DNA from: Corallococcus coralloides DSM 2259
GTDB taxonomy: Bacteria > Myxococcota > Myxococcia > Myxococcales > Myxococcaceae
Direction of reading: 5' to 3'
DNA length: 64,000 nt
NCBI RefSeq assembly: GCF_000255295.1
Contig: NC_017030.1
Span: 6,794,328-6,858,327 of the forward strand
Within the stretch, counting starts at the first letter, position 1; each line of letters opens with the position of its first letter. The position numbers and the translations under genes are program-made. This document shows positions 1 to 64,000 of this stretch, piece by piece. Below the pieces are notes generated by a model. That model had not been told where the DNA came from. It worked only from the letters and a program-made list of their open reading frames with translations, and did no database searches.

Positions 1-243
1 TCTCAGGTGGTGCGCACGCAGGTGACCTTTCGCACGCTCTCGCCAGATGAGATTGCCTGGTACGCGGAAACCGGCGAGCCCCTGGACAAGGCGGGCGCCT
101 ACGCCATCCAGGGCAAGGGCGGCTTCCTGGTGCAGGGCATCGAGGGCAGTCACTCCAACGTCGTGGGCCTGCCCCTGGGAGAGACGCTGGCGCTGCTCCA
201 GCGCGTGGGCATGCCGCTGCCATGGACGGAAGGTCAGCGATGA
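1..243 (+). CDS. maf: Maf-family nucleoside triphosphate pyrophosphatase (3' end only)
   Basis: The reading frame is open from the first base, so this is the C-terminal end of a gene that begins before the window. About 80 residues are visible. They carry the Maf signature of a glycine-rich [14 protein letters not shown] stretch followed by [13 protein letters not shown]. The family hydrolyses non-canonical or regulatory nucleoside triphosphates (dTTP/UTP or m7GTP type) to monophosphates and was first linked to septum inhibition. The DKAGAY form fits the YhdE-like branch, but the substrate cannot be fixed from this fragment. The stop overlaps the start of the next gene in an ATGA arrangement, so the two are probably translated together. 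Confidence 0.88.
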
Positions 244-908
244 GCAGCGTGGCGGACAATCTGGCGCGGGTGCGCGAACGCGTGGCGAAGGCCTGCGCGA
301 GCGCGGGGCGGCCGGAGTCGTCGGTGACGCTGGTGGCCGTGTCCAAGCTCAAGCCCGCGGCGCTCATCCGTGAGGCGTATGCCGCGGGCCAGCGCGACTT
401 CGGGGAGAACTACGCCCAGGAGCTGCGGGACAAGGCCGAGGAGCTCAAGGACCTGGACGGCCTGCGCTGGCACGCCATCGGGTCGCTGCAGACGAACAAG
501 GTGAAGTACGTGGCCCGCGTCGCGCACGCCTTCCACGCGCTGGAGCGGCTGGACGTCGCCAGGGAGCTGTCCAAGCGGCGCGAGGGGACGGCTCCCCTGC
601 CCTGCTACGTGGAGCTCAACCTGGGCGGCGAGGACACCAAGCACGGCCTCACGCCGGACGCGCTGGCCAGCTTCCTGTCGCAGGTGCGCGAGCTGCCGAA
701 CCTCCAGGTGGTGGGGCTGATGGCGCTGCCGCCGCCCACGGACGACGTGGCGCGGATGCGTGAGGGCTTCGCCCGGCTGCGCGAGCTGGCGCGGTCGCAT
801 GCGCTGACGGCCCTGTCCATGGGCACCACGCACGACTTCGAGCAGGCCATCCTGGAGGGCGCCACCGTCGTGCGCGTGGGCACCGCCATCTTCGGCGAGC
901 GCGCCTGA
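240..908 (+). CDS. yggS: YggS/PLPBP-family pyridoxal phosphate homeostasis protein
   Basis: This is a 222-residue protein of the single-domain alanine-racemase-fold family that binds pyridoxal 5'-phosphate without a known catalytic reaction and helps balance vitamin B6 and amino-acid pools. The PLP lysine lies in the early VAVSKLKP motif, followed by the family's FGENYAQEL and [11 protein letters not shown] motifs. GMSTHD-like residues appear near the end as [11 protein letters not shown], and the final [11 protein letters not shown] closes the family pattern. The length is normal. I chose the start at 240 because it overlaps the maf stop (ATGA). An in-frame ATG 18 bases upstream would lie inside maf. 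The gene converges on the zinc-ribbon gene with 8 bases between stops. Confidence 0.92.
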
Positions 909-916
909 AGTTCCGC

Positions 917-1135
917 TCACAGCTCCCGGAACCGCACCCGCCCCTCCTGGTTGATGAGCGCCTTGTACTCACAACCGCAGTAGTTGCAGCGCACCTCGTC
1001 CCCGTCGGTGAACGTCTCGTCCACGGGGTTGTTGGCGTTGCAGCCGGGGCAGTCGAACTCCTTCAACACGCGGCTGCCGCTGGCGCCCGACTCCTTGGCG
1101 AAGTCGTCGTCGTCGAACTGGAAGTCGTTGGCCAT
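917..1135 (-). CDS. Small zinc-ribbon protein
   Basis: This is a 72-residue cytoplasmic protein. Its N-terminal 20 residues are acidic (a run of Asp after MANDFQF). Two cysteine pairs follow, CPGC and CNYC, about 20 residues apart and spaced like a four-cysteine zinc ribbon. A short basic tail ends in RVRFREL. The family is unrecognised beyond the ribbon. It could be a nucleic-acid or protein-binding accessory factor, but nothing in the context decides this. The start is the ATG at 1135; a longer frame upstream has proline/arginine-rich translation with no family character. The gene is convergent with yggS and divergent from the DUF3108 gene. Confidence 0.72.
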   Translation of the reverse strand: MANDFQFDDDDFAKESGASGSRVLKEFDCPGCNANNPVDETFTDGDEVRCNYCGCEYKALINQEGRVRFREL

Positions 1136-1428
1136 GGGCCCGGACGCTAGCACCGGGCGCGGCGTCCGGGTGGGGCCTGCTGAGCATCCAGGCGGGCGCG
1201 CCGGACTGTCCGCCATTTGTCAGGGGCCCTTGCGGGCGTGTACCCCTGCGGGCCGCCATTTCCGTCCCCTGTCAGTCTTTCGCAGGCGCGTCAGGAGGGC
1301 GGCCGGACGGCTTTGAATGCTGTCCCACGGCCGTCCGTCCTGGAAATGTCCGGTGGCGGGGGCGGTTGCGCAGCACGGTTGGCTTGGGCGGGCCGGCCAC
1401 CTAACTTGCAAGCAAGGGAGCACACCCG

Positions 1429-2238
1429 ATGCGCAGTCTGTCCAGGTGGGGGTTCACGGCGGCGGCGGTGGTGGGACTCATGGGGTCCACGCTGGCGCAT
1501 GCCCAGGAGCCCACCGGCTCGGCGTTCGGCCCGGGTGAGCAGGCCCAGTACCGGGTGCGCTACCTGGGGCTGACGGCCGGCACGGCGACGGTGACGGTGG
1601 GCGCGCCCATGACGCAGTGGGGCCAGAGCGTGTGGCCCATCGTGTCCACGGCGAAGTCGGACGACCTGGTGGGCGTCTACCCCATCAAGAGCCGCTTCGT
1701 GTCGTACTGGAACGCGGGCAGCCAGCGGGTGGCGGGGAGCGATCTGCACTCGGAGGAGAACCGCAAGCGCCGCCGCCAGCGCATCCAGCTCACGGCGGAC
1801 GGGGCGGGCGCGAAGGTCATCAAGCAGAAGGAGAGCGACGCGCCGCGCGAGTCCGAGCACACGCTGCCCGAGGGCACCATGGACGTGGCGGGCGCGACGT
1901 TCGCGCTGCGCGGCCAGGAGCTGGCGGTGGGCCGCTCCTATTCCTACCCGGTGTTCACCGGCAGCAAGCAGTTCACCATGAGCGCCACGGTGGAGGGCCG
2001 CGAGACGGTGACGACGCCTGCGGGGGCTCGGGACACCTTCAAGGTGCGCGTGCACACCGACTTCGGCGGCAAGCTGGAATCCAAGCGCGACATGGTGGCG
2101 TACCTCAGCGCGGATGCGCATCACGTGCCGGTGCGAATCGAAGCGGACTTCGCGCTGGGCACCGTCGTGGCGGAGCTCACGGATTACAAGCCGGGCCGCG
2201 TGGTGGCGGTGGCCCGGGCGGACAACTCGGTCGACTGA
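1429..2238 (+). CDS. DUF3108-family secreted/periplasmic protein (first copy)
   Basis: This is a 269-residue protein with a clear signal peptide (basic start, hydrophobic core, cleavage after AHA near residue 25). The mature part begins GPGEQAQYRVRYLGLTAGTATV, the typical opening of DUF3108, in which a beta-rich domain starts with a 'built to be measured as intermediate' type sheet. Further DUF3108 hallmarks are the lysine-rich ENRKRRRQRI segment and the late TYxP-like YKPGRVV strand. DUF3108 proteins are envelope proteins of unknown function. A purine-rich site (AAGGGAG) lies 9 bases before the ATG. The gene is followed by a DUF4091 gene and a second DUF3108 gene on the same strand, suggesting one envelope-related transcription unit. 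Confidence 0.85.
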   Translation: MRSLSRWGFTAAAVVGLMGSTLAHAQEPTGSAFGPGEQAQYRVRYLGLTAGTATVTVGAPMTQWGQSVWPIVSTAKSDDLVGVYPIKSRFVSYWNAGSQRVAGSDLHSEENRKRRRQRIQLTADGAGAKVIKQKESDAPRESEHTLPEGTMDVAGATFALRGQELAVGRSYSYPVFTGSKQFTMSATVEGRETVTTPAGARDTFKVRVHTDFGGKLESKRDMVAYLSADAHHVPVRIEADFALGTVVAELTDYKPGRVVAVARADNSVD

Positions 2239-2274
2239 AGAGCGTCGTCCGCCAACCAGGGGAAGGCAGGGGGC

Positions 2275-3960
2275 ATGGGCGTGGGTTGGGCATGGGCAGT
2301 GGCGGCGGCGCTTTCCGCCGCGCCGGGCGGCGTGCAGGTGGTGTCGCCGCTGGTGAAGGTGCGGCCGGACGCGACGCCCAAGGGCGCGAAGGAGGCCCGC
2401 CTCAGCGCGGCCCGGGGTGAATGCGAGGGCACGCAGCTGGTGCTCCCCCAGGGCGTGACGCGCGTGACGATGAAGCCGCTGGCCCTCAAGGGGCCGGGCG
2501 CGCCGCTCACCGTGGACGCGTGGCGCGAGGCCTACCTGGACGTGAAGACGCCCTCCAACGGCGAGGGCAGGACGGGCCCGTGGCCCGACGCGCTGGTGCC
2601 CCTGTCCGCGCCCGCCAATCCCAGACATCCGACGGTCGTCTACGTGGAGGTCTGCGTTCCCGCGAAGCAGGCCCCGGGCACCTATACGGGGAGCCTGAGC
2701 GCGGCGGTGGATGGCAAGGAGCTGCCGGCCGTTCCCTTCAGCGTGGAGGTGCAGCCCTTCGAGCTCCCCGCGACGTCGTCCTTGCCCAACAGCTTCGGCA
2801 TCTCGCTGTACAGCATCGCGAAGGGGCACGGCATTCCGGCGGAGTCGCCGGAGGCGAAGGCGCTCCTGCGCGAGTACGGCAAGGCGCTCCTGGAGCACCG
2901 CGTGAGCGCGCACGGCATGGGCATGGACCCGCCGCCGGTGAAGTTCCAGGACGGCCGCGCGGTGCTGGACTGGACCGCGTACGACGCGGAGATGGCGCCC
3001 TTCCTGGACGGCAGCGTGCTGCCCTCCGGCGCGCGCTTCACCACGGTGGACGTGCGTGACAACCGCAAGGCCTCCACGGACGCGGAGAAGTCCGCGTACT
3101 ACCGCGCGTTCCAGAAGCACTTCGCGGACAAGGGCTGGAAGGCGCAGCTCTTCTTCTACGCCAAGGATGAACCCAAGCCCGCGGACTTCCCGCTGGTGAA
3201 GGCGCAGTCCAAGCGCGTGCGCGACGCGGGGGCGGACATCCCGGTGCTCGTCACCACGTCGTTGAACCCGGCGCTGCTGGGGTCCGTGGACATCCTCACG
3301 CCCATCATCAACTGCTTCTACCCGCGCGAGGGCCCGCAGACGTGCCACCACGTGGCCAACGCCGCGACCGCGCGCACGAAGCTGGGCTCGCGCGCGAAGG
3401 TGTGGTGGTACCAGAGCTGTATGGCCCATGGCTGCACGGGCGGCCCGCCTGAGGACAAGGCGCTGGACAAGGCGTACAGCGACTGGGCCTCGTACATGGT
3501 GGACCACCCTGCCCCGCTCAACCGCGCCATGGGCCCGCTGGCCTTCGAAAGCGGCGTGGACGGTGAGCTCTATTTCGACACCGTCTTCGCCTACAACACG
3601 AAGAAGGATGTCTGGACGGACCTCTTCGAGTTCGGCGGCAACGGCGACGGCACCCTCTTCTACCCGGGCACGCCCGCGAAGCTGGGGGGCACGGAGCACC
3701 AACCCGTGGTGTCCCTGCGGCTGAAACACATCCGTGACGGCCTGGAGGACTACGAATACCTGCGCCTGCTCACCTCGCTGGGCGATGGCGCCTTCGCGAA
3801 GGCAGCGGCGAAGCGGCTGGCGAAGTCCGGTTACGAAATCTCGCGCGACCCTGCGGAGTGGGAGGCGGTGCGCAAGGAAGTGACCGAGCACATCGTGAAG
3901 CGTCAATCGGCTGAACAAGCGAAGCGCTCCGGACGTCGGACTTCCGGGGGAACCCCGTAG
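2275..3960 (+). CDS. DUF4091 / GH123-like glycoside hydrolase domain protein
   Basis: This is a 561-residue protein with a short N-terminal hydrophobic stretch that probably serves as a signal peptide (WAWAVAAALSAAPGG). An N-terminal beta-sandwich region (about 20-165) precedes a TIM-barrel-like part. The barrel contains FFYAKDEP at about residues 294-301, an adjacent Asp-Glu pair at the place where GH123/DUF4091 enzymes carry their substrate-assisted catalytic pair. The C-terminal DUF4091 signature LRLKHIRDGLEDYEYLR lies at about 481-498. The likely role is hydrolysis of an N-acetylhexosamine glycoside outside the cytoplasm. The substrate is unknown, and DUF4091 members with no proven activity exist. 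It lies between two DUF3108 genes with 36- and 25-base gaps. Confidence 0.8.
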   Translation: MGVGWAWAVAAALSAAPGGVQVVSPLVKVRPDATPKGAKEARLSAARGECEGTQLVLPQGVTRVTMKPLALKGPGAPLTVDAWREAYLDVKTPSNGEGRTGPWPDALVPLSAPANPRHPTVVYVEVCVPAKQAPGTYTGSLSAAVDGKELPAVPFSVEVQPFELPATSSLPNSFGISLYSIAKGHGIPAESPEAKALLREYGKALLEHRVSAHGMGMDPPPVKFQDGRAVLDWTAYDAEMAPFLDGSVLPSGARFTTVDVRDNRKASTDAEKSAYYRAFQKHFADKGWKAQLFFYAKDEPKPADFPLVKAQSKRVRDAGADIPVLVTTSLNPALLGSVDILTPIINCFYPREGPQTCHHVANAATARTKLGSRAKVWWYQSCMAHGCTGGPPEDKALDKAYSDWASYMVDHPAPLNRAMGPLAFESGVDGELYFDTVFAYNTKKDVWTDLFEFGGNGDGTLFYPGTPAKLGGTEHQPVVSLRLKHIRDGLEDYEYLRLLTSLGDGAFAKAAAKRLAKSGYEISRDPAEWEAVRKEVTEHIVKRQSAEQAKRSGRRTSGGTP

Positions 3961-3985
3961 TCACTCCCCCCTGGGAGGAAGCAGA

Positions 3986-4966
3986 ATGAAACCCATGCGC
4001 ACCCTCGTCGCGGCCTGCCTCGCCTTCAGCGCCCTTGGCGCCATCCCGGGTCAGGCCCAGGAGGCCCCGCCCCGTCCATTGACCCTCCAGCGTCCGCCCA
4101 TCTTCCCGGCGCCAGCGGACTCCGCCGCCCCGGAGAAGCCGGCGGCGAACGCGGAGAACACCGGAGATGCCTCCGCCGCCCCGGCGCCCAACGAGCCCGT
4201 GGTCGCGGTGAAGCCGTGTGAGCAGGGCCTGCCCGTGCTGCGCTCGCCGCTGGCCTTCAAGCCGGGGGAGCTGCTCGAGTTCGACATGGACGCCATGGGC
4301 GCGAAGGCGGGCAAGCTCACCATGCGCGTGCAGCGCCCCGCCAACGGCTCGCTGCCGGTGCTGGTGGAGGCGCAGACGAACACGCTGTTCTCCAAGGTGC
4401 GCCGGGTGCGCGGCAGCGCGACCAGCTACCTGAACCCCAAGACGCTGCGCCCCTCGCGCTACACCGAGGAGGCCGTGGAGAACGAGCAGCGCCGCAAGGT
4501 GAACGTGGACTTCGGCGCGCAGGACAAGAGCGTCAAGGTGGACTACCAGATTGGAGACCGCCCCAAGGGCCACTTCAACTACGCCTTCGACAAGGACGGC
4601 CTGGACGTCGCGGGCGCCATCTACCTCATCCGCCAGCTGCCCCTGAAGAAGGACCTGCCGGTGTGCTTCGACGTGTACGGCATCCGCCGCATGTGGCGCA
4701 TGACGGCCACCGTGGTGGATCGCGAGCACGTGTCGCTGCCCCTGGGCGAGTTCGACGCCTGGCACCTGGCCGGCACCGCCGTGCGCCTGGACCGGCCGTC
4801 GCAGACGCGCGACGTGCACGTGTGGATCACCGACGACGACCGCCGTCTCCCGCTGGCCGCCGTGGGCGCCATCGACCTGGGCGCGGTGCGGCTGACGCTG
4901 TCCGGCGTGAAGCGCCCCGGAGAAAAGCCCATGGAGGCGCAGGGCAAGGAAGATCTCAAGTGGTGA
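3986..4966 (+). CDS. DUF3108-family secreted/periplasmic protein (second copy)
   Basis: This is a 326-residue paralogue of the protein encoded at 1429-2238. A signal peptide ends near residue 25 (GQAQ), followed by an alanine/proline-rich linker of about 60 residues that the first copy lacks. The DUF3108 domain then opens with AFKPGELLEFDMDAMGAKAGKL. It has the same RRKVNVDFG and late strand pattern as its paralogue and ends shortly after a conserved LSGVKRP segment. The ribosome-binding site GGAGG is 7 bases before the ATG. A strong hairpin terminator follows the stop, so the three-gene unit probably ends here. The function is unknown. Confidence 0.83.
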   Translation: MKPMRTLVAACLAFSALGAIPGQAQEAPPRPLTLQRPPIFPAPADSAAPEKPAANAENTGDASAAPAPNEPVVAVKPCEQGLPVLRSPLAFKPGELLEFDMDAMGAKAGKLTMRVQRPANGSLPVLVEAQTNTLFSKVRRVRGSATSYLNPKTLRPSRYTEEAVENEQRRKVNVDFGAQDKSVKVDYQIGDRPKGHFNYAFDKDGLDVAGAIYLIRQLPLKKDLPVCFDVYGIRRMWRMTATVVDREHVSLPLGEFDAWHLAGTAVRLDRPSQTRDVHVWITDDDRRLPLAAVGAIDLGAVRLTLSGVKRPGEKPMEAQGKEDLKW

Positions 4967-4990
4967 CGCGGGGTTGAGCCCCCGCCCCGG

Positions 4991-5020
4991 GCCCGCCTCC
5001 CACTGGGAGCGCGGGCTTTT
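4991..5020 (+). terminator. Rho-independent terminator of the DUF3108/DUF4091 unit
   Basis: A GC-rich hairpin has stem GCCCGCCTCCC paired with GGGAGCGCGGGC (one bulged base) and a three-base loop. It is followed directly by TTTTC. It lies 25 bases after the stop at 4966, the expected place for the end of that transcript. Confidence 0.8.
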
Positions 5021-5033
5021 CATTGGCCAAAAA

Positions 5034-5054
5034 TTGAGAATGACTTGCAAAGTT
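5034..5054. promoter_or_regulatory. Fur-box-like site
   Basis: This AT-rich island (5031-5060) in a GC-rich genome contains TGAGAATGACTTGCA. It differs by one base from the TGAGAATnATTTGCA form of Fur boxes seen in Gammaproteobacteria and at 11 of 15 positions matches the general 7-1-7 consensus TGATAATnATTATCA. It sits directly before a broken porin gene whose 5' end is missing, so it probably once controlled an iron-regulated operon. That it still binds Fur is inference. Confidence 0.5.
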
Positions 5055-5071
5055 AAAAAACCGAACGCAGG

Positions 5072-5703
5072 GTGCTCGCGTCGGACCTGGCGGCGGTGGT
5101 GCGCGCGGACGTGCGGCGCTTCGAGGGCTTCCACTTCGGCGTGTCCGCGTACTACGGCGGCACCACGCGCAACCGGCCCAAGCCGGACCGGGTGAAGACG
5201 TGTGACGACGCGAACCCCAACGTGGTGGCGCCGTGTGGCTACGTGAGCGCGCCCCTGTTCATCGCGGACGCGCACCTGTCGGTGAACCGCGACCGGTAGC
5301 ATGCGCACGCGATGGTGATGCTCGGCCACCTGGGCAACGCCGGGGCGGTGTCCGCGCGCAATGCGCGTCTGTCCAACCTGCTCGACGTGCTGCGCACGCC
5401 GGTGGCCGACAACGCCCTCTCCGCATGGGGTGAGCTGGGCTACGACATCGCACCCTGGCTGGGGCTGGACGGCAACCACCGGCTGGAGCCGTACGTCCGC
5501 ATCGACTACATGGATTCGCAGTTCAAGCCTCGCCCGGAGCTGTTCGACAACCTCGCTTCGAGCGCACCGTCTACACGGTGGGCACCAGCTACACGCTCGC
5601 GGGGCTCGCAGTGCTGAGGCTCGACTTCAGCCAGCGGCGCATGGGCAGCGCCGCCTTCTGTCCGGAGAACGCGCTCCGGATGTCGACGGGTTTTGTCTAC
5701 TGA
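5072..5703 (+). pseudogene. Broken outer-membrane porin-like gene
   Basis: The translated fragments read as one beta-barrel C-terminal part. Frame 2 runs from about 5072 (FEGFHFGVSAYYGG) through an in-frame TAG at 5297-5299. It resumes in the same frame (AMVMLGHLGNAGAVSARN, then AWGELGYDIAPWLG and RLEPYVRIDYMDSQF). At about 5551-5556 a one-base loss shifts it to frame 1, where RFERTVYTVGTSYTLAGL continues to ALRMSTGFVY and a TGA at 5701. Ending in an aromatic residue after alternating hydrophobic strands is typical of outer-membrane barrels. The 5' end is missing: the remnant begins only a few bases after the Fur-like site. It is most likely a porin of an imelysin/di-haem iron operon, now dead. 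Confidence 0.75.
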
Positions 5704-5752
5704 TTCCCCCCGACTGTCTCAACCGCTGTCGCAAAAGAAAGGCATTGAAGGC

Positions 5753-5962
5753 CCCCCATGGTGGCGCACGGCGCCCCTGTGGGGCCTGGGGCTGACGCAG
5801 ATGGTGCTTCCGTACTCGGGCTACCTGCACGATGGGCGGGCCCGGACGCTGGAAGAGGCCGTGCTGTGGCACGGCGGTGAGGCGGAGCGGGCGCGGGAGG
5901 GGTTCCGCAACCTGTCCGCCAACGACCGGGACGCGCTGGTGCGCTTCCTCCGGTCGCTGTAG
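5753..5962 (+). pseudogene. C-terminal stump of a di-haem oxidoreductase (DUF1111)
   Basis: About 69 residues match only the extreme C-terminus of the di-haem oxidoreductase/thiol oxidoreductase family: WRTAPLWGLGL, then YLHDGRARTLEEAVLWHGGEAE and a closing ALVRFLRSL. Intact members are several hundred residues long with two CxxCH haem sites. None is present here, so the 5' part is deleted. The open frame extends upstream to 5693, but that part overlaps the end of the broken porin gene and shows no family similarity. Porin, imelysin and DUF1111 genes commonly sit together in iron-responsive operons, so this and the neighbouring pseudogene are read as one decayed locus. Confidence 0.75.
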
Positions 5963-5971
5963 CGCCCGGCC

Positions 5972-6322
5972 TCAGCCGTGGCGGATCATCCCGGCCGCCT
6001 GCGACAGGCGGCGGCGCAGCTGCGTCACCACCTCGTGCAGGTCCTCCAGGCGCTGGAGCACGTGCAGGTTCTCGCCCGCGTTCATCAGGGCGACCGGCGT
6101 CAGCGTCTCGCGGTGGAGGGCCAGGAGCAGGTCGTAGAAGTGCGCCTGCACGTCGCCCAGGGCATCCAGGCCTTCACGGAGGTCGTCCTCCACGAAGTCC
6201 AGGAGGACGGCGGCGTCCTCGCGAGCAGGCAGCGTCCGGGCGAGACGCTCCACCGCCCCGCGGACGGGGTCGCTACGGCGCAACATCGCGGGGGTGGCGA
6301 GGGCTGCGACGGGAGGGGGCAT
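5972..6322 (-). CDS. Hypothetical protein, helical
   Basis: This is a 116-residue protein with no recognised domain. The sequence is largely helical and leucine-rich with heptad-like spacing in the second half (NLHVLQRLEDLHEVVTQLRRRL), which suggests a short coiled coil or helical bundle. There is no signal peptide or membrane segment. It is oriented against the decayed iron locus and ends 9 bases from the end of that locus. The opposite strand is also open over this stretch but reads as Arg/Gln/His-rich shadow sequence, so the minus strand is preferred. Existence as a real gene is likely but not certain. Confidence 0.55.
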   Translation of the reverse strand: MPPPVAALATPAMLRRSDPVRGAVERLARTLPAREDAAVLLDFVEDDLREGLDALGDVQAHFYDLLLALHRETLTPVALMNAGENLHVLQRLEDLHEVVTQLRRRLSQAAGMIRHG

Positions 6323-6415
6323 GCCCAGGACGCTACAGGTCCGTAGCGGCCGGTCAATTTTCCCACCCCCTGCCCGCCGGTGCGAAGGGGCGCCCCGTCA
6401 GAGGCGCGCCTCGCG

Positions 6416-6440
6416 AACCTGTCCGACTGTCGGACAGGTT
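6416..6440. repeat. Single copy of the 25-base nested palindrome
   Basis: This is a perfect copy: 12-base arms AACCTGTCCGAC and GTCGGACAGGTT around a central T. It lies alone in the 214-base gap between two minus-strand genes. The rest of that gap (6323-6536) shows no other feature. Confidence 0.9.
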
Positions 6441-6536
6441 TGAAGCGAGCCGGCCAGGCAGGTGGACAGCCTCCCTGGCCGGGCCTGGCGCCGCTCCCCA
6501 TTCCAGTCAGGGTCGCGGCGTCGTCGTGGCGCTCCC

Positions 6537-7949
6537 TCAGCGCGCGGGCCCCGCGACACCGCCTGCCGGGGCCGGGGCCGCCGCGGGAGCCGCGGGCGCG
6601 GCGTTGGCCGGGGCCGGGGTGGCCGGCAACGCAATGCCCGGCGAGGCGTTGAGTGGCGCGGGCGTGCCCACGAGCGGCGTCGGCGCACCGGTATTGAGCG
6701 GCGCGGGCGTGCCCACGAGGGGCGGCGTCGGCGTGCCGGAGGACTGCGCCAGCGGCGGCACCGTGGCGGGGATGCCCGGGCTCACCTGGGTGGTGCCCAG
6801 GAAGTTGTTGAAGTCCGGCGCGGATATCTGCGGCGCGGTGAAGCCCCCCACGGACACGCTCGCCACCGTCGGCGGCGTGGCGAAGGTCCCCTGCCCCACC
6901 AGGGCCGGGGAACCCGGCGACACACCCGACACCACCGGGGGCGGATTGGTCGGCGCCGAGGGCGCGAAGGTCCCGCTGAACGTCGTAGGCCCCTCCGCGG
7001 GCACTGCGGTCGCCGAAGGCAGGTTGGCCGTCCCCACCGTGCCGCTCCCCGGGGTCACCGCGGTGGGAGTCGTCCCCGTCGTGGTCGCGACGCCCGTCGT
7101 CCCCGCCGTGCCGCTGCCTCCCGTGCCCTGCGCGAAGTGTGGCGGGGACATGGGCGCCACCGCCGCCGGGAACGCCGTGGGCAGCACCGGCGTCAGCGTC
7201 CCGAGCGCCGAGGGCAACTCACCCGTCGTGGGCACCACCGCCAGCGACGGCACCCGCGCCCCCTCCACTTCGATGGACACGTTGTCGTAGAGGAACTGGA
7301 TGAACCCGCGCGGCTCCGCTTGCGGCGGCAGGTTCCACACCACCACCACCAGTTCCGTGTCCCCCGGCCGCGCTTCACGCAACAGCCGCGTCGTGTCGTC
7401 ATCCGAGTACGTGCCCGCGTCCAACGCCGCCGCGTGCACCAGCGCGGAGTCCGTCAGCAGCGTCCCGTTGCGCCACACGCTGCCAATGCCCCAGACGGCC
7501 ATCGCCGCGTGCGCACGCGTCGTGGCGCGCCAGCCAATGCCTGTCTCACCGTAGATGGGCGTGCCCATCAGCACCCCGCCCTCGATGAGGTGCGGCGGCG
7601 GTGGGGGGAGCGGCCCGGCGGGCGCCCGGGACATCGCCTGAACGGGCGGGAAGCCCGCTTGCGTCAGCTCCACGCGGTACTCGGTGCCACCCACGCGCAG
7701 GCTCGCGGAGAGCTGCGCCTTGTCGCCGAAGGTCGCGTTCGCGACGCCGATCCGGTCCTGCACGGAGAGCGACGCCCGCCCCGTGCCGCGCTCGGTCAGG
7801 TCACCGAATGGAAGCGTACCCTGGAAGAAGTAACCGTCCGGCTGCTCGGTCCTCGCGCTGGCCTCCCGGCCCTCGAACGTGACCCCATCGCCCCCTGGCG
7901 CCGCCGCCAGGACACCGGACAGCAAGATGCTCGTGATTGGACCCGCCAT
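6537..7949 (-). CDS. Hypothetical secreted protein with Pro/Thr/Ala-rich C-terminal half
   Basis: This is a 470-residue protein. A short N-terminal hydrophobic stretch (ITSILLSGVLAAAPGG) may be a signal peptide. Residues about 20-240 look like a folded beta-rich domain (for example GWRATTRAHAAMAVWGIGSVW and TELVVVVWNLPP). From about residue 245 to the end the sequence is low-complexity, rich in Pro, Thr, Ala, Gly and Val. Near its end it carries a 15-residue tandem repeat encoded by two 45-base units. No family is recognised. The tail resembles surface-exposed, possibly glycosylated linkers. A long plus-strand frame over the same DNA is a shadow. Confidence 0.72.
   Translation of the reverse strand: MAGPITSILLSGVLAAAPGGDGVTFEGREASARTEQPDGYFFQGTLPFGDLTERGTGRASLSVQDRIGVANATFGDKAQLSASLRVGGTEYRVELTQAGFPPVQAMSRAPAGPLPPPPPHLIEGGVLMGTPIYGETGIGWRATTRAHAAMAVWGIGSVWRNGTLLTDSALVHAAALDAGTYSDDDTTRLLREARPGDTELVVVVWNLPPQAEPRGFIQFLYDNVSIEVEGARVPSLAVVPTTGELPSALGTLTPVLPTAFPAAVAPMSPPHFAQGTGGSGTAGTTGVATTTGTTPTAVTPGSGTVGTANLPSATAVPAEGPTTFSGTFAPSAPTNPPPVVSGVSPGSPALVGQGTFATPPTVASVSVGGFTAPQISAPDFNNFLGTTQVSPGIPATVPPLAQSSGTPTPPLVGTPAPLNTGAPTPLVGTPAPLNASPGIALPATPAPANAAPAAPAAAPAPAGGVAGPAR
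6649..6738. repeat. 45-base tandem repeat, two copies, inside the Pro/Thr-rich gene
   Basis: Two nearly identical 45-base units (6649-6693 and 6694-6738), each beginning TTGAG(T/C)GGCGCGGGCGTGCC, encode the repeated GTPAPLN segment of the overlapping minus-strand protein. The unit keeps the reading frame. Confidence 0.75.
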
Positions 7950-8010
7950 CGACGCTGCCTCCCTTGAACTTGAAGGTAGGCAGCGGAGCGGGCCGTGGCA
8001 CGCCCCGGGA

Positions 8011-8529
8011 CTAAATCAGACCGCGGGCGCGGCGGATCTGCTCGACCGTCTTGTTGTACTCGATGTCGAAGGCGCTCGTGCCTTCCTGCAGGTGCTTCAG
8101 CCGCGAGCGGGCCTCCCGGTCGATCTCGTCATCGACGTCCAGGTGCTTCTTCATGCCCTGGAACATCTTCTGACGCAGCACGTTGTCGGGGGAGTAGACC
8201 TCCTCGACGTTCCGGCTGATGAGGAGGAACTCAATCATCTGGTTGATGACGTACTCGATGCCCTCGTCCCCCATCTTGAAGCCGCGCACGTCCGCCATCT
8301 CGCGCTTCACCTGGTTGAACTTGGAGTAGTCATATCCCCGACGCTCCAGGGCCTCGCGCGTCGCCTGGTTCACACGCTCTTCGTTGGCGAGGTACTCGCG
8401 CATGATGGCGGAGAGATCCATCTCGGCGTCGGCCACGCGCATCGGCTCCACCTCGATGTCCCCGTCCTGCATGAGCTGCTGAATGGCCTCGCGCGAGATG
8501 ATCGGGATCACCTTCGGATACAGCCTCAT
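8011..8529 (-). CDS. DUF507 family protein
   Basis: This is a 172-residue cytoplasmic protein matching DUF507 over its whole length. It opens MRLYPKVIPIISREAIQQLM, then has the acidic IEVEP segment, an EREYLANEERVN-like helix (here MREYLANEERVN) and a KRELAD-like segment. It ends with a long helical region containing IRRARG. DUF507 proteins occur mainly in Deltaproteobacteria-related phyla and have no known function. The start is the ATG at 8529, with the purine-rich GAGGGA upstream. A candidate sigma-70 promoter lies 45-70 bases before the start. Confidence 0.88.
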   Translation of the reverse strand: MRLYPKVIPIISREAIQQLMQDGDIEVEPMRVADAEMDLSAIMREYLANEERVNQATREALERRGYDYSKFNQVKREMADVRGFKMGDEGIEYVINQMIEFLLISRNVEEVYSPDNVLRQKMFQGMKKHLDVDDEIDREARSRLKHLQEGTSAFDIEYNKTVEQIRRARGLI

Positions 8530-8572
8530 GTCGGTCCCTCGTCCTCTTCAAACGTGCTCGGATCTTCAACCG

Positions 8573-8601
8573 CTATAAATCAGCGCCGAGCATGGTCGCA
8601 A
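8573..8601 (-). promoter_or_regulatory. Candidate sigma-70 promoter of the DUF507 gene
   Basis: Read on the minus strand, TTGCGA and TTATAG are separated by 17 bases and lie about 45 bases before the DUF507 ATG. The surrounding A/T richness is unusual for this genome. The assignment rests on motif and spacing only. Confidence 0.35.
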
Positions 8602-8667
8602 TGAAAAACCCTAGGAACGTCGCGGGTTCCAGCGGCCAGTCCCCCCGGCGTCCGAAGCGGAACTTAA

Positions 8668-10608
8668 TCATGCCGCACCGGGTGGCGACCCTCCATCCGC
8701 TTTTTCGTGCACGGGTTCGGAAGCGTCATCCAGGGACGCCTCGCGCACGGGGTCCTCGGTGTCGTCCTCGGGGTCGCCATGAAGGCCCGCGTGGACGCGC
8801 TCGGCCATCGCCGGGCCCACGACCTCGGTCAGCTCCTCGATGCTGGCCTCGCCCACCCGCTTGAGAGAACCGAAGTGGCGCAGCAACATCTTCCGCCGGC
8901 CCTCGCCCACGCCGGGAATGTCCTCCAGCGCCGAGCGCAAGGAACTCTTGCGCATGGATTTGCCCTGGAAGGTGATGGCGAAGCGGTGCGCTTCGTCCCG
9001 CATGCGCGTGAGCATGAACATTTCCGCTGAATTCTGCGGCAGGACGATGGGGTCCTTGCGGCCCAGGACGAAGACGCGCTCGGGGCTCTTCGCGCTCTCC
9101 GCGTCCCGGTCGAAGACCTCCTGATCGCGGCTCTTGGCCAGGCCCACCACGTCCACGCCCTCCACGCCCAGGTCCTTCATGGCCGCGTGGGCGCTGGCGA
9201 GCTGGCCCTTGCCGCCGTCGATGACGAGCAGGTCCGGCAGGTCGTTGTCCTCCAGACCGCGCTTGAGCCGCCGGGTGATGACCTCGTACATGCTGGCGAA
9301 GTCGTCCTGCTTCTCCACCGTTTTGATCTTGTATTTGCGGTAGCGCGACTTGTCCGTCTCGCCGTCCGTCACGGCCACCTGCGACGCGACGATGGAGGAG
9401 CTCTGGAAGTGGGAGATGTCGTAGCACTCCATGCGACGCGGGAAGTTGCGCAGGCCCAGCTTGGACTGGAGCCGTGACAGGACCGTGTCGGTTTCGTCCT
9501 TGGTGCGCTTTCTCTCCACGAACGCCTGCTCCGCGTTCTTCACCGCCATGTTCACCAGCTCATGCTTCTCCCCGCGCTTGGGGACGAAGACGCGCACGCG
9601 CTCGCCCTTGCGCTCCGTGAGCAGGGCCTCCAGGCCGTCGGTGCCGTCGCCGGGCTCCAGGGGCAAGAGGACCTCCTCGGGCACGAAGCCACCCTGGTCG
9701 TAGTAGAGGTTCACGAACGAGGCGAGCAGCTCGTCGTCCGGGAACTCCTGGCTGCCGAAGGGGAAGGCCTGGCCGCCGTTGAGCCGGCCCTGACGCACGT
9801 GCAGCACGTAGAACAGGATGCGGTCGCCCTCGCGGAACAGGGCGAACACGTCCTGATCCTTGAAGTCGGTGGTGGCCACCTTCTGGCGCTCCAGGCTGCG
9901 CTCGATGGCGAGCAGCTGGTCGCGCACCCGCGCGGCCTCCTCGAACTTCAGCTCCATGGACGCGCGCTTCATCCGCGCGCGCAGCCCTTCGATGAGCTGC
10001 CCCGCCTTGCCCTCCAGGAACATGGCCACTTCGTCCACGCTCTTGCGGTACTCGTCCGGGGGCACCGGATGGACGCACGGAGCCGGGCACCGTCCGATTT
10101 GATACAGCAGGCACGGCCGCTTGCGGTTGGCGAGCACGTGGTCCGTGCAGGTGCGCAGGCGGAAGAAGCGGTTGATGAGCCGCAGCGTTTCGCGGATGGC
10201 GCCCGCGCTGGAGTACGGGCCGAAGTAGCGCGCGCCGTCCTTCTCGTACTTGCGCACCACCTCCAGCCGGGGGAACGGCTGGGTGCGGTCCAGGCGCAGG
10301 GAGATGAACTGCTTGTCGTCCTTGAGCAGGACGTTGAAGCGCGGCTTGTGCTTCTTGATCAGCTCGTTTTCAAGAAGGAGGGCCTCCTTCTCGTTGTGGA
10401 CGAGCACCGTCTCCAGGTCGCCCAGCATCGTGTCCAGCAGGGACACGAAGACGCGGGTGTCGCCGGAGCGGTTGAAGTAGCTGCGCACGCGGCTGCGCAG
10501 GTTGATGGCCTTGCCCACGTAGATGATGGTCCCGCGCTTGTCCTTCATCAGGTACACGCCGGGCTCGGTGGGCAGCGCGTCCAGCTTCTCCTGCAGCCGG
10601 ATGTCCAT
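8668..10608 (-). CDS. uvrC: Excinuclease ABC subunit UvrC
   Basis: UvrC makes the two incisions around DNA lesions in nucleotide excision repair after UvrA and UvrB have found and verified the damage. The 646-residue protein has the GIY-YIG-type N-terminal nuclease ([19 protein letters not shown] at about 17-35). It has a cysteine-containing segment [13 protein letters not shown] and a UVR motif in the [14 protein letters not shown] helix. The C-terminal RNase H-like nuclease has YDISHFQ and [11 protein letters not shown], and the terminal helix-hairpin-helix is [18 protein letters not shown]. Length is normal, with a short acidic tail. It lies 12 bases after uvrB on the same strand, so the two form an operon. 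Confidence 0.97.
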
Positions 10609-10620
10609 GGCGGGGCCTCG

Positions 10621-12789
10621 CTAGTTCTTGCGTGACCGAGAACGGGCCGCGGGCTTCGCCGCGCCGGAGGAACCGCCAGAAGAACCGCCACCCGATGCGG
10701 AGGGACGTCCGCGTCCACGCCCCTTCTTCGGCGTGGTGCCGGGCTGATCCGCGGCCTTGGCCGGCGCGCGCAAGAGCGAACGCGAGGCGGGCTTGAGCCC
10801 CAGGTCCATGTCCTTGAGCAGCTGGACGCGGTCGCGGAACTCAGCGGCCTTCTCGAACTGCATCTCGTCCGCGGCCTTGAGCATGTCGGCGGTGAACTCC
10901 TTGATGAGGCGCTGGATCTCCTTGGGCTCCAGGAGGTCGTTCTCCCCTTCCGCCGCCATGGGCAGCGCGCCCGCGCCCGCGTCGTAGTCCGGGATGTTCT
11001 CCGTGAAGTCGGTGATGTTGCTCTTCACCGACCGCGGCGTGATGCCGTGTTCCTTGTTGTACGCGCGCTGGATGTCGCGGCGGCGGGCCGTCTCCTCCAT
11101 GGCGCGCTTCATGGAGTCGGTCATCTGATCCGAATACATGATGACGCGCCCGTTCACGTTGCGCGCCGCGCGGCCAATGGTCTGGATGAGCGACACGTGG
11201 CTGCGCAGGAAGCCTTCCTTGTCGGCGTCCAGGATGGCCACGAGCGACACCTCCGGGATGTCCAGGCCTTCACGCAGCAGGTTGATGCCCACGAGCACGT
11301 CGAACTCGCCCCGGCGCAGGTCGCGGATGATGGCCATGCGCTGGATGGCGTCGATGTCCGAGTGCAGGTAGCGGACCTTCACGCCCACGTCGCTGTAGTA
11401 CTCGGTGAGGTCCTCCGCCATGCGCTTGGTGAGTGTCGTCACCAGCACGCGCTCGTTGCGCGACACGCGCACGCGGACCTCTTCCAAGAGGTCGTCCACC
11501 TGGTTGCCGGCGGGGCGCGTCTCCACCTCCGGGTCCGTGAGGCCGGTGGGGCGGATGATCTGCTCCACCACCACGCCCTTGGACTTCTGCAGCTCGTACT
11601 CGGCGGGGGTCGCGGAGACGAAGACGGCCTGGGGGACCATCTCCTCGAACTCGACGAACTTCAGCGGCCGGTTGTCCAGCGCGCTGGGCATGCGGAAGCC
11701 GAAGTTGACCAGCGTCTCCTTGCGGGCGCGGTCGCCGCGGTACATGGCGCCAATCTGGGACACCGTCTGATGGCTCTCGTCGATGAGCACCAGCAGGTCG
11801 CGCGGGAAGTAGTCGATGAGGCACGGGGCCGCTTCCCCCGGCGCGCGCCCGGTGAAGTGGCGCGAGTAGTTCTCGATGCCGTTGCAGTACCCGACCTGTT
11901 CAATCATCTCCAGGTCGAACATGGTGCGCTGCTCCAGCCGCTGCGCCTCCAGCAGCTTGCCCTCCGCCTTGAACTTCTGGAGCTGCTCGGCCAGCTCCTC
12001 GCGGATGGTGCGCATGGCGTTCTGGCGCGCGTCGGCTCCGGCGACGTAGTGGCTGGCGGGGAAGATGACGATCTTCTCCAACTGGCCCAGCGTCTGGCCG
12101 CGCAGCGGGTCGAACTCGGTGATGCGCTCCACCTCGTCGCCGAAGAAGCTGACGCGCACGGCGCGCTCTTCCTCGTAGGCGGGGAACACCTCCACGGTGT
12201 CACCGCGGGCGCGGAAGGTGCCGCGGTGGAAGTCCAGGTCGTTGCGCTCGTACTGGGCCTCCACCAGCTTGCGCATGAAGCCGTCGCGGCCCATCTCCTC
12301 GCCCACGGCGGCGCGGATGGCCAGGTCCACATAGCTGCGCGCGGCGCCCAGGCCGTAGATGCAGGACACGCTGGCCACGATGATGACGTCGTTGCGGGTG
12401 CGCAGGCTGTGCGTCGCCGAGTGGCGCATCCGTTCGATGTTGTCGTTGATGGACGAGTCCTTCTCGATGAAGGTGTCCGTCGACGGGACGTAGGCCTCGG
12501 GCTGGTAGTAGTCGTAGTACGAGACGAAGTACTCGACGGCGTTGTTCGGGAAGAGCGCCTTGAACTCGCCGTACAGCTGCGCCGCCAGCGTCTTGTTGTG
12601 CGCGATGACCAGCGAGGGGCGCTTCACGTTGGCGATGAGGTTCGCCATCGTGAACGTCTTTCCCGAGCCGGTGACGCCCAGGAGGGTCTGGTAGCGGTCG
12701 CCGCGAAGCAGGCCCTCGGTCAGCTCTCCGATGGCCCTTGGCTGGTCGCCCTGCGGCTTGTGCTCACTGACGAGTTCGAAGTCCGGCAT
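10621..12789 (-). CDS. uvrB: Excinuclease ABC subunit UvrB
   Basis: UvrB is the damage-verifying helicase of nucleotide excision repair. It is loaded by UvrA and recruits UvrC. The 722-residue protein shows Walker [15 protein letters not shown], the beta-hairpin region [21 protein letters not shown] (in part), Walker B variant VLIDESH, helicase motif [14 protein letters not shown], and a C-terminal UVR motif ([18 protein letters not shown]). A basic, serine/glycine-rich tail of about 70 residues ends in RSRSRKN and exceeds the usual length. The start at 12789 ([17 protein letters not shown]) aligns with family N-termini. An ATG 18 bases upstream with GCGGGG just before it is an alternative. 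Confidence 0.96.
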
Positions 12790-12841
12790 AGAGGACAGAT
12801 CTAACATCCCCGCTGCCTGTGTACTGAACCTTCGTGCATGT

Positions 12842-12859
12842 CCGTCCAACAAAGGACGG
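12842..12859 (-). terminator. Weak hairpin after the M28 peptidase gene
   Basis: A perfect 6-base stem CCGTCC/GGACGG with a 6-base loop lies 9 bases after the stop of the upstream minus-strand gene and before uvrB. There is no T run, so it may be a weak or Rho-assisted terminator, or simply leader structure of uvrB. Confidence 0.3.
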
Positions 12860-12868
12860 GGCCCCCTC

Positions 12869-14545
12869 CTACTTCGCGGGCGGGGCCTTCAGTGCCTCCA
12901 GGGACTTCAGGCGAGCGGCCTCGAACTCGTCCCCCTTGTTCCACACCGGCATGGCCGGGGCCTTCGCCACCTGGGCACCCACCAGGAAGAAGAGCCGGGT
13001 GTCCTCCACGGCGCCTGAGAGGTCCCACTCCGGGCGGACCTCGTCGGAGGGCTGGTGGTAGTGCTTCGCCTCCCACTGGCCGCGCTGCTCCTTGCCCCAC
13101 CCTTCTGGCCGGCCGATGAAGTCCATGCCGCTGCCGAAGTAGGCGGCGGGGATGCCCTGCCGCGCGAAGTTGAATTGATCCGAGCGGTAGAAGAACCCGC
13201 GGTCGGAGAGCTGATCCGCCTTCACCGTGCGCCCTTGCGTCTTCGCCATCGCGGTGACGAAGGTGTCCAGGGACGACTTGCCCAGGCCGATGACGGTGAT
13301 GTCGCGCGTGCGGCCCAGCACGTTGCCGCCGTCCACGTTGATGTTCGCGGCGATGCGGCCCGGAGGCATCGGAGGATGCGCCGCGAGGTACGCGGAGCCC
13401 AGGAGGCCGTACTCCTCCGCGGCCACCGCGGCGAAGAGGATGGAGCGGCGCGGCGGCGTGGGCAGCGCGGTGAAGGCGCGGGCCACGGACAGCATCGAGG
13501 CCACGCCGGCCGCGTTGTCCAACGCGCCGTTGTAGATGACGTCCTCACCGGGCTTGCCGTCGTCCTTCTTGCCCAGGTGATCATGGTGCGCGCTGTAGAG
13601 CACCACTTCCTTCGCCAGCGTGGGGTCGCTGCCGGGCAGCAGGCCCAGCACGTTCGCGGTGGGCCGGCGGCGCACCTCGTTGGTGAGGCCCAGGGACACC
13701 TTCACGCCCAGCGGCACCGGGCGGAAGTCGCGCTTCTGGGCGGCGGCGCGCAGCGCGTCCAGGTCCTGCCCCGCGAGCTTCATCACCTGCTTCGTGGCGT
13801 CCTCGGTCGTCCACGCCTTCACCTGGAGGCGGGGCGCGTCGCCCGCGGGCAGTTCGAACTGCTCGCCGGTCCACGACGTGCGCACCACCTGCCACGGGTA
13901 GCCCGCGCTGGGCGTGGTGTGGATGATGATGGCGCCGGCCGCGCCCGTCTTCGCCGCCTGCTCGTATTTGTAGTCCCAGCGGCCGTACCAGAGGCGCGCC
14001 TTGCCGCCGAAGAGGCGCGGGTCGTCCTCTGGATCATTGTTGAGGATGACCAGCGTCTTGCCCTTCAGGTCCGCGCCCTTGAAGTCATCCCACTGGTACT
14101 CCAGCGCGACGATGCCGTAGCCCACGAACACCAGCTCGGACGCGTCCAGCTTCGCCTCCGGCGCCTGCACGCCGGACACGGCGATGAAGTCCTCGCGCGG
14201 CTGGAGCTCCACGCGGCCCGCCTTGGCCTGGAAGGTCATGGTGCCGGGGCGGCTGTGGATGCCCATCAGGTCGAAGCGCTGGAAGTAGCTGCCGTCCTCC
14301 GCGCCCGGCTTGAGGCCCAGGCCCTCGAGCTGCGTGGCGATGTACTCCTGCGCCAGCGCGTCGCCGCGGGTGCCAGGGCCGCGGCCCTCCAGCAGGTCGC
14401 TCGCGAGGAAGCGCACGTGCGCGCGCAGGAGGTCCGCGGTGATGGCCTGTTCGGCCGTCTTCTCCTGCGGCGTGACGGAGGGCGCGCCCGCCGCGAGAAC
14501 GGACGCCGAGCACAGCGAGACGAACAGCGCGGGGAGGAGCCTCAT
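12869..14545 (-). CDS. M28-family metallopeptidase with PA-like insert, exported
   Basis: This is a 558-residue protein with a signal peptide ([20 protein letters not shown]). It carries the di-zinc aminopeptidase pattern of family M28: His/Asp in YSAHHDHLG, bridging Asp in [11 protein letters not shown], catalytic and ligand Glu in AAEEYGLLG, Asp in NINVDGG, and the final His in KHYHQPSDE. Residues about 130-260, before the catalytic core, resemble the protease-associated domain inserted in this family. It probably removes N-terminal residues from peptides in the periplasm or outside the cell, in keeping with a peptide-feeding organism. It lies 45 bases after cysS, with a strong hairpin in that gap touching its start region. 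Confidence 0.9.
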
Positions 14546-14548
14546 GGG

Positions 14549-14573
14549 CCCGTGCGTAGCATGGCCGCACGGG
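14549..14573 (-). promoter_or_regulatory. Hairpin between cysS and the M28 peptidase start
   Basis: A perfect 8-base stem CCCGTGCG/CGCACGGG with a 9-base loop ends three bases before the peptidase ATG. In the transcript it would occupy the place of the ribosome-binding site. It could be a weak terminator of cysS, since there is no T run, or a structure limiting translation of the peptidase. Confidence 0.45.
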
Positions 14574-14590
14574 CGCCCCCCAGCGGGTTT

Positions 14591-16060
14591 TCAGGAGGCC
14601 GGTGCCGCCACCTTCCAGGAGGTGCCGGCAGGCGTGTCCATGATGTCCACGCCCAGGGTCTTGAGGGCGCCTCGCACCTGGTCCGCCTTCGCGAAGTCCT
14701 TCGCGGCGCGCGCGGCGGTCCGCTCGGCGAGCAGGCGCTCCACCTCCGCCACGTCGATGCCCCGCTCGCGCACCGCGCGGTCGCGGCGGCGCAGGAGCCA
14801 CGCGCCCGGGTCGTCCTCGAAGAGGCCCAGGACTCGGGACGTCTCACGCACCTGCTCACGCAGCGCCTGGAGCGTGCGGCCCACCAACGGCTTGTCCTTC
14901 ACGGGCGGCTTGTCGGTGAGCTCGTTCATGAAGCCGAAGAGCCCGGACAGCGCGCCCAGCGCGCCCGCGGTGTTGAAGTCGTCGTCCATGGCGGACTCGA
15001 ACTCCGTGAGGAAGCGCGCGGGCTCGCCGTGCAGGGGGCCCTTGCCGAAGTCCTTGCCCGCCACGCGCTCGTCCACCTTGCGCAGTGTTTCGTAGAAGTA
15101 CTCCATGCGCCCTTCCGCGTCCTGGAGCGCCTTCTCCCCGAAGTTGAGCGGGTGGCGGTAATGCGTGGAGAGGAAGAAGAAGCGCAGGGCCTCCGCGTCC
15201 ACCTTGGCGAGCGCATCGCGCAGGCGCACCACGTTGCCCAGCGACTTGGACATCTTCGCGCCTTCCAGGTCCAGGAAGCCGCAGTGCATCCAGTACTTCG
15301 CCATCGTCTGGCCGGTGGCGGACTCGCTCTGGGCGATCTCGTTCTCGTGGTGGGGGAAGATGAGGTCCAGCGCCCCGCCGTGGATGTCGAACGTGCGCCC
15401 GAGGAACTTCTCGCTCATCGCGGAGCACTCGATGTGCCAGCCCGGACGGCCCTTGCCCCACGGGCTGTCCCACGACGGCTCACCGGGCTTCGCCGCCTTC
15501 CACAGCGCGAAGTCCAGCGGCTGGCGCTTGAGGTCGCCGGGCTGCACGCGCTCGCCCTGGCACAGGTCGTCCAGGTTGCGCTTGGACAGCTTCGCGTAGT
15601 CCTCGTCCTTGTCGACGGCGAAGTACACGTCGCCCTTCGCCTCGTAGGCGTAGCCCTTGTCCACGAGCGTCTGGATGATGGCGACGATCTCCGGGATCGT
15701 CTCGCTCACGCGCGGGGACACGTCCGGTTCGCGCAGGTGCAGCGCGCGGGCGTCCTCGCGGAAGGCCTCCACGAAGCGCGAGGCCAGGTCCACCGGCGCT
15801 TCGCCCGTTTCGTGCGCGGCCTTGATGATCTTGTCGTCGACGTCCGTGTAGTTGCGCACGTACGTCACCTTGAAGCCCCGGTAGCGCAGGTAGCGGACCA
15901 CCACGTCGAACGACGTGAAGGTGCGCGCGTTCCCGATATGGATGTAGCTGTAGACCGTGGGCCCACAGACGTAGACCTTCACTTCGCCGGGCACGAGCGG
16001 CTCCAGCGGCTCCTTCTGCATGGACATCGTGTTGAAGAGCCGGATGGATGGGGGGGCCAC
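14591..16060 (-). CDS. cysS: Cysteinyl-tRNA synthetase
   Basis: This class I aminoacyl-tRNA synthetase charges tRNA-Cys. The 489-residue protein has the CGPTVYSYIHIGNAR segment with the HIGH-type motif and the zinc-binding first Cys. HPGWHIECSAM-like residues (GWHIECSAMSE) and HHENEIAQSE complete the zinc/cysteine site. KMSKSLGN lies at about residue 277, and the C-terminal helical tRNA-binding region is normal. The start is the GTG at 16060, with AGGAGG 10 bases upstream and the family-like N-terminus SIRLFNTMSMQKE. The ATG at 16120 would add residues without family similarity. It is probably cotranscribed with the M28 peptidase downstream. Confidence 0.96.
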   Translation of the reverse strand: MAPPSIRLFNTMSMQKEPLEPLVPGEVKVYVCGPTVYSYIHIGNARTFTSFDVVVRYLRYRGFKVTYVRNYTDVDDKIIKAAHETGEAPVDLASRFVEAFREDARALHLREPDVSPRVSETIPEIVAIIQTLVDKGYAYEAKGDVYFAVDKDEDYAKLSKRNLDDLCQGERVQPGDLKRQPLDFALWKAAKPGEPSWDSPWGKGRPGWHIECSAMSEKFLGRTFDIHGGALDLIFPHHENEIAQSESATGQTMAKYWMHCGFLDLEGAKMSKSLGNVVRLRDALAKVDAEALRFFFLSTHYRHPLNFGEKALQDAEGRMEYFYETLRKVDERVAGKDFGKGPLHGEPARFLTEFESAMDDDFNTAGALGALSGLFGFMNELTDKPPVKDKPLVGRTLQALREQVRETSRVLGLFEDDPGAWLLRRRDRAVRERGIDVAEVERLLAERTAARAAKDFAKADQVRGALKTLGVDIMDTPAGTSWKVAAPAS

Positions 16061-16188
16061 GGTGGAGGGTCCTCCTTTGGGAACAGGGCGGGCGCGGCAC
16101 TTGCGCAACGCGATACACACTCTAGGATCCCGGGTCCCACACAGGCCAGCACTTGGCGTTGGAAGCGTCGGATAGGGAGAATCGCCGC

Positions 16189-17679
16189 ATGGCTCCGCCG
16201 AATCCGAAGCGTCCGCCGCGCCCTCCCCGCCCTCCAGGGCAGCAGGCGTCGTCGGATGACCCGTCGGAGGAGCTCCCGTTCGACGACGACGAGGTGGCCC
16301 CCCTGCAGGCGGATGATCCGCGCCCGCAGCGAGTGCCCCAGTACCCGGCGGGCCCCCGGAAGGCGAAGCGGCGAGGGCCGGGCGAGCGCAGCCGGTCCGA
16401 CCGCGAGCTGTCGCCCCGGTATGACTGGGCGATGGAGTATTCGGACCCGGGCCTGACGCCCGCGTTCGTCTACGTGGAGCGCGGACCGGGCGCCGGGCAG
16501 CTCGTGCCGCTGCGTCAGGGTTCCATCACGCTGGGGCGGTCCTCCACGTCGGACCTGCGGCTCCAGCATGCGTCCATCAGCCGGCGCCATGCGCAGCTGA
16601 CCCGGCGGGGCAACGTCTTCACGGTGCGCGACCTCGGCAGCCAGAACGGCACGTTCGTCAACCGCCTGCGCATCAAGGGCGAGGTGGAGCTCCAGCCCGG
16701 GGATGAGCTGAGCCTGGGCAACGCGACCTTGCGGCTGCGCGGTTCGGGGTCCGGGCCGACGATGAGCCGGACGGCGCTGGATCCGCTGCGGCCTCGCACG
16801 GCGAAGCGGCGGCTGAACGGGGTCGCCGTGGCGGTGGCCGCGGCGGTCGTGGGCTCCGCGGCCGCGGCGTTGATCAGCATGGTGGCCATGCGCATGGGGG
16901 ACTGGACTCCCGCGCGGGCTCGGGCGGAAGGTGCGCCCGCGAAGGCCCCCGGGACTCCGGCGACGCCCGCGAAGGAGGCCCAGGAGACCGAGGCGGCGGC
17001 ACCCGCGAAGGAGGCGCCCTCGAAGGGTTCGAGTGACGGGAGCCCGGGAGCGGCGAAGGTCCTCAGCGCTTCGGACATCGCGCGAAGGGCTCAGTCGAGC
17101 CAGCTGACTCCGAGCACCGGGGCGACCACGAAGGACGCGGCTCCGAGCGCACTGGAGGTCGCGAAGGGTACGGGGACCGCGAAGGCGGGAGAACCCCATC
17201 CGGGCGCTTCGGTCGTTGCCGCGTCCGGACGGAAGGCGAGTCCCTCGACCGAGCCGTCAGGGCTTCCGGACGAGGGCCAGCGCGCGGACATCCTCGCTCG
17301 CTACGAATCCGGTGACGTCACAGGGGCGTTGGCCCAGGCGAAGCGCGCGAACCTCGCCCCCCTGGTGCAGCAGCTCACCCGCTTCCAGACCGCCGAAGCC
17401 GCGGCCCGGGCCGCCCTGGCGCAGCAGGACCGTCCCCGGGCGCTCGATGCGCTCATTGCCGCCGTGCGGGCGGACGGGGAGCTGTCCCAGGGCTGGAGCC
17501 GCCAGGGCATCAGCCTCCGCCGCCAGCTCGCCGGAATGTACGTGCGCACGGGACAGGAGGCCGTCCGCGCCCAGCGCTTCGCGGACGCCCGCGCGGCCTT
17601 CACCACGGCCCTCCAGTACGACGCGGACAACGCAGAGGCACGGTCTCAGTTGGCGGCACTGCCCACCCAGGCGCCTTGA
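16189..17679 (+). CDS. FHA-domain membrane protein
   Basis: This is a 496-residue protein. Residues 1-80 are proline- and charge-rich and disordered. An FHA phosphothreonine-binding domain spans about 92-185, with the canonical GR..S.SDLRL, SRRHAQL and SQNGTFVNRLRI residues, so binding is likely intact. A single membrane segment lies at about 211-235. A long Ala/Lys/Pro linker follows, and a helical TPR-like region from about 370 to the end (for example QRFADARAAFTTALQYD) would be periplasmic. The cytoplasmic FHA can dock a Ser/Thr-kinase-phosphorylated partner, as is common in myxobacteria. The start at 16189 has AGGGAG 9 bases before it; an earlier in-frame ATG at 16153 lacks one. Confidence 0.85.
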   Translation: MAPPNPKRPPRPPRPPGQQASSDDPSEELPFDDDEVAPLQADDPRPQRVPQYPAGPRKAKRRGPGERSRSDRELSPRYDWAMEYSDPGLTPAFVYVERGPGAGQLVPLRQGSITLGRSSTSDLRLQHASISRRHAQLTRRGNVFTVRDLGSQNGTFVNRLRIKGEVELQPGDELSLGNATLRLRGSGSGPTMSRTALDPLRPRTAKRRLNGVAVAVAAAVVGSAAAALISMVAMRMGDWTPARARAEGAPAKAPGTPATPAKEAQETEAAAPAKEAPSKGSSDGSPGAAKVLSASDIARRAQSSQLTPSTGATTKDAAPSALEVAKGTGTAKAGEPHPGASVVAASGRKASPSTEPSGLPDEGQRADILARYESGDVTGALAQAKRANLAPLVQQLTRFQTAEAAARAALAQQDRPRALDALIAAVRADGELSQGWSRQGISLRRQLAGMYVRTGQEAVRAQRFADARAAFTTALQYDADNAEARSQLAALPTQAP

Positions 17680-17774
17680 TTGAGCAGTCCCGCCGGGCGC
17701 CACGGATGCGGGCCATTGCGCCCGGCCTCCTGATACCCCGGTCGCCCACCGCCCTCCCCGATGCGGTTCTCCAA

Positions 17775-18066
17775 AACCTGTCGGACAGTCGGACAGGTTT
17801 CCACCGCTCGGCTGGGGTGGAGGCCCCGGCCTCGGGGCTCCAAAACGTGTCCGACTGTCGGACAGGTTTCCGCGGCTCGGCTGGGGTGGAGGCCCCGGCC
17901 TCGGAGCACCAAAACGTGTCCGACTGTCGGACAGGTTTCTTGGCCCGGCTGGGGCGGAGGCCCTCCGGCCTCGGGGGTTCAAAGTTGCCCGACAGTCGGA
18001 CGGGTTCCCGCTGCTCGGGCGGCGAGGGCGCCCTCGGCCATGGCCCCCTGAACCTGTCCGACAGGC
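17775..18066. repeat. Tandem array 1: nested palindrome on an exact 69-base period
   Basis: Five units start at 17775, 17844, 17913, 17982 and 18051, each exactly 69 bases apart. Each has a copy of the 25-base palindrome (arms like AACCTGTCCGAC and GTCGGACAGGTT with 1-3 changes) followed by a related 44-base GC-rich spacer containing GGCTGGGGTGGAGGCC or a variant. The fifth palindrome is a shortened form (CCTGTCCGACAGG) from which eight central bases are missing. The array fills most of the 532-base gap 17680-18211 between the FHA gene and cdnL. No convincing gene lies here. Because 69 is a multiple of three, several frames stay open through it, but their products are only repeat translations. 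Confidence 0.9.
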
Positions 18067-18131
18067 TCGTGCGGCGCGGAGCGGATGGGAGTCCGAGGAG
18101 GCCTGGCGCGTGCCGGGCTCCAGAAATACGA

Positions 18132-18163
18132 CGCCCCGGATTCCATCGAGGGAACCCGGGGCG
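18132..18163 (-). terminator. Terminator hairpin downstream of cdnL
   Basis: Read on the minus strand, the stem CGCCCCGG with extension GTTCC pairs with GGAAT and CCGGGGCG (one G-T pair) around a short loop, followed by TCGTATTT. It lies about 50 bases after the cdnL stop. Confidence 0.65.
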
Positions 18164-18211
18164 CGGGGTGCGAGCGCGACGGCCACAGGGGCCTTCGCGT
18201 CACGCGGGGAC

Positions 18212-18706
18212 TCAGGCGAGGTTGAAGATCTTCTTCAGGTCGGACTCGACCTCTTCCTCGGAGCAGTCCTTGGCCAGCGACAGCTCCTTGATCAGCAGCG
18301 AGCGCGCCGTGTCCAGCATCTTGCGCTCGCCGAACGACAGGTCCTTGTCGCCCTTGAGCAGGTACAGGTCGCGGAGCACCTCGGCGATTTCGAAGACGGA
18401 GCCCGTCTTGATCTTCTCCATGTACTCGCGGTACCGGCGGTTCCACGTGGTGGAGTCGACGGAGATGTCCTTCTCGCGGAGGATGGAATAGACCTGCTTG
18501 ACGTCCTCTTCGCTGATGATCTCCCGGAGGCCGACCGACCCGACCTTGTTGATCGGGATCATGATCCGCATCCCGTTCTCCAGGATGCGCAGCACGTAGA
18601 ACGACTGGCGCTGCCCGGCGACCTCGGTGTGCTCGATGCCCATCACCTCACCGACGCCCTGGCCCGGATAAACCGCCTTGTCACCAGTCTTGAAGCTGGT
18701 CTGCAC
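18212..18706 (-). CDS. cdnL: CdnL, CarD/TRCF-family RNA polymerase-binding regulator
   Basis: This 164-residue protein corresponds over its whole length to CdnL of Myxococcus xanthus. CdnL is an essential factor that binds the RNA polymerase beta subunit and stabilises open complexes at rRNA and other sigma-A promoters. The N-terminal Tudor-like polymerase-interacting domain contains FKTGDKAVYPGQGVGEV and ENGMRIMIPINKVGSVGLR. The C-terminal helical domain has STTWNRRYREYMEKIKTG and the conserved FGERKMLDTARSLLIKEL. The start is a GTG at 18706 with GGAGG 6 bases before it. It is divergent from comEC and followed by a hairpin terminator. The AT-hook protein CarD is longer and is not meant here. 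Confidence 0.97.
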   Translation of the reverse strand: MQTSFKTGDKAVYPGQGVGEVMGIEHTEVAGQRQSFYVLRILENGMRIMIPINKVGSVGLREIISEEDVKQVYSILREKDISVDSTTWNRRYREYMEKIKTGSVFEIAEVLRDLYLLKGDKDLSFGERKMLDTARSLLIKELSLAKDCSEEEVESDLKKIFNLA

Positions 18707-18754
18707 TAACTGCCTCCTTGGAGAAAGCTTCGACCCCGGCCTTCACGCCCGCCA

Positions 18755-18783
18755 CTACTACCACAAACTACATCCACGGGCAA
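18755..18783 (-). promoter_or_regulatory. Candidate promoter of cdnL
   Basis: On the minus strand TTGCCC and TAGTAG are 17 bases apart, about 50 bases upstream of the GTG start, in a stretch noticeably richer in A/T than the surroundings. This is a motif-based guess. Confidence 0.35.
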
Positions 18784-18894
18784 CGAAATCGCCTTGACCA
18801 CCCGATGACAGCCACACTACGGTGTCCGGTTTTGTGTGCGGTGTCGCTCGGTGTGTGAGCGCCGCGAGACGGACAGGGCGGTGGGTGGGGGTGG

Positions 18895-21357
18895 GTGTTG
18901 GTTCGTTATTCGTGGCGCGACCTGGGTACGCGTCCGTTGTTCTTTCCAGCGCTGAGCCTCTTGCTCGGCGCCCTCTGGGCAACCGGAACAGAGAGCTTCG
19001 GCGGGGTATTTCTCCTCTGCGCGCTTTGCCTGGGTGGGTTGGGCATGGCGCTCGGCCCGTTGCCTGGAGCACACCTGGCGGTGCTCGGCGCGCTGGCCCT
19101 GATGGGCGCGGGGCTCTCCTCCCTGGAGGCGCGGGTCGACATCCCTCCTTCCCTCAAGGAGGGTGGCAGCGCGGTCCTCGAAGGTGAGTTGGAGCGCGTG
19201 GAGCGCTTCGATGGCGCCGTGAGACTGCGGCTCGCGGTGGCCCGCGCGGGGTCGCGGCAAGAGCCTCCCACCGCCGCCCGCTTCCACGTCAGCCTTTCTG
19301 GACGGGGTGAACGTCTGGATTTGCACCCCGGGCAGCGCTTGCGGGTGGAAGCGCGGCTCGTGCCGGATGCGCCTCCTTCGAATCCGGGCGAGCGGGACTT
19401 CTCGTCGGCGCGGCGGCGGCAGGGCGTGGCCTTCACGGGCGGCTTCGCCCCGGGGCGCGTGCTGGCGCTCTCCCCTGCCCCCTCGTGGCGGCTCGCGCTG
19501 GAGGATGTGCGCGGGCGGCTGACGACGGCGGTCCATGGGGTCGCGCCCTCGGCGGACGCGGCGGCACTGTTCCTCACGCTGGCCGCCGGGCAGCGTGCGG
19601 ACCTGGATGACTCCTGGGAGGACGCGTTCTCGCGGGCGGGGCTCGCGCATGTGCTCAGCGTCAGCGGGCTGCACGTGGCGGCGCTCGCGCTGATGACGCT
19701 CGCGCTGCTCAGGCGGGGGCTGGTGCGGTTGGGTGGCCGCTCGCGGACGCTGGAGGCACGGCGGTGGGCGGCTCCGGCGGCGGTGCCCTTCGTCTGGGCC
19801 TATGTGGTCTTCACGGGGAATCAGGCGCCCGCGGTGCGCTCGGCGGTGATGGCCTCGGCGGTGCTGCTGGGGCTGTCGCTGTGGCGGCGCGCGGATGGGC
19901 TGAATGGCCTGTCGCTGGCGGCGCTGGTGCTCGTGGTCTGGACGCCTTCCAGCGTCGTGGACCTGTCGCTCCGGCTGTCATTCCTCGCGGTGCTGGGGCT
20001 GGTGCTGCTGTCGCCCGCGCTGCGCGAGGCCCTGCCCCTGGACCGGCCGGCCCCATCCGAGCCCCGAGTGCTGAAGCGGTGGGCCGCCCAGGCGCGTGAG
20101 ACCGTGGCGCAGACGTTGTGCGCGAGCGGCGCGGCGACGCTCGTGGGGTTGCCCGTGGTGGCGGCGGCGTTCGGCCGGGTGAGCCTGGCGGGGCTCGTGT
20201 CCAACATCGTCGCCCTGCCCCTGTGCGGCCTGCTCACCGGGCTCGCGGCGGGCGGCGCGGCCCTCTTCGTCGTGGCGCCGGTCGTGGCGACGCCGGTGCT
20301 GTGGGCGGGCGCCTGGGCGTCGGAGCTCCTCCTCGTGCTGACGCGGGGCTTCGCGGCCGTGCCCTTCGCGGCGGTGGAGGTGCCGGGCCTGGGGCCGTGG
20401 CTCGGCGGGGCGTACGCGGTGGGGCTGGGCGCCTGGGCACTGGGGTCGGGGCGCTGGCGATGGCTGGGCATGCTCGTGCCTGGGGCCGTGCTGGGCGCAC
20501 TGCTGCTGCCCGTGCTCGCTCCGGAGCCCGCGCTGCGGATCACCTTCCTCTCCGTGGGCCAGGGGGACGCGGTGGTCCTGCGCTCCCAGGGCCACCACGC
20601 GTTGGTGGACGCGGGCGGCGTTCCAGAGGGCGCGGATACCGGAGAGCGGTTCGTCCTGCCCTTCCTCAAGGCCGAGGGCGTGTCGCGGTTGGATCTCGCG
20701 GTGCTCTCCCATCCGCATCCGGACCATGCGCTCGGGCTCGTGTCGACGCTGGCCCAGGTGCCCACCGAACGCTTGTGGCTGTCCGCGGGGAGCGCGGATG
20801 GGCCGCTGTCCCGGAAAATCATCTCCGCGGCGAAGGGAGCCACGGTGGAGGAGGTGGAGGTGGGCCATCCCGCGTTCGTCCTGGGCGAGGCGACGCTGGA
20901 GGTGCTGGGGCCGCCCGTGGACCGGGAGCTGCTGGAGGGCGCGAACGACCGGAGCGTGGTGCTGCGCGTGCGCCACGGCGACGTCACCGTGCTGCTGGCG
21001 GGCGACGTGGAGGCGGACGGCGAGGCCGCGCTCGAGGAGTCCCTGGGCCCGGTGACGGTGTTGAAGGTGCCGCACCATGGCTCGCGCACGTCGTCCACCG
21101 CACCGCTCCTGGAGCGCACCCGGCCACGTCACGCGGTGTTCTGCGTGGGCCGGCGCAACCGCTATGGGTTCCCCCATCCGGAGGTGGAGGCGCGCTACCG
21201 GGCCCTGGGCACCGAGTGCTGGCGCACCGACCGGGACGGGGCCATCACCCTGGAGAGCGACGGCGAGGACGTCCGGCTGGTGTCCTTCCTGCCGCGCGTG
21301 GATTCCGCGCCGCCCCCCGTTGCCGGGAGTGGGGGGCAGGCCCAGCTTGAGCGGTGA
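18895..21357 (+). CDS. comEC: ComEC/Rec2-family DNA internalisation protein
   Basis: This is an 820-residue polytopic membrane protein. Several N-terminal membrane segments and a DUF4131-like region precede the ComEC competence domain (GLAHVLSVSGLHVAALAL at about 250, with many following helices). The C-terminal metallo-beta-lactamase-like domain starts at about residue 545: LSVGQGDAVVL, HALVDAGG, and the metal site SHPHPDHALG, then LLAGDVE and KVPHHGSRTSS. It forms the inner-membrane channel that takes up single-stranded DNA in natural transformation, and the C-terminal domain may degrade the second strand. The start is a GTG at 18895 (TTG at 18898 possible). The stop overlaps the next start (TGATG). 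Confidence 0.93.
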   Translation: MLVRYSWRDLGTRPLFFPALSLLLGALWATGTESFGGVFLLCALCLGGLGMALGPLPGAHLAVLGALALMGAGLSSLEARVDIPPSLKEGGSAVLEGELERVERFDGAVRLRLAVARAGSRQEPPTAARFHVSLSGRGERLDLHPGQRLRVEARLVPDAPPSNPGERDFSSARRRQGVAFTGGFAPGRVLALSPAPSWRLALEDVRGRLTTAVHGVAPSADAAALFLTLAAGQRADLDDSWEDAFSRAGLAHVLSVSGLHVAALALMTLALLRRGLVRLGGRSRTLEARRWAAPAAVPFVWAYVVFTGNQAPAVRSAVMASAVLLGLSLWRRADGLNGLSLAALVLVVWTPSSVVDLSLRLSFLAVLGLVLLSPALREALPLDRPAPSEPRVLKRWAAQARETVAQTLCASGAATLVGLPVVAAAFGRVSLAGLVSNIVALPLCGLLTGLAAGGAALFVVAPVVATPVLWAGAWASELLLVLTRGFAAVPFAAVEVPGLGPWLGGAYAVGLGAWALGSGRWRWLGMLVPGAVLGALLLPVLAPEPALRITFLSVGQGDAVVLRSQGHHALVDAGGVPEGADTGERFVLPFLKAEGVSRLDLAVLSHPHPDHALGLVSTLAQVPTERLWLSAGSADGPLSRKIISAAKGATVEEVEVGHPAFVLGEATLEVLGPPVDRELLEGANDRSVVLRVRHGDVTVLLAGDVEADGEAALEESLGPVTVLKVPHHGSRTSSTAPLLERTRPRHAVFCVGRRNRYGFPHPEVEARYRALGTECWRTDRDGAITLESDGEDVRLVSFLPRVDSAPPPVAGSGGQAQLER

Positions 21358-21617
21358 TGATCTCCGACGACCTCGACCTCCGGCAGCTCACCACCCAGCT
21401 CAAAGCCCGCCTGGGCCCTGGCGAGCCCGTGGGCTACCTGCGCGGCAAGTCCCTCATGCGCGACCTGTTGCTCGACATGAGGGAGAACCGGTTCTCCGAG
21501 CTGGAGGCCGAGGAGCTCGTCGACACGCTGGAGGCCCGGGGCTTCGTGCGCTTCCTGGGCGATCCGGCGGAGCGCTCCGTGGCGGACGCGCCGTGGGACA
21601 TCTCGCCCCACGCCTGA
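21357..21617 (+). CDS. Small hypothetical protein coupled to comEC
   Basis: This is an 86-residue acidic, probably cytoplasmic protein: ISDDLDLRQLTTQLKARLG, then SLMRDLLLDMRENRFSELEAEELVDTLEARGFVRFLG. The last part looks like a small winged-helix or helical unit ending at an RGFVRF strand. No family is recognised. Its ATG overlaps the comEC stop by one base (TGATG), so translation is coupled and the gene is real with good likelihood. A GTG three bases earlier is an alternative start. It converges on the CBM9 lipoprotein gene with a 9-base gap. Confidence 0.65.
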   Translation: MISDDLDLRQLTTQLKARLGPGEPVGYLRGKSLMRDLLLDMRENRFSELEAEELVDTLEARGFVRFLGDPAERSVADAPWDISPHA

Positions 21618-21626
21618 CGCGCCGGC

Positions 21627-22832
21627 CTACTGGAAGACGAGCCACCCGAAGCGCGGCAGCGCGTGGAAGTCGCCGATGAAGAGGGGCGAGAAGGCCTGGC
21701 CTTCCACCTGCCGGCGGTCATGGTGCTCCAACCGGTAGAGGTTGAAGCGCCAGCGCTCACCCGGCTGGGGCGGAATGTGCGGCACCTCCGCGAGCCGGTT
21801 GAACGGGATGGCCATCTCCACCGTCCAGCCCTCGTCGCGGTCGGACGCGTCATCCAGCGTGCCGCGCACCTTCACCGCCGTCTTCATGCCTGAGTCCCAG
21901 GAGCGGTCCATGCCCTGGCGCCGCGCGGGGAAGTACGCGTCGAAGATGACGTTGTGGGGAGACACCTGCAGCTCGTTGTACGTGCGCCCGTCCGCGTTGG
22001 CGTCGAGGAACACCTCCACGACCTCCTGCTCGTAGATGGAGTCGTCGCGGTTGCGCATCGTGCCCCAGATGTCCGGGTCCTCCACGTCGAAGGCCACGTA
22101 CAGGTTCGCGTCGTCGTAGACGAGGCGCGCCTGGGTGCGCAGCCGCACGGGCCGGCCATCGAAGCTGCCCGCGAGCGTCACCGGCTTCGCGCCCTTCCAG
22201 GCCTCGTCGTCCAGCGCGCCGTCGACCACTGGCGCCTTCTTCACGCGCGTGACGGCGTACTCCGGCAGCGCGGGAGGCTCACCGCCCAGGAGCGGACCGC
22301 GCATGCGGTTGCCCCCCAGCTGCATGCGCGGATCATCCACCGTGAGCCGCCCGTCGTCATTCCAGAAGCCCAGCACGAGCCGTGCGGGCGTGGCGGGCAT
22401 GGCGACGGTGTGCACGTCCTCCAGCACCCGGCCCACGGGCCAGGTCTCCAGCGGCGCGGCGCCGTCCTGGAACTCGTGATCCGCGTTGGCCAGCATCTGG
22501 CCACTCTCCGGATCCACCACGTGCGCGAAGAAGTGGAAGCCCTGGGGCGGCGGGCGCACGGCCTGGAAGTAGTGTGAAATCCGCACCGGCTGCCCCGGCG
22601 TGGCCTGCTCCGGCGTCACGCGCGCGCCCAGGTAGACGATGGCGCCTCCGGCGAAGGTGGCGCCACTGCGGAAGGTGAGCCCCTCCGGGGCCGCGTCGAG
22701 CGTCCGCAACGTCGTGGGCGCGGGCAGCTTGGGCGTGCGGTGGGCGGGGCCCGCCTGTTCATCGCGGCAGGCGCCACCCACGAACAGGACGGAGGACAGC
22801 AACGGGACGAGGGCAAGGGAGCGGAGGCGCAT
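21627..22832 (-). CDS. Lipoprotein with CBM9-like (DOMON-type) carbohydrate-binding domain
   Basis: This is a 401-residue protein with a lipoprotein signal peptide (MRLRSLALVPLLSSVLFVGGAC, lipobox GGAC at about 18-21). The middle part (about 35-175) is beta-rich with the VRISHYFQAVRPPPQGFHFFAHV type of strand pattern. The C-terminal half is CBM9-like: PVVDGALDDEAWKGA, then LVYDDANLYVAFDVEDPD and EVFLDANADGR. A final strand (RWRFNLYRLE) also fits the sugar- or haem-binding DOMON fold. It is likely surface- or periplasm-exposed and binds a glycan. No catalytic domain is present. The frame stays open another 900 bases upstream, but that is shadow of the beta-barrel gene. Confidence 0.8.
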   Translation of the reverse strand: MRLRSLALVPLLSSVLFVGGACRDEQAGPAHRTPKLPAPTTLRTLDAAPEGLTFRSGATFAGGAIVYLGARVTPEQATPGQPVRISHYFQAVRPPPQGFHFFAHVVDPESGQMLANADHEFQDGAAPLETWPVGRVLEDVHTVAMPATPARLVLGFWNDDGRLTVDDPRMQLGGNRMRGPLLGGEPPALPEYAVTRVKKAPVVDGALDDEAWKGAKPVTLAGSFDGRPVRLRTQARLVYDDANLYVAFDVEDPDIWGTMRNRDDSIYEQEVVEVFLDANADGRTYNELQVSPHNVIFDAYFPARRQGMDRSWDSGMKTAVKVRGTLDDASDRDEGWTVEMAIPFNRLAEVPHIPPQPGERWRFNLYRLEHHDRRQVEGQAFSPLFIGDFHALPRFGWLVFQ

Positions 22833-23018
22833 CGAAGGCGCGGAGTCTACCCTTCCCCGTCTTCCGGGAAGCGTTCTTCCTCGGGTGGGGCAGCGCGCTT
22901 CCCGTGCCTGGGCAACCCGTCCGCAAGGGAGGGCGGCCGAGCCGGCGGGCCCCCGGGGGCCGCTTGGCATGGACGAAAGTACACCCCACTTTTCGCTCCA
23001 ACACAGGGAGGGGACCAC

Positions 23019-23654
23019 ATGAGCAAGGGATTGTTGGCTGGCGCGGCGGTGGTGACGGTGTTGGCGGCGGGCTCCGCACAGGCGGCCTCGACGGAGCTGC
23101 GCAGGTCGGCGGACATGCGCGGCCTGACGTTCCTCGTGGGCGGCGGTGTGGAGGGCTACACCAGCGGCCTGCGCGACCAGATTGATCCAGGCCTGGCCTA
23201 CGGCGTGACGGTGGCCATCAAGCCGACGAACGTGCTGGGCCTGGAGCTGGGTTACACCGGCGCCATCAGCAACTTCAACGACAGCCGCGTGCTGGCGACG
23301 GACACCAGCGGACCGGACATCGTGCGCAACGGCGCGCAGGCGGCGGTGACGCTGGGCCTGACGGCCACGCCGCTCCAGCCGTACGTCATGGGCGGCCTGG
23401 GCCTGAGCCGCTACAACGTGCGCTCCGCCGCCCTGGGCTTCCAGGACGACACGGTGGGCAACGTGCCGGTGGGCGCGGGCCTGCGCCTGCACATCGGCAG
23501 CTTCACCGCGGACGCGCGCGTGAACTACAACTTCCTGTTCGACCAGGAGTTCGCGCTCACCGTGCCGCCGTCCGACGTGGACCTGGGCGGCGACGAGACG
23601 TTCAGCAGCGGCGGCCGCTACGTGGGCACCATCAACCTGGGCGCCACGTTCTAA
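23019..23654 (+). CDS. Outer-membrane beta-barrel protein
   Basis: This is a 211-residue protein with a signal peptide (MSKGLLAGAAVVTVLAAGSAQA). The mature part consists of alternating hydrophobic strands with many Gly and aromatic residues (GLTFLVGGGVEGYTSG, LGLELGYTGAISN, LQPYVMGGLGLSRYNV, FTADARVNYNFLF). It ends in GTINLGATF with the terminal Phe recognised by the BAM machinery. The size suggests a small 8-strand OmpA/OmpW-like barrel without a peptidoglycan-binding domain. GGGAGGGG precedes the ATG by 5 bases. A GC-rich inverted repeat (CCCGGCC at 23678 with GGCCGGG at 23698) follows the stop and may help termination. Confidence 0.8.
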   Translation: MSKGLLAGAAVVTVLAAGSAQAASTELRRSADMRGLTFLVGGGVEGYTSGLRDQIDPGLAYGVTVAIKPTNVLGLELGYTGAISNFNDSRVLATDTSGPDIVRNGAQAAVTLGLTATPLQPYVMGGLGLSRYNVRSAALGFQDDTVGNVPVGAGLRLHIGSFTADARVNYNFLFDQEFALTVPPSDVDLGGDETFSSGGRYVGTINLGATF

Positions 23655-23782
23655 ACAGAAGCGATGGCCGCCGCCGTCCCGGCCTCCGGACATGGGGGGC
23701 CGGGGCTGGATGGGGGCTGGGGGCAACCTCGCGAAAACGCGACGTCCGGTGGCAGGCGTGAGGCTTGCTGCCGGACGTCCGC

Positions 23783-24619
23783 ATGCGCTTCGAATTCGAG
23801 CACCTGGGCACCCCCACCCCGTTCGAGCTGACCGAGGGCCACCACCTCCTGGGTGGCGGCCCCGACGACCATGTCCACCTGGAGGGCCTTCCTCCAGGCC
23901 TGTTGACCCTGCGCATCGACTCCGGGCGCCTCATGGTGGAGGCGGTGCGCAGCTTCACCGTGAACGCGGTGCGCGTGCTGCCCGGCGTGTCCCGCCTGGT
24001 GGTGCCCGGCGAGGTGCTGGGCCTTCCGGACGGCATGTGCCTGCGCGTGCTCGCCGAGCCGAGCGCCCCCGGACGAGGCGTGGGCACCGTCGCGGTGCTC
24101 AAGGGCCTGCTCACGGATGCGGACCTCCCGCCGTCCCGCGCCGCCACCCTCACCTGCCTCACCGGACTGGATGTGGGCCGCTGTCACGCGCTCGCAGAAG
24201 CGTGCACGGACATCGGCCGGGGCGACGGTGCGGCACTGCGGCTGCGCGACCGGGCCGTGTCGCGGATGCACGCGCGGATCCGCCGCGAGGACCCGGGCTT
24301 CTTGCTGGAGGATCTGGGGACGCCCAACGGCGTGTTCCTCAACGGCGTGCGGCTGGAGGCCCCCGCGCCCCTGATGGACGGAGACGTCGTGGAGCTGGGG
24401 CGCTCGCTGCTCCGCTTCCAGGCGGCGTTCGATGAGGCTTCAGGGGAGGCGCGGCCCGTGCCCCGGCCCATGGCCACCGTGGAGGAGCCCGCGGAGGCAG
24501 CAACGCCGCGGCCTCCCGAAGGAGGGCCACGGCGCCTGGAGGGATGGATCATCGCCGGGGCCGTCGCGCTGGCCCTGGGTGCGCTGCTCGTCACCTCCCT
24601 GGTGGCGGCGACCGGCTGA
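23783..24619 (+). CDS. Tail-anchored FHA-domain protein
   Basis: This is a 278-residue protein. The C-terminal FHA domain (about 140-215) keeps the phosphopeptide-site residues: IGRGDGAALRLRD, SRMHARI, and TPNGVFLNGVRL. The first about 100 residues have an FHA-like strand pattern (FELTEGHHLLGGGPDDHVHLEG) without the conserved Arg/Ser, possibly a degenerate second FHA. After a Pro/Glu linker, one membrane segment at the extreme C-terminus (WIIAGAVALALGALLVTSLVAA) would anchor it with both domains in the cytoplasm. The start at 23783 is chosen by similarity of the first strand; a TTG at 23765 is possible. No strong ribosome-binding site is seen for either. Confidence 0.75.
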   Translation: MRFEFEHLGTPTPFELTEGHHLLGGGPDDHVHLEGLPPGLLTLRIDSGRLMVEAVRSFTVNAVRVLPGVSRLVVPGEVLGLPDGMCLRVLAEPSAPGRGVGTVAVLKGLLTDADLPPSRAATLTCLTGLDVGRCHALAEACTDIGRGDGAALRLRDRAVSRMHARIRREDPGFLLEDLGTPNGVFLNGVRLEAPAPLMDGDVVELGRSLLRFQAAFDEASGEARPVPRPMATVEEPAEAATPRPPEGGPRRLEGWIIAGAVALALGALLVTSLVAATG

Positions 24620-24630
24620 AGAAGCGCGCC

Positions 24631-25071
24631 CTACGCCGGCAGGGGCGAGAGGCCCGCGCGCTCCACCAGGAGCCGGGCCAGGTGCCGGTGGTGACGGAAG
24701 AAGCTGGTGAAGTGCACGAAGCCCTTGCTGCCCCGGATGGCGTAGACCGTCACCGGCCCGGGGAGGACGTCCAGCTTGCGGATGTCCGCGAAGGAGAAGC
24801 GCCGGGTGCGCACCATGCCCCGGCAGGTGATGCCCCGCGAATCGACTTCAATGCGGGTGCGGCCGTAGTAGGTGACGGCCACCCCGAAGAAGACGACGAA
24901 GAAGGCCGCGGACAGGAACGTCTGCAGCGGCACGCCGTCGAAGTGGAACAGCCAGGCGAAGATGCCCAGCCATAACAGGCCTGCCGCCGCCATCACGGCG
25001 GCGAGCACCCTGCGCGGGCGAAAGACCTGGTGCGGCTGCTTCCCCTCCACCGTCCGATCGCGTCCGTCCAT
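24631..25071 (-). CDS. Small membrane protein with bacterial PH-like domain
   Basis: This is a 146-residue protein. Two membrane segments at about 22-42 (RVLAAVMAAAGLLWLGIFAWL) and 48-70 (LSAAFFVVFFGVAVTYYG) are followed by a cytoplasmic beta-rich domain. That domain's TRIEVDSRGITCRGMVRTRRFSFADI, DVLPGPVTVYAIRG and FFRHHRHLARLLVERA resemble the bacterial Pleckstrin-homology-like PH_2 family. The role is unknown. It converges on the FHA gene with an 11-base gap and lies alone as a transcription unit. Confidence 0.68.
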   Translation of the reverse strand: MDGRDRTVEGKQPHQVFRPRRVLAAVMAAAGLLWLGIFAWLFHFDGVPLQTFLSAAFFVVFFGVAVTYYGRTRIEVDSRGITCRGMVRTRRFSFADIRKLDVLPGPVTVYAIRGSKGFVHFTSFFRHHRHLARLLVERAGLSPLPA

Positions 25072-25135
25072 GCCCTACAAAATAGTGGGCCGGACAGTCC
25101 CTCGGACCATGCCCGTCTGCTCTCCAGGCAGACGG

Positions 25136-26041
25136 TCAGCGCAGGCGCTCGGCCTTCTGGCGGGACTCCTCTTTCAGCTCGGGCCGCACGTCGGCGGCGG
25201 TGGAGCGCGCGTAGCGCGCGTAGAGGTCGCGGGCCTCCAGGTTGCGGCCCAGCGCGCGGTACGCCTCCGCGAGTCCGTACAGCGGCGAGGCCGCGCCCGG
25301 CTCCAGCTTCAGCGCGAACTGGTAGTCCGCCGCGGCCTCCGCGTAGCGCCGCAGCCCGATGTTGGCGCTGCCCCGCGCGATGTACGCCACGGTCAGGAGC
25401 GGCTCCTGCTGCAGGGCCTGCGTCAGCGTCTGGAGCGCGGGCCCGTAGGCGCGCTGGCTGATGTGCTGGACGCCCTGCTCGTAGGCGCGGCGCGCCTGGG
25501 CCCGCGTCGTGTCCGCCACCGGGCCCGAGCCGGGCAGCTGCCCCACGGCCTGCGGCGATGCTCCGAGCTCGCCCTGCTTCACGCGCGCCCGGGTGATGTT
25601 GTCCTGCGCGCTCTGACGGATGGCGGCGTCCTGGGTGAGGCGTGATGCGGCCTCCCACTCCTCGATGGCTCGCGCGTAGTAGCCGAGCACCGCCAGCGCG
25701 TTGCCCAGCTTGAAGCGCGCCTCCACGTGATCCGGGGCCGCGTGCTCCGCGTCGAGGAAGGCGAAGGCGGCCTCGCGGTAGCGGCGCTCGCGCATCAGCG
25801 CGTCTCCGTCGCGGATCCGCGTGGCCGCCAGCACGGCCTGCGACGTGCGCTGGGGCTGGGACTCTCCCGGACCGGGAGGCGTGTCGGTGGCCGGGCCCGG
25901 TGCGCGCGCGGCCTGGGCGGCGGACTTCGCCTCGGGGGCCGGGGGCTGGGCGCTCGTTCCCTGGGCCCAGGCCGGCACCGCCAACGTGCCAAGCCACACC
26001 ACCGCCGAGACCCCGAGCTGGAACCTGCGCGTGCGAACCAT
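25136..26041 (-). CDS. Exported tetratricopeptide-repeat protein
   Basis: This is a 301-residue protein with a signal peptide (MVRTRRFQLGVSAVVWLGTLAVPAWAQ) and a Pro/Ala-rich linker. TPR units follow: RDGDALMRERRYREAAFAFLDA at about 78-100, then EARFKLGNALAVLGYYARAIEEW, and three more in the second half ending with the PLYGLAEAYRALGRNLEARDLYARY unit. TPRs form protein-docking superhelices in the periplasm. No enzyme domain is present. The ATG at 26041 is preceded by GGGAGAGGGAC. The frame is open further upstream but with no secretory start. It sits downstream of purA on the same strand with a 56-base gap. Confidence 0.78.
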   Translation of the reverse strand: MVRTRRFQLGVSAVVWLGTLAVPAWAQGTSAQPPAPEAKSAAQAARAPGPATDTPPGPGESQPQRTSQAVLAATRIRDGDALMRERRYREAAFAFLDAEHAAPDHVEARFKLGNALAVLGYYARAIEEWEAASRLTQDAAIRQSAQDNITRARVKQGELGASPQAVGQLPGSGPVADTTRAQARRAYEQGVQHISQRAYGPALQTLTQALQQEPLLTVAYIARGSANIGLRRYAEAAADYQFALKLEPGAASPLYGLAEAYRALGRNLEARDLYARYARSTAADVRPELKEESRQKAERLR

Positions 26042-26097
26042 GTCCCTCTCCCATCCTGGCCCCCGGCGGGCCAGGACCACTGCGGCCTGCGTCCTTC

Positions 26098-27420
<1,323 letters not shown>

Positions 27421-30400
27421 TTAGCACGCGGGAGGGGCCGGGTGACAGTGTTCCGCGAAGCCGCAGTGAAGGGCCTGGCAGGCCGCTTTGTCCCACCCCG
27501 GCCATGCCCGCGACATTTCGGCCTGGACAAGCGCTCGGACGCCCTCGGCCAGCCGGCGCACCGCCCCGGCGTCGGCGGATCCGGCCGGGAGGAACTCCGG
27601 CTCCGGGGAGGCGTCTCCCAGGAAGGCCACGCCTACCCGCACCGGCACCCCGTCGCGCACCATCCGCGCGGACGCCAGGGCCAGGGCCGTCAGCTCATGG
27701 ACGCACGCGGCCGGGCCCCGGGGGTGGCGAGCGCCCGGGCGCAGGAGCACCGCCACGGCCTCACCGTCCGGCGACTCCCAGAGCAGATCCACGGCGCCCT
27801 CCACGCTGGCGGCGTCGTCCAGGTCCAGCACGAAGTCCAGGCCCCGGTGGATGGTGGACGCGGGCGCCACCGCGAGCTGGCGGGCGAACGTCGTGTCCAA
27901 GAAGCGCTCCACGGTGGCGAGCACGTCGCCCAGCTCATCCTCGTCCGGATCCCGGCCCGCGCTCCGCAGCAGGTTCTCCAGGTGCGCGCGCCGCTCGGAG
28001 GCCTCCGCGTCCGGTCCCGCGAGCGACAGGTCCACTTCACGTAACAGCCGCGTGACGAGCTGGTCCGGACGCTCCACGGGCAGCCAGCCGTCAGGCTCCA
28101 CGAAGAGGGGCGCGGCGCGCACGGGGGCCTCCCACGGCTCGGAGCCGATGGCGAGCCCCAGCCGGTGGAGCTGGTGGTAGCGGCGCGGGCAGGTGAGGAA
28201 GTCCTGGACCGCGCGCACGCTGGCGACCACCGGGGCGTCGGTGAACACGGCGGCACCGGCACCGGAGGCTTCGTCGGACATCCGCTCCAGCGCGGACTCC
28301 AGGCGGATCCGCGCCTGTTCGAGCTGCTCCTCCGTGGGCGGCTCCGGATCCGCGGGCGGTGGCAGCTGCTCCACGTCCACGTCGTTGGCGAGCGCGCGCA
28401 GGTCCGGATCCACGTCCAGCCGGCGGTCCACGCGGTGCCACCACGTGTCGGTGCCCGCGCGCTTCTCCTCGCCGCCGGACAGCACGAGCAGGTCCTTGGC
28501 GCGCGTGAGGGCCACGTAGAGCAGGCGCAGGTATTCGGCGTCCTCGCGGGCCTTCAGCTCGGCGCGCACGGCTTCGAAGCGTTCGGAGGTGAAGGTGTCC
28601 AGCGAGTCCGGCATCCACGGCCGCAGGGCCAGGCCGAAGGAGCGCTCGAAGTACGCCCGGGCCGACGTGGAGCGGCGCCGTCCGCCCATGCCGGGCACGA
28701 TGACCACCGGCCACTCCAGGCCCTTGGCGCGGTGGATGGTGAGCAGCTGCACGGCGCGCGGGTCGCCCTCGTCCAGCAGGTCCGCCTGGGCCTCGTTGGG
28801 GTCGGAGTCCGCCAGCTGGCGCAGCTCGCGCGCGAAGGCCACGCAGCCTCCCGTGCCGCGCTCGTCCCTGCGCGCCGCCAGCGACAGGAGCTTCTCCACG
28901 TTCGCGCTCGCCTGCTCCGCGTAGGGAGAACCCGCGAGCGCTTCACGGTAGCCCGTCGCGTCCAGCGCGGCCTGCAAGAGGGCATGCACGCCCAGCCGAT
29001 CCCGCTCGCGCCGCAGCACGGGGATGAGCTCCAGGAAGCGCGAAAGCCGCGACTGCTCGCGCGCGGACATGGCGGCGCGGACCTCTTCATCCACCAGCCG
29101 GGGTGAGCCGAGCGACAGCGGCAGGTCTCCCGCGAGCCGGAACAGCGACGCGTCCGACAGGCCCACCAGCGGCGAGCGCAGCACCGCGGCGAACGCCAGC
29201 GCGTCGTCCGCGTCCGCGAGCAGCGCCAGCAACGAGGCGAGGTCGCGCACCTCCTGGGCCCCGTAGAACCCGCGGCCTCGCAGCACCCGGTGCGGCACGC
29301 CGTGGCGGATCAACGCCTGCCGGTACTCCTCCAGGTGCGTGAAGGTCCGGAAGAGGATGGCCACGTCGCCGCCGCGCGCGGGACGCAGGCCCTTCTTGTC
29401 CTCCGCCATCACCGTTGGCGGCGCACCCGGGGCGAGCATCACCCGCAGCCTGCGGGCCACCGCGTCCGCTTCGTACTCGCGCAGCTCTGGGGCGGTGTCG
29501 GCCTCCGGCAGGGTGAGCCGCTCCACCACGGGCCCTTCGGCCAGGTCCGGGCGCGTGGGCGACAGGTCGTCCGTCTCGGGTTCGTAGACGACCTCGAAGG
29601 GACGGGGCGTCTCCTCCTTCGCCACGAGCAGCCCGGCGAACGCGCGGTTGAAGAAGGACAGCACCCCGGGCAGCGAGCGGTAGTTGTTCTGGAGGAAGCC
29701 GCGCATGCCGCCCTCGGCTTCGATCTTGTCCGCCAGGACCTTGAACACGGACACGTCCGCGCCACGGAACTCGTAGATGGACTGCTTGCGGTCCCCCACC
29801 GCGCACAGGAACGCGGGCTCCAGGGGCAGCGAGGCCACGAGGTCCGCGTCCGGCGCCAGCTCGCGCGGGCCGCCTTCGCGCTTCTCCGACAGGAGCAGCA
29901 CCAGCTCCAATTGCAGACGGTTGGTGTCCTGGAACTCGTCCACCAGCAGCGCGCCCAGCCGCTCCTGCACCTGCTGCCGGAACTCCGGATGGTCGCGCAA
30001 GAGGTCGCGCGCCTTCACCAGCAACGAGGTGAAGTCGAACACGTTGCGCCGGGTCAGCTCCGCGTCGTGCCGATCCTCCACCTGGGTCAACAGGTCGCGG
30101 AAGGTCGCTTCGAAAGGCGCCGTGCGCCACGCGGCGTAGGCATCCTCCAGCCTCCGCACGGAGCCGTCGCTCTTGCCCTTCACCTTCCAGAGCAGCTCCT
30201 TCAGGCACGCGCCCGCGCCCTTGCGCAGGTTGGCCAGGTTGCGCGGCTCCGACAGCAGCACGTTGCGCAGCGTCGGGAAGTAGCCCGGCTGCATGAACGT
30301 GTCCGGCGTCATGCCCTTCAACGCGGGCTCGCACGCGGACAGGAGGTTGCTCCACTCGCCCTTGGTGTCCTGGGCGCGGGCGTCCAGGCACAGGCGGCGG

Positions 30401-31089
30401 CAATCCTCGATGAGGGCCTCGAGCTGCGCCTTGTCCGCCACGCCGTCGCCCACGCGCGCCGTGGCGGCATTGAGGCCCTCCTCGCGCAGCGTGCCGTAGA
30501 CGTCCATCAGCGCGGCCACGAGCCCGTCGGAGAAGCCGGAGCCGGAGAAGCCCAGCTCCGCGCACAGCTCGCGCACGCGCGCGTCGCCGCCCTCCAGCGC
30601 GTCCAGGACGACGCGTTCGGTGACGTCCTCCAGCAGGCCCGCGGCCTCCAGCTCGTCCAGCACCTCGAACGCGGGGTCGATGCCCACCGCGGGCGGCGCG
30701 CGGCGCAGGAGCTGACCGCAGAGCGAGTGGAACGTGCCCACCGTCGCGGCGCCCAGCTCCTCGCGCACCTTGCGCCACGCGTCCTGCGTGGGGAACGGAC
30801 GCTCCAGCCTCGCGAGCGAGGCGCGCAGGTCCTTCTCCGCGTCGAGCGGGACGTCTCCTTGGGCCAGCGCGTCCAGGCGCTCGCGGACGCGCTTGCGCAT
30901 TTCAGCGGCGGCCTTGTCCGTGAACGTGAGCATGCACAGCCGTGACGGGCGCAGCGGCTCCGCCTGCCGCGCTCCCGCGAACAGGTGCAGCGTCATCGTC
31001 ACCAGGCTGTACGTCTTGCCCGCGCCGGCGCCCGCCATCAGGGCCAGGTTCTTCTCCAGCGCGAGCATGTGGGGCGCGGTGTCGCTCAT
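27421..31089 (-). CDS. AddA-like UvrD-family helicase with degenerate nuclease domain
   Basis: This is a 1222-residue SF1 helicase of the AddA/RecB/AdnB group for double-strand-break end processing. Motor motifs are intact: Walker A GAGAGKTYSLV at about residue 20, LLVDEFQDTNRLQLEL at about 380, VGDRKQSIYEFRGAD at about 433, and LTIHRAKGLEWPVVIVPG at about 787. The C-terminal PD-(D/E)xK region is recognisable (FLTCPRRYHQLHRLGL, then EGAVDLLWESPDGEAVAV). Where the family has the catalytic D-Y-K triad, it reads VLLRPG, so nuclease activity is probably lost. A C-terminal CQALHCGFAEHC cluster may still bind an Fe-S centre. The start at 31089 overlaps the stop of the AddB-like gene (ATGA). Confidence 0.85.
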   Translation of the reverse strand: MSDTAPHMLALEKNLALMAGAGAGKTYSLVTMTLHLFAGARQAEPLRPSRLCMLTFTDKAAAEMRKRVRERLDALAQGDVPLDAEKDLRASLARLERPFPTQDAWRKVREELGAATVGTFHSLCGQLLRRAPPAVGIDPAFEVLDELEAAGLLEDVTERVVLDALEGGDARVRELCAELGFSGSGFSDGLVAALMDVYGTLREEGLNAATARVGDGVADKAQLEALIEDCRRLCLDARAQDTKGEWSNLLSACEPALKGMTPDTFMQPGYFPTLRNVLLSEPRNLANLRKGAGACLKELLWKVKGKSDGSVRRLEDAYAAWRTAPFEATFRDLLTQVEDRHDAELTRRNVFDFTSLLVKARDLLRDHPEFRQQVQERLGALLVDEFQDTNRLQLELVLLLSEKREGGPRELAPDADLVASLPLEPAFLCAVGDRKQSIYEFRGADVSVFKVLADKIEAEGGMRGFLQNNYRSLPGVLSFFNRAFAGLLVAKEETPRPFEVVYEPETDDLSPTRPDLAEGPVVERLTLPEADTAPELREYEADAVARRLRVMLAPGAPPTVMAEDKKGLRPARGGDVAILFRTFTHLEEYRQALIRHGVPHRVLRGRGFYGAQEVRDLASLLALLADADDALAFAAVLRSPLVGLSDASLFRLAGDLPLSLGSPRLVDEEVRAAMSAREQSRLSRFLELIPVLRRERDRLGVHALLQAALDATGYREALAGSPYAEQASANVEKLLSLAARRDERGTGGCVAFARELRQLADSDPNEAQADLLDEGDPRAVQLLTIHRAKGLEWPVVIVPGMGGRRRSTSARAYFERSFGLALRPWMPDSLDTFTSERFEAVRAELKAREDAEYLRLLYVALTRAKDLLVLSGGEEKRAGTDTWWHRVDRRLDVDPDLRALANDVDVEQLPPPADPEPPTEEQLEQARIRLESALERMSDEASGAGAAVFTDAPVVASVRAVQDFLTCPRRYHQLHRLGLAIGSEPWEAPVRAAPLFVEPDGWLPVERPDQLVTRLLREVDLSLAGPDAEASERRAHLENLLRSAGRDPDEDELGDVLATVERFLDTTFARQLAVAPASTIHRGLDFVLDLDDAASVEGAVDLLWESPDGEAVAVLLRPGARHPRGPAACVHELTALALASARMVRDGVPVRVGVAFLGDASPEPEFLPAGSADAGAVRRLAEGVRALVQAEMSRAWPGWDKAACQALHCGFAEHCHPAPPAC

Positions 31090-34000
31090 CCGCTCCCCTC
31101 GTCCGAGATGCGGCGCTCGGTGATGCGGCACACCGCGCGGTAGCCGCACTTGCCGCAGTCATTGGGGCGCGCCGGGAAGTCGCCCTTGCGCAGCTGGCGC
31201 ACCAGCGACTCCACCGCGTTGGGCAGGTTGAGGCCGGCGGCCTCCGCCACGCGCTGGCGCACCTCCGGGTCGGTGGACAGCAGGTCCTCCAGCTCCGCGG
31301 GTGGCAGCACGGAGGACAGGTGGATGGCGTCGCCCGTGCGCAGCGAGAACCACGCCGCGTTCTTCGCGCCCACGTGGCCCGCCACTCGCGCGGCGTAGAG
31401 GTACAGCGGGAGCTGGAAGTCCGACCGCAGCAGGTTCTCCCTCAGCGTGCGCTTGTCCAGGCGGCCCGTCTTGTAGTCGATGACGCCCACCTCCGCGCCG
31501 GCCGTGTCCAACCGGTCGATCTGTCCCTCGAAGACGATGGCGTCCTCCGCCACCATCAGCTTCACGTCGCTCCAGCGCTCGTCCTCGGCCGCGGGGCCGA
31601 AGCGCAGCTCGAAGCCTTCGGGCACCAGTGGATCAAAAGGCAGGCCGCGCCGCGGATCCGTGAGGATGCGCCGGGCCATCGCGTGGGCCTTCTCTCCCGC
31701 GAGCTTCCAAAGCTCGTGGTGGCCCACGTGATACAGCTCCGCGAAGTGTTTGCTGGCCTTCTTGACCGCGCCCTTCAACACGTCGTCAGGGACGTCTTCG
31801 GGCGCCTGGCCCAGGAGCTTCTTCTCCTTCAGTTCCTTGAAGACCTCCTCCATCACGCGGTGCCAGAAGGTGCCGCGGCCCCGGGCGTCGAACTCCTCGT
31901 TGGCCACCACGGGCTCGGCCACCTTCAGGCCGTACGCGATGAAGCCCTGGAAGCCGCAGTTGCCGAACTTCGACAGGGCGCTCGCGGACAGGGGGCGCTC
32001 CAGGCCGAAGTGGAACGTGTCGCGCAGCTTCTGCTCCAACTGCGGGCCCTGCACGCCGCCGGTGAACTCGCCGGGCAGTTCGTCCTCGCGGCCGAAGAAG
32101 CGCAGGCGCGCGGCCTCCATGTGGGCCAGCTCCCGTGCGCTGCGGAACCAGTCGTCCGTGCCGAAGCGCTCCTTGAGCAGCTGACCCGCGGGGTCCGGCT
32201 CCGTGACGCGCAAGGAGGGGAACGTCAGGCCCGCCAGCGCCTCCAGCGCCACGGTGCGCCGCAGTTCCGGCAGCGTGAGCACTTCGTCCAGCGGCAGCAC
32301 CGGGGGCAGCGCGCGCGTGGACCCCTTGTGGCCGGTGAGCCGGCGCACCTCCTCCAGGAACGCGGAGGGCACCTGCTCCTGTCCCCCCGCGGCCTTCACC
32401 GCGAACGACAGGCTCAACGAGCCTTCCGCCGCCGCGAGCGCGCTGGCGAAGAGCAGCCGGTCCTCCGTGAGGCGCCAGGGCGCACGGTCGTCGAACTCGC
32501 CTCCGGTGAGGCGGAATACGTCCCGGGTCAGGTGCTGGTTGAGCGCCACGCGCTCCGCGTCTCCCAACAGCGGCGACGGCGGGTCGCGTCCGGGGAGTCG
32601 ACCTTCGGTGAGCCCGGCGACGAAGAGGTGCCGGAAGGTGCGGCCCGGCACCTCCGCCAGGTCCAGCACCTCCACCGCGCCCGTGGACGGGCCTCGCGCG
32701 GGCAGGTGCACGTCGCGCAGCGCGTCCGCCAGCCAGCGGCCCAGCACGCGCCGGGTGATGCGGGGGCCTCCGCCCACGGCGCGCAGCGAGCGCAGCAGCG
32801 CTTCCATCCGCTGGCGGAACGCCGCGAGCGCCGCGTCGTCCCGGGCCCTCGCGTCCTCCATGCGCGCTCCCAGGGGCCCGGCCTCGCGAGCCTCCAGGGG
32901 CCCCGCGGAGTCCAGCAGGCCCAGCCGCTCCACGACCTTCCACCACGCGGCAATCGACTCCGCGGCGGGGGCCTCCTGGGGGATGTGGCGGCACTCGTCG
33001 ATGAGCCGCATCACGCGGTCGCGCAGCGCGCGCACGGCCTGCACCTTGACCGCGTCCTCCTTGCGCTTGCCGCCCTGCGCGGCCATCCGGCGCGCGAGCC
33101 CTTCCAGGCGCACGTCGTAGGCGCCCTTCCCTCGCGTGGCGCCCAGGCGGTCGTCGCGCGCGGCGGCGAGCGCGAAGAGGGTCGCGGGCGCATCCGGTCC
33201 ACCGCGCGACAGCGAAGGCACGTAGCGGCTGGAGACGAGCTCCGCCACGCGCTCGGCCGGGAAGCCGTCCTCCATCAGCACCGGCAGCTCCAGCGCCAGC
33301 CGCACCGGCCCCGCGAGCGCGAGCGGCTCCCCCCACGGCAGGCGCACCGGCACGCCCAGGTCGCCCAGGGCCTCCGCGAGCCAGCCCGCCTCCGGGCCCA
33401 GGTCCCGGTACGCGATGGCGATGTCGCCCGGAGCGCTGCCCGAGTCGATGAGGCGGCGCACGTCGCGGGCCACGACGCGGGCCTCCTCGCGAGCATTCGT
33501 CGCGTTCCACACGGCCAGCCCGTCCACCGCGCCCTTCAGCACGTCGCGCGCGGCGCGGGGTGAGAACAGGTGCCGGCCCAGGTCGGTGAAGGGGCGGCCC
33601 TCGAAGGTGACGTCCGCCTTGAAGAGGTCCACGTGGGGCATGGTTTCGCCCCGGTTCTCGAAGGCGCGGAACAGCGCCGCGAGCGCCGCGTCGGCCACCG
33701 GCGAGCCGCCCACTGGCGTCTCCACGCGCAGCGACACGCGCCGGGCCTCGCACGCCGCGGCGAGCCCCATCAGCAGCTCCAGCTTCGACGGGCGCACATC
33801 GTAGACGCCGTGGAGCACCAGCCCCGTCACCCCGTCCCACCCCGAGGGCCACGCGCCCCGATCCAGCGCCTCGCGAGCGCCCCGGAGCACGTCCTCGTGG
33901 TCCGCGAGCCCCAGCTCCGCCAGCCGCTGTTCGTACAGGTGATAGAGCCGGGCGAGGACCCGCGCGCGGGTGCGGCGCTCCGGGGGCAGCACCTCCGCTG

Positions 34001-34373
34001 CGTCCTGGAGTTCGCGCGGGGAGAGCCGGCCGGCCTTCAGGTCCAGCAGCACGTCCGCGGCGGCGCGGGCGAAGGCGGGCTCGCGCACGTAGTCGCCGAA
34101 CGGAGTGGGTCCCAGCGTGGCACCCAGCCCGGCCACCACGGCGCGGGCCGCCATCGCGGGACAGGGCCGCCGATTGAGCTCGCGAGCCCCACCCAGCGCA
34201 TGGACGAAGTCGTCCCACGTGAGCAGATGGGTCCCCACGGCAATGCCCCGCGCACGCCGCTCCGCTCGCAGGGCAGCCTGGCGGCGCGCGGCATCGGGGA
34301 AGACGTGGAGTGTGCGGCCAGGGCGGGGCATGCGGGGCGAGGACTCTAGAACGGCCAGGGGCGCCGTTTTCAT
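31086..34373 (-). CDS. AddB-like PD-(D/E)XK nuclease subunit
   Basis: This is a 1095-residue partner of the AddA-like helicase, with translational coupling to it. The N-terminal half has the helicase-fold strand pattern of AddB/RecC (TLHVFPDAARRQAALRAERR, WDDFVHALGG) but no Walker A GxGKS/T, so the motor is inactive. The C-terminal nuclease is intact: FGNCGFQGFIAYGL (first Fe-S Cys), GRGTFWHRVMEEV, GQIDRLDTAGAEVGVIDYKTG with the catalytic Asp and Asp-x-Lys at about 964, LPLYLYAAR, and the Fe-S cysteines CGKCGYRAVC near the end. It would cut the DNA unwound by AddA. The start is uncertain: 34373 (AGGAG one base away), 34331 or 34397 are possible. Confidence 0.83.
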   Translation of the reverse strand: MKTAPLAVLESSPRMPRPGRTLHVFPDAARRQAALRAERRARGIAVGTHLLTWDDFVHALGGARELNRRPCPAMAARAVVAGLGATLGPTPFGDYVREPAFARAAADVLLDLKAGRLSPRELQDAAEVLPPERRTRARVLARLYHLYEQRLAELGLADHEDVLRGAREALDRGAWPSGWDGVTGLVLHGVYDVRPSKLELLMGLAAACEARRVSLRVETPVGGSPVADAALAALFRAFENRGETMPHVDLFKADVTFEGRPFTDLGRHLFSPRAARDVLKGAVDGLAVWNATNAREEARVVARDVRRLIDSGSAPGDIAIAYRDLGPEAGWLAEALGDLGVPVRLPWGEPLALAGPVRLALELPVLMEDGFPAERVAELVSSRYVPSLSRGGPDAPATLFALAAARDDRLGATRGKGAYDVRLEGLARRMAAQGGKRKEDAVKVQAVRALRDRVMRLIDECRHIPQEAPAAESIAAWWKVVERLGLLDSAGPLEAREAGPLGARMEDARARDDAALAAFRQRMEALLRSLRAVGGGPRITRRVLGRWLADALRDVHLPARGPSTGAVEVLDLAEVPGRTFRHLFVAGLTEGRLPGRDPPSPLLGDAERVALNQHLTRDVFRLTGGEFDDRAPWRLTEDRLLFASALAAAEGSLSLSFAVKAAGGQEQVPSAFLEEVRRLTGHKGSTRALPPVLPLDEVLTLPELRRTVALEALAGLTFPSLRVTEPDPAGQLLKERFGTDDWFRSARELAHMEAARLRFFGREDELPGEFTGGVQGPQLEQKLRDTFHFGLERPLSASALSKFGNCGFQGFIAYGLKVAEPVVANEEFDARGRGTFWHRVMEEVFKELKEKKLLGQAPEDVPDDVLKGAVKKASKHFAELYHVGHHELWKLAGEKAHAMARRILTDPRRGLPFDPLVPEGFELRFGPAAEDERWSDVKLMVAEDAIVFEGQIDRLDTAGAEVGVIDYKTGRLDKRTLRENLLRSDFQLPLYLYAARVAGHVGAKNAAWFSLRTGDAIHLSSVLPPAELEDLLSTDPEVRQRVAEAAGLNLPNAVESLVRQLRKGDFPARPNDCGKCGYRAVCRITERRISDEGSG

Positions 34374-34511
34374 GCTCCTTTCTGCGCATTCCCACACCCT
34401 GGCCCGTTGTCCGCTCGCCTACCGCCCTCGGAACCCGGGAAGTCCCAGGACGCGAGCCTTTCCGCCCGACCCGGAACAGCTCCGTTCAGGCTGGAGGCGG
34501 CCGGGGCTCAA

Positions 34512-35287
34512 AACCTGTCCGACAGTCGGACAGGTTCTGAATCGCCGCGGTTGGCGCCGCCCCGCTGCGGAAACCCGTCGGACAGTCGCAGCCGGGCTCG
34601 GCACGACCCTGGCTGGCGTCATGGCGCCGCGAAAACCGGTCCGACAGTTGGAGTCGGGCTGGGCACGACCGTGGCTGGCGTCATGGCGCCGCGAAAACCG
34701 GTCCGACAGTCGGAAAGGTTCTGGAACGCCATCGCGGGCACCCCGGCACCGCGAAAACCTGTTGGACAGTCGGACAAGTTCTGGAGCCCCATGGCCGCAA
34801 CCACGGCGCCGCGAAACAGGTCCGACAGTCCGACAGGTTCTGGAGCCCCATGGCCGGAACCACGGCGCCGCGCCAACCTGTCGGACAGGTTTTGGAACAT
34901 AGCAACCGGCACCACGCCGTGAAGACCTGCCGGCCGGGTTTGGGACACTCGGCTGGCGCCACGCCGCTACGAGAGCCTGTCGGGCAGTCGGACAGGTACT
35001 GGAGCGCCATAGCTGGCACCACGACGCTGCGAGATCGCGTCAGACGGTCGGACAGGTGCTGGAGCTCCACGGCTGGCACGATGACGCTGCGAAACCGGTC
35101 GGACAGCCAACAGGTTCCGGGACACCGCCGCCGGTACCACGGCGCTGCGAAACCGGTCGGACAGCCGGACAGGTTCGGGAACGCCACCGCTGGGACCAGG
35201 CCGCAGCGAGAACCTGTCGGACAGTCGGGCAGCTTCTTCAGCGATGCGGTTGGCGCCGCGCCGATGCGGCAACCTGCCCGACAAGCC
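34512..35287. repeat. Tandem array 2: nested palindrome on a period of about 60 bases
   Basis: About 13 diverged units have palindromes starting at 34512, 34572, 34634, 34696, 34756, 34815, 34875, 34924, 34974, 35034, 35093, 35151, 35211 and a truncated one at 35271. Spacing is mostly 59-62 bases. The first copy is perfect; others differ at several positions. The copy at 34875 is a perfect 17-base palindrome (AACCTGTC-G-GACAGGTT) lacking eight central bases. Spacers are related to one another (for example CTGGAGCCCCATGGCCG and GGCACCACG.CGC.GCGA). The array fills the 951-base gap 34374-35324 between the AddB-like and hydrolase genes. The frames open through it read only as repeat translation (NLSDSRTG, PVGQSD), so I call no gene. 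Confidence 0.9.
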
Positions 35288-35324
35288 GCCATCGACGTCA
35301 GTGGGTGAGGCTTACGCGGGCGGG

Positions 35325-36254
35325 TCAGCGCGCGGAGATGAAGCCCTCCACCTCCCGGGCAAGCAGAACGGGTGCGGAGACGTGGGCCACGTGGCCTTGC
35401 CCCGGCAGCACTCGGAGCGACGCGTGCGGGAGGACTTTCGTCAGGGCCTGGGCAGGTTCCGCGAGGAGCACATGGGGACTCTGGTCGCCCAGCAGCACGA
35501 GGGTGGAGGTCTTCATGGTGCGGAAGCGCTCGACGCCCATGGGGAGGTCCGCCACCGCGCCGATTTCGCGCAAGAAGGTCTCCATCATGCCGAGCTGCTT
35601 CGCCCACTGCGGCGTCTGGCGGAAGGCTTCGAGTAGCTCTGGAGTGAGCATCCGGAAGATGTGGTGCTGTGCGGCCACGAGCGCCGCGTCCGGACCCTCG
35701 CGCTTCCAGGTCGTCCGGACGAGATCCACGGCTTCGCGCGCGATGCGCCGGGAGATGGGAAACGGCGGCTCGTAGAGCACCAGTCGCGCCGGAGGCCGCT
35801 GCACCGCCGCCTCCAGCGCGAGGATGCCCCCCAGCGAGTGGCCGAACAGGGAGGCCCCAGGGCCGGCCTCCTGCATCAGCGCGAGGACATCCTCGACCTC
35901 GCGTTCCAGCGCATACGCCGCACCGTCCGCGCTGGCGCCGCGTCCGCGCCGCTCCAGCACGAAGTTCGTGAAGCGAGGGGACAGCCGCGACGCGACGTCC
36001 CGCCAGTCATTCCACGTGCTGAGCGTGCCGCAGACCCAGACGAGCGCGGGTCCATGCCCGTGCCGGAAGTACGACAGCGACGTGCCATCCGCGGAGGTGA
36101 ACCGGTGCTGGGTGAACGGCGCCGGTGTCTTCTGGGCCGGTCCGTCCGAAGCCTCACGCAGGCCGGTGCCGGAGGTGCTCGCGCAGCCCGCGAGCACCAT
36201 GGCGGCCCCCGCGCTCAACATTCCGCGACGGGAGACACGGACCTCACCCAACAC
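35325..36254 (-). CDS. Tat-exported alpha/beta-hydrolase lipoprotein
   Basis: This is a 309-residue protein. The N-terminus has a twin-arginine signal with a lipobox: VSRRGMLSAGAAMVLAGC. The alpha/beta-hydrolase domain follows (about 40-305): GPALVWVCGTLSTWNDW with the oxyanion region, nucleophile Ser in LFGHSLGGILAL, a late Asp in LVLLGDQSPH, and catalytic His in LPGQGHVAH. The substrate is unknown; it may be an esterase or C-C hydrolase. I chose the GTG at 36254 because it places the RR motif properly. The same frame is open to an ATG at 36479, preceded by AAAGGA about 11 bases away, which would add 75 Pro/Ser-rich residues. It is divergent from a LysR regulator that may control it. Confidence 0.78.
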   Translation of the reverse strand: MLGEVRVSRRGMLSAGAAMVLAGCASTSGTGLREASDGPAQKTPAPFTQHRFTSADGTSLSYFRHGHGPALVWVCGTLSTWNDWRDVASRLSPRFTNFVLERRGRGASADGAAYALEREVEDVLALMQEAGPGASLFGHSLGGILALEAAVQRPPARLVLYEPPFPISRRIAREAVDLVRTTWKREGPDAALVAAQHHIFRMLTPELLEAFRQTPQWAKQLGMMETFLREIGAVADLPMGVERFRTMKTSTLVLLGDQSPHVLLAEPAQALTKVLPHASLRVLPGQGHVAHVSAPVLLAREVEGFISAR

Positions 36255-36596
36255 GCGACGTTGAACCCCTTGCCCCCACACGGCGCTACGAGTGCCTCCG
36301 GCATCTGGCTTCTCATCAACCACCGCGTGGTGCCGAGCCACGGACTCCCACGACGCGGTCCGCGCGCCTCCGGAAGCGGGGGGCGGATCCGCCTCGCGAC
36401 GGCCGGGTTCCTCGGGTGGCACATCGCGGATGGACGACGGTCGGGTGGACGATGGCGGAGCCTTCCGTGGCATGGACATGGCGCGTGTTTCCTTTCGCCA
36501 GCATTCATGCGGTGGAAAAGGCGTGCGCGAAATGACGCTGGCTGCCATTTCACTCCGGACACAGGAGTCCCGAATCACCAATCCCCGGAGGAACGC
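36255..36596. other. Divergent intergenic region between hydrolase and LysR genes
   Basis: This stretch of 342 bases lies between the two divergent starts. It presumably holds both promoters and a LysR operator, but I see no clear T-N11-A palindrome or -35/-10 pair. Part of it may code for an extended N-terminus of the hydrolase (alternative start at 36479). A frame on the minus strand from 36562 is a shadow. Confidence 0.4.
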
Positions 36597-37505
36597 ATGG
36601 AGAGCCTGTCCGCCATTGGCGTCTTCGCCCGCGTCGCGGAAACCGGCAGCTTCGCCTCCGCGGCCCGAGCACTTGGCATCACCCCATCCGCCGCGAGCAA
36701 GAGCGTGGCCCGCCTGGAGGAGCGACTGGGCACGCGCCTCTTCCAGCGCACCACGCGGCGCATGCACCTCACCGAACAGGGCGCCCGCTTCCACGAGCGC
36801 TGCGTGCGCGCCCTCACCGAGCTTCGCGATGCGGAGTCGGAGCTCGCCCACGCGGCGCACACCCCGCGCGGCCGAGTGCGCGTCTCCGTCCCGGAGATGC
36901 TCGCCCTGCGGCTCATCATCCCCAACCTCCAGCGCTTCCGCCGCGAGTACCCGCACCTGGAGCTGGACCTGGACGTCAACGACCACGTGGCCGACATCGT
37001 CGGGGATGGGCTGGACGCGGCGGTGCGCTGCGGCGAACTCACCGACTCACGCCTCATGCGCCGCCGCCTGGGCCCCAAGCGCTTCATCCTCTGCGCCTCT
37101 CCCGCCTACCTCCAGGCGCACGGCACGCCGCGTTCGCTCGACGCGCTCCAGGAGCACGACTGCATCCGCTATCGCTTCGTGTCCACCGGTCGCGTGGAGT
37201 CCTGGGCCCTGCGCCAGCCCGCGAGCGCCCCCGCGCCGCGCATCCCGGAGACCTTCGTCTTCAACAACAGCGAAGCCGTCACCCACGCGGCCCGGGCGGG
37301 CTTCGGCATCGCCCAGTTCGTGGAGCTGATGATCCGCCCGGAGCTGGAAGCCGGCACGCTGCGCCCCTTCCTCCGCGAGCACTCCCTGGAACGCGGCGCG
37401 CTGTGGCTGGTGTGGCCCCAGACCCGGCGCACTCCGCCCAAGGTGAAGGCCCTGGGCGACTTCCTGGCGCGGCTCGTCGAAGAGGACGAGGCCGGGGCGC
37501 GCTGA
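36597..37505 (+). CDS. LysR-family transcriptional regulator
   Basis: This is a 302-residue regulator. The N-terminal winged helix-turn-helix (SAIGVFARVAETGSFASAARALGITPSAASKSVARLEERLGTRLFQRTTRRM, in parts) is the CrgA/AaeR-type found in many proteobacteria. The effector-binding domain (about 90-295) starts with GRVRVSVPEMLALRLIIP and contains DAAVRCGELTDSRLMRRRLG and AARAGFGIAQFVELMI. LysR regulators usually activate a divergent gene in response to a small ligand, here plausibly the alpha/beta hydrolase. GGAGG lies 5 bases before the ATG. The ligand is unknown. Confidence 0.93.
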   Translation: MESLSAIGVFARVAETGSFASAARALGITPSAASKSVARLEERLGTRLFQRTTRRMHLTEQGARFHERCVRALTELRDAESELAHAAHTPRGRVRVSVPEMLALRLIIPNLQRFRREYPHLELDLDVNDHVADIVGDGLDAAVRCGELTDSRLMRRRLGPKRFILCASPAYLQAHGTPRSLDALQEHDCIRYRFVSTGRVESWALRQPASAPAPRIPETFVFNNSEAVTHAARAGFGIAQFVELMIRPELEAGTLRPFLREHSLERGALWLVWPQTRRTPPKVKALGDFLARLVEEDEAGAR

Positions 37506-37547
37506 GCCGACTCCACCCGGATTGCGGGAAAAGGGCGGAGCGCCCTT

Positions 37548-38456
37548 ATGCTCCGCCGCCCCATGCCTGCTTCCTACCGGACCCTCGCCACCTTCTGCCT
37601 GCTCCTGCTGGCGCCGCTGTCCCCCGCCGCCGCGCAGGACACCTCCGACGCTCCGCGCGCGCTGCGCTTCAACTGGACTCGCGACGGCATCATCACCGGC
37701 ACCGCGGGAGTGCTGTGGCTCTCCAGCGAGTCGGTGTTCAAGGACAACCTGGCCCCGGCGCAGTGCCGCTGGTGCGACCGTGCTCCGGACGGCACCGACC
37801 GGCTCAACCGCCTGGACCGCTGGGGCCGCGGCATCGCGGGGAGCACGGAAGCGTCCCGCAAGCGCGCGGACACCTGGAGCAACATCATCGGGTTCGCGGG
37901 CCTGCCGCTGGGACTCCTGGGCACCCAGTACGCGGTGGGGCGCAGCAGTGGCGCCTCCACGGAGTTCTTCGCCCAGGACGCCACCATCATGGTGCAGAGC
38001 GCCGTCCTCGCTTCCGTCGCCAACCAGGCGGTGAAGTTCGCTGTGGGCCGTGAGCGTCCCTTCGTCCACGTCCTCCCGGAGGCGGAAAAGGGCCTCACCG
38101 AGCACCCCACCGACAACAACCTGTCCTTCTACAGTGGCCACACCAACCTGGCCTTCTCCCTGGCCGTGTCGGCCGGCACCGTCGCCGCGATGCGTGGCTA
38201 CAAGCACCAGGCCGTCATCTGGGGCGTGGGCCTGCCGCTCGCCGCCTCCGTGGGGCTTTTGCGCATGGGCGCGGACAAGCACTACCTCTCCGACGTGCTC
38301 ACCGGCGCCGTGCTGGGCACCGCGTTCGGCGTCGCCGTGCCCCTGCTCCTGCACAGCCGCGTGGACGACACCTCGCCCGCCACCACGCGGGCGTCGTCGG
38401 TGTCACTCAACCCGATGGTCGGGACCCAGATGGTGGGCCTGTCCGGCGCCTTCTAG
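37548..38456 (+). CDS. Exported PAP2-family phosphatase
   Basis: This is a 302-residue protein with a signal peptide (TLATFCLLLLAPLSPAAAQ). The PAP2 signature comes in order: KFAVGRERP (motif 1), SFYSGHTNLAFSLA (motif 2, catalytic His), and RMGADKHYLSDVLTGAVLG (motif 3, nucleophile His and Asp). Several hydrophobic helices surround these. The family dephosphorylates phosphatidic acid, undecaprenyl-PP, sugar phosphates or other phosphomonoesters. The substrate here is unknown, and the exported, envelope-facing position favours a lipid phosphate. The start at 37548 has GGAG 7 bases upstream; 37563 is the alternative. Confidence 0.85.
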   Translation: MLRRPMPASYRTLATFCLLLLAPLSPAAAQDTSDAPRALRFNWTRDGIITGTAGVLWLSSESVFKDNLAPAQCRWCDRAPDGTDRLNRLDRWGRGIAGSTEASRKRADTWSNIIGFAGLPLGLLGTQYAVGRSSGASTEFFAQDATIMVQSAVLASVANQAVKFAVGRERPFVHVLPEAEKGLTEHPTDNNLSFYSGHTNLAFSLAVSAGTVAAMRGYKHQAVIWGVGLPLAASVGLLRMGADKHYLSDVLTGAVLGTAFGVAVPLLLHSRVDDTSPATTRASSVSLNPMVGTQMVGLSGAF

Positions 38457-38536
38457 CCCCCCCACCAGAAGTTCGCGACCCCATCCTGCGCGGCAGCAGG
38501 GCGCGCACGGAGGCGCCCGCGGTCCATCAGGGCAGG

Positions 38537-38556
38537 CGCCCCTCTTCAGGGGGGCG
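38537..38556 (+). terminator. Hairpin downstream of the PAP2 gene
   Basis: GCGCCCC and GGGG(G)GCG pair around TCTTCA about 80 bases after the PAP2 stop. There is no clear T run, so it is a possible terminator only. Confidence 0.35.
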
Positions 38557-38565
38557 TGTAGGGCC

Positions 38566-38607
38566 TCATGAACGACAGCGGACATGAAGGGCTGTTGTCG
38601 TTCATGA
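38566..38607. repeat. Perfect 12-base inverted repeat at the end of the regulator gene
   Basis: Arms TCATGAACGACA (38566-38577) and TGTCGTTCATGA (38596-38607) are separated by 18 bases. The right arm covers the stop codon of the GntR-type regulator at 38602-38604. The repeat sits between two convergent genes, so it could act as a bidirectional terminator structure or a protein-binding site. Confidence 0.7.
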
Positions 38608-40098
38608 AATAGGGGAGCCTGGGGAATGGGCAATGGAACGCCAGAAGCGCACGGTCCAGTGGCCCAGGGAAGCCCAGAGGTCCATGCAGCGCCTCACCCA
38701 CGTTGCGAAACGCCCCGAGGAGGTTTCAGCGGGAGCCACAGCGTGAAGCCTCGGGCTGCTGGAGGCCCCTTCCTGAGGCGAAGCACCAACACCTGTCTGA
38801 CTGTCGGACAAGTTTCCCCAAGCAGCGCCCATCACGTCCCGCCCTACGCACGCCCCGCCGACTCCGCAGGGGGCAACCCCCGGGGCAGCCGAAGACAGCA
38901 ACTGCCCGCGGTCCAGCTCCACACGGAGGGCCTGTGCACCGAGGCAAGGCGCAATCCCAAGCGGCTCGGTCGCCTCAGCGATGGGCTCAAGGGAGCAGAG
39001 GCCATGCGAATCAACGTTTCGGCATAGCTCCAGCATCCCGTCCGGTTCGTTGGTGGGCGAGGAGGCACCGAGGCCATGACGCTCCCCTCGGTGGAGGGCC
39101 TCCGGCGAATCATCCTGCGCGGTAGCTGACGCGAAGCTGTCGGCACTATGTGCTTCGATGCACGGGCGTGCCTCCAGCGCTTCGACTTGCGCGGTGGTGT
39201 CGGCTGCACGCTCCTCAACGCAAGGACAAGCCTCCAGCGCAACAGCCTGCGTGGTGGCTGACGCGGGGGCGCTTGCGCCACGCTCCTCAACACAGGGACG
39301 TGTCAGCGGCGCATCCTCCAGCCCGGAGACGGATGAGGATGCACCGAGGAGGTCCTCTTGGTTGAGATGGGCCTCGGGGGACGCAGGAACACGGGGAGCA
39401 GGGGCGAATGCGTTCAGCACTCGCTCGTCACACGCCTTCAGCATCGCAGGTAGCTCGTGCTGCAGTGCCTGCACGTCACGCTCGTGCAGGATCTCCATCA
39501 CGCGGAAAGCCCACTCGCGCAGCGCCTCTCCGCCCAGGAGCGGCAACAGTTGGGCGGCTCCTCCCAGGAATGCCCGCTGCAGTGACTGAACGAGGAGCAC
39601 ATGCCCGGGACGCGCCGCCACCCGCGCTGCCTGCCGCAGCAACTCGAATTCCACCTGCGCGCAGGTTGCACCCGACTCCCAGCGCGCCGCGTCCTGGAGC
39701 TGGAAGCACATACTCCCCAGCCGGTCCAGGTCGAGGTCCGAGGCCCTCTCGCAGCAGTCCGCCAGCAGTTCCACCAGCACCTGCCGCTTGAGGCTGAAGC
39801 AGCCCTCCAGAAGCCACCGGGCCTTCGGGGAGCGCTCGTCATGCAACGCCAGTCCCAGGTTCTCCAGCGTCAGCGACTCATCCAGCGCCACCGCGCGAGT
39901 CCTGCGCCCGGGGTGTTGCACCACCAGGCCCCGTGCCGCCAGCCGACGCAGTGCCTCGCGGATGGTGCCCCGGCTCGACCCATAGCGCTGCGCCAGCTTC
40001 GCTTCGGGACCGAATTGCCCGCTCGGGTGCAGCCGCCCCAGCGCGATGTCGCGCTCGATTTGCGCCTCCACATAGGCCACGAGTCCTCCCCGTTCCAT
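38602..40098 (-). CDS. GntR/FadR-type regulator with long low-complexity tail
   Basis: This is a 498-residue protein. The N-terminal winged helix is typical GntR (AQIERDIALGRLHPSGQFG, then KLAQRYGSSRGTIREALRRLAARGLV, residues about 9-60). A helical FCD/FadR-like domain follows to about residue 225. The last about 270 residues are unusual: imperfect repeats around a CVEER/ALEA pattern, then GNLSDSQTG, which is a copy of the genome's 25-base palindrome read as protein. The end is aromatic and amphipathic (WVRRCMDLWASLGHWTVRFW). Normal family members stop near 230 residues. The start at 40098 is chosen because AGGGG lies 6 bases before it. The frame upstream is palindrome translation. It lies next to array 3. 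Confidence 0.7.
   Translation of the reverse strand: MERGGLVAYVEAQIERDIALGRLHPSGQFGPEAKLAQRYGSSRGTIREALRRLAARGLVVQHPGRRTRAVALDESLTLENLGLALHDERSPKARWLLEGCFSLKRQVLVELLADCCERASDLDLDRLGSMCFQLQDAARWESGATCAQVEFELLRQAARVAARPGHVLLVQSLQRAFLGGAAQLLPLLGGEALREWAFRVMEILHERDVQALQHELPAMLKACDERVLNAFAPAPRVPASPEAHLNQEDLLGASSSVSGLEDAPLTRPCVEERGASAPASATTQAVALEACPCVEERAADTTAQVEALEARPCIEAHSADSFASATAQDDSPEALHRGERHGLGASSPTNEPDGMLELCRNVDSHGLCSLEPIAEATEPLGIAPCLGAQALRVELDRGQLLSSAAPGVAPCGVGGACVGRDVMGAAWGNLSDSQTGVGASPQEGASSSPRLHAVAPAETSSGRFATWVRRCMDLWASLGHWTVRFWRSIAHSPGSPIS
38790..38814. repeat. Nested palindrome copy inside the GntR-type gene
   Basis: The 25-base element has three changes in the arms (CACCTGTCTGAC, central T, GTCGGACAAGTT). 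It lies within the open reading frame of the minus-strand regulator, where it encodes about nine residues (NLSDSQTG core). It is the only copy in the window inside a recognised gene. Confidence 0.8.
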
Positions 40099-40218
40099 CC
40101 CCATTCCCCTTCCTCGTCCTAGCATCGCCATCCAACCACAGGGGTCTGACATGGACGCGCGGGCCGCCCCTCCGCGTCGCTTGCCAGGCGAGCGCGCCCC
40201 CGGGCCGCATGGGGCGAA

Positions 40219-41533
40219 AACCTGTCCGACGGTCGGACAGGTTTTGAGGCAACCGGGCCCAGGCGGGCGCCCCAACCTGGTATCCGCGCACGTATGCCGT
40301 TGTTCCTCTGTCGGTTTGGCGCGGTCTCGGGCCCAATGCAGAGGAGAGCCTGTCCGACTGTCGGACAGGTTTGAGGTAACCGGACCCAGGCGGGCGCCTC
40401 AGCCCGTGGCTCCACCTTGGTATCCGCGCACGTATGCCCTTGTTCCCCTATCGGTCCGGCGCGGCCTCAGGCCCAATGCAGAGGAAAGCCTGTCCGACTC
40501 TGTCGGACAGGTTTTGAGGCAAGCGGCCCAGGCGAGCGCCTCAGCCCGCGGCGCCACCTTGGTATCCGCACACGCATGACGTTGCAGTTCGCCACTCCGT
40601 TCCGAGAAGCGCGCGTCCTCGGCTGCATGCGATGCGAACCGGTCCGACTGTCCGACAGGTTTTAAGGCGACCGGCCTGGGGCGGGCGCATCTGCTCGTAG
40701 TCCTACCTTGGTGTCCGCGCACTCGCGACGTTGCGGCTCGCCGCTGCGCTCCGCGAGGCGCGCGCCCTTGGATTCATGTGGTGCGAACCGGTCCAACAGT
40801 CGGACAGGTTTTGAGGCGAATGGCCCCAGGCAGGCGCTTCTGCTTTGCTCCACCTTGGTGGCCGCGACCTCACGACGTTGCGGCTGGCCGCTGGGCTGAG
40901 TGAGGCGCGTCCTCGGATGCATGCGGTGCGAACCTGTCCGACTGTCGGACAGGTTTTGAGGCGACCGGCCCCGGGCGGGCGCCCCTGCTTTTGAACCTGA
41001 TTGCGTGTTCGCGCGCACGACGTCGCTCACGTGCCATGCCAGCGCAGCCCTGGACTGCGGGCATGGGAAACCTGTCCGACTGTCGGACAGGTTTTGAGGC
41101 AACCGAGCCCGGGGGCGCAGCTACCCGTGGGCATGTCCTGGCGTCCGTATATGCAACTCGTTGCAGTCCACCACTGTGGAGCGCGTGGCTTCGGGTTTCG
41201 TTCAGCACGAACCGGTCCAACTGTCGGACAGGTTTGCGGAAACCGGGCCCGGGCGGACGTATCTGCTCGTGATCCGGCCCTGGTACCCGTGCATGCGCAC
41301 CGGTTGCCGCCCATCGATGTACTTTGCGACGTACGCGTCCTCGAGCTTCGTGCGGCATGAACCGGCTGGACTGTCGGACAGGTTCGGGGTCCATTCACCC
41401 GGCTGGCGCCCATGCTTGTGAGCCGGCCGTGGCATCCGCGCATGCGCAGCGGTTGCCGTTCACCGTTGCGCTCCTTGATGGGCGCGGCCCCGGATTTCGT
41501 TCGGCTCGAACCGGTCCAACTGTCGGACAGGTT
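40219..41533. repeat. Tandem array 3: nested palindrome on a period of 128-150 bases
   Basis: Ten palindromes start at 40219, 40347, 40487, 40637, 40786, 40931, 41069, 41210, 41360 and 41509. Those at 40931 and 41069 are perfect; 40219 has only a central-base change; 40487 has a two-base insertion. The 100-125-base spacers are related: TGAGGCAACCGG, GGCGGGCGC, TTGGTATCCGCGCACG and similar blocks recur with drift. The array fills most of the 1755-base gap 40099-41853 between the GntR-type gene and the hybrid kinase. Open frames in this gap are repeat translations (NLSDSRTG, PVRQSDRF), so no gene is called. The last 320 bases (41534-41853) hold the presumed kinase promoter, which I cannot define. 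Confidence 0.9.
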
Positions 41534-41853
41534 TTGCGGAAGCCGCGCCCGGGCGGGTGCATCCGTCCTTGCCGTGACTTGGGCTTCGCGCCTGCGCGAC
41601 GTCGCGGTCCACGGTCGCTCCGTGAGGCGCGTATCCAATTGGGAGCTTCGGGTCGCGGCCTGGGTTGACGAACTGCTGGCGCCCTCTCTGGTCACGCCCC
41701 TTCGCCGGGCGCGCACAAGGCGACACTTCGACCCCTCGGGTCCCGGGCGTACCCTCCCAACATGGTAGTCAATCCGTCCACCTTCGTCGGACGGGTTCCT
41801 TCCGTGCGCTTCATCCTGTGTGTTTGCCTTCCGTGCGCCCCGGGACGGTGTCC

Positions 41854-45300
<3,447 letters not shown>

Positions 45301-45308
45301 GGCCGCGC

Positions 45309-46136
45309 ATGCTCGACGTGGCGACGAAGGAGTTCGACATCGAGCTGCGGCTGCTGCTCGAGGCGCTCTACCTGAAGTACCACTACGACTTCCGCGGCTA
45401 CGCGGAGTCCTCCCTCAAGCGCCGGCTGGTCCAGGCCGCCGAGCACTTCGACTGCGCCACCCTGCCCCAGCTCCAGGACCGGATGCTGCACGAACCCGCG
45501 CTGTTCCCCGTGCTGCTGGACCACCTCACCGTGCAGGTGAGCGAGCTGTTCCGCGACCCGTCCTACTTCCGCACCCTGCGCGAGCACGTGGTGCCGGTGC
45601 TGCGCACCTACCCGTCGCTCAAGGTGTGGGTCGCCGGGTGCAGCACGGGGGAAGAGGCCTGGTCGCTCGCCATCCTGCTGCGTGAGGAGGGGCTCCTGGA
45701 GCGCACGCTCATCTATGCCACGGACATCAATCCCACCGCGCTCCAGCGCGCGGAGGCCGGCGTGTACGCGGTGGACCGCATCGCGTCCTTCACCCAGAAC
45801 CACCACCTGTCCGGCGCGCGCACGTCGCTGTCGGACTACTACACCGCCGCGTACGGCGGCGCGGTGTTCGACCGCTCGCTCAAGGCGCACATCGTCTTCT
45901 CGGACCACAGCCTGGCCACCGACAGCGTCTTCGCCGAGGTGCAGCTCCTGTCGTGCCGCAACGTGCTCATCTACTTCAACCGCGAGCTGCAGGAGCGCGC
46001 GCTGGGATTGTTCGCGGAGTCGCTCTGTCACAAGGGGTTCCTGGGACTGGGGGCGCGCGAGTCGCTGCGCTTCTCCTCGCACGAGGCCTCGTTCACCCCC
46101 GTCGTCCCCGAGGACCGGCTCTACCAGAAGCGCTAG
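45309..46136 (+). CDS. cheR: CheR-type protein-glutamate methyltransferase
   Basis: This is a 275-residue SAM-dependent methyltransferase with the usual two-part CheR layout. The helical N-terminal domain (about 5-75) contains LYLKYHYDFRGYAESSLKRRL. The catalytic domain has VSELFRDPSYF, the SAM loop VWVAGCSTGEEAWSLAIL, ATDINPTALQRA, and CRNVLIYFNRELQ. It would methylate glutamates of a chemoreceptor or other target. No receptor is encoded nearby, so it may act on the adjacent sensor kinase or on a distant receptor. It starts 8 bases after the kinase stop, with GAGG 6 bases before the ATG, and is cotranscribed. Confidence 0.9.
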   Translation: MLDVATKEFDIELRLLLEALYLKYHYDFRGYAESSLKRRLVQAAEHFDCATLPQLQDRMLHEPALFPVLLDHLTVQVSELFRDPSYFRTLREHVVPVLRTYPSLKVWVAGCSTGEEAWSLAILLREEGLLERTLIYATDINPTALQRAEAGVYAVDRIASFTQNHHLSGARTSLSDYYTAAYGGAVFDRSLKAHIVFSDHSLATDSVFAEVQLLSCRNVLIYFNRELQERALGLFAESLCHKGFLGLGARESLRFSSHEASFTPVVPEDRLYQKR

Positions 46137-46151
46137 GGAGGACCTTCCGCC

Positions 46152-46763
46152 ATGCCCACTCCGCGCACCACTCCCGCTGGCCGCGTCGACGCCATCGTCA
46201 TCGGTGCGTCCGCGGGAGGGGTGGATGCCCTGACGCACCTGCTGCCCGCGCTGCCCACGAACTTCCGGCCCGCGATCCTCGTCGTCCTGAACCTGCCGCG
46301 GAGCCTTCCCAGCCTGCTGCCGGAGGTCTTCTCCGCCCGGTGCACGCTGCCGGTGCACGAGGCCGGGGACGAGCAGCCCATCCAGCCCGGGACCATCTCC
46401 TTCGCGCCCCCCAACTACCACCTGCTCGTGGACCGGGACGCGAAGGGGCCGCTGCTCGCGCTGTCCACGGACGCCCCCGTCCACTTCTCCCGCCCCGCCA
46501 TCGACGTGCTCTTCGAGTCCGCCGCGGCCATCTACGGCGCGCGCCTGGGCGGCGTCATCCTTTCGGGCGCCAACGCGGACGGGGCGCTGGGACTCCAGGC
46601 GGTGAAGCGGCGGGGCGGCGTCACCCTGGTGCAGGCGACCGAGACCGCTCGCTCGCCCGCCATGCCCGAGGCGGCGCTCGCGGCCGGGCCGGTGGATTTC
46701 GTGCTGCCTCTTGAACAGATGCCCGCCGTCTTCCGGGCATGGGGAGATGGCGGTGCTATCTGA
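46152..46763 (+). CDS. cheB: CheB-type methylesterase domain protein lacking the catalytic His
   Basis: This is a 203-residue protein that contains only the CheB C-terminal methylesterase domain, with no receiver. The catalytic Ser is present in VIGASAGGVDAL and the Asp in LSGANADGALGL. The family's catalytic His, expected in a QHMP or LHLP motif after the second strand, is replaced by Asn: ILVVLNLPRSL at about residue 47 (codon AAC). The rest of the domain is intact (FAPPNYHLLVD, HFSRPAIDVLFESAA). It probably binds but does not hydrolyse methyl esters, or uses a changed mechanism. It lies 15 bases after cheR with GGAGG 7-8 bases before the ATG. Confidence 0.88.
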   Translation: MPTPRTTPAGRVDAIVIGASAGGVDALTHLLPALPTNFRPAILVVLNLPRSLPSLLPEVFSARCTLPVHEAGDEQPIQPGTISFAPPNYHLLVDRDAKGPLLALSTDAPVHFSRPAIDVLFESAAAIYGARLGGVILSGANADGALGLQAVKRRGGVTLVQATETARSPAMPEAALAAGPVDFVLPLEQMPAVFRAWGDGGAI

Positions 46764-46794
46764 CCTGTCCATCCTCAGCAAGGAGCCCCTGCCC

Positions 46795-47910
46795 GTGGCT
46801 TCCCGGGTGAAGTGCCTGCTCGTCGATGACCTGGAGGAGAACCTCCTGGCGCTCTCCGCCGTGCTGCGGCGTGACGACGTGGAGGTGCACTGCGCCCGCT
46901 CCGGCGCGGAGGCCCTGGAGCTGCTGCTCCTGCACGAGTTCGCGCTCGCGCTCGTGGACGTGCAGATGCCGGAGATGGACGGCTTCGAGCTGGCGGAGCT
47001 GATGCGCGGCTCCGAGCGCACCCGCGACGTGCCCATCATCTTCGTCACCGCGGGCGGGGGCGACCCCTGGCGCACCTTCAAGGGGTACGAGGCCGGCGCG
47101 GTGGACTTCCTCTTCAAGCCGCTGGAGGCCCACGCGCTGCGCGGCAAGGCGGAGGTCTTCTTCCAGATGCACCGCCAGAAGCAGCAGCTGGCGCAGCAGC
47201 TGGACACGCTCGCGGAGACCCTGCGCCTCAACGAGATGTTCACCGCGGTGCTGGGCCACGACCTGAGAAATCCCCTCTCCGCCATCCTCACCGCGGCGGA
47301 CCTGCTCCAGCGCCGCTCGGACGACGAGGCCGTGAAGAAGACGGCCTCGCGGATGATGACCGCCGGCAAGCGCATGAGCCGGATGATTGAAGACGTGCTG
47401 GACCTGGCGCGCGCGCGGCTGGCCGGCGGGATTCCGCTGCGCCGGGGGGAGACGGACTTCGGACAGCTGGTGCAGCGCATGGTGCAGGAGCACCAGACGG
47501 CGTGGCCGCGCCACCGCATCGAGGTGCGGCAGGACGGCGACCTCGTGGGGGACTGGGACGCGGACCGGCTGGCGCAGGTGGCCTCCAACCTCATCGGCAA
47601 CGCGCTCCAGCACGGCGACGCCGCGGAGCCGGTGCGCATCCTCGTGGACGGCACGCGCGACGACGCCCTGCGCTTCACCATCACCAACGTGGGCGTCATC
47701 CCCGCCCACCTCCTGCCCTTCCTCTTCGACCCGTTCCGGGGCGGCCAGCAGCGCCGGGGCCGAGGGGAGGGACTGGGCCTGGGGCTCTACATCGTCCAGC
47801 AGATCATCCACGCGCATCAGGGCGGCGTGGAGGTGCTCTCCGGCACCGGGCCCTACACGGAGTTCCGCGTGGAGCTGCCGCGCAAGGGCGTGGAGGTCGT
47901 CAAGCTGTAG
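46795..47910 (+). CDS. Receiver-histidine kinase (REC-HisKA-HATPase)
   Basis: This is a 371-residue soluble protein. The N-terminal receiver has KCLLVDDLEENLLAL, phospho-acceptor Asp in VDVQMPEMDGFEL at about 55, and VDFLFKPLE with the conserved Lys. A short coiled coil, HisKA with HDLRNPLSAI at about 155, and an HATPase domain (NLIGNALQH, GLGLGLYIVQQI) follow. Proteins of this layout often take phosphate from a partner kinase and act as its reader. The start is chosen at the GTG 46795 because AGGAG lies 9 bases before it. An ATG at 46747 inside the end of cheB is an alternative. The 3' end overlaps the convergent phosphoesterase gene by 11 bases. Confidence 0.88.
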   Translation: MASRVKCLLVDDLEENLLALSAVLRRDDVEVHCARSGAEALELLLLHEFALALVDVQMPEMDGFELAELMRGSERTRDVPIIFVTAGGGDPWRTFKGYEAGAVDFLFKPLEAHALRGKAEVFFQMHRQKQQLAQQLDTLAETLRLNEMFTAVLGHDLRNPLSAILTAADLLQRRSDDEAVKKTASRMMTAGKRMSRMIEDVLDLARARLAGGIPLRRGETDFGQLVQRMVQEHQTAWPRHRIEVRQDGDLVGDWDADRLAQVASNLIGNALQHGDAAEPVRILVDGTRDDALRFTITNVGVIPAHLLPFLFDPFRGGQQRRGRGEGLGLGLYIVQQIIHAHQGGVEVLSGTGPYTEFRVELPRKGVEVVKL

Positions 47911-48832
47911 CGCCGTTGTCCGCGGGCACGCTGCCCGGCCCATCCGATTCGTCCAGCGGCGGCAGCGTGTGCAGCCCCCAGCGCTGTCCCGCCTGCCAGC
48001 TGGCGACGCCGGAGACGCCCCAGCCGGCGCGCTGGGCCTCGCGCCCCTCGAACTCCAGCCAGAAGACGGCGGTGTCCGGCCGCGCCGCCTGGTCCAGGCA
48101 GGCCACGCGCGACAGCGTGCGGCCGTGCGAGTCCAGCGCCACGGCGAAGGGCTTGTGCGAGTGGCCGCAGAGCACCCACTTCGGGTGCACCGTGTCCACC
48201 AGCTTGCGCGTCACCGGGTTGCCAATCCACGGCGAGGGCAGCGGGCGCTCGGGGACCAGCCGTTCATCGCGGGCCTTCTGCACGATGCCCCGGGGCCACT
48301 CGTGCACCAGCAGCAGGTCCACGTCCCGCAGCGCGGACACCTGCTCCACCTCCGGCGCGCGGAAGTAGCCCGCCTGCTTCGCCGTATCCAGCGACGTGGG
48401 CCGCTTCAGCGGCTGGTCGATGAAGCGCGGCGCGTGGATGCCGGACAGGTACGCCACGCGCAAAGGGCCCAGGGTGCGCAGGCCCGCGCGGCCCAGGTAG
48501 TGGACGTCCGGGGCCAGCTCCCCGCCGTCAGGCAGGTCATGCAGCGCCTCGAAGTCCTCGTTGTTGCCGCCAATGAAGTACAGCGGACGCTTCACGCGGC
48601 GGATGCCGTCCGCGTACTCGGCGAACTCGGCGGGCATGGCGCGCTTGGCGGCCTTGCGCCGGTGGTCGTCCGCGTGGCGGAAGGCCTCCACGTCTCCCAC
48701 CGCCAGCACCAGGTCCACCCTCCGGCCGCGCGCCTGCTCCAGCGCATCCAGCCACGCCTCCACCCGGTGGAAGCGTCCATGGATGTCACCCAGCGCGGCG
48801 ACGAGGAGGGAGTCCTGCGGCATGTCCTTCAC
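47900..48832 (-). CDS. Calcineurin-like metallophosphoesterase
   Basis: This is a 310-residue protein. It carries the metal-binding motifs of calcineurin-like phosphoesterases in order: ALGDIHGRF (Asp, His), LVLAVGDVEAF (Asp), FIGGNNEDFE (the GNxE/D form of GNHE), a later VHEWPRG His, and VLCGHSHKP. The GNNE variant plus the LGRAGLRTLGPLRVAYLSG segment resemble the phosphodiesterase type related to lariat-debranching and MPPED proteins. The substrate is unknown, and it is probably cytoplasmic. The GTG start at 48832 has GGGAGG 6 bases upstream; an ATG at 48823 is possible. Confidence 0.85.
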   Translation of the reverse strand: MKDMPQDSLLVAALGDIHGRFHRVEAWLDALEQARGRRVDLVLAVGDVEAFRHADDHRRKAAKRAMPAEFAEYADGIRRVKRPLYFIGGNNEDFEALHDLPDGGELAPDVHYLGRAGLRTLGPLRVAYLSGIHAPRFIDQPLKRPTSLDTAKQAGYFRAPEVEQVSALRDVDLLLVHEWPRGIVQKARDERLVPERPLPSPWIGNPVTRKLVDTVHPKWVLCGHSHKPFAVALDSHGRTLSRVACLDQAARPDTAVFWLEFEGREAQRAGWGVSGVASWQAGQRWGLHTLPPLDESDGPGSVPADNGATA

Positions 48833-48907
48833 TCAAGGCCTCCCGCCTCGCCCTGTCGAGTCATCCGCCCCGGTCACTTTCCAGTGACGGACGAATGGCC
48901 GCCCTGA

Positions 48908-51850
48908 CTACGGGCAACCCAGCGGATAGGTGACTTCCACCACCGAGCCCGGGGCCGGGGCGCGCAGCCGGTCGAAGACGATGGCGTTGGCCCGGGCGTC
49001 ATAGGACCAGCCGTCCGTCACGGGCACCCCGTCCACCTGGACGGCGATGGCGCCGGGGTCCGCCGGCAGCTCCGACAGGGGGAAGGCGCGGTTGGGCCCG
49101 AAGGCGCTCTCCGACAGCTTCTCCAGCGACGTGGCCCAGTTGGGCGTGCAGATGCTGTCCACCACCCCGTTGAGCTTCCGAGCCAGCTCCATGTACCGGC
49201 TGCCGGAGCTGCTGGAGGTGGTGCAGGTGGTCAAGTCCTCCGGGCCCACCACGGCGTTGAAGCTCACCTTGGACGGGTCGTTCCCCTTCAGCGCCAGGAG
49301 GTAGGTCTCGTAGAAGGACACCGGCTGGGAGCTGAAGTCCTCCTCGTCCGACAGCACGATGATGGCCAGCTTCGCCTCCTCGCGCAGGAAGCCGCCGTTG
49401 CCGTCGCTGGACTGGGGCGTGCGCGGGTCGTCCAAATCATAGAGCAGCGGATCCGACAGCGCGCGGTACGTCGCGTCCAGGCCCTGCTCGTTCCAGTGGC
49501 ACACGCCCACGTGCGTGTTGGTGGCGAAGACGCCGCCCGCGTTGGGCGTCTCCGGCGTGATGATGCGCGGGCTGGAGCCGTCCACGGGGAACAGGCGCCC
49601 GTTCTCACCGCCCTGCGCGCCGCCGGGGCACTCGGACCAGCCGCCCGGAGACGGGTCCAGGCCGGTGGTGGTGACGCCGATGCGGTAGTCCACCTGCGCG
49701 GCGGTGGCCGCGGACAGGAAGGCCGCGAAGTTCTCACCCAGGCTCTGCTGCTCCTCCATCATGGAGCCCGAGTTGTCCACGACGAAGAGCACGTCCACGC
49801 GCGCCTCCGCCTGCTGGACGAAGCGGTCCGTCTGGTCCGTCTTCGAAAGGCCCCGCCCCACGAGCCCCGCGTTGTAGACGCCGCCGTCCTTCAGCGTGAA
49901 GCGCACCGTCGCCGCGTCCTCGCCCTCCTCCACGGGCGCGTACTTCGCGGTGAGCTTCACGCGCCCGCCCGCGGGAATCGTGGCCGGCAGCGCGCCGGAC
50001 ACCGCGAACTCATGCCCCGGCTGCTCCAGCTTCATGCCCGACACCTTCACGTCTCCCGGGCAGTCGTTGTAGGCCATGAACTCGCGGGTGCGCGGGCCGC
50101 ACACCAGCCGGTTGATGCCGAAGTCCACCGTGGTGGGCTGCACGGAGAAGCACCCCTGCACGCCCCGCCCCACCAGGTTCACCAGCGGGTGGCCGCGCGT
50201 GGGGTGGCTCACCCAGCCTTCGGCGAGCCCCTGGAACTCCCCGTCGGTGGGCGGCTGGAAGCGCACGACGAGCGTCATCTTCTTGCCGGGCTCCAGCACG
50301 CTGTTGGGCAGCGTCGCCGCGCGGAAGGCCGGGTCCGAGCCGCTCGCCAACTGGAGCGCCGACAGGAAGCACGCCTCCGAGCCGGTGTTGCGCAACGTCA
50401 CCCCCAGCGCCACCTCCGAGCCCACCGGCACCTGGCCGAAGTCCAGCACCGACGGCAGCGCGTACTCGCACGGCGCGAAGGCCCGGCCCTCGCCCGACAG
50501 CGTCACGCCATCCGTGGAAGTGGAGGAGCGCTGGGTGGAGGTGACGGCCAGCTGCCCGCTGCTCGCGCTGCCCACGCCCGCGCGAGGGCTGAAGGTGATG
50601 CCCACCTTCAGCGTGCCCCCCGGTGCCACGGGGTGGCTCGACGGCGGCTGCGCGAGCGTGAAGTAGCCCCCGGCCTGCGTGGTGAGGTGGAGCCCGGTGA
50701 CGGTGGTCTCCTCGCGGCAGCGGTTGTGCACGGTGACGTCACGCGTGGCCGTCATGCCGAAGGCCACCGGCCCGAAGGACAGGTGCGCGGGCGTCACCTC
50801 CACGCACGACGCGCCGCCCTCGCCCGTCAGCGTCACCTTGGGCCCGGGCGAGGTCGTCTTCTGCTTGCGCACGGACACCTCCACGCGGCCGTCCTTCACC
50901 CGGCCGGCCGCCGCGGGCGTGAAGGCCACGCGCAGCTCCACCACCGCGCCCGGCGCCAGCACGTCGTTGGGGAGCGCGGGCGCGCTCACCACCTTGAACA
51001 CGCCGGACGGGTCCTCCAGGAGCGACGCGCCCTTGTAGCTGAGCGGCTCGGAGCCCAGGTTGCGCACGGTGATGCGCTCCTCGGCGGTGGCGCCCACCGC
51101 CACCCGGCCGAAGTCCACGCGCAGCGGCGTCACCTCCAGCGCGCCGGCCACGCCCATCCCCTTCAGCGTCACCACCGCGGGCTCGCAGCCGTCGCAGATG
51201 GCCACGTGCAGCGCCGCCTCCGCGTTGCCCAGCCGCACGGGGCTGAAGGCCACCGGCACCTTGCGCGTCTCATGCGGCGCCAGCGTGGACGGCAGGCCCG
51301 CCCCGGCGGAGAACTGATCCGCGTCCGCGCCCTCCACCGACAGCACCAGCGGGCTCTCCACGTCGGAGGGGTTGCGCACCGTCACCTCGCGCATCTCCAC
51401 CAGCCCCAGGTTCACGTTGCCGAAGTCGAGCGCCGACTCCGGCACCTCCACCAGCGCCTTCACGCCGCGCCCGCTGACGGGCACCTGCGTCGCCGCGCCA
51501 CCGGACGCGTCCGTGAACAGCTCCAGCTGCCCCTGCACCGCGCCCTCCACGTCGGGCGAGAAGCGCACTTCAATCTCGTGCTCCGCGCCGGCCGTCAGCG
51601 TGAAGGGTTCGAACGCGGGGACCTGGACGTTGGGCAGCGACGAGCGCGCGCCCTCCACGCGGTACGACGCGCGCCCCTGGTTCGCCAACCGCAGCGTCAT
51701 CGTCTTGGTGCGCCCCACCGCCGCCGCGCCGAACTCCAGGAGCTCCGGCCGTGCCGCGAAGCCTGTCCGTGCCTGCTGTGAAGTGGGTCGCTCACACGCC
51801 GTCGCCGCCGCCACCACCAACGCCAACACCAGCCATCGGAGTCCACGCAT
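48908..51850 (-). CDS. Large lipoprotein with HYDIN/choice-of-anchor D repeats and a VWA domain
   Basis: This is a 980-residue protein with a lipoprotein signal peptide (LRWLVLALVVAAATAC). Residues about 30-650 are a chain of six to seven immunoglobulin-like 'choice-of-anchor D'/ASPM-SPD-2-HYDIN domains. Each begins with a xLDFGxVxxG pattern (LEFGAAAVG, LDFGNVNLG, VDFGRVAVG, LSFGPVAFG, LDFGQVPVG, VDFGINRLV) and ends in a GRG or GEG turn. A von Willebrand A domain follows with an intact MIDAS start (VLFVVDNSGSMMEEQ at about 690) and LSDEEDFSS. It is probably a cell-surface adhesin or scaffold. The start at 51850 has GGGGGA 6 bases before it. A large plus-strand frame is its shadow. Confidence 0.85.
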   Translation of the reverse strand: MRGLRWLVLALVVAAATACERPTSQQARTGFAARPELLEFGAAAVGRTKTMTLRLANQGRASYRVEGARSSLPNVQVPAFEPFTLTAGAEHEIEVRFSPDVEGAVQGQLELFTDASGGAATQVPVSGRGVKALVEVPESALDFGNVNLGLVEMREVTVRNPSDVESPLVLSVEGADADQFSAGAGLPSTLAPHETRKVPVAFSPVRLGNAEAALHVAICDGCEPAVVTLKGMGVAGALEVTPLRVDFGRVAVGATAEERITVRNLGSEPLSYKGASLLEDPSGVFKVVSAPALPNDVLAPGAVVELRVAFTPAAAGRVKDGRVEVSVRKQKTTSPGPKVTLTGEGGASCVEVTPAHLSFGPVAFGMTATRDVTVHNRCREETTVTGLHLTTQAGGYFTLAQPPSSHPVAPGGTLKVGITFSPRAGVGSASSGQLAVTSTQRSSTSTDGVTLSGEGRAFAPCEYALPSVLDFGQVPVGSEVALGVTLRNTGSEACFLSALQLASGSDPAFRAATLPNSVLEPGKKMTLVVRFQPPTDGEFQGLAEGWVSHPTRGHPLVNLVGRGVQGCFSVQPTTVDFGINRLVCGPRTREFMAYNDCPGDVKVSGMKLEQPGHEFAVSGALPATIPAGGRVKLTAKYAPVEEGEDAATVRFTLKDGGVYNAGLVGRGLSKTDQTDRFVQQAEARVDVLFVVDNSGSMMEEQQSLGENFAAFLSAATAAQVDYRIGVTTTGLDPSPGGWSECPGGAQGGENGRLFPVDGSSPRIITPETPNAGGVFATNTHVGVCHWNEQGLDATYRALSDPLLYDLDDPRTPQSSDGNGGFLREEAKLAIIVLSDEEDFSSQPVSFYETYLLALKGNDPSKVSFNAVVGPEDLTTCTTSSSSGSRYMELARKLNGVVDSICTPNWATSLEKLSESAFGPNRAFPLSELPADPGAIAVQVDGVPVTDGWSYDARANAIVFDRLRAPAPGSVVEVTYPLGCP

Positions 51851-52269
51851 ACAGAGTCCCCCATTTCCTACGCACGGCACCGGTGTCCCCCCACACAGCA
51901 CTGCGCGTGGATCCGGTCGGCGTAGAAAGGTGCAACCCTGGTGCCTGGACGTCCCAACGAGGCGCCGTCACGCCGCCAACACGGCAAACGGGCGCCCTCG
52001 CTGGGGAACGGCATTTAACGGGTAAAGCAGGAGATTCCACGTTTCGTGGAAGCGACTGCAAAAGCTTCACAAACGGTCGATGCCACACCGACCCCTCACC
52101 CTCGGGGGCCGTGCGATTTCCAGAGGGGACGAGTGGAGCGCGCAGGACGTCCGCGTGCCCGTCTGGCTGTGGGGATGCGGGCGGCGGTCTGGGGTGTTTC
52201 TGCTGAACCTCTTCGGTCCTACGCCTTTGCGTGCACCGGAACACCCTTTCAGTGATAAAGCGCGCCCCC
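51851..52269. other. Intergenic region upstream of uvrA
   Basis: A gap of 419 bases separates the VWA lipoprotein start and uvrA. It is less GC-rich around 52010-52080 and presumably contains both promoters. The only structured element I see is a short perfect inverted repeat at 52035-52051. No LexA-like CTGT(N8)ACAG site is evident. Small open frames here have no family character. Confidence 0.5.
52035..52051. promoter_or_regulatory. Short perfect inverted repeat upstream of uvrA
   Basis: TTCCACG and CGTGGAA are separated by TTT, in an AT-richer part of the gap between two divergent genes. This is a possible operator for uvrA or the lipoprotein gene; function is unproven. Confidence 0.4.
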
Positions 52270-55143
52270 ATGTCCGAGCCCGACGTCATTTCCATCCGTG
52301 GTGCCAGGGAGCACAACCTCAAGACCGTCTCCCTGGACATCCCGAAGAAGAAGCTCGTGGTGTTCACCGGCGTGTCGGGCTCCGGCAAGAGCTCGCTCGC
52401 CTTCGACACGCTCTACGCGGAAGGCCAGCGCCGCTACGTGGAGAGCCTGTCCTCCTACGCGCGCCAGTTCCTGGGGCAGATGGAGAAGCCCCGCTACGAC
52501 ACGCTGCGAGGCCTGTCGCCCACCATCTCCATCGAGCAGAAGGCGGCCAGCAACAACCCGCGCTCCACGGTGGGCACCGTCACGGAGGTGCACGACTACC
52601 TGCGCGTGCTCTACGCCTCCATCGGGGTGCAGCACTGCCCCAACTGCGGTCGCAAGGTGGGCAAGCAGAGCGCGCAGCAGATCGTCGATGAGATCATGAA
52701 GCTGCCCGCGGGCACCAAGCTCCAGGTGCTGGCGCCCATCGTCACCAACCGCAAGGGCGAGCACAAAGACCTGCTGGCGGAGGCGCAGAAGCGCGGCTTC
52801 TCCCGCGCGCGCGTGGACGGGAAGGTGCGCGAGCTGGAGGAGCGCATCGAGCTGGACAAGAAGTCCAAGCACGACATCGCGCTCATCATCGACCGCCTGG
52901 TGTTGAAGCCGGACCTGCGCACGCGCCTGACGGACTCCGTGGAGACCGCGCTGCGCGAGGGCAAGGGCACGCTCATCATCACGGATGAGAAGGGCACGCT
53001 CGCGTCCGACCGCGTGATGAGCGAGTTGAACGCGTGCCCCGCGTGCGGCCTGTCCTTCGGGGACCTGACGCCGGCGTCGTTCTCCTTCAACAACCCGCTG
53101 GGCATGTGCACGGACTGCAACGGCCTGGGCACCCGGCCGGAGATGGACGCGGACCTGCTGGTGCCGGACCAGTCGCGCAGCATCCGCGACGGCGCCATTG
53201 AACCGTGGGCCAGCGGCATGAACCGCGGCGAGGGTTGGACGGCGGACTTCGTGGAGAGCCTGGCGTCCGCGTTCAAGATTGATCTGGACGTCCCGTACGC
53301 GAAGCTGACCAAGCGGGAGAAGGACGTCCTGATGAACGGCGCGAAGGGCAAGTCCTTCACCGTGCAGTGGGGCGACAACGGCCAGTACGACATGGAGTGG
53401 GAGGGCCTGCTCGCCCGCACCATGCGCAACTTCAAGACGACGACGTCGGAGGCGCGCAAGGCGGAGCTGCAGAAGTACTTCAGCGACAAGCCCTGCCCGT
53501 CCTGCAAGGGCGAGCGCCTGCGTCCGGAGAGCCGCGCGGTGAAGGTGCACCAGCGCACGCTGGTGGACCTGAGCCGGATGACCATCACGGAGGCGCGGAC
53601 GTTCCTGACGCAGATGGGCCTCTCCGCGCAGGAGGAGAAGATTGCCCAGGAGCTGCTCAAGGAGATCCGCAGCCGCCTGTCCTTCCTGGTGGACGTGGGC
53701 CTGGGCTACCTCACGCTGGACCGCACCGCGTCCACGCTGTCCGGCGGTGAGAGCCAGCGCATCCGGCTGGCGTCGCAGATGGGCAGCGAGCTGACGGGCG
53801 TCATCTACATCCTGGACGAGCCCTCCATCGGCCTGCACCAGCGAGACAACGGCAAGCTGCTCACCACGCTCAAGCGCCTGCGAGACCTGGGCAACTCCGT
53901 CATCGTCGTGGAGCACGACGAGGAGACGATGGAGGAGGCGGACTACCTGGTGGACTTCGGCCCTGGCGCGGGCGAGCTGGGCGGGCAGGTGGTGTCCCAG
54001 GGCACGCCCAAGCAGGTGATGGCGGACGAGAAGAGCCTCACCGGCGCGTACCTGTCCGGCCGCCAGGAGATTGAGATCCCCGAGTCCCGCCGCCCGGTGA
54101 ATCCGAAGCATCAAATCTCCATCGTGGGCGCGACGGAGAACAACCTGAAGAACGTGGACGCGGACATCCCGCTGGGCATCTTCACGGCGGTGACGGGTGT
54201 GTCCGGCGCGGGCAAGTCCACGCTGATCAACGAGATCCTCTACCCGGCCCTGGCGCGCGCGCTCTACGAGAGCCGCGAGCCCATGGGCAAGCACAAGTCC
54301 ATCAAGGGCCTGGAGCACCTGGACAAGGTCATCGACATCGACCAGCGGCCCATTGGCCGCACGCCGCGCAGCAACCCGGCCACGTACACCAAGGTCTTCG
54401 ACGCCATCCGTGAAGTGTTCGCGATGACGCCGGAGGCGCGCACGTTCGGCTACGGCCCGGGCCGCTTCAGCTTCAACATCAAGGGTGGCCGCTGCGAGGC
54501 GTGCGAGGGCGACGGCGTGAAGCTGGTGGAGATGCACTTCCTGGCGGACGTGTACGTCCCCTGCGAGGTCTGCAACGGCAAGCGCTTCAACGAGGCCACG
54601 CTGCGCGTGCGCTACAAGGGCAAGAACATCGCGGAGACGCTGGACCTGAGCGTCCGGGAAGCGGTGGACCACTTCGGCGCGCACAAGGACATCATGCGCG
54701 TGCTCACCACGCTCACCGACGTGGGCCTGGGCTACCTGCGGCTGGGCCAGCCGTCCCCCACCCTGTCCGGCGGCGAGGCGCAGCGCATCAAGCTCGCCCG
54801 TGAGCTGGCCCGGGTGGCCACCGGGCGCACGCTCTACATCCTGGACGAGCCGACGACGGGCCTGCACTTCGAGGACATCCGCAAGCTGTTGTCCGTGCTC
54901 AACCGGCTGGTGGAGGCGGGCAACAGCGTGCTCGTCATCGAGCACAACCTGGATGTCATCAAGAGCGCGGACTGGCTCATCGACCTGGGGCCGGAGGGCG
55001 GCTCGGGCGGCGGTAACATCCTGGCCACCGGCACGCCGGAGGACGTGGCGAAGGTGGAGGCCAGCCACACCGGGCGTTACCTCAAGCACGTGCTGGGCAA
55101 GGCGCGCCGGGCCCGCATTGGCAAGCGCGTGGACGCGGCCTGA
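52270..55143 (+). CDS. uvrA: Excinuclease ABC subunit UvrA
   Basis: UvrA is the damage-recognising ATPase of nucleotide excision repair. The 957-residue protein has two ABC modules. Walker A sites are [20 protein letters not shown] (early) and [15 protein letters not shown]. Signature and Walker B motifs are [12 protein letters not shown] with [11 protein letters not shown] and [12 protein letters not shown] with [11 protein letters not shown]. Zinc-module cysteines are present ([28 protein letters not shown] and CEVCNG). Length is normal for the group. The start at 52270 ([18 protein letters not shown]) matches family N-termini; the frame opens at 52231. No strong ribosome-binding site is visible. 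uvrB and uvrC lie 40 kb upstream on the other strand. Confidence 0.97.
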
Positions 55144-55165
55144 GGCGCCCCGGTAGGGTGGGGGC

Positions 55166-56614
55166 ATGGCCGAGACCTCGACCGCCCCCACCTCCCAGCG
55201 CTTCCCGCCCCAGATTCCCTACATCATCGGGAACGAGGCCTGTGAGCGCTTCAGCTTCTACGGGATGCGGAACATCCTCGTGGTGTTCTTCATCGACTAC
55301 CTGCTGCGTAACCACGTGCCGGAGTCGGGTGCGCGGGAGGCCCAGGCGAAGTACCTGATGCACCTGTTCATGGCGGGGGTGTACTTCTTCCCGCTCATTG
55401 GCGGCTACCTGGCGGACCGCTTCTTCGGGAAGTTCCACACCATCTTCGTGCTGAGCCTCGTGTACTGCGCGGGGCATGCGTGTCTGGCGCTCTTCGAGGA
55501 CAACGCCACGGGCTTCTACACGGGCCTGACGCTCATCGCGATTGGCTCCGGCGGCATCAAGCCGTGCGTGTCCGCGATGGTGGGCGACCAGTTCACGGAG
55601 ACGAACAAGCACCTGGTGAAGAAGGTCTTCGCCATCTTCTACTGGACCATCAACTTCGGTTCGTTCTTCGCGTCGCTGTTCGTCCCCCTGCTGATGAAGA
55701 ACTACGGGCCGTCGGTGGCCTTCGGCGTGCCGGGCGCCCTGATGTTCCTGGCGACGGTCATCTTCTGGGCGGGCCGCAAGCACTACGTGCTGGTGCCGCC
55801 CACGGGCCCCAACCCGCACTCGTTCTTCAAGGTGCTGGGCAGCGCGTTCCGGGGCAAGGACGTGGCGGGCGGCACCTGGCTGGACAAGGCGAAGGCGGAG
55901 CACCCGGCGGAGGCGGTGGAGGGCGTCAAGGCGGTGTTCCGCGTGTCCGCGCTGATGCTGCCGTTCGTGCCCTTCTTCTGGATGCTCTTTGATCAGAAGG
56001 CGTCCACCTGGGTGGTGCAGGCGCGGTCCATGGACCCCAACGTGGGCGGCATCGTGTTCCAGCCCAGCCAGATGCAGTTCATCAACCCCATGCTGGTGAT
56101 GCTGCTCATCCCCTTCCTGACGGCCATCGTCTATCCGGCCTTCCAGCGGATGGGCTGGGAGCTGACGCCGCTCAGGCGCATGCCGCTGGGCCTGGTGATT
56201 GGCGCCGCGTCGTTCGTCATCGCGGGCTTCTTCCAGGTGGCCATGGAGGGCGGGACGACGCTGAACATCGCGTGGCAGCTCCTGCCGTACATCGTGCTGA
56301 CGGTGGCGGAGATCCTGGTGTCCACCACGGGCCTGGAGTTCGCGTACACGCAGGCGCCCCGGGAGATGAAGGGCACCATCCAGAGCGTGTGGCTGGTGAC
56401 GAACACGCTGGCGAACGTGGCGGTGGCCATCGCCGCGGCGCTCAACGTCTTCACGGGCTCCGCGCAGTTCTTCTTCTACGCGGCGCTGGCGGCCGTGGCC
56501 GGCGTGGGCATGGCGCTGGTGGCCCGCCGCTACGTGGTGCGCGACTACTACCAGACGGACGCGCAGGCCCCCATGGACGGCCGCAACCCGGGCGTCGAGC
56601 CGAAGCCGGCCTAG
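55166..56614 (+). CDS. POT-family proton-coupled oligopeptide transporter (first copy)
   Basis: This is a 482-residue, about 14-helix membrane protein. The proton-coupling motif is in helix 1 as NEACERFSFYGMRNILVVF (ExxER form). It has the PTR2 signature regions FPLIGGYLADRFFGKFHTI, LIAIGSGGIKPCVSAMVGDQF and FAIFYWTINFGSFF. Late helices include the WQLLPYIVLTVAEILVSTTGLEFAYTQAP (in part) motif, where a conserved Glu helps bind the peptide terminus. It imports di- and tripeptides with protons. It starts 22 bases after uvrA on the same strand. It converges on the kinase gene with a 4-base overlap. Confidence 0.92.
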   Translation: MAETSTAPTSQRFPPQIPYIIGNEACERFSFYGMRNILVVFFIDYLLRNHVPESGAREAQAKYLMHLFMAGVYFFPLIGGYLADRFFGKFHTIFVLSLVYCAGHACLALFEDNATGFYTGLTLIAIGSGGIKPCVSAMVGDQFTETNKHLVKKVFAIFYWTINFGSFFASLFVPLLMKNYGPSVAFGVPGALMFLATVIFWAGRKHYVLVPPTGPNPHSFFKVLGSAFRGKDVAGGTWLDKAKAEHPAEAVEGVKAVFRVSALMLPFVPFFWMLFDQKASTWVVQARSMDPNVGGIVFQPSQMQFINPMLVMLLIPFLTAIVYPAFQRMGWELTPLRRMPLGLVIGAASFVIAGFFQVAMEGGTTLNIAWQLLPYIVLTVAEILVSTTGLEFAYTQAPREMKGTIQSVWLVTNTLANVAVAIAAALNVFTGSAQFFFYAALAAVAGVGMALVARRYVVRDYYQTDAQAPMDGRNPGVEPKPA

Positions 56615-58833
56615 GGCCCCAGCTGCACGGTCGGATCCGCCGAGGGAGCCGCGTGCGGCCCCCGGCGGGGCAGCTCCACCGTGAAGGTGGCCCCCTGCCC
56701 CGCCTCGCTTTCGACCCGGACCGAGCCGCCCAGCCGCTCCACCAGCTGGTTCACGATGTGGAGGCCCAGGCCCAGCCCCCCGTAGTGGCGCGACGACACC
56801 GCGCGCTCGAAGGCGCGGAAGATTCGCGCGTGCCGCTCCGCCGGGATGCCGATGCCCTGATCCCGCACCTCCAGGCGGGCCATCACGGCGTCCCCCTCCA
56901 CCCGCACCTCGATGGGCCTTCCTTCGCCGTACTTGATGGCGTTGGAGAGCAGGTTGGTGACGATCTGATCCAACCGCGACCGGTCCCACACGCCCGGCAT
57001 CGCCGTGTCGGCGTGGACCTGGAGCCGGGTTCCCGACGTGGCCAGCTCCGGTGCGAAGCGCGCCGCGACGTCCCGGACCAGCGCGGCCAGGTCCACCTCC
57101 TCGAACTCCAGCTCGAGCTTTCCAGCCTGGATGCGCGAGACGTCCAGCAGGGTGTTGACGAGCTTCGCCATCCGCTTCGCCTGACGCTCGATGACCTCCA
57201 GCGAGTGGGTCACCGCGTCCACCCGCGTGATCCCAAGCGCTCCTGCCCGGGCCAGGCGCGTCAAGCCCTGCACCGACAGCTGGAGCGACGTGACCGGGGT
57301 CTTCAGCTCATGGGAGGCAATGGAGAGGAACTCATCCCGGAGGCCAATCGCCAGCTGGGCCTGTTGATAGAGGCGGGCGTTGTCCAGGGCCATCGCCGCG
57401 CGGCGGGCCAGCTCCTGCGCGAGCGCGAAGTCCGCCGGGCCATACCGGCCACCGCCCGCCATGCGCGCGAGCGTGAGCGCGCCGAGCGCGTGCTCCCGCG
57501 CGAGCAGCGGCACCGAGATCCAGGACTGGAACTCGACGACCTCGGACAGGCCCTGCCCGTCCCGCACGCACCCCAGTGACATGGAGGCGCACCCCTCCGG
57601 GCAGAACTCCGGTTCGCCCTCGCGGAGCACCCTCCCCGGACCATGCTCGGCATCCAGGTCGGGCAGCGCGCAGTGCATCCGCGCGGGCACGGTGGCGCGC
57701 AGCGCTTCGGAGCGGGCCTCGGTGATGCGCTGGAAGGAATATCCCCCGTCCAGCAGATCCACCGCGCACCAGTCGGCGAACCGCTCGACGGTCAGCGCGG
57801 CCACGCTGCGCAGCGCGTCCTCGGGGGCGAGCGAGCCGGTGAGCAACCCGGACGCCTCCGCCAGGAGCGCGGAGCGCCCCTCCTGCTCCTCCGCGCGGGC
57901 GCGCGCCTGTTGCTCCCGATGGAAGATCTGATCGCGCTCGTGCTCGGCCCTGCGGTGCTCGGTGATGTCGATGCCGGTGCCGATGACGTACTCGATCGCG
58001 CCCGACTCGCCTCGCAGGACGTTGCTGGACCAGGAGATGAGGCGGCGCTCGCCCCAGCGGGTCACCCAGTGGGTCTCGTACTGCTCGAACCCCAGCCCGG
58101 CCGCGAGCACGGCGAAGTTCTGCTCCACCCGCGCCGCTTCGTCCGGCGGCAGGAGCCGCATCCAGAAATACGCGCCGCGCAGCTCCTCGAAGGAGTAGCC
58201 CGTCACCTCCTGGCACGCCCGGTTGAAGCGGATGATCCTTCCCTGGGGATCCAGGACGATGACCAGGGCCCGGGCCGTGTCCAGGACCGCCGAGCTGAAG
58301 TCCCGCTCACGCTGGAGCGCGCGCTCGCTGTCCAGGGTCCGCGCGAAGAGCTGCCGGTGGACGAGCGCGGTGCGGAGCACGCCGCCGAGCCGCTCCACCA
58401 TGCCCCGGTATTGCCGCGGCAGATTCGGCTCGCGGTCGAAGTACAGCAGCAGCAGGCTGGGCGGGGGCCCGGCATCGTCGATGGGCACGGACCACCGCAC
58501 GAGCCCCGGCGAGTCCAGCTCCGGATAGGGCAGGTCCACCCAGAGGGGCGCTGGCAGCCCCGGGCGCGGGGGCAGCCCCGGAATCGGGAGCTGGCGGGAG
58601 GCCGAGGACAGTCCGCTCGCGCCCAGCAGCCCCACCTGTCCCCGCGCATCCGGCTGGAGCCAGAGCGCGACCGCGCACCCCAGCCGCTCCGCGACGCGGT
58701 CCAGGAAGTTGTCCGCGGGCTTGCAGGGATTGAGCAGATCCAGCGCCGCGACGGTGAGCTCCTGGAGCACGCTCAAGAGCGCGAGCCGCTCCTCGGTGAG
58801 CTTGTGGTCCCCGTCCGCGCCGTGGTCCGCCAT
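56611..58833 (-). CDS. GAF-PAS-GAF sensor histidine kinase
   Basis: This is a 740-residue soluble kinase. Likely domains are a GAF at about 30-180, a PAS with PAC at about 185-305 (LVIVLDPQGRIIRFNRACQEVTGYSFEEL, in part), and a second GAF at about 335-490. The GAF contains several Cys residues (EFCPEGCASMSLGC) that might sense redox or bind metal. HisKA carries the acceptor His in SHELKTPVTSL at about 508, and HATPase follows (NLLSNAIKYGEG, GGLGLGLHIVNQL). No receiver is attached, so a separate response regulator is expected elsewhere. It lies 16 bases after the FIST gene on the same strand and is probably its output partner. Confidence 0.9.
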   Translation of the reverse strand: MADHGADGDHKLTEERLALLSVLQELTVAALDLLNPCKPADNFLDRVAERLGCAVALWLQPDARGQVGLLGASGLSSASRQLPIPGLPPRPGLPAPLWVDLPYPELDSPGLVRWSVPIDDAGPPPSLLLLYFDREPNLPRQYRGMVERLGGVLRTALVHRQLFARTLDSERALQRERDFSSAVLDTARALVIVLDPQGRIIRFNRACQEVTGYSFEELRGAYFWMRLLPPDEAARVEQNFAVLAAGLGFEQYETHWVTRWGERRLISWSSNVLRGESGAIEYVIGTGIDITEHRRAEHERDQIFHREQQARARAEEQEGRSALLAEASGLLTGSLAPEDALRSVAALTVERFADWCAVDLLDGGYSFQRITEARSEALRATVPARMHCALPDLDAEHGPGRVLREGEPEFCPEGCASMSLGCVRDGQGLSEVVEFQSWISVPLLAREHALGALTLARMAGGGRYGPADFALAQELARRAAMALDNARLYQQAQLAIGLRDEFLSIASHELKTPVTSLQLSVQGLTRLARAGALGITRVDAVTHSLEVIERQAKRMAKLVNTLLDVSRIQAGKLELEFEEVDLAALVRDVAARFAPELATSGTRLQVHADTAMPGVWDRSRLDQIVTNLLSNAIKYGEGRPIEVRVEGDAVMARLEVRDQGIGIPAERHARIFRAFERAVSSRHYGGLGLGLHIVNQLVERLGGSVRVESEAGQGATFTVELPRRGPHAAPSADPTVQLGP

Positions 58834-58849
58834 GCGCCACCTCTCTCCC

Positions 58850-60016
58850 TCATCCAGGCAGGGCGACCACCACCGCTGTCTTGTTGTGGAACTGGGGGAC
58901 CCCGCCTCCCATGGCCCCCACCTCGCCCAGGGTCAGACAGCCCACGACCGGGACGCCCTCTCCGAGCGCGTCCTGGAACCGGGAGAGCTCGTCCCGGACG
59001 CCCTCCCCCAGGACGAGGTACCGGGAGACGCAATCGAACACCACCGCGCCGCCCAGCGTGCCAGGGGTTGCTTCCCGGGCCAGGGTGGCGGCACCGGCCG
59101 CGGCGTCGAGCAGGTCCGTGCGCTTGCCCTCCATCACGCGGACCAGGGACCCGTCCGGGACCTCGGCGATGAAGCGCACCGAGCCATCGGGTTCGACGGA
59201 CAGGGGGTCGCGGATCACGAACTCGCCATTGGCCTGGGGAATCCCCAGCGGGTGCGTCATCGCGAAGCGGGGGAAGCTGCGCGCGTCCAGGGCGTCACCC
59301 CGGCTCTCGGCCGTGTGCCGGTAGACCTCGAAGGCACGCTCATAGTCGAGCTCGACGGCGGTCGAGCCCCGGACCTTCGTGACCTGCGAGGGCGGACCAT
59401 ACGGATACCAGCCATGCTGGATGCCCACGCCCAGGGGCTCCAGGGCATCGAAGGCAATCACGACCACCTGGTCCTGGTAGGCGTGCCCCTTGGTGAACTG
59501 GGCCGTCTTCACGAACCGGACGTTGTTGCCCGCGCCGCCCCCCGCCCAACGGATGCCCGCGCCCGCCTCCTGTTGGGCCCCGCGCACGACCTCCGTCGAG
59601 TTGCCGCTCAGCGCGTCCGGCAGGACGAACAGCGTGCGCCGGTATCCGGGCGGCTTGGGAGGCAGCTTGCTCACGGCCTCGGCCACCGCCGCGCGCCCGG
59701 CGGCTCTCGGGCTGACACTGACCGGACCGCCCATCCCCACGCCGACGCGGAAGTCGTCGCCGCGAAAGAGCGCGATGACCAGGCCCTGGAGCAGGAGCTC
59801 CGTGCCCGCGAAGACGCCCGCCGCGCAGCACCCGGCCCAGGGGATGTCCCCGAGCTCCGCCCCGACCGCGGACGCCAACGCCGACGCGTCGTACTGGTCC
59901 GTGCACAGCACGAGCGCGAACGCGGCGGCGTCCGCGCCTCGCAGCGCCTCCTGGCTCGCCTCCCGCGCGGCGGTGGTGCAATCCGCCGAGCGGCTCTTTC
60001 CAATCTGGATCCACAT
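58850..60016 (-). CDS. FIST-domain sensory protein
   Basis: This is a 388-residue cytoplasmic protein with the FIST N-terminal domain (about 30-220: FALVLCTDQYDASALASAV, the CCAAGVFAGTELLLQGLVIALF core, SGNSTEVVRGAQQ) and FIST_C domain (about 225-370: SFPRFAMTHPLGIP, VPVVGCLTLGEVGAMGGGVPQFHNKTAVVVAL). FIST domains are thought to sense small ligands, perhaps amino acids, and occur beside kinases and cyclic-di-GMP enzymes. The gene directly precedes a GAF/PAS histidine kinase (16-base gap). The start at 60016 has AGGGAG 3 bases upstream. The open frame extends to 60073. Confidence 0.88.
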   Translation of the reverse strand: MWIQIGKSRSADCTTAAREASQEALRGADAAAFALVLCTDQYDASALASAVGAELGDIPWAGCCAAGVFAGTELLLQGLVIALFRGDDFRVGVGMGGPVSVSPRAAGRAAVAEAVSKLPPKPPGYRRTLFVLPDALSGNSTEVVRGAQQEAGAGIRWAGGGAGNNVRFVKTAQFTKGHAYQDQVVVIAFDALEPLGVGIQHGWYPYGPPSQVTKVRGSTAVELDYERAFEVYRHTAESRGDALDARSFPRFAMTHPLGIPQANGEFVIRDPLSVEPDGSVRFIAEVPDGSLVRVMEGKRTDLLDAAAGAATLAREATPGTLGGAVVFDCVSRYLVLGEGVRDELSRFQDALGEGVPVVGCLTLGEVGAMGGGVPQFHNKTAVVVALPG

Positions 60017-60072
60017 GGGCTCCCTGAATCGATACCCACGCGGGAGCGGGCGTGCAGGGTCCCCACGGCGCA

Positions 60073-60110
60073 TGAAAAACGCCGGAGCACCCTGGGGGCG
60101 CTCCGGCGTT
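60073..60110 (-). terminator. Rho-independent terminator of the second POT gene
   Basis: An 11-base perfect stem AACGCCGGAGC/GCTCCGGCGTT spans an 11-base loop. On the minus strand it is followed by TTTTTC (counting the terminal stem bases). It lies about 55 bases after the stop of the POT gene and before the FIST gene start, so it separates the two units. Confidence 0.82.
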
Positions 60111-60165
60111 CGTGTTTCAGCAAGGCTGCTCTACCTGGCTCTGGTGGCTGGCTCTGGTGGCCGGC

Positions 60166-61554
60166 TCAGGTGGCCGGGTGGACGGTGCCTTCCTGGTGCG
60201 CGGGCGTCGGCGCGGGCGTCACTTCGTCCGTGCCGTGCATCATCCGCTTCAGCATGGGGGCGAGGAACAGCAGGATGACGCCCGACAGGCCCGCGCCGAT
60301 GACGATGGTGAGGAACACGCTGAACTCGCCCATCTTCTCCGAGTAGCCGCCCAGCACGCCGGACAGCTTGTTGGCCACCGCGTTCGCCAGGAACCACACG
60401 CCCATCATCGCGGAGACGACGCGCTGGGGCGCCACCTTGCTCACCATGGACAGGCCCACCGGCGACAGGCACAGCTCGCCCATGGTGTGGAAGAGGTACG
60501 CCATGATGACCCACCACGCCGCCGCCTTGCCGTCCGTCGCGCTCTCCTTGGAGGCGCCCAGCATGAAGGCGAAGCCCACCGCCAGGAAGATGAGCCCCAG
60601 GGACATCTTCACCGGGATGCTCAGGTCCTTGCCCTTCGCCGCCAGCGAGCTCCACACCGCCGCGAAGATGGGCGCCAGCGTCACGATGAAGACGGAGTTG
60701 AAGTTCTGGAACCAGGTGGTGGGCACCTCCCAGCCGAACATGGAGCGGTCCACCTTCTGGTCCGTGTAGAGGTTCATCAGGCCGCCCGCCTGCTCGAAGC
60801 CCGTCCAGAACGCGACCACGAACAGCGCGATGATGAAGATGACGATGATGCGGTCCCACTCCTGGCGGCTGAAGGCGTGCTGCTTGCCATCCGGCGTCGT
60901 CTTCTGCGCCTCGGTGGGGCGCGGCGCGGGCGCGAGGCCCACGTTGCCCAGGAACTTGTGCGCCAGCGCCATGAAGATGACCAGGCCCAGCGTCATGCCC
61001 ACGCCGGCGGAGCCGAAGCCCCAGTGCCAGCCCACGCGCTCACCCAGCGTGCCGCAGATGAAGTTGCCCAGCACCGCGCCCAGGTTGATGCCCATGTAGA
61101 AGATGGTGAAGGCGCCGTCGCGGCGGCCGTCACCCGCGGGGTACAGCCCGCCCACCATGGTGGAGATGTTGGGCTTGAAGAAGCCGTTGCCGATGATGAG
61201 GAAGCCCAGGCCCGCGTAGAAGATGGAGATGCCTGGGAGCGCTAGCAGCAGGTGGCCAATCACCATCAACGCGCCGCCCAGCACCACCGCCTTGCGCTGT
61301 CCGATGTAGCGGTCCGCGATGTAGCCGCCCAGGATCGGCGTCAGGTACACGAGGCCCGTGTACGTCCCGTAGAGGCTCAGTGCTTCCGCCGTGGACCAGC
61401 CAAAGCCACCCCGCACCTTGTCGGTGAGGAAGAGCACCAGCAGGCCGCGCATGCCGTAATAGGACATGCGCTCCCACATCTCGGTGGCGAACAACAAATA
61501 CAGGCCCGGGGGATGCCCCTTGCGGGCCTCGCCCGCGGCGACGGTGCTTTGCAT
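60166..61554 (-). CDS. POT-family proton-coupled oligopeptide transporter (second copy)
   Basis: This is a 462-residue, about 14-helix membrane protein, a paralogue of the transporter encoded at 55166. The proton-coupling motif is TEMWERMSYYGMRGLLVLFL. PTR2 signature regions are TPILGGYIADRYIGQRKAVVLGG, FLIIGNGFFKPNISTMVGGLY and FTIFYMGINLGAVLGNFICG. The late helix has LFHTMGELCLSPVGLSMVSKVAP with the conserved Glu. It probably imports di/tripeptides; sequence differences suggest different substrate ranges. The start at 61554 has GAGGAA 8 bases before it. The frame remains open upstream as shadow of the neighbouring kinase. A strong terminator follows. Confidence 0.92.
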   Translation of the reverse strand: MQSTVAAGEARKGHPPGLYLLFATEMWERMSYYGMRGLLVLFLTDKVRGGFGWSTAEALSLYGTYTGLVYLTPILGGYIADRYIGQRKAVVLGGALMVIGHLLLALPGISIFYAGLGFLIIGNGFFKPNISTMVGGLYPAGDGRRDGAFTIFYMGINLGAVLGNFICGTLGERVGWHWGFGSAGVGMTLGLVIFMALAHKFLGNVGLAPAPRPTEAQKTTPDGKQHAFSRQEWDRIIVIFIIALFVVAFWTGFEQAGGLMNLYTDQKVDRSMFGWEVPTTWFQNFNSVFIVTLAPIFAAVWSSLAAKGKDLSIPVKMSLGLIFLAVGFAFMLGASKESATDGKAAAWWVIMAYLFHTMGELCLSPVGLSMVSKVAPQRVVSAMMGVWFLANAVANKLSGVLGGYSEKMGEFSVFLTIVIGAGLSGVILLFLAPMLKRMMHGTDEVTPAPTPAHQEGTVHPAT

Positions 61555-61726
61555 GCCGTGAGTTCCTCGAACGGATTCTTGGGAGGGGGAACGAAAAGTC
61601 GCGCGACTGTAACAGGAGTCCCGCCCTCGGCGAGGACAGAGGACACCCTGCGTCCGTGGGAATTCCCGCCCCCTGCGCGAGCAGCCCTTCGGGCCCCCGC
61701 GCCCCGCCCGTTCGTGGCCGGGCGCG

Positions 61727-64000
61727 TCAGCCGATGCGCCGCGGCCACCGCCCGCGGCTCGCACCCGTGGTGGGGGTGGAGGCCAGGGGCTCCGCGTGCG
61801 CGGGGCGCATGGGCAGCCGGACCTCCACGCGCGTGCCCTTCCCCATCTGGCTGGTGATGTGGATGCGGCCGCCGTGCTGCAGGACGATGCGCCGGCTGAG
61901 CGCCAGGCCCAGGCCCGTGCCTTCACCGGCCGCGCGGGTGGAGAAGAAGGGCTGGAAGAGCCGCTCCAGGTCCTCCGGGCGGATGCCCACGCCGGTGTCC
62001 TCGATGGTGACGAGCGCCTCGTCGCCCTGCTGGGCCGTCTCCACCAGCACGCGGCCGGCGTCGCCCACCGCGCGCACGGCGTTGTCCAGCAGGTTGAGCC
62101 ACACCTGGTTGAGGGTGCCCGGGTCGCCCCAGATGGGCTCCGCGCACTGGTAGGCGCGCTCCACCACGACGCCCGGCGGGATGCGCCAGCCCAGCACGTT
62201 GAGCGTGGAGTCGAGCGCCGCCTCCAGCCGCACCGCCACCGGCTTCTCCGCCGTGCGCACGAAGGACAAGAGCGACTCCGCCAGGTGGCGGATGCGCTGG
62301 CCGCACTCCTCCATCACCTCCAGCATCGCGGGGCCCAGGTCGGGGTCGCCGCCCGTCTGCTTCCCCTGCATGACCTCCTTCAACGGGATGAGCGCGTTCA
62401 TCAGCCCGTTGAGGGGGTTTCGCACCTCGTGCGCGAAGCCGGAGGTGAGCAGGCCGATGGCCGCCAGCCGCTCGTTCTCCGCCGCGCGCACGGCCGCCTC
62501 GCGCAGGCGCAGCTGCGTCTCCACGCGCGCCAGGAGCTCGCGCGGGCTGAAGGGCTTGCCCAGGTAGTCATTGGCGCCCGCGCCCAGGGCCTCCACCTTG
62601 GCGGCCACCTCCTGGCGCGCGGTGAGCAGGATGACGGGCATGTCCACCGTCTGCGCATGGGCGCGCAGCTGCACCAGGAGATTGAGGCCGGACTGCACCG
62701 GCATCATCACGTCGGACACCACCAGGTCCGGCCGCTCCTCCATCGCGCGGCGCACGCCCTCTTCGCCGTTGGCGGCCTCCAGCACCCGGTAGCTGGGCGC
62801 GAGGATGTCCGCGATGAAGGCGCGGATCTCCGCGTCGTCCTCCACCACCAGGATGCGGGGGGCCTTCGCGTCCGCGCGCGTGTGGTCCTGCGGCTCCGTG
62901 GGGCGCTGGGCCCCGGCGACGGTGGCGGCCAGCACGGTGGCGAAGCGGCCGGAGCTGCGGCGCTCGCGGCGCGTGGGCAGGTCCGTGGCGCGGCGCTCGC
63001 GCAGGTCCTCGCGCAGGTGCTGGGTGCCCTTGGGCAGCCGCACGCGGAAGCTGGAGCCCTGCCCCGGCGTGCTCGACACCTCGATGCCGCCCGAGTGCAG
63101 CGCCAGCGTCTCCTTCACCAGCGCCAGGCCGATGCCGCTGCCCCCGAAGCGCCGCGTGCCCGTCGTGTCCGCCTGGGCGAAGCGGTCGAAGATGACGGCC
63201 AGGTCCGCGGGCGCCATGCCCTGCCCGGTGTCCACCACCTCCACGTGCACGTCCGTGTCGTCCTCGCGCAGCCGCACCGCGATGCTGCCGCCGGCCGGAG
63301 TGAACTTGAGCGCGTTGGAGACCAGGTTGTGGAACACGCCTTCAATCCGCTCCGCGTCCGCGTGCACCGTCGACACCGGCCCGCCCTCCAGCGTGAGGGT
63401 GAGGCCCTGCTTCTCCGCCACGGTGCGGAAGGGCAACAGCTGCGAGGACAGGAACGCGTGCAGCTCCAGCGGCTGGTAGCGCAGCCGCACCTTGCCTGCC
63501 TCCAGCTGCGCCAGGTTGAGCAGGTTGTCGATGAGCCTGAGCAGCCGCTGCGTGCTCCGGTCCAGCGTCACCAGGTGTTGCCGCAGCACCGTGGGCAGCG
63601 ACTCCGGCTCCTTCTGGAGCGCGTCCAGCGACAGCAGGATGAGCGTGAGCGGCGTGCGCAGCTCATGGCTCACGTTGTCGAAGAACTCCGTCTTCAGCCG
63701 GTCCTGCTCGCGCTGTTTGACGAGCGCCGCCTCCAGCTTCTCGTTGGCTTCGGACAGCTCCCGCGTGCGCGCGACGACGCGGTCCTCCAGCGTCACCTTG
63801 CTGCCAAACACCTCGTCGTAGCGCTGCTGCAGCTCTCGCAGCGAGCCCATGTTCGCCTGGGCCTGCGCCGCGAGCAGCTCGTCCTTGCGCTTGAGCTCGC
63901 GCCACCGGTCCAACCAGCCGCCCAGCGCGAAGCCGCCCATGCCCAGCGACGCCACGGAGAAGAGCGCGTCTCCCCAGCCCAGGTGCGTGGCCAGAAGCCC
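61727..64000 (-). CDS. Kinase-receiver-kinase hybrid sensor (5' end outside window)
   Basis: The reading frame is still open at the window edge, so the N-terminus is missing. About 757 residues are visible. A hydrophobic segment at the edge (LFSVASLGMGGFALGGWLD) indicates a membrane-bound sensor part upstream. It is followed by a coiled coil and a first HisKA ([14 protein letters not shown]) and HATPase (GGSGIGLALVKETL). A Pro/Arg linker leads to a receiver (LVVEDDAEIRAFI, Asp in VVSDVMMPVQSG, and GKPFSPREL). A second HisKA with the NtrB-like motif FAHEVRNPLNGLMNA and HATPase (LFQPFFSTR, GTGLGLALSRRI) ends it. Two complete kinase cores around one receiver suggest an internal phosphorelay. Confidence 0.88.
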   Translation of the reverse strand, partial: GLLATHLGWGDALFSVASLGMGGFALGGWLDRWRELKRKDELLAAQAQANMGSLRELQQRYDEVFGSKVTLEDRVVARTRELSEANEKLEAALVKQREQDRLKTEFFDNVSHELRTPLTLILLSLDALQKEPESLPTVLRQHLVTLDRSTQRLLRLIDNLLNLAQLEAGKVRLRYQPLELHAFLSSQLLPFRTVAEKQGLTLTLEGGPVSTVHADAERIEGVFHNLVSNALKFTPAGGSIAVRLREDDTDVHVEVVDTGQGMAPADLAVIFDRFAQADTTGTRRFGGSGIGLALVKETLALHSGGIEVSSTPGQGSSFRVRLPKGTQHLREDLRERRATDLPTRRERRSSGRFATVLAATVAGAQRPTEPQDHTRADAKAPRILVVEDDAEIRAFIADILAPSYRVLEAANGEEGVRRAMEERPDLVVSDVMMPVQSGLNLLVQLRAHAQTVDMPVILLTARQEVAAKVEALGAGANDYLGKPFSPRELLARVETQLRLREAAVRAAENERLAAIGLLTSGFAHEVRNPLNGLMNALIPLKEVMQGKQTGGDPDLGPAMLEVMEECGQRIRHLAESLLSFVRTAEKPVAVRLEAALDSTLNVLGWRIPPGVVVERAYQCAEPIWGDPGTLNQVWLNLLDNAVRAVGDAGRVLVETAQQGDEALVTIEDTGVGIRPEDLERLFQPFFSTRAAGEGTGLGLALSRRIVLQHGGRIHITSQMGKGTRVEVRLPMRPAHAEPLASTPTTGASRGRWPRRIG

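Follow-up and report, generated by a model that had tools for sequence, protein, structure and literature searches.

A multicopy FadR-like GntR regulator of Corallococcus and a dispersed palindromic repeat that is probably its operator

REP and REPIN elements are short extragenic palindromes that occur in hundreds of copies, form clusters, lie preferentially downstream of genes and are associated with one gene family. Among myxobacteria, the RMX repeat of Myxococcus xanthus (1991) is also a repetitive element. We analyzed a stretch of 64,000 nucleotides (the window), positions 6,794,328–6,858,327 of the 10,080,619-bp chromosome of Corallococcus coralloides DSM 2259 (genome G000 below), in which a 25-base palindrome (25-mer) is repeated beside a GntR regulator gene. 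Like REP/REPIN elements, the 25-mer is short, extragenic (3 of 181 copies in called genes, a lower bound as described below), clustered and biased to the downstream side of genes, and has 285 copies. Unlike them, its associated gene encodes a FadR-like regulator and not a Y1 transposase, which was found in 0 of 16 Corallococcus genomes. A second system for comparison is the FadR subfamily. E. coli FadR likewise combines a GntR winged helix with an all-helical C-terminal domain and has operator cores of the form GT-N3-AC, but 9 of the 16 Corallococcus genomes have 8–15 GntR gene matches each, the putative operators are doubled, amplified into arrays and, where dispersed, mostly located downstream of genes, and the long variable tail of the protein carries an operator-like copy in its gene. 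A third is NanR, of which three dimers occupy one (GGTATA)3 operator (PMC8012715). In NanR several dimers thus share repeated sites; here, arrays contain up to 14 candidate double operators and are mostly away from promoters. As parts, a FadR-type regulator, an operator and an extragenic palindromic repeat are all of known kinds. Their combination was not found in print, namely a family of regulators that has multiplied along with hundreds of its putative operators, away from promoters and in co-varying specificity classes. Published descriptions of this repeat or of multicopy GntR genes in myxobacteria were not found either; the subscription literature was mostly outside the search and an earlier description is possible.

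The gap between the GntR start codon (40104, minus strand) and the start of a sensor kinase gene (41854, plus strand) is 1.75 kb long. A first-pass annotation of the window had reported that ten copies of the 25-mer, one every 128–150 bp, fill this gap, and reading the sequence confirmed it: start-to-start spacings from palindrome 1 to 10 are 128, 140, 150, 149, 145, 138, 141, 150 and 149 bp. The copies at 40931 and 41069 are perfect, as had been stated, and so is the one at 40219. Nor is the array a product of chance, with 19 matches in the window (≤3 mismatches) versus 0 in 100 shuffles. The features are as follows (window coordinates; strand given where assigned).

38602..40104, minus strand: GntR/FadR-type regulator gene, 500 codons; the first 233 residues are conserved and a low-complexity tail follows
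38790..38814, plus strand: palindrome copy with 3 mismatches, within the GntR reading frame towards its 3' end
40124..40154, minus strand: conserved promoter-proximal motif of the GntR gene, reading CCATGTCAGACCCCTGTGGTTGGATGGCGAT towards the gene
40219..40243: palindrome 1, perfect; proposed upstream operator of GntR
40347..40371: palindrome 2
40487..40513: palindrome 3, a variant 27 nt long, with two extra bases at its centre
40637..40661: palindrome 4
40786..40810: palindrome 5
40931..40955: palindrome 6, perfect
41069..41093: palindrome 7, perfect
41210..41234: palindrome 8
41360..41384: palindrome 9, 4 mismatches
41509..41533: palindrome 10
41854..45300, plus strand: sensor kinase gene on the right flank, named by eye
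6416..6440: perfect copy standing alone between co-directional neighbor genes
17775..18006: second array of the window, with four copies and a period of 69, no adjoining GntR gene of this family
34512..35235: third array in the window, 8 copies at ≤6 mismatches with a period of ~60

Palindrome 1 lies upstream of the GntR gene, at 115 bp (near edge) to 139 bp (far edge) from the start codon. The 12-mers ATCGCCATCCAA and GGTCTGACATGG of the promoter-proximal motif each occurred in 10 of the 104 array flanks (both sides of 52 clusters), and variants of this motif occur in other genera. The window had no Rfam match at gathering thresholds, viral contigs contained no exact copy of the 25-mer, and helical phasing of the array spacing, judged by eye, was unsupported.

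The N-terminus of the GntR protein matches the GntR winged helix-turn-helix domain (PF00392, E 2e-13, 50.2 bits against a cut-off of 27). Its AlphaFold model (pLDDT 84.9) has 7 helices from residue 80 on, forming an all-helical C-terminal domain, and the best structural match is E. coli FadR (1e2x; Z 19.6, rmsd 3.8, 218 residues aligned). As modeled, the protein is a full-length FadR fold. The protein scored below the NCBIfam cut-offs for FadR proper, the fatty-acid regulator equivalog (TIGR02812, 20.9 bits versus 249.2; NF003444, 20 versus 189), and below that of each of the 14 NCBIfam families compared. In PHROGs, three families of unannotated function match residues 12–70 at the N-terminus only. 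Residues 45, 47 and 49 were invariant R, T and R in all 33 aligned sequences; they share their numbers with FadR DNA contacts, a correspondence by numbering. The C. coralloides genome has 12 copies of the GntR gene (mean dN 0.076 and dS 0.317, from 11 of the 12 paralogs).

We examined 132 GntR loci, 105 from 15 Corallococcus genomes and 27 from other genera. By strict criteria, an upstream palindrome was present at 95 of the 105 Corallococcus loci; among the remaining 10, two (L304 and L305) had a looser match and eight were cut by contig ends. Over all genera, 98 of 132 loci had a strict upstream palindrome, whose far edge was 107–233 bp (median 139) away from the start codon and, in 89 of the 98, 105–145 bp away. 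A second palindrome was often found in or close to the 3' portion of the GntR gene, in other species and genera too. For example, G005, G007 and G010, low-copy genomes with a single GntR gene, each have one palindrome at about −140 and one in the reading frame; in G008, only the upstream palindrome was seen on the stretch examined. Outside the genus, the in-gene palindrome was found at 24 of 27 loci and the upstream one, in the strict range, at 3 of 27; one of the others has it at −279. Two gene copies of G083 read the in-gene palindrome in another frame (judged by eye), which points to a constraint on DNA rather than on the peptide.

The form of the upstream palindrome was found to follow residue 35 of the GntR protein. 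Among loci with a detected upstream palindrome, all 22 with Arg35 (20 from Corallococcus and 2 from genus g3) had AACTGGT...ACCAGTT there, versus 0 of 76 loci with other residues, whose arms were CT, TT, GT and similar, although the loci are related by descent and these counts are not independent events. In G006, 8 Arg35 and 7 Glu35 genes coexist, every one with the matching upstream palindrome. The same switch was seen in Corallococcus, in the genus of G080 and G082 and in g3, and it occurs within single genomes, upstream in G000 and G006 and in the gene in G080. Outside Corallococcus, the in-gene palindrome had the AACTGGT form at 8 of 8 Arg35 loci and 0 of 16 others; within the genus it does not track residue 35, six Arg35 loci having CT in five cases and GT in one. 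Site and protein appear to change together. R35 is among the DNA contacts of E. coli FadR (PMC4259882); we equate it with GntR residue 35 by equal numbering and fold alignment, and a sequence search for this correspondence gave no PDB match. The position aligned with residue 35 is occupied by Arg in PdhR and NanR. NanR sites read TGGTATAW, and Arg at one recognition position, which may differ from residue 35, strongly prefers G/C (both from PMC4494728).

If dispersed copies belonged to the same specificity classes, genomes with Arg35 genes would be predicted to have an excess of AACTGGT palindromes. Counted at ≤2 mismatches, a threshold that admits hybrids of two classes, these numbered 98 in G006, 94 in G001, 45 in G003, 40 in G002, 36 in G011 and 3 in G000; the corresponding numbers of Arg35 genes were 8, 6, 4, 5, at least 1, and 1. 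The predicted excess was thus found in five of six genomes (36–98), the sixth having 3. The ten Corallococcus genomes in which no Arg35 gene was found had 0–12 such palindromes (rho 0.85 over 16 genomes; 3 of 6 GntR matches were read in G011, 10 of 13 in G003, 10 of 11 in G004 and 9 of 11 in G014, some of them fragments, and all elsewhere). The same pattern would result if the gene and the dispersed copies shared a common descent; the count thus supports the pairing without proving that dispersed sites are bound. Numbers of GntR genes and palindromes correlated over all 16 genomes (rho 0.74) and were uncorrelated among the 10 high-copy genomes (rho 0.06). Besides, G002 contains symmetric AACGGGT...ACCCGTT palindromes, possibly a third specificity class.

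The palindrome is not confined to the window, as a scan of the genome and its relatives revealed: 285 copies were found in the 10.08-Mb genome at ≤3 mismatches (reversed-pattern control, 0), and all 16 Corallococcus genomes carry it, with 6–285 copies each. We read 855 kb of the C. coralloides genome in 41 stretches, namely the window and 40 more that were picked for perfect copies; the sample is therefore not random. At ≤6 mismatches the 41 stretches contained 181 copies in 52 clusters, versus 1 copy of the reversed consensus, and 139 of the 181 were outside clusters adjoining a GntR gene. The codon-usage script that called genes missed the GntR gene itself, so counts of copies inside genes are lower bounds.

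The 25-mer holds two overlapping cores, GTCCGAC and GTCGGAC, in the arrangement GTCNGAC-N-GTCNGAC, with centres 8 bp apart. In most operators of the FadR subfamily, 3 nt separate GT from AC (PMC4494728), and the probe used for FadR at E. coli fadL contains CTGGTCCGACC (PMC4259882, primer table). Both cores of the 25-mer have this GT and AC spacing and are conserved over the 181 copies. Core letters carried 0–8 changes each, and the core centres, which would be partners of each other in a hairpin, carried 34 (position 9, counted from 1) and 21 (position 17). Outer positions 4, 5, 21 and 22 vary too (14–31 changes), so that this freedom is not restricted to the core centres.

Because of its position, its co-variation with the protein, the fold of the protein and this mutational footprint, we read the 25-mer as a doublet of overlapping GntR/FadR-type operators bound by the adjoining GntR protein and its paralogs, and we put the probability of this reading as a whole at roughly 0.85. 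Binding of the 25-mer by GntR is very probable. Autoregulation through the −140 site is likely, and so, with some reserve, is occupancy of the dispersed arrays in the cell. That these arrays are chiefly a sink or scaffold rather than regulators of their neighbors is close to an even bet, and that many are remnants of former GntR units is plausible but tentative. Under this model, the protein encoded at 38602–40104 and its paralogs would bind GTCNGAC-N-GTCNGAC, and the copy ~140 bp upstream of each GntR gene would most likely serve autoregulation. The unit of regulator and proposed operator has multiplied in 9 of 16 genomes, where dispersed copies and tandem arrays of this operator are also found. 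Dispersed arrays, mostly just downstream of genes, could act as a protein sink or scaffold; they may in part have been left behind when GntR genes were lost, and may be homogenized by recombination between copies. The first-pass annotation had offered three roles. A platform for a dimeric protein is well supported by the sequence, and the likely protein is the GntR at the left edge of the gap, which that annotation had treated as a neighbor only; a mobile repeat holds in part, and chromosome organization was weakly addressed. If true, the operator reading would provide a natural experiment in co-evolution of a DNA-binding protein and its operator (105 gene copies in one genus, 95 with a visible operator), with at least two specificity classes tied to one residue and both found within one chromosome. 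A regulator, not a transposase, would then be tied to a genome-wide palindromic repeat family, which is unusual and would bear on the old question of the purpose and maintenance of REP-like repeats.

Comparison with relatives suggested how the ten-copy array arose. The additional features are as follows.

37548..38456, plus strand: PAP2-like gene on the left flank, named by eye
38470..41705: putative inserted unit of GntR gene and array, ~3.2 kb; ends placed by eye from empty sites, with an accuracy of ~20 bp

In all nine relatives that have both flanking genes on the stretch examined (G002, G003, G004, G005, G006, G008, G010, G011 and G015), these genes are 157–184 bp apart with neither GntR nor palindrome between them. 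GntR adjoins the PAP2-like gene in G012 and G014 as well; in G001, G007, G009 and G013, neither kinase nor GntR was found on the stretch examined. The empty sites, together with GntR in G012 and G014, are most simply explained by insertion of the unit in an ancestor of G000, G012 and G014. A target-site duplication was not established at the junctions of the window or of the other cluster loci; a candidate at cluster c10 was diverged and was dropped.

Dispersed arrays turn over by loss and gain, and a given site may be occupied by a gene unit or by an array alone, or be empty. Of 22 G000 clusters, 13 could be mapped in G012 on both flanks, where 5 were absent and 8 present; reciprocally, 8 of 12 G012 clusters were mapped in G000 and 1 was absent. 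Common arrays differed in copy number between the two genomes, e.g., 13 versus 4. Cluster c27 is an array in G000, G014 and G013, and a GntR unit occupies the site in G001, G002, G003 and G006; G012 and G009 have nothing there, and G004, G005 and G008 lack a palindrome. This locus suggests that arrays may persist after loss of a GntR gene. Cluster c2 is common to G014, G003, G013 and, slightly displaced, G006, and is missing in G012 and G001. The idea that all arrays absent from G012 are insertions in C. coralloides was rejected, as the c27 and c2 arrays are common to other species; judged by this distribution, G012 most likely lost them. Cluster c8 was found in G000 only, with no palindrome in G012, G014, G004, G003, G013 or G006 (0 of 6), and by this distribution it is a clear gain, the only clear one among the three loci compared in further species. 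In addition, three GntR paralogs of G012 were 95–98% identical to one another and grouped in the tree; two of them, at sites common with G000, matched their counterparts in G000 at only 84% and 90% identity, whereas the flanks of these sites were 93–95% identical. Gene conversion between GntR copies would be the simplest explanation for paralogs closer to each other than to their counterparts. At the c27 locus of G013 (L338), 19 palindromes form two blocks ~1.3 kb apart without GntR. In the C. coralloides genome, another locus (L009) has two perfect single palindromes 3.5 kb apart, at 2,032,987 and 2,036,518; G012 has a GntR unit and palindromes there instead.

This coming and going of copies between species agrees with the earlier suggestion of a mobile palindromic repeat without its own transposase, as do the lack of Y1/RAYT proteins in 16 of 16 genomes and the fact that the GntR gene itself travels with palindromes. 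A different and rather unlikely explanation is a REP/MITE-like selfish repeat, in which a unit of ~80 bp is copied by a trans-acting transposase, the palindrome being its substrate and GntR a passenger or neighbor. It would fit the gain of c8, the weak similarity that dispersed copies share with c8 beyond the palindrome over ~70–90 bp, and their REP-like placement downstream of genes. It would also fit AAGGTGAGAA, which occurs six times in 855 kb, each time within 42–60 bp of a palindrome cluster, and which may mark the outer end of a repeat unit. However, Y1_Tnp proteins (PF01797) were found in 0 of 16 genomes at E 0.001 (controls matched in 5 of 14), no target-site duplication was identified at the loci inspected, and the match between residue 35 and the palindrome and the free core centres are left unexplained. 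REP/REPIN elements with RAYT carry a conserved tag, GTAG or CGTC, on one side (PMC3733652); neither was present beside the 25-mer. Across 181 oriented copies, flanking positions held ≤1.11 bits, and the majority letters there spelled no such tag.

Other genera were compared as well. Scoring the best 29 candidates per genome, the GntR protein was found in 27 of 96 genomes of the family; among the 80 outside Corallococcus, 9 had both protein and palindrome, 1 the palindrome only, 3 GntR only and 67 neither. Palindromes without GntR at the cut-off were seen in G009 and G062, and GntR without a palindrome at 3 mismatches in G058, G063 and G092. Across the order, 26 of 145 genomes had any copy, and the 25-mer (≤3 mismatches) was absent in 26 of 27 genomes of genus g19 (inferred to be Myxococcus). 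G078 has at least 29 GntR matches. Of 10 copies examined there, 6 had a repeat at the 5' end, 6 at the 3' end and 5 (L241, L245, L246, L247 and L248) at both, with matching 16-bp terminal inverted repeats CTAAGCGCTCGGACAT / ATGTCCGGGAGCTTAG that differ at 2 of 16 positions and contain the half-site CGGACA. These sharp-ended copies are transposon-like in sequence and would fit the REP/MITE explanation as well; beside the five complete ones no target-site duplication was evident by eye, and in Corallococcus no terminal inverted repeats were established. A speculative extension of the operator reading, which we consider doubtful, is that the GntR gene and its flanking operators form a self-propagating unit that multiplies, sheds arrays at gene ends, converts sister copies, splits into orthogonal Arg35/TGGT and non-Arg35/CTGT classes that share a chromosome and each have dispersed operators of their own, and perhaps promotes its own spread. 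GntR might then gather arrays for recombination or direct insertion sites, filling the role that RAYT transposases have for REP elements without possessing a nuclease fold.

We also examined the placement of dispersed clusters. After excluding clusters that adjoin GntR, overlap a called gene or have no neighbor gene, 34 of 52 were counted: 1 was in a divergent gap, 13 in convergent gaps and 20 in co-directional gaps, compared with 100 divergent and 19 convergent among 291 control gaps. In 17 of the 20 co-directional gaps the array was closer to the stop of the upstream gene. Dispersed clusters thus shun divergent gaps (1/34 vs 100/291), which argues against classic promoter operators. Relative to co-directional genes, the repeat unit showed no bias in orientation (8 same, 12 opposite). 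The position mostly downstream of genes and the convergent excess would suit a role at gene ends as RNA hairpins or intrinsic transcription terminators, and in 3 of 3 perfect copies tested a predicted hairpin of −18.8 to −19.9 kcal/mol is followed by T's. We nevertheless regard this explanation as improbable. Selection for a hairpin was rejected on the changes themselves: among the 181 copies, 243 were one-sided, 2 were two-sided and unpaired, and 1 was two-sided and paired, i.e., compensated, with 7.0 expected if the sides changed independently. Moreover, arrays of up to 14 copies would be needless for termination, GntR-linked copies lie upstream of the GntR gene, and terminators do not predict residue 35.

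A further possibility considered was that a nucleoid protein, perhaps this GntR, binds the palindromes as chromosome-organizing or macrodomain sites. The 285 sites are spread chromosome-wide, and loci with perfect copies were modestly denser in the origin-proximal half (37 versus 17 of 54, p 0.009; dnaA is at base 144). In contrast, copy number differs from 6 to 285 within the genus, 5 of the 13 mapped C. coralloides clusters are absent in the close relative G012, and the spacing within arrays ranges between 36 and about 150 bp, so that such a role is very unlikely. Spacings fall mainly at 36–53, 59–81 and 128–153 bp. In 22 arrays of at least three copies (66 adjacent pairs), neighboring palindromes were 89% identical and spacers 72% (shuffled-spacer control, 47%), and palindrome identity exceeded spacer identity in 57 pairs. 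Palindromes resembled one another more than either flank did in all 16 dispersed arrays and in 5 of 6 GntR-linked ones, including the ten-copy array. The earlier statement that the palindrome is better conserved than its spacers therefore extends to these arrays, and the two do not evolve alike. Each array looks like a tandem duplication of the palindrome with its local spacer, in which the palindrome has remained conserved. A CRISPR-like or other spacer-acquiring array, for which palindromic repeats at regular spacing might speak, is refuted by this relatedness of spacers within an array, which indicates tandem duplication instead of acquisition. Finally, an inverted repeat, TCATGAACGACA...TGTCGTTCATGA, is present at 38566–38607 near the left end of the inserted unit, where it overlaps the GntR stop codon and is a possible terminator.
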